Notes under the pieces: model-generated
Told to the model about the DNA's origin: nothing
The model's database searches: none
The model's input: only the letters and a program-made list of their open reading frames with translations
Made by a program: the position numbers and the translations under genes
In this document: one piece after another, positions 1 through 47,244 of the stretch
Position numbering within the stretch: position 1 is the first letter of the stretch
Layout of the letters: each line of letters starts with the position of its first letter
From: Sorangium cellulosum
GTDB taxonomy: Bacteria > Myxococcota_A > Polyangia > Polyangiales > Polyangiaceae
Direction of reading: 5' to 3'
Length of the DNA: 47,244 nucleotides
NCBI GenBank assembly: GCA_020720045.1
Contig: DYPH01000032.1
Coordinates: forward strand, 1 to 47,244

Positions 1-150
1 ATTGCTTTGATCACATCCCGTGTAAATTGCAATTCCGAGCAGCTACCTAGGCGACCACGACCGCGCGACCTCCCTTCGCGCGGCCGCCCGTGAACTGCGC
101 AGCGGCCGCTGATCGGCGGGCATCACCCGTCCGCGGACGCTTCTCCGCGC
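1..150. other. Left edge, no gene recognised
   Basis: No coding region with a recognisable product was found here. The stretch is GC-rich apart from the first 40 bases. A short GC palindrome lies around 60-90. A gene cut off by the window edge cannot be excluded. Confidence 0.4.
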
Positions 151-319
151 AAAAAGTCAGCCCTCGACCCTCAGCGGACGCTCGGAACCTCGAAAAGTCA
201 GCCCTCGACCTTCCGCTGAACCTCCGCCCCTGAAAAAGTCAGCCCTCGCCCCTCAGCGGACGCTCGGAACCTCAAAAAGTCAGCCCTCGACCTTCCGCTG
301 AACCTCCGCCCCTCAAAAA
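151..319. repeat. 41-bp tandem repeat, alternating A/B units
   Basis: Four units start at about 151, 192, 233 and 274, each opening with an A-run followed by GTCAGCCCTCG. A fifth A-run at 315 leads into the terminator of the next gene. Units 1 and 3 share one second half (CAGCGGACGCTCGG) and units 2 and 4 share another (TTCCGCTGAACCTCCG). The true repeat is therefore an 82-bp double unit present twice. It lies downstream of the leftward gene that ends at 376. Confidence 0.85.
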
Positions 320-353
320 GCGAGGGGTCGCGCCTCCGTGGAAGCTCGACCCC
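315..353 (-). terminator. Intrinsic terminator of the 376-1161 gene
   Basis: GGGGTCG (324-330) pairs with CGACCCC (347-353). On the minus strand the hairpin is followed after four bases by a run of five T (A-run 315-319). It lies about 25 bases past the stop of the leftward gene. A very similar hairpin and T-run follows the gene ending at 13583. Confidence 0.7.
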
Positions 354-375
354 GGAAATTATCGCTCGCGGGCTC

Positions 376-1161
376 TCAGGCGTCGGGCGCCTTCGCGGTT
401 TTCCCCTTCTTCGGGGCGCGGGCGTGGGCGAGCGGGACGTTCTCGTCGAGGTCCCGGAGGCCGAAGGCGACGACCGCCAACTCGCGCGCGCTTTCGTAGC
501 GTTCGAGGACCTCCCCATAGAAGGCATCGCGGAGGAGCGCTTCCTCCGCAGGCGCCTCCTTGACCGCCTTCGCCCCTTGCGGCTGGAGCGCGCGGACGAG
601 TTGATTTCCGAGGCGGCTCATCGTCTCCAAGTGCTCGGCGGTGAACGGGTGCTTCCCGGCGATTTCCTTTTCAAACTCGGCGAAGAGACCGGCGATCGAA
701 ACGCCATCGCGGGCGGCATCGACATTGCCGCGCCCTTCGCGGATTTTGGCGACGCGGTCGGCGGGGATCAGCCCGAGCCCGGCGAGCACATCGAGCTGGC
801 CGAGGCCGAGGAGCCGGAGCGGGCGGAGCTCGGCGAGCGCGGCGGGGACCTCCCCATCGGCGAGCGGGACCGGCACGCGCCCGGCCGCATAGTCGAGGGC
901 GGCGACGAGCCCGAGGAGCTCCTCAATCGCCACAAAGTCGGCCGTCGGCTGCTTGGCGAGGATCGCCGCTTTGGCGCCGAGGACCGCCCGCGTTCCGCGC
1001 TCCACATTGGCACGAAGGACCGAGACCTCACGAGCACCCCGCGCGGGGAGGCGCCCCTCTTTCACACGCGCCGTCGCAAGCGGCAGGAAGTGCTCAAACG
1101 CAGCGCGATCGTCGCTCGCAACAAGGGGGGCAGAGGCTTTCGGAGCTTTCTTCGTAGGCAT
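376..1161 (-). CDS. Hypothetical protein, Ala/Leu/Glu-rich (261 aa)
   Basis: The family is not recognised. The protein starts MPTKKAPKAS, is probably helical throughout, and ends in a lysine-rich tail. It has no signal peptide, membrane segment or catalytic motif that I can see. The frame stays open upstream to 2421, but that extension runs antisense to the SEC-C gene and through palindromic repeats. I therefore placed the start at the ATG at 1161. The gene ends at its own intrinsic terminator. A copy of its first 80 bases survives at 15090-15167. Its size and 3' hairpin resemble the gene at 13583-14350, so the two may be distant paralogues, but the protein similarity is too weak to assert by eye. 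Confidence 0.6.
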   Translation of the reverse strand: MPTKKAPKASAPLVASDDRAAFEHFLPLATARVKEGRLPARGAREVSVLRANVERGTRAVLGAKAAILAKQPTADFVAIEELLGLVAALDYAAGRVPVPLADGEVPAALAELRPLRLLGLGQLDVLAGLGLIPADRVAKIREGRGNVDAARDGVSIAGLFAEFEKEIAGKHPFTAEHLETMSRLGNQLVRALQPQGAKAVKEAPAEEALLRDAFYGEVLERYESARELAVVAFGLRDLDENVPLAHARAPKKGKTAKAPDA

Positions 1162-1243
1162 CCCGCGAGGAAATCGAAGCTCGAAAACGCTGTCAACGGA
1201 GTCGTGGGGGAACGGGCGGAATTCGGACGCCCCCTGTGGAAGT

Positions 1244-1383
1244 GGGCCCGCCGTCTCCGGCGTCGCCGCTGCCAGCAAATTCGCTGGTCGACGCCGACGG
1301 ACGGGCCCCTGTAGAAGTGGGCCCGCCGTCTCCGGCGTCGCCGCTGCCAGCAAATTCGCTGGTCGACGCCGACGGACGGGCCC
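1244..1383. repeat. Family A 65-bp palindrome, tandem pair
   Basis: Two nearly identical 65-bp units (1244-1308 and 1319-1383) each begin and end with GGGCCC. They fold end to end: outer arms around GGGCCCG, a middle arm, then CCAGC/GCTGG closing a short AT-rich loop. A 10-bp linker of the CTGTGGAAGT type separates the units and also precedes the first. The orientation is the mirror of the pair at 2813-2952 on the other side of the SEC-C gene. Confidence 0.9.
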
Positions 1384-1422
1384 CGTGACAACTCGGACAG
1401 ATCTTGGTTTCCTGGAACGTCG

Positions 1423-2811
1423 ATGGGGCACGACGCACACTTCCTCGAGCGGCTCGACCGCGTCACCGACGACCAGACCGAGCTCGCACTCTCCCTGTAC
1501 CGGGACCACGAAGCGGTCCGCCTGCTGCTCGATCACGAGGCGATCCCGACCGACGCGCCGCGCATCGCGATCGCCCTCGCCGATGCCCCGGGACCGACGC
1601 CAAGCGGCCCCTTCGTCATCGTCGCCCGCGACGGCCACTTCGTGACCTGCCTCGGCGCGGGGATGTCGCCGGGCCCCTGGCCGATCCTCCCCCGGTATGT
1701 GCTGGAGCGCTCGCTCGCCTTCGCCGAAGCGACGCGCCACCGCAAACGGATCGCCGAGGAGTTCGCCCACCCCGGCGAAAAGAGCATCATTTCGAGAGTT
1801 TTTCGGAAGAAGAACATGATCTCCCGCGAGGAGATCAGCGGGCTCGCGGCGCTGGCGCCCATCTACATCGAACCGTTCTACCGCCTGGCACGCGGGCTCT
1901 GCGCACAACTGATCACCGAGGTCGTCCACGCACCGAAGCCGCGCCCCCGCCCAAGCGCCGACGCCGTCGACATCCACGCCCGGTACGTCTGGACGTGCGC
2001 CTCGGCGATGGAACTGAGCGGCACCGTCGATCCTCGCTGCCTCGCGAGCGTCCTCGCCGAGTCGAACCCAGCGTTTTCGTTCCCATCGCTGGGGAACTAC
2101 CTCGGCGATGCCCCTTTTGTCCTTCGCGGCGCCTGGGCGGCGGGGCGCGCCGGAACCCGGATCCTCGATCAGAGCCTCCGCGACGCCCTCGAAGCGGACG
2201 CCCTCCGAGAATTCTTCGACGGCACCTTCGCCGCCGTCGCGATCGCGCTCCGCCATCCGGACGCCTTCGGGCCGACGCTGAAGACGTTCACCGACTGGTG
2301 CAAACGCGGGGCGACGACGCCGATGGATTCGTTCCGGGCCAGCATCCTCACGACCGTGACCGAGCTCCTGGCGATGCGCGAGCAGATCACCGACATCACC
2401 CTCGCCGCGGCGCGCCTCCACTACCTGGGCGCGATCGCCGGCAAGCTAAAACCGGGGGAGCGCGGCTACTACGAGACGGCCGGGGAGGTCCCCTACGGGC
2501 TCGCCGCGACCGCCTACCTGAGCACCTCGGCGTGCGTCGTCGCGAGATCCGAGGAGCTCGACCACGTCCTCCGCGGCCTATTCATCCTTCACGAGGCCAA
2601 CGTGGAGGCGTTCCACTACCCGGCGGAAATCCTGAAAAAGCTCGTGAGGCCCTGGGGGAAAGCCGAGGTGGCGCACCATTTTCAGCTCCTCGATCGGACG
2701 CTCGGCCGGAAACCGAAGCCGGAGACGGTGCGTCACGAGACGAGCGTCCCCCGAAACGCCCCCTGCCCCTGCGGAAGCGGCAAGAAGGCGAAGCGCTGCT
2801 GCCACGGGTGA
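1423..2811 (+). CDS. SEC-C motif protein (462 aa)
   Basis: The C-terminus carries a classic SEC-C zinc-binding motif (PCPCGSGKKAKRCC), as in the SecA tail and many otherwise unrelated bacterial proteins. There it binds zinc and often mediates protein or ribosome contact. The first 430 residues are probably mostly helical and match nothing I recognise. No signal peptide or membrane segment is seen. I chose the ATG at 1423 (MGHDAHF); the frame is also open back to 1404 in another phase, which I rejected. The stop at 2809-2811 abuts a palindrome pair, and another pair ends 39 bases before the start. The gene is thus packaged between mirrored repeats, and its function is unknown. Confidence 0.8.
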   Translation: MGHDAHFLERLDRVTDDQTELALSLYRDHEAVRLLLDHEAIPTDAPRIAIALADAPGPTPSGPFVIVARDGHFVTCLGAGMSPGPWPILPRYVLERSLAFAEATRHRKRIAEEFAHPGEKSIISRVFRKKNMISREEISGLAALAPIYIEPFYRLARGLCAQLITEVVHAPKPRPRPSADAVDIHARYVWTCASAMELSGTVDPRCLASVLAESNPAFSFPSLGNYLGDAPFVLRGAWAAGRAGTRILDQSLRDALEADALREFFDGTFAAVAIALRHPDAFGPTLKTFTDWCKRGATTPMDSFRASILTTVTELLAMREQITDITLAAARLHYLGAIAGKLKPGERGYYETAGEVPYGLAATAYLSTSACVVARSEELDHVLRGLFILHEANVEAFHYPAEILKKLVRPWGKAEVAHHFQLLDRTLGRKPKPETVRHETSVPRNAPCPCGSGKKAKRCCHG

Positions 2812-2812
2812 G

Positions 2813-2952
2813 GGGCCCGTCCGTTCGCGACCGCCAGCGAATTTGCTGGGAGCGGCGTCGCGAGAGACGGCGGGCCCACTTCCACAGGGGCCCGTCCGTT
2901 CGCGACCGCCAGCGAATTTGCTGGGAGCGGCGTCGCGAGAGACGGCGGGCCC
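2813..2952. repeat. Family A 65-bp palindrome, tandem pair, mirrored
   Basis: Units at 2813-2877 and 2888-2952 are separated by the reverse complement of the linker seen at 1309-1318. The first unit starts two bases after the stop codon of the SEC-C gene. The position suggests the hairpins could form the 3' end of transcripts, but no T-run follows them. Confidence 0.9.
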
Positions 2953-2968
2953 TCAAAGACAGGGGCGT

Positions 2969-3730
2969 TCACCGCTTGGCGGCGATTTCGCTTCGTAGGC
3001 GGGTGACGTCGGCGGCGAAGAAGCCCTTCGGGTAGGTGGCGACGTAGCGATCAAGCTCGGCGGCCGCTTCGGAGGCGTTTCCGCCATCGAGGAGCGAACG
3101 TACGCGGGCGATGCGGGCCGTCTCGTCGCGGATCGTCGCCGGCGTTGGCGCGGTGAGGACCGGGGCGGTCACCACCGTCTCTACGGGCGGGGTCGCTGCC
3201 GTCTCCACGGGCGCACTCGCAGGGGCAGCGCTCGCAGGCGCAACCGGGGCCGCGCGACGCACCGACGGGGCGAGCGGGGCGACTTCGGCGGGCGCGACGA
3301 CGACAGGGGCCGTGGGTGCCGGGAGGAGGGTCGTTACCGGCGGCGACGGGGCAACGGCGGGCGCGGTGCCGGTGCCCGTAACCGGAGCGGTCGTTACCGT
3401 CGCCTCGCGGGCGCGGGTCTTCTGCACGTAGACGCCGGCGCCGCCGACGGTTGCAACAAGGCCGAGGCCGACAACCCACTTGGCGAATAGGGGAAAGGCG
3501 AGCGTTTTTGCGGTCGTTGCCGTGGTTGCCGTGGTTGCGGTGGTCGCCGTCGTCACGCTGGCGGCGGTGCCGGATGCGGCAGTGCCGGCGACGGTCGCCG
3601 CGGCGAGGACCGCGAGGAGGGCCGCTTGCGCCTCCGGGGAGGGGCGGTCTTCCTTCGCGGAGCCGAGGAGATCGGCGATTTCCCGGTCGTCGCCGAGGGA
3701 GAGGCGTTGGAGGTCGTCGGGCGCTTTCAT
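2969..3730 (-). CDS. Membrane-anchored Thr/Ala/Pro-rich protein with sigma factor (253 aa)
   Basis: The order is a short cytoplasmic N-terminus (MKAPDDLQRL), an Ala/Thr-rich stretch with repeated ATT triplets, one membrane helix near residues 85-105 (KWVVGLGLVATVGGAG), a long low-complexity Thr/Pro/Val periplasmic region, and a C-terminal 40-residue helical segment resembling a tetratricopeptide-like unit. The start overlaps the stop of the sigma gene by 4 bp (ATGA), so the two are probably translationally coupled. This layout is common next to ECF sigma factors in myxobacteria, where the membrane protein may restrain the sigma factor. That role is inferred from context; no canonical anti-sigma domain is visible. 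The threonine stretch is coded by short tandem 9-base repeats. Confidence 0.75.
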   Translation of the reverse strand: MKAPDDLQRLSLGDDREIADLLGSAKEDRPSPEAQAALLAVLAAATVAGTAASGTAASVTTATTATTATTATTAKTLAFPLFAKWVVGLGLVATVGGAGVYVQKTRAREATVTTAPVTGTGTAPAVAPSPPVTTLLPAPTAPVVVAPAEVAPLAPSVRRAAPVAPASAAPASAPVETAATPPVETVVTAPVLTAPTPATIRDETARIARVRSLLDGGNASEAAAELDRYVATYPKGFFAADVTRLRSEIAAKR

Positions 3731-4314
3731 CGGGCATCCTCCCGCGCGACGCGGGCACGAAGGCGGGCAGCGGCCGCCTGGAAAAGCTCGCGGGCCCTTC
3801 GGAGCCTCGAAGCGACTGTACCGCTCGGAATCTGAAGCAGCTCGGCAATTTCGGTCACGGGGACCTCTTCCAGTTCAAACAGGACGAAGGGGACGCGGAA
3901 CTCGTCGTCGAGGTCGTCGAGGACGGCGTCGAGCATCGCGCGGCGATCGCGGGCGAGGAGCGCGTGATCTTGGGTGGCGACCATCGGCGCGGCGGCCGGA
4001 TCGGCGCCATGATCGAGGCGGTTGTCCCGCCTTTGGTGCTTCCGGCGGGCGTTTGCGGCGACGCCGACCGCCACGGCAAACAGGAACGCGCGCTCTTTGC
4101 CGGGGACGATCTCGCTGTGGCGCCGGTGGGCGATCAGAAAGAGCTCCTGGACGGCGTCGTCGACGTCCCCCGCCGGCACCCCGAGGCGACGGACCGAGCG
4201 CCAAAGGAACGCGTGGTAGTCGCGCACCAGGGTTTCGATGGGAGGGACCGCTGGCCAGCTGACCTCCTCGGCGGTGTGGATCGCGAGCATTGTTGGGGGG
4301 ATGTCGGCCGCCAT
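3727..4314 (-). CDS. ECF RNA polymerase sigma factor (195 aa)
   Basis: Region 2 is visible as the DYHAFLWRSVRRLG and DVDDAVQELFLIAHRR segments (promoter -10 recognition and core binding). Region 4 contains EIAELLQIPSGTVASRLRRAR, the helix-turn-helix for the -35 element. The length is normal for an ECF factor. The gene follows the frameshifted upstream gene by only 9 bp and overlaps the next gene by 4 bp, so all three form one leftward operon. A regulatory pair with the membrane protein at 2969-3730 is likely. The target regulon cannot be read from the sequence. Confidence 0.9.
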   Translation of the reverse strand: MAADIPPTMLAIHTAEEVSWPAVPPIETLVRDYHAFLWRSVRRLGVPAGDVDDAVQELFLIAHRRHSEIVPGKERAFLFAVAVGVAANARRKHQRRDNRLDHGADPAAAPMVATQDHALLARDRRAMLDAVLDDLDDEFRVPFVLFELEEVPVTEIAELLQIPSGTVASRLRRARELFQAAAARLRARVAREDAR

Positions 4315-4323
4315 CGGGGATCG

Positions 4324-5277
4324 TCAGAAAATCGTCGCGAGGGCGAGCGACGGGGCGATGCTGGCCGGGGCGACCTTGAAGAAGACCGGGTCGTTGCCGA
4401 ACCGGTAGCTCGGGCGGGAGAGCCAGACCGGGGTGGCGACGCTGAGCTCAACGGCGAAACGATTGAAAATCCGGTAGGAAGCGTGGACCTCGGGGACCGG
4501 CGCGAGGAGCACCCGTTGGCCGGAGGCGGCGCCAACAAAGCCGCTGGCGCGCGCGCTCGTGAGGGCGCCGAGGAAGCCGGCGCAGGCCCCCGCGGAGAAG
4601 CGACCGGATCGGAGAACGCGAAACGGCTCGACACAGAGGCTCACGCGGGCGCCGAAGAGGGAGAAATCGACCGGCACCGGCGCGGCGACGTTCGCGATCG
4701 CCGTCGTCGTGCTCCCGAAGCCCGCAAGCAGATCAAGGCGCCCAGCGATGCGATCGGAGATCGAATAGGCCCCAATTCCCAACGAAGCTGCCGGTGCCGC
4801 CTTCGGGAAGACGCCGGTGAGCGGCCCTCCACCGACGCGGACGCTCACCTCGGTGCGCGGTCGAAACGCAGCGGGCGCTGGCGACGGCGGTGGCTCCGGG
4901 GCCTTCGGAGGGGGCGCGACTGGCGGTTTCGGCGGGGCGCGGCGGAGCGACAGGACGAGGGCGACGGCGTCGACGGCGTCCTTGCAGGTTTCCGCATCAA
5001 CGGAGCGCGGCGCTTCGCCACGAACGGTCAGGACGGCGATGTACCGAGGGCGTCGGGGGGATCGCCGTCGTTTCCGCTCTTCGCGGCGACATCGGCCACA
5101 AATTCCTGGGCGGTGGGGCACCCGGCGGGGACCGCGTAATCGACGATGGCTGCCACGGCAGAGCCTTTTTCGGATTCGTCGGCCGCTGTCGACGATTTTC
5201 TGATCGTGGCGGCGCCATCGCAACATCCCCTCCCCAGGAAGCCGACTACAACCCCTTCTTTCCTGGAGTTCCCCATG
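4324..5277 (-). pseudogene. Frameshifted secreted or envelope protein of the sigma operon
   Basis: The C-terminal 240 residues lie in one frame (from about 5055 down to 4324). They carry a proline-rich linker and a beta-rich domain ending in ALATIF, resembling an outer-membrane or periplasmic domain. The matching N-terminal part (VDYAVPAGCPTAQEFVADV) lies in the next frame. The frames join if one C is added to the six-base run at 5056-5061, which leads into RYIAVLTVRGEAPRSV. The exact start is unclear; the ATG at 5277 overlaps the divergent VWA gene start, and a later start is possible. The family pattern (a cysteine-proline segment, then CKDAVDAVALVLSL) recurs in myxobacterial envelope proteins. 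The break may be a sequencing error. Confidence 0.6.
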
Positions 5278-7188
5278 CGCCGTCTTGCGTTGCTCGCCCT
5301 CCCTGTCCCCGCCCTGGTCCTCGCCGCTGCCGTGCCGCTCGCCGGCTGCGAATCAACAGTCAACCTCGGCGCCGCGCCGGCCCCGAGCGGGACGACGACG
5401 ACGACCCCCGGCGTGCGCCCCCAGGCCGACAAGGTCGACCTCCTCTTCGCCGTCGACGACTCGGCCTCGATGGCCGACAAGCAGCACGTCCTCTCGAGCA
5501 CCGTCCCGCGGCTGGTGGAGCGCTTCGTCCACCCCCGGTGCCTGGATGGGGCCGGCGCGCCGAACGGCTTCACCGCCTCGTCGACGGGCGCCTGCACGAG
5601 CGGGACGCCGGAATTTAAGCCGGTGACCGACATCCACATCGGCGTCGTGACGTCGTCGATGGGGAACTTCGGGACGACGGCGACCTGCGACACGAAGGGG
5701 ACCAACCTCCGCGGCCATCTCGTCAACGACGGGCGCATCGCGCCGATCGCCCACGAGCCGAGCGGCTTCCTCGCCTACACGGGCAACGCGGCGAGCGCGG
5801 GGGTCGGCCCGCTGAACCCGTACACGGACGCGGAGAAGTTCGCCGCGAGCTTCGGGATGTTTATCAATAACTTGCAGGAGAGCGGCTGCGGCTACGAGTC
5901 CCAGCTGGAGTCGGTCCAGCACTTCCTGATGCAGCCCGATCCGTGGAACGCGATCGTCCGCAACGCCGACACCGCCCGCTATGACGGCGTCGACCGCGAC
6001 CTCCTCGCCCAGCGGAAGGCGTTCCTCCGCCCCGACTCGGACGTCGTCGTCGTGATGCTGACCGACGAGGACGACTCCTCCGTCGACCCGCTCGCCCTCC
6101 AGGGGCACGGCTGGCTGTACATGGCAAACAGCAGCAACGGCCTCACCTTTCCGACCTACGGCAAGAGCGGCAGCGGCGACCAGCAGAGCCGCACCGACCT
6201 GCGCTACGGCGTCGGCGCGACGGCCCCCGGCGGCACGAGCGCCTGCAAGACCGACCCGAACAGCGTCGCCTGCATCCCCTGCTGGGCGTCGAAGGATCGC
6301 GACAGCGACCCGAGCTGCCAACAGACGCTGACCCAGGAAGAGGACCCGTCGGACCTGCGGATGTCGTCGATGAAGCGCCGTTTTGGCTGGGATCCCCAGT
6401 ACCCGGTGCGCCGTTACATCGACGGCTTCTCGGCGGCCCGCGTCCCCGATCGGCGCGGCGAGCACGACGCCTCCGGGAACTACGTCGGCGACGCGAACTG
6501 CGTAAACCCGCTCTTCGCGAAGGCGCTCCCCGATCCGACCGACGACCTCGACACGCTCTGCAACCTCGAAGCGGGCCCCCGGGATCCGTCCCAGGTCTTC
6601 TTCGCGGTCGTCGGCGGCGTCCCCGAGGACCTGCTCCGCACCGACGGTTCCCTCGCAAAGCCGCGAAAGACGGCGCTTTCCAGCGACGACTGGCAGAAGA
6701 TCCTCGGCGCGAACCCGGCGACCGGCGACGGGACCGGCATCGACCCGCGCATGATCGCTTCGGCGACGCCGCGAGGCGTGACGCAGCCTGGCTACGACTG
6801 GGACAGCAAGAAGGGGGACCTGATGTTCGCCTGCACCTTCGAGCTCCCGAAGGGCGACCAGCGCATCGGCACCACCGGGACCGCCGACCCGAGCACGAGC
6901 GTCGAGTCGACGGTCTTTGCCTGCAGCAAGTACTGGGATTCGCCGCTCTGCGACCGCCCGCTCACCACGAACGACGCCACCGACACGACCCTCCGCACGC
7001 AAGTCCGCGCCGCCGCCTACCCGACGCTCCGCCCGCTCCGCGTCGCCAAGGGGCTTGGGAACCAGGCGATTGTCGGCTCGATCTGCCCGACGAACCTCGC
7101 CGACCCGACGAGCGCCGACTACGCCTACCGCCCGACCATCGACGCCATCGTCGACCGCGTGAGCGGGACGCTTGTGGAGCAACCTTGA
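5275..7188 (+). CDS. VWA-domain lipoprotein, copy 1 (637 aa)
   Basis: The protein has a lipoprotein signal (LAGC, Cys25), a short Thr/Pro linker, then a von Willebrand type A fold beginning KVDLLFAVDDSASM. The MIDAS metal site DxSxS is intact (D61, S63, S65), and VVVMLTDEDDSS provides a further acidic site. Large insertions contain many cysteines, suggesting an extracytoplasmic, disulphide-stabilised protein. The likely site is the outer membrane or cell surface, with a binding or adhesion role. The ATG at 5275 is supported by GGAG seven bases upstream. A strong hairpin follows the stop. A paralogue lies directly downstream, offset by exactly 2,000 bp over the 3' part. Confidence 0.85.
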   Translation: MRRLALLALPVPALVLAAAVPLAGCESTVNLGAAPAPSGTTTTTPGVRPQADKVDLLFAVDDSASMADKQHVLSSTVPRLVERFVHPRCLDGAGAPNGFTASSTGACTSGTPEFKPVTDIHIGVVTSSMGNFGTTATCDTKGTNLRGHLVNDGRIAPIAHEPSGFLAYTGNAASAGVGPLNPYTDAEKFAASFGMFINNLQESGCGYESQLESVQHFLMQPDPWNAIVRNADTARYDGVDRDLLAQRKAFLRPDSDVVVVMLTDEDDSSVDPLALQGHGWLYMANSSNGLTFPTYGKSGSGDQQSRTDLRYGVGATAPGGTSACKTDPNSVACIPCWASKDRDSDPSCQQTLTQEEDPSDLRMSSMKRRFGWDPQYPVRRYIDGFSAARVPDRRGEHDASGNYVGDANCVNPLFAKALPDPTDDLDTLCNLEAGPRDPSQVFFAVVGGVPEDLLRTDGSLAKPRKTALSSDDWQKILGANPATGDGTGIDPRMIASATPRGVTQPGYDWDSKKGDLMFACTFELPKGDQRIGTTGTADPSTSVESTVFACSKYWDSPLCDRPLTTNDATDTTLRTQVRAAAYPTLRPLRVAKGLGNQAIVGSICPTNLADPTSADYAYRPTIDAIVDRVSGTLVEQP

Positions 7189-7208
7189 GGGGGTAGCCCA
7201 CTTCAAGC

Positions 7209-7239
7209 AAAGCCCACGAAGGAGGACTTCGTGGGCTTT
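7209..7239 (+). terminator. 13-bp perfect hairpin after VWA copy 1
   Basis: AAAGCCCACGAAG (7209-7221) pairs perfectly with CTTCGTGGGCTTT (7227-7239) around the loop GAGGA. It begins 20 bases after the stop. The arms give an A-run before and a T-run at the end of the stem, so it could stop transcripts in both directions. Copy 2 retains only the left arm and loop (9209-9226), after which the sequence diverges. Confidence 0.75.
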
Positions 7240-7277
7240 GGTTTGTGGCGCGCACGCGGCCGCATACGATGGTCCCC

Positions 7278-9188
7278 ATGCGCTGCCCGATTGCCTTCTT
7301 TGCTGCGTTCCCTCTGTCGCTTGCACTGTTCACCGCCTTCGCCGGCTGCGACGCGACCGTCGACCTCGCGCCCGCTCCAGCGCCGACCCTCGACGCCTCG
7401 TGGCCGACGCCCCGGCACGTCGTCCCCGACAAGGTCGACCTCCTCTTCGCCGTCGACGACTCCGCGGCCATGGCCGACAAGCAGCGCGTCCTCGCGAGCA
7501 CGGTGCCGCGGTTCGTGGAGCGCTTCGTCCGCCCCCGCTGTCGAAACGCCGACGGAACCCCGAACGGTCTCACCGCCTCCGCCGACGGCCTCTGCGCAAG
7601 CGGCACGCCGGAATTCAAGCCGATCACCGACATCCACATCGGCATCGTGACCTCGTCGATGGGGAACTTCGGGACGCCGGCGACCTGCGACACCGAGGGG
7701 ACCAACCTCCGCGGCCACCTCGTCAACGACGGGCGTAGCGCCGCGATCGCCCACGAGCCGAGCGGCTTCCTTGCGTACACGGGCAACGCCACGAGCGCCG
7801 GTACCGGGGCCCAGAACCCGTACACGGACGCGGAGAAATTCGCCGGCAACTTCGGCGCATTCATCAACAACCTCCAAGAGAGGGGCTGCGGCTACGAGTC
7901 CCAACTGGAGTCGGTCCACCACTTCTTGGTGCAGCCCGATCCCTGGAAGGCGATCGCCCGCGACGGCGACGCCGCCCGCTACGACGGGGTCGATCTTGAG
8001 CTCCTCGCCGAGCGGAAGGCGTTCCTCCGCCCCGACTCGGTCGTCGTCGTCGTGATGCTGACCGACGAAGACGACTCCTCCGTCGACCCACTCTCCATCC
8101 AGGGGCGCGGCTGGCTGTACATGGCAAACACGAGCAATGGCCTCACCTTCCCGACCTACGGCAAGAGCGGCAGCGGCGACCAGCAGACCCGCACCGACCG
8201 GCGCTACGGCGGCGGCACCACCGCCCCGAGCGGCACGAGCGCCTGCAAGACCGACACGAACAGCATCTCCTGCGTCCCCTGCTGGGCGTCAAAGGATCGC
8301 GACAGCGACCCGAGCTGCAAGCAGACGTTGAGCCAGGAAGACGACCCGGCCGAGCTGCGCATGTACGCGATGAAGCGTCGTTTTGGCTGGGATCCCCAGT
8401 ACCCGGTCCGCCGCTACGTCGACGGCTTCTCGGCGGTCCGCGCCCCCGATCGGCGCGGCGAGCACGACGCCACCGGCAAGTACGTCGGCACCGCGAAGTG
8501 CGTGAACCCGCTCTTCGCCAGAGAGCTCCCCGCGCCGACCGACGACCTCGACGCGCTCTGCAACCTCGAGCCGGGCCCCCGGGATCCGTCCCAGGTCTTC
8601 TTCGCGGTCGTCGGCGGCGTCCCCGAGGACCTGCTCCGCACCGACGGTTCCCTCGCAAAGCCGCGAAAGACGGCGCTTTCCAGCGACGACTGGCAGAAGA
8701 TCCTCGGCGCGAACCCGGCGACCGGCGACGGGACCGGCATCGACCCGCGCATGATCGCTTCGGCGACGCCGCGAGGCGTGACGCAGCCTGGCTACGACTG
8801 GGACAGCAAGAAGGGGGACCTGATGTTCGCCTGCACCTTCGAGCTCCCGAAGGGCGACCAGCGCATCGGCACCACCGGGACCGCCGACCCGAGCACGAGC
8901 GTCGAGTCGACGGTCTTTGCCTGCAGCAAGTACTGGGATTCGCCGCTCTGCGACCGCCCGCTCACCACGAACGACGCCACCGACACAAGCCTGCGCACGC
9001 AAGTCCGCGCCGCCGCCTACCCGACGCTCCGGCCGCTCCGCGTCGCCAAGGGGCTCGGGAACCAGGCGATCGTCGGTTCGATCTGCCCGACGAACCTCGC
9101 CGACCCGACGAGCGCCGATTACGCCTACCGGCCAACCATCGACGCCATCGTCGACCGCGTGAGCGGGACGCTTGTGGAGCAACCGTGA
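7278..9188 (+). CDS. VWA-domain lipoprotein, copy 2, altered MIDAS (636 aa)
   Basis: This is a paralogue of the preceding gene with the same architecture: signal peptide with AFAGC (Cys24), linker, VWA domain and cysteine-rich insertions. The metal motif here reads DDSAAM, so the second serine of DxSxS is replaced by alanine and metal binding may be weakened. The N-terminal half differs from copy 1 at many positions, but 8573-8986 is base-for-base identical to 6573-6986, suggesting gene conversion. I chose the ATG at 7278, which aligns with copy 1; an in-frame ATG at 7269 is an alternative. The downstream flank is shared with copy 1 for 40 bases, up to the middle of the hairpin. Confidence 0.85.
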   Translation: MRCPIAFFAAFPLSLALFTAFAGCDATVDLAPAPAPTLDASWPTPRHVVPDKVDLLFAVDDSAAMADKQRVLASTVPRFVERFVRPRCRNADGTPNGLTASADGLCASGTPEFKPITDIHIGIVTSSMGNFGTPATCDTEGTNLRGHLVNDGRSAAIAHEPSGFLAYTGNATSAGTGAQNPYTDAEKFAGNFGAFINNLQERGCGYESQLESVHHFLVQPDPWKAIARDGDAARYDGVDLELLAERKAFLRPDSVVVVVMLTDEDDSSVDPLSIQGRGWLYMANTSNGLTFPTYGKSGSGDQQTRTDRRYGGGTTAPSGTSACKTDTNSISCVPCWASKDRDSDPSCKQTLSQEDDPAELRMYAMKRRFGWDPQYPVRRYVDGFSAVRAPDRRGEHDATGKYVGTAKCVNPLFARELPAPTDDLDALCNLEPGPRDPSQVFFAVVGGVPEDLLRTDGSLAKPRKTALSSDDWQKILGANPATGDGTGIDPRMIASATPRGVTQPGYDWDSKKGDLMFACTFELPKGDQRIGTTGTADPSTSVESTVFACSKYWDSPLCDRPLTTNDATDTSLRTQVRAAAYPTLRPLRVAKGLGNQAIVGSICPTNLADPTSADYAYRPTIDAIVDRVSGTLVEQP

Positions 9189-9227
9189 GGGGGTAGCCCA
9201 CTTCAAGCAAAGCCCACGAAGGAGGAC

Positions 9228-9548
9228 TCAGGGCTTCGCGGGGGCGTCGGCGACGGAGGTCACCTTCCAGCCGATGTTGCCAGTATCATTGTTCATCGTA
9301 ACGGTGATCGTTGCAATCATTCCGCTTTCTTCAACGGCCTTGCACTCGAAGGTCCCCTGGGCCTTCGCCTCGATGCCGCTCGGGCAGGTGACCGTCTTCA
9401 AGGTCGCGTCCTTCACCTGCTCCTTGAAGTTTGCACGGATCGACTCTTCGACCTTCGTGTGGTCGATCTGATAAATCTTGCCGTATTCGAACTGCGTCTT
9501 GCAGGCGGTGAGCATGAGGGCGATGGCGAGAGTGGCGTAGGATTTCAT
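9228..9548 (-). CDS. DUF4333-like small lipoprotein (106 aa)
   Basis: MKSYATLAIALMLTAC is a short lipoprotein signal with Cys16. The mature part contains VTCPSGIEAKAQGTFECKAV, matching the pattern of DUF4333 domains, where two cysteines flank a short beta hairpin. The remainder (ATITVTMNNDTGNIGWKV) fits the strands of that fold. It is probably anchored in the envelope; the function of this family is unknown. A start 24 bases upstream is possible but would put a charged extension before the signal. The stop lies at the point where the flank shared between VWA copies ends, so this gene was probably joined to the VWA array by recombination. Confidence 0.75.
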   Translation of the reverse strand: MKSYATLAIALMLTACKTQFEYGKIYQIDHTKVEESIRANFKEQVKDATLKTVTCPSGIEAKAQGTFECKAVEESGMIATITVTMNNDTGNIGWKVTSVADAPAKP

Positions 9549-9774
9549 GATTGTTTCTCGAGCGAAAGGCACTGTGAAGGCCGAGAAATGCCGGCAACGT
9601 GCGGCGTACGCTCCCCGTCGGCGCAGGAAGTCCGACGAGGGTGAACCGGCAAGGGAACCACGAATGTTCCCTCGACTGGCGAACTTCCGCTCACGACCAA
9701 CGGGTTAGAATGGCTTCTCGGTCAAGAATGCGGACGGCGAGCGCGAACAGAACGGCGTTCGCGAGGGCAGCGCC
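9549..9774. other. Intergenic, nothing recognised
   Basis: No convincing gene, hairpin or repeat was seen between the DUF4333-like gene and the VWA remnant. The last 50 bases may be a diverged part of the same remnant. Confidence 0.4.
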
Positions 9775-10049
9775 GTGACCGAGCCCGGCTACGACTGGGA
9801 CAGCAAGAAGGGGGACCTGATGTTCGCCTGCTCCCGAAGGGCGACCAGCGCACCGGCACCATTCGCCGCTCTGCGACCGCCCGCTCACCACGAACGACGC
9901 GACCGACACGACCCTCCGCACGCAAGTCCGCGCCGCCGCCTACCCGACGCGCCGCCCGCTCCGCGTCGCCAAGGGGCTTGGGAACCAGGCGATCGTCGGT
10001 TCGATCTGCCCGACGAACGCGTGAGTGGGACGCTTATTGAGCAACCGTG
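9775..10049 (+). pseudogene. VWA lipoprotein remnant (third copy, with deletions)
   Basis: The segment aligns with the last 400 bases of the VWA genes: it has the GYDWDSKKGDLMFAC coding stretch, then the ALRPPAHHERR region out of frame, then the terminal GTLIEQP and stop. At least three internal deletions are visible relative to 6780-7188, including loss of the part coding NLADPTSADYAYRP. The 5' three quarters of the gene are absent. It is not expected to make a functional protein. Confidence 0.85.
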
Positions 10050-10113
10050 AGTCGCGTGTATCCGGTGAAGGGGCGCCGCCTTACTGGCCGAGCAACCCCA
10101 CCAGGACAAAGTT

Positions 10114-10146
10114 GTTCCTCGATCCGCGCTAGCGGGCGAGGACGAA
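10114..10146. repeat. Family B palindrome at the 3' end of a gene
   Basis: The hairpin is CCTCG-AT-CCGC-loop-GCGG-G-CGAGG. It has the same layout as the other family B elements (AT on one side and a single G on the other as an internal mismatch) but different paired bases. It contains the stop codon of the leftward membrane protein gene, so the last residues of that protein come from the repeat. Confidence 0.65.
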
Positions 10147-10938
10147 GTTGATGGCGACCAAGAGCGCCGCCAGGAGCGGCATCCGTCGCGTCCAGAAGGA
10201 CGGATGGTGGAGCGGCGACACGAGGGGGGCGCGCCGGCGCAAAAAGGTGAATCCTGCGAGCGCATAGAGGGCCGCCAGAAGCCCGAAGCTGACCGGAATA
10301 AGCGGGAACATGTGGCGCAACGCGTAGGTGCTTTCGAGGGTCTCATTGGCCCAAAGAAGCGCCCCTCCGAGGACCCCAAACAGCGCCGCTGCGAGGAAAG
10401 ACTTCCGCGTCAGCGCGCGGACTTGCTCCTCCGGCATGTCGCTAGAATCTTTGACGTCGCAATGGCGCCGGAAGGCGTCCAACAAGGCGTCGAAGTTCTC
10501 CAGGATCACGTAGCCGGTCGTGTCGCCGATCACGTAGGTGTCCAAGGTCGTGGCCGATTCCTCGCAGCTGCGCACGCCGACCACAATCGTCGACGTCCGC
10601 CGCTCGACGAACGCCGCGGCGACCCGGTCCCAGGGGAAGGACACAACCACGGTTTCGTCGCCACGGAGCCAACAGACGCCGCGCGCATCGACCGTGATTT
10701 CTCCGAGCGCCTGCGCGTGGCGCACACTTGCGCGATGGGCGCGCGTGAGGAGGAGCGCGCCGATGACAAACCCGATTCCCCAGCCGCCCGCATAGACCGC
10801 GTCGACGTCATGCAGTCTCCCGGTGAGCTTTGCCCAAAGCTGCCAGCCTACAATCAGGAGACCACCGGCGATGCCGCCTTTGATCGCCGACGAGCTGCTG
10901 CGAAAGCGAAACGCGGGAGACGGGGGGCGCGTGTCCAT
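10129..10938 (-). CDS. Polytopic membrane protein of unknown family (269 aa)
   Basis: Five hydrophobic segments can be seen: two near the N-terminus (IKGGIAGGLLIVGWQLW, then GGWGIGFVIGALLL), two after residue 190, and one at the C-terminus (PLLAALLVAINFVL). A soluble region of about 100 residues between the second and third resembles a YcxB- or PH-like beta domain (GEITVDARGVCWLRGDETVVVSF), as in some bacterial membrane proteins; this is a tentative match. I chose the ATG at 10938 (MDTRPPSP) because the frame further upstream crosses a VWA gene remnant. The gene is inserted between two VWA remnants, and its C-terminus is coded by a family B repeat. Confidence 0.7.
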   Translation of the reverse strand: MDTRPPSPAFRFRSSSSAIKGGIAGGLLIVGWQLWAKLTGRLHDVDAVYAGGWGIGFVIGALLLTRAHRASVRHAQALGEITVDARGVCWLRGDETVVVSFPWDRVAAAFVERRTSTIVVGVRSCEESATTLDTYVIGDTTGYVILENFDALLDAFRRHCDVKDSSDMPEEQVRALTRKSFLAAALFGVLGGALLWANETLESTYALRHMFPLIPVSFGLLAALYALAGFTFLRRRAPLVSPLHHPSFWTRRMPLLAALLVAINFVLAR

Positions 10939-10971
10939 CGGGAGGTCGGGGTTAGCAAGAGATGGGGGGCC

Positions 10972-11130
10972 CCGCCGCTCCGGGTCGCCAAGGGGCTCGG
11001 GAACCAGGCGATCGTCGGTTCGATCTGCCCGACGAACCTCGCCGACCCAACGAGCGCCGATTACGCCTACCGCCCGACCATCGACGCCATCGTCGACCGC
11101 GTGAGCGGGACGCTGATTGAGCAACCTTGA
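10972..11130 (+). pseudogene. VWA lipoprotein remnant (fourth copy, 3' end)
   Basis: This is homologous to the last 155 bases of the VWA genes, from LRVAKGLGNQAIVGS to GTLIEQP and the stop. The reading frame is preserved but nothing upstream of it belongs to the gene. The membrane protein at 10129-10938 lies between this remnant and the third copy. Confidence 0.85.
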
Positions 11131-11165
11131 GGCGAGTTCGCCCGGCCAGTGCGATTCTCGGACAG

Positions 11166-12104
11166 CTACGGCCGTGGCAGGGGCAGGTTGCACGCCGTGC
11201 GTGTCGGCTCTGGCACGAGGGCGTCAAACATCGACCATGTGGCGCCACGCAGCGGCTCCTTGGGGCCCATCCAGCGATTCACCAGGTCGGACCACTTTTT
11301 GGACCGCAACTTGCTGGCTCTTAAGAAGTTGGCACGACCATTTGTAAGTCCAAAGGTCCGCTCAAAATCACCCAAAACCTTCTCGAACCGCGCAACGACG
11401 TCGTCCGCGAATTCTTCGAGCTTGAGAATTTCTTTCGTCGCCCGCCCCTTTGACAGGCCCGACGATTCGAATTTGAGCGTCCAAATCCAAGTCGCCGGTG
11501 GCTTGCTCGGGTTGAGAGGAACCCATCGCAGGTGGTCCAACGGGTCGTCCACGCCAGGATCGATCAAGAGCCCGTGGTCGGGCGTCCACGCAGCGAGGGC
11601 GTCGTCGAGCGTCGCATGCGTGGTCGCGGGGAGTGCGGCAGCGCACGTGCCCGCGTTCAACGGGAAGTAGTTGCCTTTCGCGTTCTTCCCGTTGCAGCGG
11701 ACGCACGAGAAAAACAGGTTCTCCCAGCTCCACGCAAGCCACCAGTAGTGCTCCGCATCCAGGTCCTCGGGCGCGCCACGCATGTGGCGGAAGGCCCCGT
11801 CCTTTGGGCGGAAGTGCTCGACGGGAGCTCCACCTTTCGGGACAACCATTTCGCAGTACGCGCACTTCTTGTTCTGCGCGATGTGCAGAGCTTCTTTCGC
11901 ACATTGGTAGCCGGTCGGATCGGGACGATCTTTAGCCTTCTGGTAAGCCGTCCATGCGACTTTCCCTTTCGAAGCGCGCGCCGTGGCGAGTCCCTTTGGC
12001 TCGGGTCCGCGGACGATCCGAATCATCGCTCGTCCGTCCGCCTCAAAACCTTCGGCAAGTCGCCGATGCCACGTTTCGTGAGTTCGCTCTCCAACCGCTT
12101 TCAT
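11166..12104 (-). CDS. ptuB: Septu-like HNH endonuclease PtuB (312 aa)
   Basis: The HNH core reads CAYC (81-84), VEHFRPK (95-101), YWWLAWSWENL (120-130) and CVRCNGKNAKGNYFP (134-148). This is the pattern of the TIGR02646/PtuB nuclease family: the CxxC pairs bind zinc and His97 is the likely catalytic residue. In Septu systems PtuB cuts nucleic acid when released or activated by the ATPase PtuA upon phage infection. The start overlaps the stop of the ATPase gene by 4 bp, so the pair is translationally coupled. A shorter start at Met27 (MIRIVRG) is also plausible and would fit the family better. The C-terminal 120 residues are helical and less conserved. Confidence 0.8.
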   Translation of the reverse strand: MKAVGERTHETWHRRLAEGFEADGRAMIRIVRGPEPKGLATARASKGKVAWTAYQKAKDRPDPTGYQCAKEALHIAQNKKCAYCEMVVPKGGAPVEHFRPKDGAFRHMRGAPEDLDAEHYWWLAWSWENLFFSCVRCNGKNAKGNYFPLNAGTCAAALPATTHATLDDALAAWTPDHGLLIDPGVDDPLDHLRWVPLNPSKPPATWIWTLKFESSGLSKGRATKEILKLEEFADDVVARFEKVLGDFERTFGLTNGRANFLRASKLRSKKWSDLVNRWMGPKEPLRGATWSMFDALVPEPTRTACNLPLPRP

Positions 12105-13417
12105 TCTTTTTCCTCACCCGCCGTTCGGGACGGGTCGGCAGCAAGGAATGCAAAGCGGCGGAGGTCTTCCCCGGCTGCGTTCAGGGTGAGTCGGTCGAGA
12201 CCAAACCAGGTTCGATAGAGTTCGCCGCCCGTCATCATCCGCGGATCCGGCTGGCTCGGTTCCTCGGAGGTCGATTCCGACCATTCGCCGTCGTCGTCGT
12301 AGGCGAGCCGGACCACGTCGCCCGATTCCTCGTCGACGCCAAGTCGAACAATTTCGTGAGGGGCGAGGCCTGAAAGGAGGACCGGCGAATGTGTGGTCCC
12401 GACGAACTGCATATTCGGAAAGATGCGCTTGAGAGCCCCGACGAAGGACGCTTGCCACGTCGGATGCAGGTAAAGATCGAGTTCGTCGATCAAAACAAGC
12501 CCTCGAAGGTCTTTGGTGGCCTGAACGTCCTCGCCCGCTTCGAGCATGTAGTGGCCAATCAAGTCGGCCACCCACGCGAACGTGGATTGGTAGCCATGCG
12601 AGAGCGAGGTCCCGGGAATCTTCCTCGCATCTTTGCCAAATTTCTGCGTAAAACGATCGGTCGCAATCAAATCATTTGCCGACGTTACGCCTCCCGATCC
12701 GCGCAATTCTACGTCGTTGATTTTGGGGAAGAAGCCGTCACCGCCAAGCGTCAATGCCTCTTTCAGGAGCTTCGCAAACCGACGACTGGTCTCGCCGCGT
12801 TTGCGCCCGGTTGCCCGATCGCGGTCGACGAAGTGGTTGGCGAAGGCGGTCGCCTGGATCGAGCTTTGTGCTTCGAAGAGTGGCCGAAGGCGATCTATCG
12901 CGGGGTGGTTGAGTGGTGGCGTCAGCGCCGGATCGGGGAGCGCCCGAGAAATCCCATAGCCGATCGCAAAGTAGTCCGGCGCGGGTTCCTTCTGGCCGCG
13001 AACCGCCGAGAGAATATCGCCGGCGGGCGAGTTTCGCTGAGGCACTCGCCCATTCATGGAGGTTTCGTAGGGTGGAGCGAGCGCCGGCATCATCACAAGG
13101 CTCTTTGGGGCGAGCCGTAGTCCCGTCTCAAACGCCATCTCAAACGCCTCGATCCCCTCGTGCAATTCAAACGTGGCATCGATTTCCATCGTCTCGTCAT
13201 CCCGACGATCGCGAAGCGTATCGATGGCCTTCGGAAGCCCTCCCGCGAAATAGGACCCCGCGCACGCAAGCGCGATTGCCTGCAGAATCGTCGTCTTGGC
13301 GGTACCATTCTCTCCAATAAGTACAGTCCAGCCGCGCGGCTTACCGTCATGCTCAAACGACAGCGAGAGTTCACGAATTCGCTTCATTCGCTTGATGGAA
13401 AGGTGGCGCAGGTACAT
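12101..13417 (-). CDS. ptuA: Septu-like AAA ATPase PtuA (438 aa)
   Basis: This is an SMC/RecF-type ATPase. The N-terminal strand (MYLRHLSIKRMKRI) precedes Walker A GENGTAKTT (35-43), which has Ala where Gly is usual before the Lys. The ABC-type signature region is SLSHGYQSTFAW, Walker B is LVLIDELDLYLHP, and the switch histidine is in GTTHSPVLLS. The middle section (about 60-250) is an insertion typical of overcoming-lysogenisation-defect-like ATPases. Together with the HNH gene immediately downstream it forms a two-gene Septu module. It is the first gene of the leftward unit; it starts at the ATG at 13417 with no other gene close upstream. Confidence 0.8.
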   Translation of the reverse strand: MYLRHLSIKRMKRIRELSLSFEHDGKPRGWTVLIGENGTAKTTILQAIALACAGSYFAGGLPKAIDTLRDRRDDETMEIDATFELHEGIEAFEMAFETGLRLAPKSLVMMPALAPPYETSMNGRVPQRNSPAGDILSAVRGQKEPAPDYFAIGYGISRALPDPALTPPLNHPAIDRLRPLFEAQSSIQATAFANHFVDRDRATGRKRGETSRRFAKLLKEALTLGGDGFFPKINDVELRGSGGVTSANDLIATDRFTQKFGKDARKIPGTSLSHGYQSTFAWVADLIGHYMLEAGEDVQATKDLRGLVLIDELDLYLHPTWQASFVGALKRIFPNMQFVGTTHSPVLLSGLAPHEIVRLGVDEESGDVVRLAYDDDGEWSESTSEEPSQPDPRMMTGGELYRTWFGLDRLTLNAAGEDLRRFAFLAADPSRTAGEEKE

Positions 13418-13519
13418 GGCTGCGCTCAGCTATACCAAGGTCACTCGCGGCTGCACGCGTTGTTCGTCCGGGGAGGTCGCCGACTGCCGCTTCCAGGCTC
13501 CGCGGACGTTGCACCGCAC

Positions 13520-13557
13520 AAAAAGAGAAAGGTCACGCCTCTGGGGAAGCGCGACCC
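13520..13557 (-). terminator. Intrinsic terminator of the 13583-14350 gene
   Basis: GGTCACG (13531-13537) pairs with CGCGACC (13550-13556) with one mismatch, and on the minus strand a run of five T follows (A-run 13520-13524). Sequence and spacing closely resemble the hairpin at 315-353. Confidence 0.65.
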
Positions 13558-13582
13558 CTCCTCGCTCGTGTCGTGCCGAGGC

Positions 13583-14350
13583 TCAGACGATCGGCTCTTC
13601 GGGGGCCTCGGGCGCGTCCGCTTGCGCCTTCTTGGCGCGGGCGGTCGCCGCCTTCTCGAGGGCGGCCATTGTTCCGAACAGCAGCGACTGGGTCGCGGCG
13701 TCGAGGCCGGCCATCTGGCCGAGCGTGCGGAAGCTGCGGGCGGTCCGTACCCACTGGTTGCGGAGGGCGAGGAGCTCGGCGGCCGAGGGGCCGGTCGGCG
13801 TCGCGAGGGCCGCTTTTTCCGTCTCGATTTCGCGGAGGCGCTCCGCCTCTTTCTGCCACATCTCGACGACGGCGAGGATGTTGGTGCGCCCCACGGCGAT
13901 GTCCTTCAGCGCCTTTTTCTTTGCCGGTTCTTGGGTCAGCCGGCTCCGGAGCAGTTCCGCTTGGCCGGCCTCGGCGAGGTAGCTCTTTCGCGCATGTTCG
14001 AGCCCCTCGGGGAGCAGAAAGTCACGGAGCTCCAAGAGCGCGTCCCCCGACTCCCCCATCGCGCCGAGGAGCGCTGCCCGCGCCGTCAGGTAGTGAAAGA
14101 CGGCGCGAACGCCGCTGTCGTGGCGCTCGTCGCACCGGGAAGACTCGTCGACAAGTGCCGTATATTCGGCATTCTGCGCACGGTCGGAGCTCTTCTGCCT
14201 CTCGTGGAGCGCCCGATGATGGGCGGTGACGACGGGCAGCAGCGCCGCAAGGATCGGGGTCGCTACAATGGCATCATGGGCGGGCCCTGGGTTCACCCAC
14301 GGGCCACTGACAAGGACCATCTCCGCCGAACTCATTGCTTTGAGGGACAT
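13583..14350 (-). CDS. Hypothetical helical protein (255 aa)
   Basis: The family is not recognised. The protein starts MSLKAMSSAEMVLVSG; the middle is strongly helical with many Glu, Lys and Leu residues, and the tail is AKKAQADAPEAPEEP. No membrane segment or enzyme motif is visible. The ATG at 14350 has AAAGGA seven bases upstream, which settles the start although the frame stays open to 14941 through a repeat array. The 5' untranslated region holds two copies of a 45-bp repeat and the 3' end has a terminator like that of the gene at 376-1161. A structural or regulatory role is possible but nothing in the sequence proves it. Confidence 0.7.
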   Translation of the reverse strand: MSLKAMSSAEMVLVSGPWVNPGPAHDAIVATPILAALLPVVTAHHRALHERQKSSDRAQNAEYTALVDESSRCDERHDSGVRAVFHYLTARAALLGAMGESGDALLELRDFLLPEGLEHARKSYLAEAGQAELLRSRLTQEPAKKKALKDIAVGRTNILAVVEMWQKEAERLREIETEKAALATPTGPSAAELLALRNQWVRTARSFRTLGQMAGLDAATQSLLFGTMAALEKAATARAKKAQADAPEAPEEPIV

Positions 14351-14367
14351 CGTATTTTCCTTTCTGT

Positions 14368-14459
14368 TCGACCGACTCGTCCGCCCAAACCGTGAGGAAA
14401 CGGCGAGTAGGATTTGTGTGCTCGCCCGCCCAAACCGTGAGGAAACGGCGAGTAGGATT
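14368..14459. repeat. 45-bp direct repeat in a 5' leader
   Basis: Two copies share GCCCAAACCGTGAGGAAACG and then GCGAGTAGGATT, 45 bp apart. Each can form nested hairpins (CCGT/ACGG inside CTCG/CGAG). They lie 20-110 bases upstream of the start codon at 14350 on the minus strand, so they may be regulator sites or leader hairpins. Confidence 0.7.
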
Positions 14460-14640
14460 GCATGTGCGTCGCGCCCCCGCGCGACCTTGGAAATCAGAGG
14501 CGGCGAGGAGGAAACCGAAAGGCCCGCCGTCTCGCAAGGGAAAAAAGAGGGCCGCGGGCTGAGCGGCGACGCGCGCCTGCCTCCCCTTCCCTGCGCCCGA
14601 GACACGTGAGTCCCGAAAAGTGCTGCCGCCCAGGGTGTCC

Positions 14641-15018
14641 GAGACACTTCAACCGCACGAAACCCCTGTCGGTCAGCGGTTCGAGACACTTCAACCCCAC
14701 GAACCCCCTGCCGGGCAGCGGTTCGAGACACTTCAACCGCAAGAATCCCCCGTCGGGCAGCGGTCCGAGACACTTCAACCGCACGAAACCCCTGCCGCCC
14801 AGGGGTCCGAGACACTTCAACCGCACGGAACCCCTGTCGGTCAGGGGTTTGAGACACTTCAACCGTACGGAACCCCTGTCGGTCAGCGGTTTGAGACACT
14901 TCAACCGTACGGAACCCCTGCCGGTCAGGGGTTTGAGACACTTCAACCGTACAAAACCCCTGTCGGTCACGGGTTTGAGACAGTTCAACCGTACGAAACC
15001 CCTGCCGGTCAGGGGTCG
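14641..15018. repeat. 42-bp tandem array, nine units (array 1)
   Basis: Units start at exactly 42-bp intervals: 14641, 14683, 14725, 14767, 14809, 14851, 14893, 14935 and 14977. Each holds a constant part (GAGACACTTCAACCG) and a hairpin (ACCCCTG, five-base loop, CAGGGGT). Differences fall mainly in the loop, at one arm position and at the hairpin edges, with no preference for any codon position. The array is therefore probably non-coding, although several frames stay open. A half unit (CCGCCCAGGG) precedes it, and TCGGCTACGTAAAAACACTC follows it. Confidence 0.9.
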
Positions 15019-15089
15019 GCTACGTAAAAACACTCGGAATCCGCTCGGAGCGGTCTCCGTTCGCGGAGCGCTTCCCCCGTTATCGCTGG
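15019..15089. other. Conserved right flank of array 1
   Basis: The first 30 bases after the last unit are the same as after array 2 at 30107 (TCGGCTACGTAAAAACACTC then GGAATCCGC). No gene is seen. Confidence 0.6.
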
Positions 15090-15167
15090 CGGCGCCAGGA
15101 AGTGAGCAAGTGCAGCGCGATCGCCGGCAATGAAGCGGACAGAGGCTTTCCGAGCTTTCTTCGTGGC
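15090..15167 (-). pseudogene. 5' remnant of a 376-1161-type gene
   Basis: About 78 bases closely match 1074-1160, the N-terminal coding part of the gene at 376-1161 (shared blocks include CAGCGCGATCG and CAGAGGCTTTC). The start codon position is changed and the rest of the gene is missing. The 42-bp array lies where the gene body would continue. Confidence 0.75.
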
Positions 15168-15266
15168 GCGCGCGATTCACGGGCGCTCCACGCGTCGCAT
15201 TCGGTATGTTCCGCGCGATGTTGCGGGCCTCGCCCGTTGCCGAAGCCGCCCCGCAAAGGAGGACCG

Positions 15267-15704
15267 ATGACCGTCACGCTACAGCAAGGTTTCTTGGAGT
15301 CGGCCCTCCGCCACGCCCGCGACGCGCGCGCACTCCTGGCAACCTCTCACCATCAGGCGTTTCACCTCGCTGGCTTTGCACCCGAATGTGCACGGAAAGC
15401 AGTGCCGGGCCTCGCCGCGTTCGGGAAACCGCTCGGGCACGAGGTCGCGCGAGACGACGCGCTCGAAACGCTCTTTGCAGCGCTTGACGCTCTTGGCCAT
15501 CGTTACGATTGGGAAGCCCTGTTGCGCTGGAAGACGACCTATCCGACGCTCGGGACGTGGAATCCGGACGTTCGCTACAAGGCGGATCGCGCAGTCACTA
15601 CCAGCGACGCAAACAACATTGTTGATGAGGCGGAAAAGGCGACGCTCGTCGTACTGACCGCGCTCTGGGCCGATGGCGTCCTGCCGGAAGGGGCTTTGAA
15701 GTGA
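15267..15704 (+). CDS. HEPN-like domain protein (145 aa)
   Basis: The first helix pair, ALRHARDARALLATSHHQ followed by AFHLAGFAPECARKAV, has the typical HEPN layout. The later RYKADR and DANNIVDEAEKAT helices fit the second half of the fold. HEPN proteins are often RNases in toxin-antitoxin and anti-phage systems; here a full RxxxxH motif is not clearly visible, so nuclease activity is uncertain. The ATG at 15267 is supported by AAAGGAGG immediately upstream. The stop overlaps the GTG start of the next gene, so the three genes from here to 18387 are translationally coupled. The protein could be the effector or a regulatory subunit of this operon. Confidence 0.65.
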   Translation: MTVTLQQGFLESALRHARDARALLATSHHQAFHLAGFAPECARKAVPGLAAFGKPLGHEVARDDALETLFAALDALGHRYDWEALLRWKTTYPTLGTWNPDVRYKADRAVTTSDANNIVDEAEKATLVVLTALWADGVLPEGALK

Positions 15705-16975
15705 CCACATTTTCCTCCGTTCTTTCCGAGTTTCATGCGCTCCTCGCTAGCGAGTTGAGCACCGCCTCGCCGTTCTCCGAGGTAACGGTAATTCGTGATC
15801 TGAAGGGCGTTCTTCGCGTCATCGTTAAGCCGAACGCAACGACGCCATCAGCGACGACGGCGACGGCAATCGCCAACCTGGAGACCGCGTTGGCGAACCT
15901 CGGCGCGTGGTTCGTGGCGCCCGTGCTTTCGACAGCAAGTCGCGACGCGGTTCACCGAGGAATCGCTTCCGCTCTCCATCAGCAAGCGACCGCCTGGACC
16001 CATGCGGCGACGATTCCGAACGTTATTCTCAAGAAACTTGAAAGGCGCCTCACAAAGGACTCGTGGACCTCCGACGAGGAAAAAGCGCCGGCGTGGCCAC
16101 TGAAGAAACAAACGCCGCCGATTGTCGCTTTCTTTTCCTTCAAGGGGGGCGTCGGGCGCACGACGGCGCTCGTCGGCTGCGCGTTGCTTCTCGCCCAGGA
16201 TTCAGAGAATAAAGTCGCAGTCGTCGACCTCGATCTTGAAGCCCCCGGCCTCGGCCCCTTCCTCAACGTCACGACCACCCGCGGGATTCTGGACGTCCTC
16301 GTCGACCACGCAGTGACCGGACAGGTCGACCTCAACGCCGCATCGAGCCCGCCCCAAGGGAACGCCTTCCCAACCAACGTGATGGTCTTTCCTGCATCGG
16401 GGGGGGCGATCGACGACGAGTACGTGGAGAAGCTCGGGCGCCTGGACTTCGGGCGCGCCGCCATAGGGACGGCGGATCCCCCCGTGCTTGGCGCACTGAA
16501 AGCGCTTCTCGATGCGCTAAAGCGAGACATGTATACGCATATCTTGCTCGATGCACGTGCCGGCCTTCACGACTTGGGCGGCCTTGCGCTCCATGGGCTC
16601 GCGCACATCGATGTGATCGTCGCCCGCCCCTCCGAGCAGACGTGGCCGGGTCTCCGCCACGCCCTCGGCCACCTCCGACGCGTTCGTGGGGAGACGATGG
16701 ACGTCGTGCTGGCCCACGCCCAGGCGCCGCGCGACGTGAACGCCCCGGAACACAGAGACTTTTCCGAGAAGACCTACGAAATCTTCACGGACGTTGTGTA
16801 CCCAGCGAGTGCGAGCGCGCCGGCCCAAGAAAATGGCGACGCGATCCATGCGGTGATACCGATCTTGAAGAGCGAAGATCTGCTGTATTTGAAGACGGCC
16901 GAGGGAATGCCGCTCACTTCTTTCGAGAAGCTAAACGCGCGAATCGTTGAACGCATCTCCCTTGCCCAGACATGA
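15701..16975 (+). CDS. KGGVGR-motif variant ParA/MinD-like ATPase (424 aa)
   Basis: An N-terminal domain of about 130 residues with no recognised family is followed by a SIMIBI-class ATPase. The deviant Walker A is FSFKGGVGRTT (about 145-155), with Arg where ParA has Lys. Switch I/Walker A' is VVDLDLEAPGLGPFL, and a Walker B-like strand ends HILLDARAGLHDLG. NCBI uses the name KGGVGR-motif variant AAA ATPase for this type. These occur beside P-loop NTPases in putative conflict systems; the biochemistry is unknown. The start is GTG at 15701, overlapping the HEPN stop; the end overlaps the next gene (ATGA at 16972). Confidence 0.75.
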   Translation: MTTFSSVLSEFHALLASELSTASPFSEVTVIRDLKGVLRVIVKPNATTPSATTATAIANLETALANLGAWFVAPVLSTASRDAVHRGIASALHQQATAWTHAATIPNVILKKLERRLTKDSWTSDEEKAPAWPLKKQTPPIVAFFSFKGGVGRTTALVGCALLLAQDSENKVAVVDLDLEAPGLGPFLNVTTTRGILDVLVDHAVTGQVDLNAASSPPQGNAFPTNVMVFPASGGAIDDEYVEKLGRLDFGRAAIGTADPPVLGALKALLDALKRDMYTHILLDARAGLHDLGGLALHGLAHIDVIVARPSEQTWPGLRHALGHLRRVRGETMDVVLAHAQAPRDVNAPEHRDFSEKTYEIFTDVVYPASASAPAQENGDAIHAVIPILKSEDLLYLKTAEGMPLTSFEKLNARIVERISLAQT

Positions 16976-18387
16976 ACAATCTCAACGAGCTACGCGCCGC
17001 ACTCGCTCGGTTGGCCGACAACCGTTCTGCAGAATTCCAGCAGGGGACGCTACGCCGGTACCTGCCGCTGCCGGCGCACACGCGCGCACTTCAGACGGAA
17101 ATAGCGGTCATCTCAGGGGCGGCAGGGTCAGGCAAGACTGCGCTCTTTCAGGCGCTCGCCAAGACGACCGACGCGGCCGCATTTTTCGCAACAACGGGCC
17201 CTTCATTCACGTGGATCGAAGGGTTCGCGAACAATGAGGCGCACCCCGCCGTTATCGAACTGGACGCCTTCGCGGCGACCGCCGACGACGCTCAACTCCA
17301 GCTTTTCTGGACCGTCCATCTCGCCAGGCGCTTGGCGGTCGGCCTCGAAATGGAGGACGCATTCCGTGAGGAGGGACTCCCCGAAACGCTGCTTGGGCCC
17401 GCTGTCCAACAAAAGGTCCCGTTTCACGCGCTCGCCGTCACGACGTATTCGGCGTTCCGCTTTCTCCAACGGGTCGACAATGCCCTGAAGGCTCGTGGGC
17501 AGTACGGCTACGTAGGCTACGACGGCCTCGACCTCCTCGGCCAATGGTCTCGGGAGGTGAATACGCGGTTCGCCGCGACGCTGCTCGCCCTTTGGGCATC
17601 CTTTGGGGCACGCTTTTATGCATTGCGGCCGAAGATCTTCCTTCGGGCAGATCTCTTCGAGCGCGCGGTCCGGCGGTCCGTAGATGCGTCGAAGCTGCGC
17701 GGGCGCCACGTCGACCTCGCCTGGTCGGTCCCGGATTTGTACCGGGTGGTCGTTCGCCATATGGCGGCGGAGGCGGAACTGCGGGGGTGGCTCGACGAAG
17801 TGGCTCCCGGCCTGGTGGTCGATGTCGACGGACGCGGCGCCATGCCTAGAGACATGCCGGAGGACGTTCAGAAGAGCTTTGCGACGGCGCTCGCCGGCCC
17901 GTTCATGGGCGCGGGAACGAACAAGGGATTCACGCACCGCTGGATCCCGAACCATCTGCAAGACGGGCTCGGGCGTCGAATGCCACGCTCCATGCTGGTG
18001 CTCCTTGGGAAGGCGGGCGACCTTGCCGCAGCGAGTCCGCCGCCGACCGAAACGCTCGTCGGGCCCAAGCAGCTTGTGAAGGCGCTTGATGAAACGTCAA
18101 AAGCCCGGGTCGCCGAACTCACGACGGAATTCCCCATCGTCCGTCGGATGGAACACCTGCGGAACTTGGTCCTTATGCTCCCTGAAGAAGAGGTCGCCGA
18201 CCGCTTGAGCAAGCCCGTCGACGACGAGGACCGCGAAACCACGAATGGTCCCGAAGTCGTCGAACGTTTCGTGGGTAACCTCGGACTGTTGGTCCGTCGG
18301 CGCCGCGGTGACGAGTCGGTGATCGACGTTCCCGATTTGTTTCGCGCCGGCTACGGGATCAAGCGGCCCGGCGGTGCTGCCGGCTAG
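16972..18387 (+). CDS. P-loop NTPase of the HEPN/KGGVGR operon (471 aa)
   Basis: Walker A is GAAGSGKT at residues 49-56, preceded by the strand AVIS. A probable Walker B strand is GYVGYDGLDLL (about 180-190), followed by the conserved-looking RPKIFLRADLFER, which resembles sensor regions of STAND-like or KAP-like NTPases. The last 150 residues are helical with no recognised domain. As in related modules, this NTPase may sense a signal and control a partner; that is inference. It is translationally coupled to the KGGVGR ATPase. The gene ends 34 bases before the convergent hsdS, with a small direct repeat (CTTCACCCCTTCTT) between them. Confidence 0.75.
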   Translation: MNNLNELRAALARLADNRSAEFQQGTLRRYLPLPAHTRALQTEIAVISGAAGSGKTALFQALAKTTDAAAFFATTGPSFTWIEGFANNEAHPAVIELDAFAATADDAQLQLFWTVHLARRLAVGLEMEDAFREEGLPETLLGPAVQQKVPFHALAVTTYSAFRFLQRVDNALKARGQYGYVGYDGLDLLGQWSREVNTRFAATLLALWASFGARFYALRPKIFLRADLFERAVRRSVDASKLRGRHVDLAWSVPDLYRVVVRHMAAEAELRGWLDEVAPGLVVDVDGRGAMPRDMPEDVQKSFATALAGPFMGAGTNKGFTHRWIPNHLQDGLGRRMPRSMLVLLGKAGDLAAASPPPTETLVGPKQLVKALDETSKARVAELTTEFPIVRRMEHLRNLVLMLPEEEVADRLSKPVDDEDRETTNGPEVVERFVGNLGLLVRRRRGDESVIDVPDLFRAGYGIKRPGGAAG

Positions 18388-18421
18388 CTCCCGCTTCACC
18401 CCTTCTTAGGTCGAGGGGGCT

Positions 18422-20011
18422 TCACCCCTTCTTGGGCCGCCCACGCTTCTTCGGTGCCGCCGGTTCGCCCGCATCGACTGTCTCTGTGGCGAGCGTGGTG
18501 CGCGCCGGGCGCCCTCGCCCCTTGGGGGCTACATCGCCCGCGCCGGCCTTCACGCGCGCGAGCATGACGTCGGCCGGTTCGTCGTTCGGATCCTGAGGGA
18601 CCAGCTCCCCCCGAAACGCCTTCGCGAGGAGGGAGCGATCGAGGTCGATCAGGTGAGCGCGAGCAACGCTGAGGCTACTTAACCCCCAGCGAGTCTCTTG
18701 TGCCTTCAACAATGCTTCGATCGCCGACTGCTCCCCTGCGGGCGGGACTGGGAAGACAAGCGCCCTTACGTGTTCGACGTTCAAGCGCTGAACTGCGTTG
18801 CCAAAGCGCATCCGGTCGAACTGGTTCGTGAGAAGCGGCGATTGCAGGAGTCGCGCCACGAGGTAAGGAGCGACGTATTCCGTGCGAATTCGAGCAGACG
18901 ATTGCGTGATATTCGCACCGCTGAGTTCCGGCCCGACGATCAGCACCTTTCCAATTGTACCAACAATTGACAATACGACGTCGCCCGCCTTCAACTCGGA
19001 ACGGACGTAGTCATCCGCGATTTCCCGCGAAGTCCTATTGAGTGCGGCAAGGCTGACTTCACCAGAGCGTGAGATATCTGCTGGACGGATGTAAGGAATG
19101 CCTCCCTCGACGTGTTCGCCCGGTTGAATAATTCCGTAGACTGCCGCTTCGTGAACGTTCGAAAGTTCCTCAACACTCGCCCAGCACCACCCCTCGGGCA
19201 ATTCGGGCAAATCGGTCGTGTCTACCGGCTCGGGTTCTTTGTACTTGGCCTTCCACTTGTCGTCGGTCGGCTTCTTCCCCTTGGCCGTCATCTTCGCGAG
19301 TTCGGCCTCTTCCCACTTCTTGCGGCGCTCCACGCGGATGCGCGCGAGGAGGGCGGAGGCCGGTTCTACGTTGGGGTTCTTTTCGCGCCACTCTTTGGTG
19401 AGATCGCCGCGAAAGGCGGCCGCGAGGATCGATTGCCGCAGCTTCTCGAGGAGCGCGGGGACTTCGTCGAGGGCCGCCTTCGCGCGCCGGCTCCGCGCCT
19501 GAAGGGATTCAAGCTTCTCAACAATGCGCTTCTGCTCGTTGAGCGGGGGAAGCCAGATTGGAAGCAACTTGAGATCTGAACCAGAGATTCCAGTTTGTCC
19601 TGCGGATGACTTCACGCGATCTTCAATGAATTCACGCGAGCGATTGGAGTGTGAGTACTTTTCTACATATCGCGAGTCAGCGACCGGTGACACGCGGACG
19701 CGAATTAACTTGTCGGGAAATAGGGCAGGGATTGCTGCATTTACTCTCGCGCAGACACCTACGTAGTGAACGTTTCCATTGTATCGAGTGTAGAGAAGAT
19801 CCGATTCTCGGAGAGAATAGTCCGACCAGCGCGGATCTTGCCCCTCCAAGTAGCGCACATCGGATGGATTGAGGAGCATCGGTCGGACCGCACTGATTCG
19901 AAGGATTGGCTGTCCAGAATCTGCATTAGGATTGGTCGAAATCCCGTTTCGAACCCCCAGCGCAATGGCATCGAGCGTCGTCACCGTCCACCCCTTGGGA
20001 AGTTCACTCAT
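18422..20011 (-). CDS. hsdS: Type I restriction specificity subunit HsdS (529 aa)
   Basis: Two target-recognition domains are visible. The first begins LPKGWTVTTLDAIALGVRNGIS, and the second begins LPEGWCWASVEELSNVHEA near residue 245. Each is followed by a helical spacer, the first being LNEQKRIVEKLESLQARSRRAK. HsdS decides which DNA sequence the HsdM/HsdR complex recognises. The C-terminus is an alanine/lysine/proline-rich tail with AT-hook-like KKRGRPKK, an unusual addition that may bind DNA. The ATG at 20011 overlaps the stop of the upstream gene (ATGA). A duplicate of the last bases lies just past the stop. Confidence 0.9.
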   Translation of the reverse strand: MSELPKGWTVTTLDAIALGVRNGISTNPNADSGQPILRISAVRPMLLNPSDVRYLEGQDPRWSDYSLRESDLLYTRYNGNVHYVGVCARVNAAIPALFPDKLIRVRVSPVADSRYVEKYSHSNRSREFIEDRVKSSAGQTGISGSDLKLLPIWLPPLNEQKRIVEKLESLQARSRRAKAALDEVPALLEKLRQSILAAAFRGDLTKEWREKNPNVEPASALLARIRVERRKKWEEAELAKMTAKGKKPTDDKWKAKYKEPEPVDTTDLPELPEGWCWASVEELSNVHEAAVYGIIQPGEHVEGGIPYIRPADISRSGEVSLAALNRTSREIADDYVRSELKAGDVVLSIVGTIGKVLIVGPELSGANITQSSARIRTEYVAPYLVARLLQSPLLTNQFDRMRFGNAVQRLNVEHVRALVFPVPPAGEQSAIEALLKAQETRWGLSSLSVARAHLIDLDRSLLAKAFRGELVPQDPNDEPADVMLARVKAGAGDVAPKGRGRPARTTLATETVDAGEPAAPKKRGRPKKG

Positions 20012-20616
20012 TGCTCGGTTGCCTTCGGGAACCAGGTTTGTAGCGCCTGGGAAATTCGGTGGAGGGGGGAGTCGGGCTCGCTCTTGAGTTTGCCGAGGGG
20101 GAGGCGCTCGCCGAGCTGCTCGTGGAGGCGCGGATCGAGGCGCTTGATCCCGTGGCGCTTGCGCGCGGCGTCGAGCGACTCCTTCGGCAGAGCCCCGTCG
20201 AAGGGGACGCTGTCTGCCGGTTTGCCGAGTTCCGAAAGGACGCTGTGAACCCGGTCCCAGGCGGCGCCGTAGACCGCCTCGAGCTCGGGGACGAAGGCGA
20301 TCGCTTCGACGTTCGCCTCGGCGATCCCCGCCCCTACCAACATGCGACAGACGTCGGCCTCGACGTCGCGCGGCGCCTGCCGTTCGCGACCGCTGCCCTG
20401 GTGGTCCCAAAGGACCAGGTAGCGACTCGTCGCGTGCAACGCTGCAGATTCACGCAGAAACTCGACGGGTTGCTGGGCGACGCGGGCATCTCGGCCGGTA
20501 TGCCGCAGGTAACGGGCATCGAAGGGGGACAGGCAACGGCCGACTCCGCGCTTGATCATCGCCTGAACGGCGCGCCGCGCATCTTCGTCGGCGAAAACGA
20601 CGACCAACTCGCTCAC
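20008..20616 (-). CDS. Possible TOPRIM/DUF4276-like protein in the hsd operon (202 aa)
   Basis: The sequence begins with SELVVVFADEDARRAVQAM and later has YLVLWDHQGSGRE, an acidic pattern that could be a TOPRIM-like site. DUF4276 proteins often follow an AAA ATPase of this type and are thought to be nucleases, but the match here is by pattern only. The start is GTG at 20616, overlapping the stop of the ATPase gene, and the end overlaps hsdS by 4 bp. It is probably co-translated with both neighbours. It may add a second nuclease or a regulator to the restriction system. Confidence 0.6.
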   Translation of the reverse strand: MSELVVVFADEDARRAVQAMIKRGVGRCLSPFDARYLRHTGRDARVAQQPVEFLRESAALHATSRYLVLWDHQGSGRERQAPRDVEADVCRMLVGAGIAEANVEAIAFVPELEAVYGAAWDRVHSVLSELGKPADSVPFDGALPKESLDAARKRHGIKRLDPRLHEQLGERLPLGKLKSEPDSPLHRISQALQTWFPKATEQ

Positions 20617-21794
20617 GAGACGACCCCGGCGGCGAAGAGCGTCTCCAGGCGGACGGCGTCGTCCCAGCCCTTGGCCTTTGCGAGGTCGGAGCCGCGCACG
20701 ATGCTCGCGGAGCCGTCCGGATTCCGCGAGAAGCAGAGCGCGTCGTCGAGGGTCGCCTGGGCGAGGAAGATCGGCGAGTGCGTAGCCACGAAGACCTGGG
20801 TGTGCTCCATGCCGGCGAGAGCGTCGAACACGTACTGCATCGCGAGCGGGTGGAGGCCGTTCTCCGGCTCCTCGACGAGGACGATGCCGGCGTCGTCGGG
20901 CTTCTCCGCGTAGGCGAGGAGGGAGAGCGCGAGGAGGCGGAGCGTCCCGTCGGAAAGGAAGTTTGAAGGGACCCAGTCCGCGCGCCCTTGGAACTTCGCA
21001 CGAAGCACGGAAGCGCGGTCCTCGGGGCGGTCCCAAATATCGATCTCTTCGAGCCCCTCGACGGCGCCAGCAACGTGATCGACCCACTGACGAAACGCCG
21101 GAAGATCCCGCTCCCGAAGCGCCCGCGCCGCACTCGCTAGACTGGAACCATCGCTACTGAGGACCTTCGGACTCCATGCCGGCGACGGCGCGCGGAGCTT
21201 CGAGCTTTCGAGGGACACCAGACGTATCCCGTCCGTGAAGAAGCGGAGCGCAGCGTTGGCCCCCGCGAAGAGGACCGGGTCCTGGGGAACATGCCCAAGG
21301 GACGTGAATTTTCGCCCGATTCGAAACTGGAAGACCTGTCCGTTGCCATCGAACCAGTCAAGCCCGTCATCCGTCTTCCGAACGAGGACCTTGCCGTCAG
21401 ATTCCGGCATGGCCGCGAAAGTGTCGGAGCTTGGCTGCGGCGAAAAACCATGACGAATCGAGAGTTTCTCCCGAACAACGAGGGGACCGAATTCCGTCTC
21501 TCCGATCGCCACTTCGTACCGGTACCGGCCAGTCTGGAGTCGTAGATCGAGGGCGAACTCGAGGGGCGCGTCCCCCGCAAAGCACAAGTCTTTGAACTCC
21601 CCCCGGCTCCCGCCGAGCGCGAATCGGATCGCATCCTCGACGCCAAAGCGCACAAGGTTACTCACGAATTCGATGGCAGCCAGCAACGTCGTCTTCCCGG
21701 TGGCGTTCTTCCCGACGAGGATCGCGAAGTTCGAGAGGTCGACGCGATTGCTCCGGAGCATCCGGAAATTCTTGACCCAAATCCGCTCAATCAT
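20613..21794 (-). CDS. AAA family ATPase between hsdM and hsdS (393 aa)
   Basis: This is a RecF/OLD-type ATPase of the COG4637 style. The N-terminal strand MIERIWVKNFRML is followed by Walker A GKNATGKT (28-35). A signature-like SDGTLRLLALSLLAY, Walker B IVLVEEPENGLHP and switch histidine VATHSPIFLAQ lie in the C-terminal half. It overlaps hsdM by 4 bp upstream and the next gene by 4 bp downstream, so the four genes 18422-23374 form one coupled operon. Such ATPases can act as phage sensors with a nuclease partner. It could work with the possible TOPRIM-like gene as a separate defence pair carried within the restriction locus. Confidence 0.8.
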   Translation of the reverse strand: MIERIWVKNFRMLRSNRVDLSNFAILVGKNATGKTTLLAAIEFVSNLVRFGVEDAIRFALGGSRGEFKDLCFAGDAPLEFALDLRLQTGRYRYEVAIGETEFGPLVVREKLSIRHGFSPQPSSDTFAAMPESDGKVLVRKTDDGLDWFDGNGQVFQFRIGRKFTSLGHVPQDPVLFAGANAALRFFTDGIRLVSLESSKLRAPSPAWSPKVLSSDGSSLASAARALRERDLPAFRQWVDHVAGAVEGLEEIDIWDRPEDRASVLRAKFQGRADWVPSNFLSDGTLRLLALSLLAYAEKPDDAGIVLVEEPENGLHPLAMQYVFDALAGMEHTQVFVATHSPIFLAQATLDDALCFSRNPDGSASIVRGSDLAKAKGWDDAVRLETLFAAGVVS

Positions 21795-23374
21795 GCGCCG
21801 AGCTCCTCTTGGAGCGCCCGGATCTCGTCGAGGGCGAGCGCGAGGTTCGTCGCGATCTGATCAGCGATCTCCGCCGGCTCCGGGAGGTCGGCGTGGTCGG
21901 TGACGCTGTCGTCCTTGAGCCAGGAGATATCCAAGTTGTCGCCGCGCTTCGCAATCTCCTCGCGGCTGAAGAGGCGGAACCGCCCCTGCTCCCCTTCGTC
22001 GGTGCGCCGGCTCAATCCGTGAGGATCTTCCCCGAAGGCCTTCTCAAAGGGCTCAAAGTGGGCGCGGGTGAGCGGCGTCCGCTTGCCGAACGACGGCATG
22101 TTCGTCCGCAAATCGTAGAACCAGACCCCCTTCGTCCCCCCCTTTTCCGCCTTGCGATTCGGCTCGGCCGTCCCCCTCGCTTCGCTCGGACGGACCGAGC
22201 CCTCGCGGGTGAAGAAGAGCACGTTCGTCTTCACCCCTTGGGCGTAGAAGATGCCGGTCGGCAGGCGGAGGATGGTGTGCAGGTTGCACTTATCCATGAG
22301 GTCGGCGCGGACCTTCTGGCCGACCCCTTCCTCGAAGAGGACGTTGTCCGGGAGGACGACCGCCGCGCGCCCTCCGACCTTCAACCCCCGGTAAATATGC
22401 TGGAGGAAGGCGAGCTGCTTGTTGCTCGTTACGAAGGTGAGATCGTCACGGCTCGGCCCCCCGCCCCCTTTCTTCGTTCCGAAGGGGGGATTGGCGAGGA
22501 TGATGTCGGCCTTCGGGAGCTGGGCGCCGCTCGGGCCGAGGGCATCGGCGAGGAGGATGTCCCCTTCGATGCCGTGGAGCATCGCGTTCATCAGCGCGAG
22601 GCGCTGGACGTCGGGGACAAGCTCGACGCCGTAGAAGGCCTGTCGCTTTTGAAAAAGCTGGAGCTGTTCCGAGAGATTAAAGAGGTCGTCGGTCGACTGT
22701 TTGACGAAGCGATCGGCGACGATCAAGAAGCCGGCGGTCCCGACGGCCGGGTCCTGGACCGACTCGCCCGCCTTCGGCTGCACGCACGCGACGATGCTCT
22801 CGATGAGCGGGCGCGGCGTAAAGTACTGGCCGGCGCCGCTCTTCGTCTCCTCGGCGTTCTTCTCGAGGAGCCCTTCGTAGAGGTCGCCGAGCCCCTCCGA
22901 CTTCGCCGAAAACCAATCGAGGCCATCGATCGCCTCCACGAGCGTCCGCAGGTTCTTCGGCTGGCGCATGCTCGTCCCCGCGTTCGCGAAGATCGCCTGC
23001 ACACGCCCCGAACCGCGGCTCGAGAGTTCGACGAGGAGGCGCCGGTAGAAGTCGAGGAGCTCGACGCCATCGCGGGTCTCGAGCGCATCCCATCGATACT
23101 CCTCAGGGATCTCGCCGTCGCGCCCCGTCTCCTTCGCCATCTTCAAGAAGAGCAGGTAGGTCAGTTCGGTCACGTACTGGTGGTAGGTGATCCCGTCGTC
23201 GCGGAGGACGTGGCACAAATTCCAGAGCTTTTGGACGATGTCCTGCGTCGTCCGCTTCCCCTCCCCGCTGCGAGGCGCGACCTTCGACGCCACCGCCCCA
23301 CTCGCTGTCGCACGGACGGCGCCCTCTTCGGGAAAGGGGAGCTGGGGACCGGTTTTGGAGCGCGAGGATGCCAT
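21791..23374 (-). CDS. hsdM: Type I DNA methyltransferase HsdM (527 aa)
   Basis: This is the N6-adenine methyltransferase subunit. The N-terminal helical domain starts LWNLCHVLRDDGITYHQYVTEL. The S-adenosylmethionine motif region is QDPAVGTAGFLIVAD, and the catalytic NPPF motif (ILANPPFGTKKGG) lies near residue 293. GQYFTPRPLIESIV is a typical HsdM signature. It modifies the host sites recognised by HsdS and forms the core of the restriction complex with HsdR (25932-29375). It starts at the ATG at 23374, divergent from a small gene 94 bases away. The length is normal for the family. Confidence 0.93.
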   Translation of the reverse strand: MASSRSKTGPQLPFPEEGAVRATASGAVASKVAPRSGEGKRTTQDIVQKLWNLCHVLRDDGITYHQYVTELTYLLFLKMAKETGRDGEIPEEYRWDALETRDGVELLDFYRRLLVELSSRGSGRVQAIFANAGTSMRQPKNLRTLVEAIDGLDWFSAKSEGLGDLYEGLLEKNAEETKSGAGQYFTPRPLIESIVACVQPKAGESVQDPAVGTAGFLIVADRFVKQSTDDLFNLSEQLQLFQKRQAFYGVELVPDVQRLALMNAMLHGIEGDILLADALGPSGAQLPKADIILANPPFGTKKGGGGPSRDDLTFVTSNKQLAFLQHIYRGLKVGGRAAVVLPDNVLFEEGVGQKVRADLMDKCNLHTILRLPTGIFYAQGVKTNVLFFTREGSVRPSEARGTAEPNRKAEKGGTKGVWFYDLRTNMPSFGKRTPLTRAHFEPFEKAFGEDPHGLSRRTDEGEQGRFRLFSREEIAKRGDNLDISWLKDDSVTDHADLPEPAEIADQIATNLALALDEIRALQEELGA

Positions 23375-23468
23375 ACCGCGCGGAACCTACCGCAAAACCT
23401 CCAAGCGCTGTGCGTCGCGTTCGGTGAGCCGCTGTTGACAGAGGGGCTCGTAAAGCTACCTGTGAGGG

Positions 23469-23726
23469 ATGCAACCGTTCCCGAAGCTGCCAGCCGCGAT
23501 CGCGACCCTCGTTCGAAGTGGCATTTACACGATCTTTGAGGTGAGCGATGGCACCTTCGTGCTCTTTACGAAGGCCGGGCTGGTTCACTCGCTCTCGAAT
23601 GAAGGGGCAGTTTCGACGCCGTTAGCTGGGAAATCAATTACCGACTTTTCGCTCAAGAAGCGAATCCGCCTCGACGGCGACGCGCCGTACCAAATGAACG
23701 CTCGGCGAGGCATCCGTGGCCGTTGA
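23469..23726 (+). CDS. Small hypothetical protein coupled to a caspase-like gene (85 aa)
   Basis: The family is not recognised. It has alternating hydrophobic residues (GIYTIFEVSDGTFVLFTKAG) that suggest a small beta domain, and a basic C-terminus (MNARRGIRGR). The ATG at 23469 has a GAGGG motif close upstream. The end overlaps the caspase-like gene by 11 bp, so the two are made together. In proteolytic defence modules a small partner can be the substrate, inhibitor or regulator of the protease. That role is only a guess here, based on linkage. Confidence 0.6.
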   Translation: MQPFPKLPAAIATLVRSGIYTIFEVSDGTFVLFTKAGLVHSLSNEGAVSTPLAGKSITDFSLKKRIRLDGDAPYQMNARRGIRGR

Positions 23727-24576
23727 GCACCTATTTGAAGCGCACAACACGTGCTGGATATTTGTCGCACTGTCGAACGAGCCTCGCCATCTCGACGACA
23801 TCACGTATTGCGTAAAAATCCTGTTGGGTCGTAGCGTATCGCCTGCCTCGATTTTCATTTTCTCTGATTTTCCGCAGGATGCAGAGTCGGAGACAGTGGA
23901 CGGCGACGTTCGTCCGAAGGTCCGTCATCCGTCGAGCCTCAAAGAGACGTTGGATTTAACGAGCTTTGAATACGCCTTTGTTGTTTGCGGCGGTCACGGA
24001 ACGATACGCGGTCTTCAAGGCGATGAAGAGGCAGAAACGTTCATTTCTCCCCATGCACTTCGCAAGGCGGTCGCAAGTATACGCGGCTTGAAGGTCGCTG
24101 CGCTGTGCTTCTGCCAATGCTATGCAGGCGTTTTCAACCACTTGGATTCCCACGAAGCAGCGCGCGCGGAGGGGGCGCCGATGCTCGTGTCTTTCGGCGC
24201 AACGATTTTCTATCCGTCGCTAAGCGCTCGTGCGGGAGGTCTTGGCTGGTCCGCGAATCTCTTTCAGGAAAATTTCTTCAAATGGATCGCGAATCCCGTC
24301 GACATCGATGGTGACGGTATCGCAAACCTGATCGATGGCTACAAATACGCGGGCGCTGACACGATCAAGGAACTCCAATGGGTATGGGCAGACGTGTTTG
24401 CGGAGTTGCCGAGCCATGTGGCCGCATTGGAAGCCGCGAAAATCAGCGGCGGTGACGAGGCAGAGTTGACGGCGCTTCAGGCAACCATCGATGAAGCGCA
24501 TTCCGTGCTCTACAATATTCAAGAGCCATGGCTCTCGAATCCACCGCTCGCGGCAGCCATCGCTATTTCCTTGTAG
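23716..24576 (+). CDS. Caspase-like cysteine protease (286 aa)
   Basis: The protein shows the clan CD layout. A strand ends in FVVCGGHG with candidate catalytic His94, and a second strand ends in ALCFCQCYAG with candidate catalytic Cys135. A strand-helix start (TCWIFVALSNEP) and the spacing between the two residues fit caspase and metacaspase-like folds. No membrane or sensor domain is attached. Bacterial caspase-like proteins often act in abortive infection by cutting host or partner proteins. The start is GTG at 23716; no better start exists in frame. It sits on the opposite strand inside the hsd locus, directly after the 85-aa gene. Confidence 0.75.
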   Translation: MAVEHLFEAHNTCWIFVALSNEPRHLDDITYCVKILLGRSVSPASIFIFSDFPQDAESETVDGDVRPKVRHPSSLKETLDLTSFEYAFVVCGGHGTIRGLQGDEEAETFISPHALRKAVASIRGLKVAALCFCQCYAGVFNHLDSHEAARAEGAPMLVSFGATIFYPSLSARAGGLGWSANLFQENFFKWIANPVDIDGDGIANLIDGYKYAGADTIKELQWVWADVFAELPSHVAALEAAKISGGDEAELTALQATIDEAHSVLYNIQEPWLSNPPLAAAIAISL

Positions 24577-24706
24577 AGCCGATCGACTGCGAACCGGTCG
24601 ATGATTGGGTAAACGTGCGGAAGGCACAATCGCGCCAGAATGTTGGGGCAGCTTGACGTGCCAGGCCGCCCGCGAACCGGACAAGAAGGCCAGGGCCGAG
24701 GCGAAA
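24577..24706. other. Short gap between convergent cargo genes
   Basis: No gene or clear hairpin was seen between the caspase-like gene and the leftward 62-aa gene. Confidence 0.4.
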
Positions 24707-24895
24707 CTAACCGTCGCCGCCGTAGTGCTTCGTCAAGCGGCCGTCGGGCGTGTAGATGCCGACGCTCACAGCGATCTTGCGACGGGCATCGGGCGACATC
24801 TTGAACATCGCCGCGAGCGCGCGTCGTCGGTGACGGGTTTCTTCGTCAAGGCCGGGCGCTTCGGGGTCGAGGGGCGGCTTCATGGAAAGATCCAT
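24707..24895 (-). CDS. Small conserved-looking protein after the DUF4917-like gene (62 aa)
   Basis: The protein has a short helical region (HRRRALAAMFKMSPDARRKI) followed by AVSVGIYTPDGRLTKHYGGDG. The ending resembles small bacterial proteins of unknown function that close with a KxYGG-type motif; this is pattern recognition only. The ATG at 24895 overlaps the end of the DUF4917-like gene by 16 bp; a second ATG 12 bases later is an alternative start. If real, it is the third gene of the hsdR / DUF4917-like leftward unit. A regulator or antitoxin role is possible but unproven. Confidence 0.5.
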   Translation of the reverse strand: MDLSMKPPLDPEAPGLDEETRHRRRALAAMFKMSPDARRKIAVSVGIYTPDGRLTKHYGGDG

Positions 24896-25896
24896 ACCCC
24901 GGGATCGTCGTGGTGAAAGAAGCGGAGCGTGGCGTTCGGAAGCTTCTTACGGACGCGTGAAGATACGTCGTGAGCGAACGATTGCTGTTCGCTGTCAGGT
25001 TGGCCGCTAAAGACGGAGACCGCCAGCGTGCTCGGAGGGTTGGTGGCCATCGCGTCGAGGACGTGCGTGTCATTCTCGGCAAATGAGAATCCGTACGCAA
25101 CGACGTTGGAACCAAGCTTGGTCAGGACCTGGTTGTACACGGTGTTCAAATAAAGACTCTGGCGAATCGTCGCGAGTTTTTCCGTAGCGGTCCCTTCACT
25201 TACGAAGAGAGGGTCACGGCCATTCGCCCAAGCCCCGTCGATGACCTTGCGAAGGTTTTCGGAGGAAGTCTTTGCTAATTTTTGTTCGGGTGTTCTCACT
25301 ATCGCGAGACTCCCGTGCGGATAGAAATAGAGCTTCTGCTCAGCATCGTTGTAAGATGACGGCCATGAAGGGGATCGCGGATCGAAGTTTCCGTGACTGA
25401 ATCCGTCCTTAAATATCTTCGAACTGTCTATCAGTACCCAATACAGCGTGAGATCATAGTTGAATGTTATAATCTTTCGAAACTTCTTCACGAATGCACG
25501 GATGTTATCTTTACTGGTGTTCCATTCGGAGCTTTTCTTTATCAGTTCAATAGGTTCGATGTGCTTCTTGTTTACCGCTTCAATCAACGCGTTACGAACG
25601 GCAGCCGAGGCCGTATCGATGGAACTTTCAGAGATACCGAAGTGCAGAGCGAGCTTCTTAATGTCCGACAAGACACGAAGAACATGTTCGAAGTTGGTTG
25701 TGTCGAGACCTTGAAAGATCGGCGTAATTGCGTTCCTGTGGCTCCCTTTTGTGGAAGCATACTCGTATAGAGATTTATACGAGAAGGCGCTATCCAGGGC
25801 CATACTTGCGCCGTTTCCTAGAATCAGCGAGTTCCACGGATTGTTACCCAATGACTTTTCGATATCCCCAAGAGTCTCGATACTAATATCGTTCAT
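24880..25896 (-). CDS. DUF4917-like protein, SIR2-like fold (338 aa)
   Basis: The N-terminal SLILGNGASMALD resembles the nucleotide-binding loop of SIR2-like proteins. IITFNYDLTLYWVL, a YFYPHGSLAI segment, LFVSEGTATEKLATIRQSLYL and VVAYGFSFAENDTHVLDAM follow in the order seen in DUF4917 proteins. SIR2-like domains in defence systems commonly destroy NAD+ to stop phage growth. Whether this member keeps that activity is inferred. The gene is clearly richer in A+T than its neighbours and uses many Asn, Lys and Ile codons, a sign of recent transfer. It starts 36 bases after hsdR ends, so co-transcription is possible. Confidence 0.75.
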   Translation of the reverse strand: MNDISIETLGDIEKSLGNNPWNSLILGNGASMALDSAFSYKSLYEYASTKGSHRNAITPIFQGLDTTNFEHVLRVLSDIKKLALHFGISESSIDTASAAVRNALIEAVNKKHIEPIELIKKSSEWNTSKDNIRAFVKKFRKIITFNYDLTLYWVLIDSSKIFKDGFSHGNFDPRSPSWPSSYNDAEQKLYFYPHGSLAIVRTPEQKLAKTSSENLRKVIDGAWANGRDPLFVSEGTATEKLATIRQSLYLNTVYNQVLTKLGSNVVAYGFSFAENDTHVLDAMATNPPSTLAVSVFSGQPDSEQQSFAHDVSSRVRKKLPNATLRFFHHDDPGVWIFP

Positions 25897-25931
25897 AGTT
25901 ACCCCTATTCATTCCCGAACTGTCTGCGAAC

Positions 25932-28900
25932 TCACCCCACATCACTCCAAACACTGTCGGTGAGTTCTCCGAGGATGTCTCCGAGCTTCCCTTCGAAGAT
26001 CTTGTCGATCTTCGGGAACCCTCCGCTCTCGCGGAACTGGCCTCGGTTCAGCGCTTCTCGATCGACGATCGTCTCGATCTTCATCTGCTTCGCGATGCGA
26101 TCGAGCCATTGAAGCTGGGGACCGGTCAGCTTGTTCGCCTTCTTGAAGCGCGCCACCGCGCGGTCGACGCGCTCCGCGTAGGGGACGAGCGGCGAACCGA
26201 GGGCGAGTTGGCGGATGTAGCCGATGACCGTCGCGGCGATGTCCTCGTTCTTGAGGTCTTTCCAGGCCGCACGGAGGGTCGCTTCGTTGTAGCCGGCGTC
26301 GTCGAGGGCGAGCTTCAACGCCTTTAGGTCGTCACGCGTGAGGTCCCTGGGGCGCGTCGTCACGGCGATGAGCGCCGGGAGCCGGTTGAGGTTTCCGGTG
26401 ACGTAGGCGCGGAAGCTGTCGAGGTAGTCGTCGGGGCGCTTGTGGGCGCCGTAATCGTGGGCGATCTCGTGGATTTCGTCGGCGTGCGTCGCGATCAGCG
26501 TCTTGCGCGTCCCCGCCGTGTACCGGTCGAGGAGCGAGGGGAGCTGCGGGTGCGCCGTCAGGAATTCGGCCGCTTTGTCGACAGTCCCCGCGCGGAGCTG
26601 AGCGATGAGGCCGGGAAAGTCGGTCCCCGCGGCGGCGGTGAGGGACGCGACGTCCTTCAAGGTGCGCTTCTTCCCTTGGAGCTTCGCGAGGAACTCCTCC
26701 AAGGAAATTTCCCGGTCGCTGGCGACGGCGTCGCTGCCGATCTCCGCCGCGAGCTGAGCGAAGGTGACGCTCGGGTTCACGACGACCGGCTTCATGTCGG
26801 TGACGTCTTGCAGCGCTGCGTACAAGTCGACGGCGTCGAAGATACGAAAGCGCTCTTTGCCGATTTCCGCACAGAGCCGTGTCGCTCGCCCGAGCATTTG
26901 TTCGTAGAGGATTCGGCTTCGAACACGCCGGAGGAAGACAAGGTTTACGAGGCGCGGGACGTCGATCCCCGTCGTCATCAAATCGACGGTCACCGCCACG
27001 CTCGGGTACTTCTCGTTCTTGAAATAGCGGATCTTCTGGCTCGGCTTGTCGGCACTGCCGGTGATTTTCTGGACGGCATCGTGGTCGACCTCGCCGTAGA
27101 CCTCGGCAAAAATCTCAGTGAGCAGGCGCACGACGAGGTCGGCGTGCTCGTCGGTCGCGCAGAAGATGAGCGTCTTCTCGTCGCCGGCGGGGTCGATCTC
27201 GCGGGCGACCGCCCCGAGGACGGCGCGATTGAAGTTCTCCGTGATCACCTTCCGGTTGAACGACTCCACTTCGAAGGATTGCTCGTCGGCGAGGAGCTCT
27301 TTCTGAATGGTGTTCTTCGTTCGGTCGAGGACGAGCGCCTCGGTGTTCGCTTCGAAGTGGATGCCGTCATGAGCGAGCTTCGTCACGATGCGGATCGGCG
27401 GTTCGTGGTCGATCAGGTAGCCGTCGATGACCGCCTCCCGGTACCCGTAGGTGAACACCGGGGCGCCGAAGATCTCCTGCGTGTGGAGCGCGGGCGTCGC
27501 CGTGAGCCCGATCTTGACCGCGTCGAAATGGTCGAGGACGCGCCGGTACTTCGAGATGTAGTCGGCCTCGTCGCGGAAGAGCAGCTCCCGCTCGGAGAGG
27601 TCGCGATGGAGGACGTAGCCGCGGTGGCACTCGTCGACGACGATGCAGTCGTACTGATCAACCGCCGTCGGGCGGCGACCCGACGCAAGATCGGATGGCG
27701 CGTCGTCCCCGCCGAGGATCCGGAGGACCATCGCCTGGATCGTCGCGATGTGGAAGCGGGTCTCCGGCTCGGGGGACGCATCGACGAGGGTACGGACGTC
27801 AAAAATATCGGGGAGAGTCTGGAGGTTATCGAGGCGCGTCACGGAGAGCGCGTCGCGGACCTGCTCCCCCAAAGAGGTACGGTCGACGAGGAAGAGCACC
27901 CGGCGAAACCGCTTCGTCTTGATGAGCCGGTAGCAGAGGCCGATGCAGGTCCGCGTCTTGCCGGTACCGGTCGCCATGGCGAGCAAGAGCGCCCGCTGCC
28001 CCGCTTCGAGGGCCGCTTCGACGGCGCGGATCGCCGCGCGCTGGTAGTCGCGATCGATGTACGGCATCGGCTCCACACGGAGCTGCGCGTCGGCGCGATC
28101 GACGTCCTGGGCGAGCAGCCCCTTGAGCCCCTCCGGCGAGTACCAGCCGTCGAGCGCGCGCGGAGCGTTCTGGCGGCGGCGCGCATCGAGGAACCAAATG
28201 CCGCTCTTTTCGACGAGTTGGCGGAGGAACGGCCGGCCGTTGGTCGCGAACAAAAACGGAACTCGATAGCCCTCACGTTTCGCCTCGGCCGTCCCCTCGG
28301 CGTGACGTTCCGCGCCATCGAAGGTGAAGGCGAGCGAGTACCGCTTCGCCTGCTCCAGGACGGCGGGCACATCGCGCGCTTCACGCTTCGCTTCCACGAG
28401 CGCCACGCAGGTCGTCCCGAGGAAGAGCGCGTAGTCGACGGGGCCCTTTTCGGTCGGCCACTCGGCGATCGCTCGGTTCTTCCCGCGCTCCGGTCGCGCG
28501 CCGCGGCTGTGGCGCAGCATCGCCGTGTCGACCTCCCACCCGGCCTCTTCGAGCTGGCGATCGATGATCTTTCGCGTCGCCGCCTCGTCCAAATGAATCG
28601 CCTCGCTCGCCTGCCCGGCGGCGGCGATCGTCTGCGCAACTTGCCGGGGCGGCGCCGCCTCCGCAGCCGCCTGGAGGGCCGCGAGTTCGGCGAGCAGCTT
28701 CTGGTTCTGGGCAGCCAGCGCCGCCGTCTCCCCGCTGGCGAGTTCTTCCCAGATCTTCGCGTCTTGGCGCGCCTTCTCGGCCCGCTCCTCGGCCGTCAGC
28801 TTCGCGCTCGCCGCCGCTTCGGCGGCACGGGTCGCGGCGAGGATCGCTGCCTGCGCGTCGTCGAGCTCCTTTTGGCGGGCGGCAACGTCGGCGCGGAGGC

Positions 28901-29375
28901 GATCCATTTCCTCCTGGAGCGGGCCTTCTGCCTTGGCGGGCGGCGCCGGGGGGACGAAGGGCCCCGGATCGAATTTCCGGTCGTTGCCGAAGCTCCGCTG
29001 AAACCAAATCGCGAGCTCGCGCGCCATCCGGAGCTGGTGGAGCGCCTCAGGATGGTCGCCGATCCCTTCATGGACGGCCCGGTTGCCGACGCGCCGAAGG
29101 TCGTGGAAGAGCGTCCGCTGCGTCGCGGCGATCGCCCCTCGCTCATGGAGGCGATCGATGAGCGCCTGCTGGCTCTCGCCAGCCACGAAGAGGCCCACCT
29201 TCGCCGCCGCGCGCTGGGCGAGGACCTCGCCAAACTGGCGCAGCTTGAAGAGCGTCACCGGCGGATCGGCAGCGAAATGCTCCTCGGCCTGGCTTCCAAG
29301 CGCGGCGAGCCGCGCGTCATGATGCGCCAAATAGCCGAAGTTTGTCGGGACCGTCGAAGCCGATTGAACAACCAC
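25932..29375 (-). CDS. hsdR: Type I restriction enzyme HsdR (1147 aa)
   Basis: The N-terminal 150 residues resemble DUF4145, followed by a long coiled-coil region rich in Ala/Glu/Arg (about 150-260). The nuclease part contains DYALFLGTTCVALVEAKRE, matching a PD-(D/E)xK site. The motor has Walker A ATGTGKT near residue 470, DECH near 580 and GLTATP. Later helicase motifs follow (TGIDVPRLVNLVF, QMLGRATRLC). This order is that of EcoEI-type HsdR subunits. It cleaves DNA lacking the methylation set by HsdM/HsdS after ATP-driven translocation. It is separated from hsdM by 2.5 kb of other genes. Confidence 0.92.
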   Translation of the reverse strand: MVVQSASTVPTNFGYLAHHDARLAALGSQAEEHFAADPPVTLFKLRQFGEVLAQRAAAKVGLFVAGESQQALIDRLHERGAIAATQRTLFHDLRRVGNRAVHEGIGDHPEALHQLRMARELAIWFQRSFGNDRKFDPGPFVPPAPPAKAEGPLQEEMDRLRADVAARQKELDDAQAAILAATRAAEAAASAKLTAEERAEKARQDAKIWEELASGETAALAAQNQKLLAELAALQAAAEAAPPRQVAQTIAAAGQASEAIHLDEAATRKIIDRQLEEAGWEVDTAMLRHSRGARPERGKNRAIAEWPTEKGPVDYALFLGTTCVALVEAKREARDVPAVLEQAKRYSLAFTFDGAERHAEGTAEAKREGYRVPFLFATNGRPFLRQLVEKSGIWFLDARRRQNAPRALDGWYSPEGLKGLLAQDVDRADAQLRVEPMPYIDRDYQRAAIRAVEAALEAGQRALLLAMATGTGKTRTCIGLCYRLIKTKRFRRVLFLVDRTSLGEQVRDALSVTRLDNLQTLPDIFDVRTLVDASPEPETRFHIATIQAMVLRILGGDDAPSDLASGRRPTAVDQYDCIVVDECHRGYVLHRDLSERELLFRDEADYISKYRRVLDHFDAVKIGLTATPALHTQEIFGAPVFTYGYREAVIDGYLIDHEPPIRIVTKLAHDGIHFEANTEALVLDRTKNTIQKELLADEQSFEVESFNRKVITENFNRAVLGAVAREIDPAGDEKTLIFCATDEHADLVVRLLTEIFAEVYGEVDHDAVQKITGSADKPSQKIRYFKNEKYPSVAVTVDLMTTGIDVPRLVNLVFLRRVRSRILYEQMLGRATRLCAEIGKERFRIFDAVDLYAALQDVTDMKPVVVNPSVTFAQLAAEIGSDAVASDREISLEEFLAKLQGKKRTLKDVASLTAAAGTDFPGLIAQLRAGTVDKAAEFLTAHPQLPSLLDRYTAGTRKTLIATHADEIHEIAHDYGAHKRPDDYLDSFRAYVTGNLNRLPALIAVTTRPRDLTRDDLKALKLALDDAGYNEATLRAAWKDLKNEDIAATVIGYIRQLALGSPLVPYAERVDRAVARFKKANKLTGPQLQWLDRIAKQMKIETIVDREALNRGQFRESGGFPKIDKIFEGKLGDILGELTDSVWSDVG

Positions 29376-29391
29376 AGGCAGGCTCCAGCGC

Positions 29392-29448
29392 GGGCCACTC
29401 CTCGGCGACCGTCAGCGAAATTGCTGGCAGCGGCGTCGTAGGTAAGCC
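29392..29448. repeat. Degenerate family A palindrome
   Basis: GGCGACCGTCAGCGAAATTG, then GCTGGCAGCGGCGTCG, matches the middle of family A, but the GGGCCC ends are lost or changed. It lies just upstream of the hsdR start. Confidence 0.6.
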
Positions 29449-29453
29449 CAGTT

Positions 29454-29526
29454 GTTCTCCGATCCGGCGCTTCGCCGGGCGAAGACAAAGGTGTGGTCTC
29501 GTCCCGGCAACGCCGGATCCGAGAAC
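29454..29526. repeat. Inverted pair of family B palindromes
   Basis: The first element (29454-29489, GATCCGGCG...CGCCGGGC core) is followed by a second in opposite orientation (29494-29526, CCCGGCAACGCCGGATCC core), with four bases between. Such inverted pairs are the usual arrangement of bacterial REP sequences. Confidence 0.8.
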
Positions 29527-29770
29527 TTCAGCGGGGCGCGGATGAGCCCCAACCGCTGAATCTACCTGTCCTTCTGCCGACCGGAAACGGGAACTGTCGC
29601 CAAGGCGCGCCAACCGTCGATTGCGTCACCGTCGAAGCTGCGACCAACGCTTTAGGAAAGCGCTGCTCGATCCGCGGAGCGACGCAACGAACGCCGCGCC
29701 GTCGTCGCCGGAACAATGGCAGGGGCCCCGGCCGCTCCACCATCGAAACGTGCTCCCGCCCAGGGGGTCC
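29527..29770. other. Non-coding spacer and left flank of array 2
   Basis: No gene recognised. The last 25 bases (GTGCTCCCGCCCAGGG) match the left flank of array 1, showing a shared boundary. Confidence 0.5.
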
Positions 29771-30106
29771 GAGACACTTCAACCGCACAAGACCCCTGCC
29801 GCCCAGGGGTCCGAGACACTTCAACCGCACGGAACCCCTGTCGCTCAGCGGTCCGAGACACTTCAACCGCACGGAACCCCTGTCGCTCAGCGGTCCGAGA
29901 CACTTCAACCGCACGGAACCCCTGCCGGTCAGCGGTCCGAGACACTTCAACCGCACGGAACCCCTGTCGGGCAGCGGTTTGAGACACTTCAACCGCACGG
30001 AACCCCTGCCGGGCAGGGGTTTGAGACAGTTCAACCGCACGGAACCCCTGTCGGTCAGGGGTTTGAGACAGTTCAACCGCAGGAAACCCCTGCCGGTCAG
30101 GGGTCG
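29771..30106. repeat. 42-bp tandem array, eight units (array 2)
   Basis: Units begin at 29771, 29813, 29855, 29897, 29939, 29981, 30023 and 30065. Each has the same constant part and hairpin as array 1. The last two units carry GAGACAGTTC instead of GAGACACTTC; in array 1 only the last unit does. The right flank TCGGCTACGTAAAAACACTC is shared with array 1. The array lies between hsdR and the RND operon, so the two arrays bracket the restriction locus. Confidence 0.9.
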
Positions 30107-30242
30107 GCTACGTAAAAACACTCGGAATCCGCATCAGAGGCCCCGCGACTTGCTCCCGTCCCGGTTCACCGGTCGCGAAGGTCCACGCAGGCCCCTGTCG
30201 GTCGACGGACGGGCCCCTCTCCAAGTGGGCCCCTGTCACATT
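30107..30242. other. Non-coding spacer with partial family A ends
   Basis: No gene. Fragments of family A ends are present (GACGGACGGGCCC at about 30203, and GGGCCCC shortly after), suggesting repeated insertion or deletion of that element. Confidence 0.55.
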
Positions 30243-30320
30243 GGGCCCGCCGTCTCTCGCGACGCCGCTGCCAGCAAATTCGCTGGCGTTCGCGAACGGA
30301 CGGGCCCGTCCGTTCGCGAC
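30243..30320. repeat. Family A palindrome plus half copy
   Basis: A complete 65-bp unit (30243-30307) shares its right GGGCCC with the start of a second, truncated unit (30302-30320). Together they give a perfect palindrome around 30293-30320 (CGAACGGACGGGCCCGTCCG at its centre). The truncated unit ends at the stop codon of the RND gene. Confidence 0.85.
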
Positions 30321-33300
30321 TAGCCGCCGGATGCAGCGAGCGCTTCCGCCGCCGGGGGGATCGACGGCTCTGCAGCCCCTTTCCGCGCCTCGCGGCGCTT
30401 CATCAGGAAGTAGACGACCGGCACGGTCATTCGGGAAAGCAAGAGCGACGCGATCTCCCCCGCCATCAACGAGATCGCCAGCCCTTGGAAGATCGGATCG
30501 AAGAGGATGACGATTGCCCCGACGACGACGGCCGCCGCGGTAAGGACCATGGGACGAAAACGGACGGCCCCCGCGTCGACGACCGCCTCCTCAAGGGGGG
30601 CGCCTTCGGAAAGGCGTTGCTCGATGAAGTCGACGAGGATGATGGAGTTGCGGACGACGATGCCGGCCCCCGCGATAAACCCGATCATCGATGTCGCGGT
30701 AAAGAAGGCGCCTAGCGCACCATGCGCCGGGAGGATCCCAATCAGAGAAAATGGGATCGCACTCATGATCACGAGCGGAGTCTTAAAGGATTGAAACCAA
30801 GCCACGTTGAGGACGTAGATAAGAATCAATACCGCGGCAAAGGCGCCGCCTAGATCGCGGAAGACCTCGTACGTGATGTGCCACTCGCCGTCCCATTTCA
30901 TCTCGTAGCGATCGGTTCGGAATGGTTGGCTCGCGGTATGCTGTTCGAGGGCATACCCCTCCGGAAGCTTCATCCGTTCGAGTTCCGGAGCGAGCTTCAA
31001 GATCGCGTATACGGGGCTCTCGATCGCTCCGGCGACGTCCGCCGTGACGTAAACCACAGGCATCAAGTTCTTGTGGAAGATGCTCTTCTCCGCCGGAACG
31101 AGCTCGACATGGACGAGTTCCCCGACGCTCACCAAGTTTCCGTCCCGCCCCATCACGCGAATGCTCTGCAAACGCTCGAGATCGGAACGTGCGGCGCGGT
31201 CGAGGCGGAGGACAATCGGTACATCTTCCTTTTCTCGACGGTCGTGGAGGAGGCCCGCGCCGTGCCCGGCGCTGGCAAGTTGAATCGCCTGGACAACCTC
31301 CGTCTCGCTCACACCATTGAGCGCCGCCTTCTCTTCGTCGACGACGAAGCGATACTTCGGGCGGTCGTCCTCTACGTACCAGTCGACGTCGACGACGCCG
31401 TCAGTAGCCTCCATACGATCACGAACCTGCTGGGCAATTTCGACCGTCCGCTCGTAGTTCGGCCCGTAAATCTCGGCGACCATCGTCTCAAGAACGGGGG
31501 GCCCCGGCGGGACCTCCGCCACCTTTACGCGCGCGCCATAGCGAAGCGCGATCGGGGCGATGAGGTCGCGGACGCGCTTGGCGATGGCGTGACTCTGCGC
31601 CTTTCGATCCCCTTTTTCGACGAGGTTTACCTGGATATCGGAGACGTTTGCCCCCTGGCGCAGGAAGTAGTGCCGCACGAGACCGTTGAAATTGTAAGGC
31701 CCGGCGGCCCCGACGTAGGTCTGGTAGGTCGTGACCTCGGGCTGCCTGCGAATGACGTCCGCCATCGCTTGTGTGACGCGATCGGTCTCTTCGAGAGGCG
31801 TCCCTTCCGGCATGTCAATGACGACCTGAAACTCGCTTTTGTTGTCGAAGGGGAGCATTTTGACGCGGACCCACTTGACGGCCACGAGCCCCATCGAACC
31901 GACCAGGAGCACCACAACTCCGGCGAGAAACGCGGTGCGTATGCGCGCAACACGGAGCAGTTTCCCCATTACCTTCCGGTAGAAGAGGGTCATCTTCCCC
32001 TCCGCTTCATCGCCGTGATCGGCATCCTTGAGCAACCGGATCGTCGCCCATGGCGTCACGACGAACGCGACGATGAGCGAGAAGATCATGGCCGCAGACG
32101 CCCCGACGGGAATGGGCCGCATGTATGGCCCCATCAATCCCCCGACGAGGGCCATCGGAAGGATGGCAGCGATGACGGTCATCGTCGCCAAGATGGTGGG
32201 ATTTCCGACTTCATCAACCGCCCTCACCGCGACCTCGGCGAGGTCTCGACCGCGGTTTTCCGGAAGGCGTGCATGCCTCGCGATGTTCTCCACGATGACG
32301 ATGGCGTCGTCGACGAGGATGCCGATCGAGAAGATCAGCGCGAAAAGGGTGATACGGTTGAGCGTGTAGCCGTAGAGAAAGAAGACGGTGAGCGTCAGCG
32401 CGAGCGTCGCGGGAATCGCGAGCATCACAATGCCGCTCTCACGCTTTCCGAGGGCCCACCAGATCAGGATGCCAACGCTAACGACGGCGATCCCCATATG
32501 CATCAGGAGTTCGTTGCTCTTCTCCGCGGCGGATTCGCCGTAGTCTCGAGTGATCGATGCCTCCACGTCCGCCGGAAGGAGCGTGCCTCGGAGCGAATCG
32601 ATCTTCTTGCGCACGTCCGCGACGATGGCGACGGCGTTCTGCCCCTTGTGCTTCGCCACGGAGATCGTCACCGCTGGGACGGAAGCAGACCCGAGCGCCC
32701 GGGCAGCCCCTTCGGCCTCGGGCCCTGCGCCAAAACGAACATAGGTGGAGGGCTCCTCAGGGCCGTCCAGGACGTTCGCGACGTCGCGCAGGAAGACGGG
32801 GCGACCGCTCGCGGCGCCGACGAGAACGTTCCCCACCTCGGTCGACGACGTCAGCACCGCCCCCGTTTCAAGGAGAAGTTCCCGATTTCCCGCAGATACC
32901 GTCCCCGCGGGTAGGCGGACGTTTGCCGCCTGGAGCGCCATCGCCACGCCGGACGGGGCGAGGTGATGGGCCGAGAGGCGCTCGGGGTCGAGCACAACCC
33001 GCACCTGGCGGCGCTCGCCGCCGGTGACGGAAACCTCGCTCACGCCGCTTACCTGCTTGACCTGCTCGGTCAGCTCGGCCGCGAGGCGCCGCAGTTCAAA
33101 GCCCGAGTACCGTTCGCTCCAAAGCGTCACGGCGAGCACCGGAACGTCATCGATCGACCGCGGCTTGATGAGCGGCGGCGAGGCACCTGGCGGAACGATG
33201 TCTGCGTGGGCAGCGAGCTTCTCCGTCAGGCGGACCATGCTGCGTTCTTCGTCTTCGCCAACGTGGAACCGCACGACCACCATCGCCTGCCCGGGGCTCG

Positions 33301-33577
33301 ACGTCGAATAGAGGTATTCGACACCGGGGATCTCCCATAGGAGGCGCTCCAGCGGCTTCGCAATCCGCTCCTCGATCTCTTTGGGTGAGGCCCCAGGCAT
33401 TGAGACGAACACGTCGCTCATCGGGACGATGATCTGCGGCTCTTCTTCACGGGGCAGCAGCCACACGGCGAACGCCCCGAGGAGGGCGGACGCCACCAGG
33501 AGCAGCGGCGTGAGCTTCGAGTGGATGAACGCCTTGGCGAGCTTCCCCGCGAGCCCTAACTCCTTTTGCGGGCTCAT
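30320..33577 (-). CDS. RND efflux transporter, inner-membrane pump (1085 aa)
   Basis: This is an AcrB/CzcA-family permease. It has an N-terminal membrane helix ([18 protein letters not shown]), two large periplasmic domains and two groups of membrane helices. The proton-relay aspartates lie in [14 protein letters not shown] near residue 420. The C-terminal part contains [15 protein letters not shown], a signature of this family. It exports drugs or metals across both membranes using the proton gradient; the substrate cannot be read from sequence. The start overlaps the adaptor gene by 4 bp (33574-33577). The outer-membrane partner is coded divergently at 34977. Confidence 0.92.
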
Positions 33578-34830
33578 TGCGGCACCTCCACGGACGCTCC
33601 GTCGCGGAGGCCCGACGGGATGTCGACGACGACGCGCTCATTTGGTGAGAGTCCCGACAGAATTTCCGTCGACGGGCCAAATGCCTCGCCGTGGGTGATC
33701 ATCCGCAAGCGGACGTGGGTCGCATCGACCACGTAGACACGATCCAAGGCTCCGAAGGACTGGACGGCGCTCGTCGGCACCACGAGCCGCCCGACGGAGC
33801 CGACGCGAAATCCAACGCGCGCAAAGGTGCCTGGGCGAAAAGCCCCTGCTTGTGGAGGGAGGTCAATCTTCACGAGGAGCGCGCGCGACGCGACGTCCAC
33901 GTTCGGCCCGATCTCCGAGATCTTTCCGACGATCGGTTTCGAGGCCTTCGTCCGTAGTCCCGACGAGGCGAGGTCGATGGAAGGCTTCTCGATCTCGATC
34001 TGCGCTTCGTCACCGACTTTCATCGCGTCGGCGTGCGACTCCTCCACGACCGCTTCGACGCGGAGCACCCCTTCGTCGCCGATGACGAGCAACGGCATCC
34101 CGGGCGTTGCCAGGGCCCCAGGATCGACGCGGCGTTCGAGAATGCGCCCCGCGAAAGGGGCGACAATCCCCGCGTATCCGAGCGTGGCGCTTGCTTCTCC
34201 AAGGGCGGCGCGCGCACCGTCGATGCTCGACCCAAGCGAGCGAAGCCGTGCCTCCGCCATGCGCTCCTGCGCTTCTGCGGCGTGCCAACGAGCCTCGGCG
34301 TCATCGAATTGCTGCTGAGGAATCGCGCCGTCTTTGAGCAATTGCGTCGCGCGGTCGTAGGACAACTTGGCGATCTTTGCGGCGGCGCGCGCCGAAGAGA
34401 CCCCCCCTTCCGCTTCGATTTTTCCTTCGTTCGACTGATCGAGGGCCGCACGTGCGCGGGAGACCTGCGCACGCACATCGTTCGCTTCTAGGTCGACCAG
34501 CGCCTGGCCGGCGGTCACTTGATCCCCGGCGTGAACGCGGACCGAGCGGACGTAGCCGACGGTCTTGCTCGTCAGAACGGTTGTGTTCGAGCCGCGTACG
34601 GTACCGCTGGCGCGATAGAGGACCGGGAGCGACTCCTCGTGGGCCACAGCAGTCGCGACCTTCGTCGCAGGGCCATCGCTCACCGGTAGCGGCGCGTGGT
34701 GCGAGCAAGCAGCGAGGGCCACAAGGGGCAGCACTCGCGCGAGCGCGGTGGAGGGGAGGCGCTTGCGGCCTGGGAAGGCGTCCCGGGACGTGGCCGGGGG
34801 ACGCCTGCGGACGGGGGCGAGTCGGTTCAT
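33574..34830 (-). CDS. RND periplasmic adaptor lipoprotein (418 aa)
   Basis: This is a membrane-fusion protein. A lipoprotein signal ends LVALAAC at Cys42, after an unusually long charged N-terminus. The barrel-sandwich half motif [25 protein letters not shown] is followed by a coiled-coil hairpin rich in Ala/Glu/Arg, then [22 protein letters not shown] (the second lipoyl half) and beta-barrel segments. It links the pump at 30320-33577 with an outer-membrane channel. The start at 34830 is the only Met before the signal, but the true start may be a later GTG. It is coupled to the pump gene by a 4-bp overlap. Confidence 0.9.
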
Positions 34831-34976
34831 GGGGCGTCAGAGCCGAGCGGGGAGCGAAAGGGTTCGCCGCGGAGGAGCTTTTCGTTTTGTCGCTCGCGCC
34901 GCGAACCCTTTGGACTCGGCGCGGCTCTAAGTCTCCGTGCGCGACGGAGGACGTCGCCACGCCGGAGAAGGTCTTC
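34831..34976. promoter_or_regulatory. Divergent promoter region of the efflux system
   Basis: These 146 bases separate the adaptor gene (leftward) from the TolC-like gene (rightward) and must hold the promoters of both. I could not identify a specific operator. An AGGAG-type site precedes the rightward ATG. Confidence 0.5.
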
Positions 34977-36551
34977 ATGTCTCACAGCGGAGTTCTCAAT
35001 TCCCACGCCCGCGGCCCCGCGTCGGCCCACGTCATTGTGTGTCCTGTGGAAACCTGGCACCGCGCCCGGAGACTCCTGGCCGGTGCCGTTGGCCTCCTCG
35101 CGTTCGGGTCACCCGGCGTGGCATCGTCCCAGGAGGCAACGACAAGGACGGCAGCCGCGCCGAGCGGAGACTCGGCGAAACCGATCGCGCCGACGGTAGG
35201 CACTTTCCGCGAAGCTCTCGACGCGCTCTTCAACCATCCGGCGGGGCTCACCTCGGACGCAGCCGCAGCACGTTCGCGGATGCGGAGTTCGGAAGTCGCC
35301 GCGAAGCGCGCGGACGAGGCGGCCGCGCAAGCAGGCACGCGCGATGCCGCCCTTCGCTTCCTGCCGACGCTGGGCGCGCGCGGTTCCTACGCAAGGCTCT
35401 CCGACGTCGGCTCGCAAGCTCTTGGAGCGTTCGCCGCTGCCCCCGCATCGCCGCTCGGGCCGCTCACCCCCGGTGCGCCCCTGGTGAACCAGCCGCTAGC
35501 CTTCACCGTTCCGCGGGACATGTATTCGATTCAGGCAGACGTCTCGCTCCCGGTGTCCGACCTAGCTCTCCGGTTGGCGAGCAAATACGCTGGGGCGAAA
35601 CATTCGGCGCGGGCCGCGGAACTCACCACCCGCGCGACGGAACGGGCCGTCGCGGCGCAGGCACGGTTGACCTACTACGCGTGGATCGGCGCCGAAACGC
35701 GGAGGGTCGTCGCCGAGAGTTCGCTCGCACTCGCCCGTCAGCAGGCGGCCGATGTGGAAGCGCGGGCGCGCGCGGGCGAGCTTTCTGAGGCCGATGTGCT
35801 TCAGACGCGTTCGCGCGTTTCGGAGGTCGAACTGGCCGTCGAGCGTGCGCGGAACGCAGCGAACTCGAAAGCGGACGAACTCCGAACGACGCTTCATGGC
35901 CCGCCCGGCGAGTCCTATGAAATTGGCGAGACGCTCTGGACCGACGTTCCGCCTTTTCCCGGGCAAGCGGATTTGGAGGGGCTCGTGGCGGAGGCCATCC
36001 GCGAGCGACTCGAACTCCGCGCGCTGAGCGAGGGGGTGGCGCATGCGAAGTCGGAAGCCTTCGCCGCGCGCACTGGCGTGCTCCCACGCCTCGACCTGGT
36101 CGGGAGCGCCGTGTACGCCAACCCGAACACGCGCTACTTCCCCCTGCAGCCGACGTGGCACGCGACCTGGGCGGTCGGCGGCGCACTGAGCTGGAACAGT
36201 GGCGACGCGCTCTCCGGCGCCGCCGGTGGGGCCGCCGCAGGCGCGCAAGCATCCCACTTGGAAGCGGACCTGGATGCACTCCGCGATGCGGTTCGCGCGG
36301 AGGTCGTACGAGGCCACGAAGCGGTGCGGAACGCCGAAAGTGCCGTTACGTCGATGGACAAGAGCCTGGCGGCCGAGGAGGAGGTCTATCGGGTGCGAAG
36401 GGCGCTCTTTCGATCGGGGCAATCGTCGCTCGCCGACCTGAACGAGGCGGAGAATCGGCTCACGCGTACGCGGCTCGCGGCGGTCCAAGCCCGCATCGAC
36501 CTTCGGGTCGCGCGCGTGGCACTCTTGCATGCCGTCGGGCGCGACCGTTGA
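34977..36551 (+). CDS. TolC-family outer-membrane efflux channel (524 aa)
   Basis: The protein has a signal-like segment (RRLLAGAVGLLAFGSPGVASS), then two internally similar halves of long helices with beta strands, as in OEP/TolC proteins. Examples are TFREALDALFNHPAG, the ARAGELSEADVLQTRSRVSEVELAVERA segment in two parts, and FRSGQSSLADLNEAENRLTRTR near the end. The channel completes the tripartite efflux system with the divergent adaptor and pump. The ATG at 34977 has GGAGAAGG six bases upstream. A GTG nearer the signal is another option because 28 residues precede the hydrophobic core. It converges on a sigma factor gene 15 bases away. Confidence 0.85.
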   Translation: MSHSGVLNSHARGPASAHVIVCPVETWHRARRLLAGAVGLLAFGSPGVASSQEATTRTAAAPSGDSAKPIAPTVGTFREALDALFNHPAGLTSDAAAARSRMRSSEVAAKRADEAAAQAGTRDAALRFLPTLGARGSYARLSDVGSQALGAFAAAPASPLGPLTPGAPLVNQPLAFTVPRDMYSIQADVSLPVSDLALRLASKYAGAKHSARAAELTTRATERAVAAQARLTYYAWIGAETRRVVAESSLALARQQAADVEARARAGELSEADVLQTRSRVSEVELAVERARNAANSKADELRTTLHGPPGESYEIGETLWTDVPPFPGQADLEGLVAEAIRERLELRALSEGVAHAKSEAFAARTGVLPRLDLVGSAVYANPNTRYFPLQPTWHATWAVGGALSWNSGDALSGAAGGAAAGAQASHLEADLDALRDAVRAEVVRGHEAVRNAESAVTSMDKSLAAEEEVYRVRRALFRSGQSSLADLNEAENRLTRTRLAAVQARIDLRVARVALLHAVGRDR

Positions 36552-36566
36552 GCGGGCGCAGGCGGT

Positions 36567-37388
36567 CTACACGGCAGCGCCAGACGAGTTCCGCCAAGAC
36601 GCCATCGCGCGCTTGATCGCGGCGTGGACGGACCGGGGGACCGCTTCGGCGCGCGCCTGCCGACACGCGAGGAGGGCGTCTTTGAGGGCGTCGCAGGCGG
36701 CACGGCATTCGCCACACTCCGCCAGGTGGGCTTCCATGGCGCGGCAATCGCTGCGACGGAGGTCCCCTTCGAGCTTCCTCGACCACATTGAAAGAATGTC
36801 GGCGCACCCCGCGGTAGCGTCATCGCGGTCGCCGACGCTCTCCAGGACCGGCAGGACCGGCAGGAGCGCAAAGCGAAGAGCGACGCGGGCGCGGTGAAGG
36901 CGGCTCTTCAGCGCGTCGACGGAGATTCCGAGGATTTCCGCGGCGTCAGGCGCGGAAAGGCCCTCGATGTCTCGCAGCTGGATCACGTCGCGATGTTCGC
37001 TCGAGAGGCTCCGGAGACCTCTCGCGAGGGCGTCCGCGACTTCGCCAAACGCCGCGGAGTCCTCCGGCGACGGGGCACTGTCCGCGAAGTCCGCGAGGAC
37101 GTCTTCGCGGAGTGCTGGGGCGTTCCGCTTCCCCCGCCGACGGCGTCCGCAGGCGCTCCTCGTCAGCGCAAATACCCAACTTGAGTAGCTCGATCGCCCC
37201 TCGAAAGCGCCGAAATGCTCCGAGATGGTGATGAGCGTGTCTTGAACGACGTCTTCGGCGTCATGGACATCACCGCACATCCGGCGCGCGAACCGAAAGA
37301 TGGAGGGGGCCGAGTGCGCGAGGAGAACTCCGACGGCCGCCGCGTCCCCTTCGCGTGCACGGCGGACGAACTCTGCGCTGTCATCCAT
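36567..37388 (-). CDS. ECF sigma factor with fused zinc-finger region (273 aa)
   Basis: Region 2 (FRFARRMCGDVHDAEDVVQDTLITI in two parts) and region 4 (EGLSAPDAAEILGISVDALKSRLHRAR) are clear. After them, the last 70 residues contain CRAMEAHLAECGECRAACDAL, a His/Cys pattern like the zinc-finger anti-sigma (zf-HC2) domain that normally sits in a separate protein. A factor with its own inhibitor-like domain could sense redox or metals through that zinc site; this is inference. The start is the ATG at 37388 (MDDSAEF); upstream frame is open but looks non-coding. The gene converges on the efflux channel gene, and a regulatory link with the efflux system is possible. Confidence 0.85.
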   Translation of the reverse strand: MDDSAEFVRRAREGDAAAVGVLLAHSAPSIFRFARRMCGDVHDAEDVVQDTLITISEHFGAFEGRSSYSSWVFALTRSACGRRRRGKRNAPALREDVLADFADSAPSPEDSAAFGEVADALARGLRSLSSEHRDVIQLRDIEGLSAPDAAEILGISVDALKSRLHRARVALRFALLPVLPVLESVGDRDDATAGCADILSMWSRKLEGDLRRSDCRAMEAHLAECGECRAACDALKDALLACRQARAEAVPRSVHAAIKRAMASWRNSSGAAV

Positions 37389-37860
37389 GCTCGGAGACTC
37401 CGCCTTTATGCGTCGCGGCGCGACTCGCCCTCCTGCCGCGCGCCGACCGCGGCGCTTGCTCGCCCTCGGTGATGTGGGGCCGGGCTCCTGGCTGACAAAA
37501 CGCCGCAAGCAACGGCGCGAAAGCGCGCGCAAGGTCTCGTGTTCTCATCGGGGTCTAGTCAGCAACGTCCAGGCCGACCGCCTGCGCGGCGAAAGTGGGC
37601 TCGTGCGCCGGCGGGCGTTTCAGTGTTCGTTTCATGGGCGTTTCACGGGAGCGCAAAGCGTTCCGATTGCTTCGAAAGCCGCGCTGGCCCTCACGGTTTC
37701 CGGGGACGTCCCCGTCGGAATCGGGCATTCTCCTTGGACTCGCTTTCGGCGAGCCACGTCTCGGAGGTCCTAGGCCGCAGGGGGCAACCTGGTCGAAAAC
37801 GAAGCGGCTCCGCCGCCCAGCCACGCACGCCCGCGGACGAGGAATCCCTCTCCGCGGGCT
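37389..37860. other. Upstream region of the sigma gene, no gene recognised
   Basis: Several frames are open but their composition looks non-coding and no family was recognised. The sigma factor promoter should lie in the left part. Confidence 0.4.
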
Positions 37861-38275
37861 TTTTCACGCGTTCCGCGGCACCGGGAACGCCGTCCGCGGC
37901 ACCGGGAACGCCGTCCGCGGGGGTGGAAACGGCTTCCGCGGAGGAAGGCACCGCGCCCGCGGCCCGCGGAAAGGCTCTCGACGGCCGCGGAGACGAATTC
38001 TCGACCGCGGAAGGCGTGCCGAGGTCCGCGGAAAGGTTTCTGATCTCCGCGGAAAGGCCCCCAACCTCCGCGTACGCGCTTCACAGGTCCGCGGAAAGGC
38101 TTCCGAGGTGCGCGGAAAGCATTCCGAGCGCCGCGGAAAGCGTGCCGAGGTCCGCGGACGCAGTTCACAGGTCCGCGAGAAGCTCTCCGACTGCCGCGAA
38201 AAAGCTTCCGAGGTCCGCGGAAAGGCTTTCCACGTTCGCGGAACCACTTCCGGGCGCCGCGGACGCTAAACTCTC
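37861..38275. repeat. 21-bp degenerate tandem array
   Basis: CCGCGG or a close variant recurs about every 21 bases for roughly 400 bases; the best units read TCCGCGGAAAGGCTTCCGAG. Units are most regular from about 38090 to 38275 and at 37872-37935. Because 21 is a multiple of three, several frames are open on both strands and would code seven-residue repeats (for example SAERLPR on the plus strand). I found no start site or conserved domain, so it is listed as a repeat. It ends inside the 3' end of the gene at 38266-38634. Confidence 0.75.
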
Positions 38276-38634
38276 GCGAGCAGCTTCGCGGTGATCATCT
38301 TGCCGGCGAACTCGATGCCGTTCTGCGCCAACATGCGCGACTGCTTGTCCACGTCGGGAAAGTGGACCTTCCCCGAAGCGACCCAAATCCAGGCGTGCAC
38401 CCGTTTGCCGTTCTTCAGGTGGCCTTTGAGGTGCCCGAGCGCCGCTTGGCGCTTCTTGATCACGGTACGAATCGCCTCTTCGAAATAGTCGCGATGCCCC
38501 TTTTCGACCGCTTGAATCCCGTCACGAACCAATGGAACAAGGTGCGAGTTCGGCACCAAGGCGGCGCGCAGCGGGGTCGTGGCGGTGGGCCCACTTTGAC
38601 CGCCTTTCTTGACCTTGATATTCCCCTTTGTCAC
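38266..38634 (-). CDS. Small basic protein coupled to an ATPase (122 aa)
   Basis: The family is not recognised. It is rich in Lys and His, with a helical middle (HRDYFEEAIRTVIKKRQAAL) and a likely beta hairpin (KRVHAWIWVASGKVHFPD). The ATG overlaps the stop of the ATPase gene (ATGA at 38631-38634), so it probably works with that protein. Pairs of an OLD/RecF-type ATPase and a small basic protein occur in defence loci, where the small protein may be the effector. Nothing in this sequence identifies an active site. The 3' end borders a 21-bp repeat array. Confidence 0.65.
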   Translation of the reverse strand: MTKGNIKVKKGGQSGPTATTPLRAALVPNSHLVPLVRDGIQAVEKGHRDYFEEAIRTVIKKRQAALGHLKGHLKNGKRVHAWIWVASGKVHFPDVDKQSRMLAQNGIEFAGKMITAKLLARV

Positions 38635-39772
38635 GGTGCCTCATTGGCCGCGCGACGGACGGCATCACTGAACTTCGACGTAAACCCGGTGAGCCCACCC
38701 CAGCCGGCCATCCCCTCGTCGTCAGCCCCGGGATCGAGCGCGGAGATGTCCTGGGCGGTCACCTTGTCGTTGGCGCCAAAGGCCATCAGGTAGGTCTTGT
38801 ATTCCTTCGTCAGCGCCGCCTCGGCGACGGCCTTCATCGAATCGCCCTTCACGTCGAAGGCCGCCGAGAGGCGCCTTGCTTTCGCCCCGAACTCCTTCAG
38901 CCGCTGGAGCATCCAGACCGCGCTCACGACGTGCGGCGAGTGCGTCGACAAGACAACCCGGTAGCCGCGCCAAAGGAGGTCGAGCACAAGCAGCAGGAAA
39001 GCCGTAATTGCTTGCGGGTGGAGCCCCATTTCAGGCTCTTCGATCACCACCCAGTCAATACTCTCATCCTTGAGGAGCTTTCGTGCAGGGAGCAGGTGAT
39101 ACAGGCTCAGGAGGAGCGGCGTAAATTCACGCTGACCGGCGGTCCAGGTCATAAACGGCAGCTTCGCTTCCCCGTTTTCCCCGTGCGTGAGCTTCAGCTT
39201 CTTCGCGTGGTTTTGAGCGTCTTCCATCCCGATGGTGCCACCGTGAAAGATCGCGTCGTTGATGCGCTCCCGGTAGGCCTTCTTCAGGATTCGGTCGCGG
39301 GGAAAGAGCTTCTCCACCACTTGTTCGTCTCGTCCCGGCGAAACGCCGGATCCGAGAACTTGTTCGCTCAACAGGTCGAACAGTCGCTGGCTAAAGATGC
39401 GCGCAACAACGGGGGTCTCCGCGGTGATCTTTTGGAAGGGGAGCGCCCAGCCATCAGGGATTGTGCGAGATCGATCGGCTTCCCCTCCCAGGTGATCGCG
39501 CTCTCCCCTTCGCGCCAAGCGCTCATCATGCCGACGCCGAAAACGAGGTCGACGAGGACCGGTGCCGTCTCAACCCCTTGTCCGGAATCCCGCAGCGCCT
39601 TCACGATCTGCGGGCCATCGAGGGCCGTCTTCAGCCACTGAAGGACGAGGCTCTTGCCGGTCCCCTGAGCGCCAACAAGGACCGTCAAGTCGCCGAAGGC
39701 GAGTTCCGCGCGCTCGATCTGCGCGAAGTTCTCGACGAGGAGCGTAGGGAGCTTGGCCGGGCGTTTCCGCAT
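38631..39772 (-). pseudogene. AAA ATPase with apparent frameshift
   Basis: The N-terminal part (from 39772) has Walker A GAQGTGKS. The C-terminal part, in another frame, has the AGQREFTP signature, Walker B WVVIEEPEMGLHP and switch STHSPHVV. The frames join near 39455 if one C is added to a CCC run (minus strand), giving AQSPDGWALPFQK. It is a COG4637-like ATPase of about 380 residues. An in-frame start at 39946 is also possible but adds a low-complexity stretch. A family B palindrome lies inside the coding region at 39323-39359. The frameshift could be a sequencing error; if real, the gene is inactive. Confidence 0.7.
39323..39359. repeat. Family B palindrome inside the ATPase gene
   Basis: The stem is TCTCG-GAT-CCGGCG / CGCCGG-GA-CGAGA when read on the minus strand. 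It is translated in frame as about 12 residues (VLGSGVSPGRDE). The orientation is opposite to the elements inside the genes at 41698 and 43447. Confidence 0.85.
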
Positions 39773-40063
39773 CCCTGAACGCCTACCAGAACTGTCCGCG
39801 GGGCGGCGGTCGACGCAGTGCCACTCCGCCCCCTTTTTCCCGCCCTTGTTCTTCTCGACCGGTGCTTCGGTCTCGTCCTCGTCGACCCGCGACTCGATGG
39901 CCCCAAGGACGGGGAGCGCCCCGAAGCGCCCGTTCAAATAGGACATTGCGAGCGTTCCGCGGGGGCGCAATCCCGAGCCCTGCGATGCCGATGCTCCGGG
40001 CCCTTCCGCCCCCAGGAAGCAGGACTCGACGGTCGGCGTTTTTGGGAGGAGGTATTCCGATCC

Positions 40064-40190
40064 ATGCATCGCTCCGTCCGCGCCCACGCCGCTTTTTTCC
40101 TTCTTCTCCCGATCGCTGCCTGCCGGGGGAAGGAGGCTCCGACCGCTGCGCCTAGTCCGTCCGCCGCCGCCAGCGTGACGTCGGCTGCGA
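40064..40190 (+). pseudogene. Truncated lipoprotein gene (5' end only)
   Basis: GGGAGGAGG precedes an ATG at 40064. The product begins MHRSVRAHAAFFLLLPIAAC, a clear lipoprotein signal, followed by an Ala/Ser/Pro/Thr-rich linker. The frame then runs antisense into the end of a hydrolase gene, so the mature domain is missing. The break is at about 40180-40200. Confidence 0.6.
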
Positions 40191-40697
40191 CGGCGTCCGG
40201 ATCCGAGGTCTCCCGCCACCGCGCGAGCTTGAAGCGGAGCCACTCGGGGCCGAGCCGATCGCCAAGCATGAAGGCGAGCGCGCGTGCCCGCTGGGTGTCG
40301 TCGCCACGGGCTACCTCCTGGAGGCGGGCGTGGGTCGCCGCGTCGTAGCCGAAGCCCTTCGGCGGCGGCGGCGTCGTGAGGACGACCCGTTCCACGCGGG
40401 CGGCGCTTGTCTGCGCGAGGTGGAGCGCGACGATCGTGCTCATCGAGTGGCCAACGACGGAAAAGCGCCCCCATCCGAGCCGGTCGCCGCGAGCACATCG
40501 CCAGCCGCCTCTTCCACGGTAAATGTTGCAGCCCCGCCGTCTCTCGCAGCGCCGTAGCCGCGGAGATCGACAAAGGCCCACGTGAAGGTCTCCGTGTCCA
40601 AGTAGGGGCGCGCAGGGGCCCAGGTGGAGGTGTCACACAGCCAATCGTGGAGCACGACCACGCGACGGGGCCCGATCCCCAAGAGGTTCGTCTGCAT
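40186..40697 (-). pseudogene. Alpha/beta hydrolase, truncated and frameshifted
   Basis: The product starts MQTNLLGIGPRRVVVLHDWL and contains FVDLRGYGAARD. The nucleophile elbow VVGHSM and LTTPPPPKGFGYD follow in another frame. One extra G in the run at about 40467-40471 would join the frames. The protein stops matching after WRETSDPDAVA, so the catalytic His region is missing; the sequence beyond belongs to a lipoprotein gene on the other strand. Even without the frameshift the enzyme would be incomplete. Confidence 0.65.
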
Positions 40698-40744
40698 CGG
40701 CCGACCATCGCGCGATCGCCGCGCCCGGCGCCAGCGAGAAGCGG

Positions 40745-41665
40745 ATGCGCCCGGCGTCTCTCTTTGCTTCCGTCGCCCCGATCCTGTTCCTCGCCTGCGC
40801 GCCGGCGGCCCCTTCCGGCGGGCCCCGACCGGCGCCGACGGCGGTGACTGTTGCGGCGACGGCGCCGACGGCGACCGCAAACCGCGCGCTGGAACCGACG
40901 GCCCCGGCAGCACCGCCGGTGGCGGCTCGCCAGGCGGTCCTCGATGCGGCCTGCGCGAATCGCCCGAGCGAAGCCGCCGATCGCGCCATCCACGAGGACC
41001 TCTGCGCCCACTTCGACGAGGACGACGCCACGCCGCTCCGAAGACGCGCCTTTGCGTTCGTCTCGGCCCACCCCGACTCCGACGAGGCGGCGTTCGTCTA
41101 CGTCTACTTTGCGGAAACCTTTCGCCGGGAAGCGGCGAAGGATCCCTCCAAGCGGGAGCTCGCCGTGACCGCCTACGAGGCGGTCCTCGATCGCTCCTCC
41201 CCCTTCGAGAGCTACGCCCACCTCGCCCTCGCCCAAGTCGCGACCGAGGCGGGGAAGGCCGACGACGCAACAAACGCGTCCGTCCGCGAAGCGGGAGACG
41301 GCGCGGAGTTCTCGGCAAACGCGTTCAAGCACTACGGCCTCAGCCTCCGGACGCGGGGCGGCTGGGCGGTGGCGGAGGTATCGACGGAGGCGATCACCGG
41401 CCTCGGAGAGCTCTGGGCGAAGCACCGAAAGAGCCGCGACTTCGGGACGTTCCTCACAGTGCACGCCTTCCTACCCTGGCAGGGGATCGGCGTCGTCGGC
41501 GGGTACATGAAGGCGGGCGACCCGACCTCCGCCCGCGCGGTGCTCCGGACGATCCTCGAACGGACCGAGCGCGCCGAGGGCTGCGAGCTCCTGCGCCCCC
41601 TCGCCGCCAAGCTCGCCGACCCGGCCGATCCCCTCGACGCGGCACTTCATCGCGCGTGCCCGTAG
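40745..41665 (+). CDS. Lipoprotein with helical repeat domain (306 aa)
   Basis: The signal peptide ends FLACAPAA (likely Cys18), followed by a Pro/Thr/Ala linker. The remaining 240 residues are a series of helix pairs resembling tetratricopeptide repeats (for example AFAFVSAHPDSDEAAFVYVYFAETF and later YAHLALAQVATEAGKADDA). Such repeats bind other proteins; the partner is unknown. The gene is divergent from the broken hydrolase with a 47-base gap. It ends 32 bases before the convergent DUF6882-like gene. Confidence 0.75.
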   Translation: MRPASLFASVAPILFLACAPAAPSGGPRPAPTAVTVAATAPTATANRALEPTAPAAPPVAARQAVLDAACANRPSEAADRAIHEDLCAHFDEDDATPLRRRAFAFVSAHPDSDEAAFVYVYFAETFRREAAKDPSKRELAVTAYEAVLDRSSPFESYAHLALAQVATEAGKADDATNASVREAGDGAEFSANAFKHYGLSLRTRGGWAVAEVSTEAITGLGELWAKHRKSRDFGTFLTVHAFLPWQGIGVVGGYMKAGDPTSARAVLRTILERTERAEGCELLRPLAAKLADPADPLDAALHRACP

Positions 41666-41697
41666 CCGAAAGCGACGCAAGCACGCACGTTTGCAGG

Positions 41698-42417
41698 TCA
41701 ATTCCCGTTGGCCGTCAGGGAGACCTCCGCAATCCGCCCGTGACCGTCGTAGCGCACGACAAAGCCACCGTCGCTGCGCGTGCCGCTCATCGAGGACGGA
41801 GTCTCGGTAACCGCGAACCCCAGTCGTTCCGCAAACCGGCGTGTGCAACGCGTTCTCCGATCCGGCGTCTCGCCGGGCGGAGACAAACGCCTCGGGTCGC
41901 CCACCGTCACCGATGGAAGATCGAGAAGAATGCCCGGAAAATAGGCGAGCGGGAGCTGTTGGACGTCGAGACGGAGGCTCGTGAGGAGCAAGAAGGCGGC
42001 GCCACCGTCGTAGCCCCCCACAAACACCGGATGGCCGCCGGCAAGCTCGCCCGACACATAGGCGAGCTCGTTCGGGTTCACCCAGCCCGCGGCGATCGAG
42101 GCCTCGGCGAAGACCGCTTGCCCCGGTTGGGCGCCGCGTGCGCGCAGCGCGTTTGCGACGGTGAGGGAGTTTGTCCAGCCGTCGGAACCGGGGTTCGCCC
42201 ACGCCCAAAGAAACGTCCCGGATTGCATCGAAAACGTCCCGAGGATCTGCGCGCGATACGTCGTCGTGCCGAGCTCGAGTTCACCGCGCTCAAGATCGGC
42301 GTTCCACGGCTTTCCGTCGCGCACATCTTCGAGCATTCGTGCCCGCGCTCTTCCGACTAACACGTGCTCGATGACGTCAGCCTCGTAGGCGCTCAAGTCC
42401 AGTTTTGCATCGCTCAT
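41698..42417 (-). CDS. DUF6882-like protein with an internal palindrome (239 aa)
   Basis: The central part WNADLERGELELG, QILGTFSMQSGTFLWAWAN and ANALRARGAQ follows the DUF6882 pattern, a family of small cytoplasmic proteins often near polymorphic-toxin immunity genes. Residues about 177-189 (LSPPGETPDRRT) are coded by a family B repeat. That insert probably adds a surface loop before the last strands (GFVVRYDGHGRIAEVSL). The start is the ATG at 42417. Function is unknown; the neighbourhood suggests immunity or stress. Confidence 0.75.
   Translation of the reverse strand: MSDAKLDLSAYEADVIEHVLVGRARARMLEDVRDGKPWNADLERGELELGTTTYRAQILGTFSMQSGTFLWAWANPGSDGWTNSLTVANALRARGAQPGQAVFAEASIAAGWVNPNELAYVSGELAGGHPVFVGGYDGGAAFLLLTSLRLDVQQLPLAYFPGILLDLPSVTVGDPRRLSPPGETPDRRTRCTRRFAERLGFAVTETPSSMSGTRSDGGFVVRYDGHGRIAEVSLTANGN
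41852..41888. repeat. Family B palindrome inside the DUF6882-like gene
   Basis: GTTCTCCGATCCGGCG then TCT and CGCCGGGCGGAGACAAAC. The basal stem is CTCCG/CGGAG. It is read in a different frame from the copy in the gene at 43447. Confidence 0.9.
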
Positions 42418-42462
42418 GGAGGCTAGGAGCTACCAGAAACGTCCCCTCGGCGAAGCCGCTGA

Positions 42463-42831
42463 CTACCGGGCATCCGGTGCGGCATCGCCCGATTCGGCAT
42501 CCGTCGCCGTGGCCGCATCGCCCGATTCACCGTCATTTGCGGCATCGGTCGGACCACCGTCGGCGCCGCCAACGCCGCCATCCGGGATCGCAAGCGCCGC
42601 TGCGTCCTGTCCGACGGACGCGTCGTAGGGGCTCGCTCCATAGAAGGCGATGGAAGACTCTTCCATGCACGCCCCTGCGCCGATCGCCGCCGTGGCGACG
42701 AGCGCATGAAGGCGGAAAAGGGGCCGCTCCAGCGGCGCGTGGACGACGGAATCGCCACAAAACGGGCAGGAAATCTCGGTTTGAGCGGACGTGCGGACGT
42801 AACGGCAGCAGCGAAGGCAGCGGGAAAGCAT
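42463..42831 (-). CDS. Zinc-ribbon membrane or lipoprotein with acidic tail (122 aa)
   Basis: The order is a zinc ribbon (CLRCCRYVR then CPFCGDSV), a hydrophobic helix (LHALVATAAIGAGAC), and a low-complexity tail rich in Ala, Asp and Gly. The same layout is frequent in Polyangia, where it is annotated as hypothetical. The ribbon is probably cytoplasmic and the tail periplasmic. No partner is evident. The start is the ATG at 42831. The tail contains short internal repeats (GDAATATDAESGDAA). Confidence 0.7.
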   Translation of the reverse strand: MLSRCLRCCRYVRTSAQTEISCPFCGDSVVHAPLERPLFRLHALVATAAIGAGACMEESSIAFYGASPYDASVGQDAAALAIPDGGVGGADGGPTDAANDGESGDAATATDAESGDAAPDAR

Positions 42832-42867
42832 TGAACTAGGGTAGCCGAAGAGCGCCGTTGGGCACGT

Positions 42868-43443
42868 TCAACCGCGCGGGATCATCGACCAATCGGCGAA
42901 CCGTTGCGGGTCGGCGGCGTAGATTCCGGCGGTCGTGATCTCCCCGTCGTCGCCCGCTAGATATTCGGCGAGTGCGTGCCAAGAGACCGGATCGGGCTCG
43001 TGACGGCCAACGATTTCCGCGAGTCGAGCGCCGGTGAGCGGCGCCTCGTGGACGGCAGCCGCAAACGCAGTGATTACGGCATCCAGCGAAGAAAGCGACG
43101 CTGCGAGCGGCTGGTAAAGGTAGGTGACATCGTCGTTCTCGTAGTCGACCACGTCGACCCGACCGGTCGCCGCGTCGAGACCGATAAACGACGTCACTCC
43201 CCCCTCGAGGGAGCAAATTCCAAGCAGAAGGAGATCTCGAAAGTGGGGCGGGATCGGCCACTCCCACTGGTCGGAGAGGCGCATCGTTCCAGCCTGGAGG
43301 GGCAGGAAGTTGCACGAATACCAAGAGGCGTCGATCTTCATCGCAAAGACCGGGGGGAGCCCGCGTTCGCTCAGGAAGATCTGATCTTCGCTACGAAGGG
43401 CAGCGAGGTTCTCACGCGAAAGGACGATCCGCTCCATCAGCAT
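42868..43443 (-). CDS. SUKH-4-like immunity protein (191 aa)
   Basis: LSERGLPPVFAMKID, LLGICSLEGGVTSFIGLDAATGRVDVVDYEN and SLSSLDAVITAFAAAV follow the order of strands and helices in SUKH-4 proteins. SUKH proteins often neutralise toxins delivered by neighbouring cells. The start could be the ATG at 43443 or the one at 43437. It lies 3 bases after the stop of another SUKH gene and is co-transcribed with it. No toxin gene was found in the window. Confidence 0.65.
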   Translation of the reverse strand: MLMERIVLSRENLAALRSEDQIFLSERGLPPVFAMKIDASWYSCNFLPLQAGTMRLSDQWEWPIPPHFRDLLLLGICSLEGGVTSFIGLDAATGRVDVVDYENDDVTYLYQPLAASLSSLDAVITAFAAAVHEAPLTGARLAEIVGRHEPDPVSWHALAEYLAGDDGEITTAGIYAADPQRFADWSMIPRG

Positions 43444-43446
43444 CCT

Positions 43447-43989
43447 CTACCCGGAATTCGCTTCGGAGCTCTCGTCGTAGGCGTCCCCAAAACCGAGGAA
43501 TCCGGGCTCGGTCCAGAACACAGTCGGTTCCTTCACTGCGAGCTGAAGTTCGAGGAACTCGGCAAAACTCTGGGCAATGATGTTGCAACTCCCCGCGACC
43601 CCGTGGCAGTCCCAAAAGCTGTCGTAGCAGCGCCCCGCGCGAACGGGGGAGCAGTCGATCGACGCGCGCTCGAGGCCGGACCGCGCGAGCATGTACCAGG
43701 TATGAGAAATGTCGTCGGGATAGGCAGCGCCCACGACTTCCTCATTCGCTCCGAGGAACGTGTTCCCCGATCCGGCGTCTCGCCGGGCGGGGACAAACGT
43801 GTCAGGCCCGTGGATCCGAACTTCATCAGGCGTCCCCGCGAAGAGCGTCATGCCTCCACAGAGCGAATAGAACTCGACGAGTTCCGCCGGAAGCTCCTCC
43901 CCAACACGCACCACAGGGAGCCCGTTCGGGGGATCGACGACGACGTCGGGCCTCCCGCGAGCGACGTCGACGAGGTCCTTGATACGCAT
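43447..43989 (-). CDS. SUKH (SMI1/KNR4) immunity-like protein with an internal palindrome (180 aa)
   Basis: LPAELVEFYSLCGGMTLFAG, DDISHTWYMLAR, IDCSPVRAGRCYDSFWDCHG and IIAQSFAEFLELQL are characteristic of the SMI1/KNR4 (SUKH-1) family. These proteins protect cells from polymorphic toxins or act in regulation. Residues about 64-76 (VPARRDAGSGNTF) are coded by a family B palindrome, read in a different frame from that of the DUF6882-like gene. The start is the ATG at 43989 (MRIKDLV). The gene is followed after 3 bases by a second SUKH-like gene. Confidence 0.85.
   Translation of the reverse strand: MRIKDLVDVARGRPDVVVDPPNGLPVVRVGEELPAELVEFYSLCGGMTLFAGTPDEVRIHGPDTFVPARRDAGSGNTFLGANEEVVGAAYPDDISHTWYMLARSGLERASIDCSPVRAGRCYDSFWDCHGVAGSCNIIAQSFAEFLELQLAVKEPTVFWTEPGFLGFGDAYDESSEANSG
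43762..43798. repeat. Family B palindrome inside the SUKH gene
   Basis: GTTCCCCGATCCGGCG then TCT and CGCCGGGCGGGGACAAAC. The basal stem is CCCCG/CGGGG instead of CTCCG/CGGAG, a matched change on both arms. Confidence 0.9.
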
Positions 43990-44027
43990 CCGCTCTATCC
44001 TTCCACGCACGGGTCTCCTGATCGCCC

Positions 44028-44561
44028 TCAAGGATTCAACAAAGCCACTTTCGCCGTGTAGGTCGCGGCGTCTACGGCTTTGAGATCCTCGCGGATTTGG
44101 GCGGTCGCGACGCCGTTGGCCCCCGCGTACACCTTCGCGGTCGTGATGGCCGCTTCGGTGCGGTCTCCGTGGCCGGCGAGCGTACCTCCCGCGGTGAGGG
44201 TGAGGGCGTAGTCCCAGGAATCCCAAGCCCAGGGCGCCCCTTGAAAGGTGATCGTCCCCGCAAAGGAACGGGCGCCATCTTCGGCATCAAAGACGTTTGT
44301 ATCGCCCCGCTCGGTCAACGTCGTCGGGAACGATTCCCCCTTGTGGACGACGAGCTCCGTGATCTGTTTCCCGGCGGCGTCGACGGTCCGCTTTACGGCG
44401 ACCTCGTCGGTGGCGAACACCCGCTAACCGTCGGGGGAGGTCGTCGTCGAGGTGCCGACGTAGTAGCGAATCTCCGCCATCGGCGCCGGCGTCGACGTGC
44501 CCGAGTCGGCGCTGCAGCCGCCAAGAACTGCAAGAAAAGCGAAGGCAAAGACGGTTTTCAT
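44028..44561 (-). pseudogene. Lipoprotein gene interrupted by an amber codon
   Basis: The N-terminal part starts MKTVFAFAFLAVLGGC, a lipoprotein signal with Cys16, and runs to TSPDG before a TAG at 44424-44426. The same frame continues as RVFATDEVAVKRTVDA and about 120 more residues of a beta-rich domain. A CAG glutamine codon changed to TAG would explain the break. Without readthrough, the mature part could only be made from an internal GTG and would not be exported. No family was recognised. Confidence 0.65.
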
Positions 44562-44577
44562 GGGCGGATGCTCTCAT

Positions 44578-44642
44578 GGGCCCGTCCGTTCGCAACCGCA
44601 AGCGAATTTGCAGGAGCGGCGTCGCGAGAGACCGCCCGCCCA
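44578..44642. repeat. Family A palindrome upstream of the RAYT gene
   Basis: A 65-bp unit with left end GGGCCCGTCCGTTCGC and middle AGCGAATTTGCAGG; the right end has diverged to CCGCCCGCCC. It lies 134 bases before the transposase start. Confidence 0.85.
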
Positions 44643-44775
44643 CGGACGGGGACGGTTGCGTGAGCCCCCCCTGGCCCAGGCCAGGCAAATTCGCGCGGGG
44701 CCACCCCCTCCCCGCCCGTGAATCGCTCCATTTGCGCGGAATTTGAGTTGGCATGAGGCCTGGTGAGCGGCGCGT

Positions 44776-45720
44776 ATGTCCTACGCCCAGCAATACCTCC
44801 CCGGAACCTTTTACGAAGTCACGCGACGCTGCGTCGACCGAGCCCACAAATTCACGCCGAACTACGATCGCGGCGGAAAGTACTCGTCGAGCGTCGAACA
44901 GCTCTACAAATATGCGACGGCCCGCTACGCGGAGCGCTACGGCATCGAGGTCATTGCGGTTTGCATGATGTCGAACCACATGCACGAAGTGCTGTTTGAT
45001 CGACGGGGCGAGATCTCAATGTTCCTTCAAGAACGGAACGCGATGCTCGCGAACATGGTCAAGGTCCGCTACGGGCTCCCGTCGAGCGTCTTTGACAAGC
45101 CGGACGGCCCCTACAACCGCCTCGAAGGCACGACGGCGATCGCGGAGAAGATCGCGTATGCGATGGCAAATCCCGTCGAGGCAGGGCTCGTAGCCTCACC
45201 GGAAGAGTGGCCAGGAATGATCTCCAAAGTGGAAGATCTCTTTGGGACATCGACGGCGGTGAAGCGGCCCCGTGAGTACCTGGCGCAGGTCGATAAGACG
45301 AACGCGCCGGAGGTGAAGTTCCGCATCGGGGCACCGAAGGAGGCGGTGGAACTCTTTGGGAGCGTCACCGAAATGGCGACGCAGGTGGCGACCCATCTTT
45401 CCAAGAAGATCAAGGCGGCGCGGCGCCGCCATTCGGGCAGATTTGCCGGGAGGATGCGCGTGCTCGCGACGAATCCGCACTCGCGCGCGAAGACCTACGA
45501 GAAGTTCGGCGGGCGCGTACCGCGCTTGACAACGGCGGGCGATCTCGCGACGGCGAAGCGGTTGATCGCGGAGATGCGGGCCTTTCGGAAGGCGCACCGA
45601 ATCGCGCGGGAGCGGGCGAAGGGCGGGAGGCGCCGCGTGACGTTCCCCGCGGGGACGGGGAAAATGCATTTCACCTACGGCTACCCGCGCGAGGCGTACG
45701 TGCCTTTGGCAGCCGCCTAG
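44776..45720 (+). CDS. REP-associated tyrosine transposase (RAYT, 314 aa)
   Basis: This is a Y1 (IS200-like) transposase domain. The HUH motif is in SNHMHEV (His68, His70), and KIAYAMANPVEAGLV matches the YIxxNPV helix that carries the catalytic tyrosine (Tyr128 here). These enzymes cut single-stranded hairpin DNA and are linked to spread of REP palindromes. The C-terminal 150 residues are basic (for example KKIKAARRRHSG) and probably bind DNA. The start is the ATG at 44776. One member of each palindrome family in this window flanks the gene (44578-44642 and 45735-45767). No second open frame or transposon end is visible, as expected for RAYTs. Confidence 0.85.
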   Translation: MSYAQQYLPGTFYEVTRRCVDRAHKFTPNYDRGGKYSSSVEQLYKYATARYAERYGIEVIAVCMMSNHMHEVLFDRRGEISMFLQERNAMLANMVKVRYGLPSSVFDKPDGPYNRLEGTTAIAEKIAYAMANPVEAGLVASPEEWPGMISKVEDLFGTSTAVKRPREYLAQVDKTNAPEVKFRIGAPKEAVELFGSVTEMATQVATHLSKKIKAARRRHSGRFAGRMRVLATNPHSRAKTYEKFGGRVPRLTTAGDLATAKRLIAEMRAFRKAHRIARERAKGGRRRVTFPAGTGKMHFTYGYPREAYVPLAAA

Positions 45721-45734
45721 CGGCCGCGCGCCGC

Positions 45735-45767
45735 GTTCTTCGATCCGGTCTCACCGGGCGGGGAACA
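45735..45767. repeat. Family B palindrome downstream of the RAYT gene
   Basis: GTTCTTCGATCCGG, loop TCTCA, CCGGGCGGGGAAC. It lies 14 bases after the transposase stop and has a shorter upper stem than the other copies. Confidence 0.75.
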
Positions 45768-46095
45768 AGGGCCGGACACAGAATTGAAGAGTGAGGGACA
45801 GGCTCTCGAAAGGGGGTCTGTTTCCGCGCGTCTGGAGATTGAGATTTGGGGCGCGGCAGCGGGGGTTTGAGGGCAAGAGAGGGTGAAGTTGGGGGATGAA
45901 GCGGGATTTTCGGGGCGGTGAGGCGGTACAGCGCGATCTGAGGGCGTACTTTACGTGCGCCATGCATACAAATGGGCTCTTTTGGCGATTCCAAAGCGAG
46001 CCCAAGCAACTGATCTTGTTTTTCTAAATCCAGCTGTCAGGTAGATCCCCCTCCCCAGCCTCGTAGCCGGTCCCCACATCGGCTATCGGAGGGGC
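45768..46095. other. Purine-rich intergenic region
   Basis: About 330 bases without a recognised gene. The plus strand is rich in G and A between about 45780 and 45920. No clear hairpin or promoter was identified, apart from the expected start region of the next gene. Confidence 0.45.
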
Positions 46096-46980
46096 GTGTT
46101 TGCCCTGCCCCTGCCCGCGCTGCCATTTCTCCCCGCCGACGTCGCCACCGAGGTCTCTCCGGCGCCACCCGCCACGCCACCCGCCACGCCGCCTGCCGAT
46201 ACGCAGCGCCCCTCGCGGGGGGACGAAGGGCCCGCCGACCCGGTCGAAAACGAGACCGAGACGGCGCTCCTCGGCTTCGGGATCTTTGGGGTCTCCCCCT
46301 ACCTGACCGGCGGCGACGAAGGGACCCACGTCGGCACGGCGACCGGCTTCCGTGTGCATACCGCCGGGATTACCCAACGGCTTTCCTTCGCCGTCGACGG
46401 CGAAGGGCGCTTCGGCGGCGGCTACGGCGGCTTCTTCACGCGGAACCGCCTCGCCGGCTACGTCGGTTCTCGGATCTACGTGCCGAGCGTCGGCGCGTTG
46501 GTGCTCCGCGGCGGCGTCGACGGGCGCTTCGTCTACACTGCCTCCGGCCACACCGCCGCCGGCGGGACCGGGCCGACCCGCTTCGCGCGGTTCCTCGCGC
46601 CGGCCGCCGAACTCAGCTTCCATCGCTTCCGCACCCGCGACGATGGCAGCGCCGTTCAGTTCGAAATTGCTGCACAAGTGGGGCTCGCCGTCGTGACGTC
46701 CCTCGTCGCCGCCCCCTTCCGCGCCACCGACGTCGCCACCCCTGCCTACGGCCTCCGCGCCGCGCTCGCCGCCCCCGGCGGCTTCCTCCAAGGGAGCGCA
46801 CTCCGCACGCGAGGCGCCTCCACCTCCGACGAGCTCGACGGCGCCGCCTGCCTCGGCGCCTACTACGCGCTCTGCGTCGAGGTCGATCGCCTCCACGTCC
46901 GCGCCGGCGACGCCACCTTCGCAAGCACGCGAGGCCTCGTCACGTTCGGCATCGGCATGGGGATGGCCGAGACCGACTGA
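46096..46980 (+). CDS. Probable outer-membrane beta-barrel protein (294 aa)
   Basis: A short hydrophobic start (FALPLPALPFLPA) is followed by a Pro/Thr-rich linker, then many alternating strands with Gly and aromatic residues (for example FGGGYGGFFTRNRLAGYVGSRIYV). The C-terminus LVTFGIGMGMAETD resembles the last strand of a barrel. No family name is certain. The start is GTG at 46096 with GGAGG very close upstream, so a different start is possible. The gene stands alone between the RAYT region and a tandem repeat. Confidence 0.7.
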   Translation: MFALPLPALPFLPADVATEVSPAPPATPPATPPADTQRPSRGDEGPADPVENETETALLGFGIFGVSPYLTGGDEGTHVGTATGFRVHTAGITQRLSFAVDGEGRFGGGYGGFFTRNRLAGYVGSRIYVPSVGALVLRGGVDGRFVYTASGHTAAGGTGPTRFARFLAPAAELSFHRFRTRDDGSAVQFEIAAQVGLAVVTSLVAAPFRATDVATPAYGLRAALAAPGGFLQGSALRTRGASTSDELDGAACLGAYYALCVEVDRLHVRAGDATFASTRGLVTFGIGMGMAETD

Positions 46981-46998
46981 GCGTCTCGCCGGAGCCCC

Positions 46999-47190
46999 AT
47001 TTTCAAGGTCGGACATTGCTCCGGAGGCTCCGCGCTGCCCTGTTTTCAAGGTCGGACATTGCTCCGGAGGCTCCGCGCTGCCCTGTTTTCAATGTCGGAC
47101 ATTGCTCCGGAGGCTCCGCGCTGCCCTGTTTTCAATGTCGGACATTGCTTTGGAGGCTCCGCGCTGCCCTGTTTTCAATGTCGGACATTT
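46999..47190. repeat. 43-bp tandem array with a palindromic core
   Basis: Units begin at 46999, 47042, 47085 and 47128, with a partial one at 47171. In the later units the core is CAATGTC-G-GACATTG, a perfect odd palindrome; earlier units have CAAGGTCGGACATTG. A second palindrome CTCCGGAG lies in each unit. Multiple terminal copies of such a site are known at IS21-type ends, but no transposase is inside the window. Confidence 0.85.
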
Positions 47191-47244
47191 GAAGGACCGG
47201 TCCTCTGATTACACTTTGGCCCGGGAGCCTTGGTTACAGATCGA

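Follow-up and report, generated by a model that had tools for sequence, protein, structure and literature searches.

A mobile two-gene module, present in a Sorangium cellulosum hsd locus, joins a legumain-like cysteine protease to a small constant companion

The hsd locus of Sorangium cellulosum contig DYPH01000032.1 carries, between its hsdM group and its hsdR-DUF4917 group, a mobile module of two genes that encode a cysteine protease of legumain/caspase build and a small protein that is its constant companion. The cassette resembles a toxin-antitoxin or anti-phage system built on a protease. It was analysed within the stretch covering positions 1 to 47,244 of the contig, referred to here as the window. 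The first gene (23469..23726, + strand; coding part 23469-23723) encodes the partner, 85 aa followed by a stop codon, and the second (23716..24576, + strand; coding part 23716-24573) starts with GTG and encodes the protease, 286 aa plus stop, the coding parts overlapping by 8 nt on the same strand. An initial annotation made from the letters of the DNA had placed both reading frames at these coordinates and had noted that the protease lacks a fused sensor, which is the case; numbering from the GTG at 23716 gives H94 for the His of CGGHG and C135 for the Cys of CQCYAG, both in agreement with that annotation. The window protease was recovered by a family profile built without the window (E=2.6e-57), and the window partner by a profile of 24 partners that likewise left the window out (E=1.2e-4). 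Taken with the presence of protease homologs in several phyla, these matches indicate that neither is a chance ORF. The protease is a single-copy gene within its genome. Searches of Pfam, NCBIfam, PADLOC and PHROG returned no family model for the window protease or partner, and neither a sigma-70-type promoter nor a flanking repeat marking insertion was found for the window cassette.

Folding of the protease from its single sequence gave an unusable model (pLDDT 41), and AlphaFold2 with a 30-member alignment gave one with a pLDDT of 84.4 and a pTM of 0.85. The best PDB matches of the protease in Foldseek (E=6e-7) were legumains and plant asparaginyl ligases, and GPI transamidase was among the hits as well; VIA-align matched 214 residues to an asparaginyl endopeptidase (Z=20.2, rmsd 3.2), compared to Z=17 for metacaspase and 16-17 for caspases. 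By sequence as well, legumains came first with the family profile (E=6e-4 and weaker), and the profile alignment set R24-H25 on the legumain Arg-His (Arg44, His45) and the HG and C motifs on the catalytic ones. A caspase-like site had been proposed for this protein, with absence of a clan CD fold named as the finding that would speak against it. The clan CD fold is present in the alignment-based model (Z about 20 to legumain) and the His and Cys are rightly placed, but the nearest solved fold is that of legumain (C13) and not that of a caspase. Alignment to legumains suggests a suitable His-Cys distance, and we take the spacing of 41 between H94 and C135 to equal that between His148 and Cys189 of legumain. 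The gathering score of the Pfam C13 model PF01650 was not reached by any member, weak matches being obtained for 9 of 30 (best E=0.005) and none for the window protein, and the protease is for this reason called legumain-like and not a C13 member. No Pfam caspase-family model matched the 30 protease members, and PADLOC-DB 2.0.0 held no meaningful match for these or for the window pair.

Residues invariant in 30/30 aligned proteases are W14, R24, D28, D51, H94, G95, Q134, C135, G138 and F140 in the first half of the protein and N141, S168, S170, W178, N181, D196, D198, G199, D207 and K210 in the second. R24 and D28 bound the motif R24-H25-L-D-D28 (23785..23799, + strand), which the profile alignment relates to legumains and in which position 25 is H in 24 members and F in 6. 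The predicted catalytic His lies in G93-H94-G95 (23992..24003, + strand) at the end of a core strand (residues 86-96 of the model), and the predicted catalytic Cys, C135, lies in C133-Q134-C135-Y-A-G138 (24112..24129, + strand) after the strand formed by residues 127-132, where the C133-Q134-C135 motif is aligned with the catalytic Cys motif of legumain. The S1 pocket of human legumain is made up of Arg44, His45, Ser216 and Asp231 (PMC4357240). Reading of the motifs indicates that S170 is probably the counterpart of Ser216 and that Asp231 seems to have no conserved counterpart, and because of this seemingly missing residue the P1 preference of the protease may be Asp rather than Asn. Further along, D196-I-D198-G-D200-G-I-A-N-L-I-D207 (24301..24336, + strand) follows the 12-residue EF-hand pattern D196-x-D198-G-D200-G...D207, with D or N at position 200 across the 30 proteases. 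This EF-hand-like loop is a possible Ca2+ site, and several clan CD families need Ca2+ (PMC4357240).

Two myxobacterial relatives with 37% identity to the window protease seeded the alignment that yielded 14 IMG/VR contigs, 23 GTDB loci and 5 more viral contigs. Homologs occur in Myxococcota, Proteobacteria, Bdellovibrio, Spirochaetes and Melainabacteria-like MAGs, and the recorded hosts include Pseudomonas, Burkholderia, Pandoraea, Duganella, Luteibacter, Kluyvera, Vibrio, Bdellovibrio, Treponema, Melainabacteria/Caenarcaniphilales and gut Alphaproteobacteria. Relatives were found with a three-sequence alignment, whereas a pattern scan of the genome and viral contigs with the single protein returned none, and tblastn of the window protein and three relatives against plasmid and phage record collections gave no matches. 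One weak match (L006) was discarded as spurious, since the ORF is absent there. In a Melainabacteria-type MAG (L045, 1500-1570) the protease frame stops where relatives have the first conserved Trp; this copy is possibly degenerate, an assembly error or a case of recoding. Large myxobacterial caspase-family proteins also match the protease profile weakly. In five loci (L019, L021, L024, L026 and L027) the H, the C and a D-rich loop, VTLxEAYxY, follow one another as in the protease; the loop may be of ancient origin within a broader set of bacterial clan CD proteins. Other weak matches fall in a reading frame that lacks the motifs, which makes this a lead only.

The coupling to the 85-aa protein, which had been proposed from the window, is genuine, as profiles built without the window found the partner directly 5′ of the protease and on the same strand in 38/42 fetched loci. 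The remaining 4 are incomplete on the 5′ side, and every locus that is intact there has the partner. Three of them (L030, L032, L041) start at the protease, and in the fourth (L063) a gene for an IS-type ATPase, which by eye we take to be IstB-like, stands 5′ of it; the partner is present in fuller copies of two, namely the E. coli island L097 (= L030) and the Kluyvera locus L059 (= L041). With the small gene first and two co-oriented neighbours, the 38 loci have a type II-like toxin-antitoxin layout. Partner and protease were found in the identical 3 of 318 genomes of the class, with a partner profile that includes those three, and the two proteins diverge together (r=0.94 between their distance matrices; 0/2000 permutations).

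The C-terminal tail of the window partner (23679..23723, + strand) consists of APYQMNARRGIRGR and the residue preceding it, and Asn77 in its QMN is the proposed P1 residue; the window motif is QMN and not PxSLSN, and is assigned by position alone. Asn occurs within the last 16 residues of 25/25 aligned partners, compared to about 12.8 expected from composition, although the members are related and do not amount to 25 independent cases. Seventeen relatives have PxSLSN in the tail, in which P, S, L, S and N are almost maximally conserved and after which conservation drops sharply (the window is included in the printed group of 18, but its internal SLSN is unrelated). The tail of L070, KSN-IV, compared to RSD-LV in its relative L061, displays an Asn/Asp swap that could be acceptable to a legumain-type pocket. 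The partner of L045 has a tail without Asn, and in L057, beside an intact protease, an SLSN tail that is otherwise whole is put out of frame by a T-run, possibly an assembly error. Judged by its sequence, the tail motif could be bound or cleaved by a legumain-like protease. The partner profile had no significant match in the PDB, the partner belongs to no Pfam family, and the partner alignment is too diverse for a pattern scan.

Outside the window, the cassette travels mostly as cargo in prophages, in satellites that carry capsid genes, or in islands of recombinase and defence genes. Neighbours recognised by Pfam comprise a capsid-protease fusion (L034), a terminase (L030), a lambda-type integrase (L059), a tail protein (L033), a head-tail connector (L070), integrases (L036, L039, L056) and resolvases (L044, L052, L061), as well as the defence-type genes for an OLD-like ATPase and a UvrD-type helicase (L060), a TOTE primase-helicase (L057), hsdM/hsdS (L061) and a RES domain (L044). 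Elsewhere (L046, 6913-11280, − strand), a 1456-aa protein whose C-terminal domain is of the phage MuF type is encoded convergently with the cassette. A DNA search with the L034 copy matched 14 of 5,426 complete E. coli genomes, the Kluyvera copy used as query matched nothing in E. coli, and all E. coli copies, including the pair in NZ_CP024240.1, are annotated as "hypothetical". They lie in a tRNA-Ile element with an integrase and a capsid-protease fusion, in a fis-linked island with terminase, portal and capsid, and in a lambdoid prophage. At the same fis site of a related island, a different small gene occupies the cassette slot. A HEPN-domain protein is encoded inside the small cassette-bearing satellite at tRNA-Ile (L096, 12873-13586). 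In E. coli F11 (L098, 5322-6292) IS1 has interrupted the protease gene and left the partner gene whole, a single case that fits the protease as the harmful half.

From these observations we infer, tentatively and at a little short of an even chance, that the protease is a latent legumain-fold effector, checked by its propeptide-like upstream partner and released in infection or stress to stop growth. The latent enzyme would be co-produced with the small partner encoded directly upstream, which would act as a legumain propeptide in trans, its tail offering Asn, or sometimes Asp, to an S1 pocket of R24, H25 and S170 and restraining the protease as a slow substrate or a pseudosubstrate. Infection by a rival phage, or some other stress, would then free the protease through loss or cleavage of the partner or, alternatively, through Ca2+ bound at the EF-hand-like loop, and the freed enzyme would cut cellular or phage proteins, leading to growth arrest or death that would protect the resident prophage, satellite or kin. 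Counted for an inhibitory partner are the fold and the legumain-first sequence match with the invariant catalytic H and C and the S1-type Arg; the constant pairing, co-divergence, conserved tail Asn and Asn/Asp swap; and carriage by prophages, satellites and islands, with several copies beside defence genes. Legumain itself offers a further point, as its zymogen is blocked by a C-terminal prodomain and is processed at Asn323 (PMC4357240). Against an inhibitory partner, the seemingly missing counterpart of Asp231 may mean that Asp rather than Asn is taken at P1, the L057 protease is intact beside an out-of-frame tail if the T-run there is real, and carriage by a prophage does not by itself imply a defence role. 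The C-termini of proteins, moreover, tend in any case to vary.

Other roles for the pair were weighed against the same evidence. Rather than inhibiting the protease, the partner might recruit it or switch it on, for example on a phage protein, and so be an adaptor or sensor; the module has no other sensor and two-gene systems with a small sensor exist, but such a role by itself leaves the conserved Asn tail suited to the active site unexplained, and we regard it as possible but doubtful. Somewhat less probable, and in our judgement unlikely, is that the partner is the effector and turns toxic when the protease cuts its tail after Asn during infection, much as gasdermins are activated by bacterial proteases that remove a short C-terminal peptide. 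This agrees with the constant pairing and with a tail that is conserved up to a candidate P1 Asn and then ends in a short variable stretch, but the partner is only about 90 aa with no recognisable effector domain, and the conserved part precedes the Asn, so that a cut would remove just 2-18 residues. The many copies in prophages and satellites, some of them between structural genes, might instead indicate service in the life cycle of the element, such as the processing of proteins of the virion or of a helper phage, or the exclusion of superinfecting phages by receptor cutting, and not suicide. Against this, the position varies among elements (head, tail, integrase and replication regions), related islands lack the cassette and chromosomal copies occur in defence-type settings (the window, L057, L060), and we hold it slightly less likely still. 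GPI transamidase and plant asparaginyl ligases are transamidases that share the legumain-like fold, and the enzyme could by analogy be a transamidase besides a protease, trimming the partner after Asn and transferring it to amines of target proteins; such activity is very improbable here, and would, if true, constitute a protein-tagging system unrelated to ubiquitin E1/E2 chemistry.

The location of the window cassette had suggested a back-up suicide module that fires when restriction fails. Besides its position between hsdM and hsdR, the one other lineage near hsd genes (L061/L062/L064) speaks for this reading, with a recombinase between the pair and hsdM/hsdS, but most relatives are near no hsd gene and none of the 19 closest hsdM loci carries the cassette, which elsewhere is found mainly in prophages, satellites and recombinase islands. 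The functional tie to restriction is thus unsupported and we give this reading scarcely any probability, while a suicide function of the cassette as such would be plausible. Where both ends are visible, the hsdR-hsdM gap in related hsdM loci ranges from ~10 bp to >1 kb. This gap is a slot for variable cargo, and the cassette is not a fixed component of hsd.

Several other genes of the window locus deserve mention. A second accessory gene of the hsdR-hsdM gap (24880-25896, − strand) encodes a DUF4917 protein (Pfam E=1.8e-58), which is PADLOC candidate PDC-S21 with a weak SIR2-like match, and a 62-aa ORF without a family match (24707-24895, − strand) overlaps the end of this gene on the same strand and may be translationally coupled to it. 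Between hsdM and hsdS lie genes for an AAA ATPase (20008-21794, − strand; AbiEii/AriA-like) and then a 201-aa protein without a family match, a pair also present in one related hsd locus (L077). Adjoining hsdS is a gene for a 471-aa P-loop protein (16972-18387, + strand; PADLOC candidate PDC-M28C, E=2e-53), and a tandem array of ~8 copies of a 42-bp unit (93% matches) is located upstream of hsdR (29764-30105).

Caspase-fold proteases, including gasdermin-linked ones, are known in bacterial immunity, and we know of none that has the partner described here. The closest likeness is to legumain (asparaginyl endopeptidase, MEROPS C13), in fold (Z about 20), in the aligned His/Cys motifs, in the S1-type Arg and in an inhibitory piece, here a presumed one, with a conserved Asn (PMC4357240). 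In contrast to legumain, the module has this presumed piece encoded by a gene of its own upstream, and the window protease has the EF-hand-like loop, falls short of the PF01650 cut-off and apparently lacks the Asp231-type residue; no signal peptide was seen in it. TIR-activated caspase-like immunity (Rousset et al. 2025, cited in PMC12799240) is alike in having a caspase-fold protease as proposed bacterial immune effector, but the cassette has a small partner and not a nucleotide signal, and no TIR gene is among the scanned window neighbours. The TPR-CHAT protease that goes with gRAMP in type III-E CRISPR Craspase (PMC9729208) is likewise a caspase-fold protease in phage defence, and no CHAT or TPR match was found in the 30 protease members and no Cas genes among the window neighbours. 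With marker genes absent beside the window pair, TIR-caspase, Craspase and gasdermin-linked identities were rejected. The MaOC1 orthocaspase of Microcystis is a bacterial caspase homolog tied to toxin-antitoxin biology through a ParDE-like pair, but it cuts the antitoxin of a separate toxin (PMC7935541), whereas the cassette protease is the proposed effector itself, and by library search the partner is unrelated to that pair. The trypsin-like protease-nuclease pairs of Hachiman and AVAST also join a protease to a dedicated neighbour in antiviral immunity, and differ in protease clan, in having a nuclease proenzyme as partner and in belonging to larger systems (PMC12799240). As in the antiviral hotspots of prophages and P4/PICI satellites (PMC9122126), the cassette is swappable cargo, in E. 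coli among other hosts; it differs in being absent from PADLOC-DB 2.0.0 and in having a protective effect that is putative. We found no description of the pair in the literature, which, with partial coverage and nameless genes, is weak evidence of novelty.

The module adds an unnamed protease-based system to the mobile elements of bacteria and phages; its control would resemble that of the legumain zymogen, with the inhibitory piece apparently supplied by a separate gene. Because satellites and prophages of E. coli carry it, annotated as two "hypothetical proteins", its toxicity, cleavage and protection against phage are directly testable in laboratory strains of that species. Confirmation would link the legumain branch of the caspase fold to bacterial immunity or to toxin-antitoxin biology.
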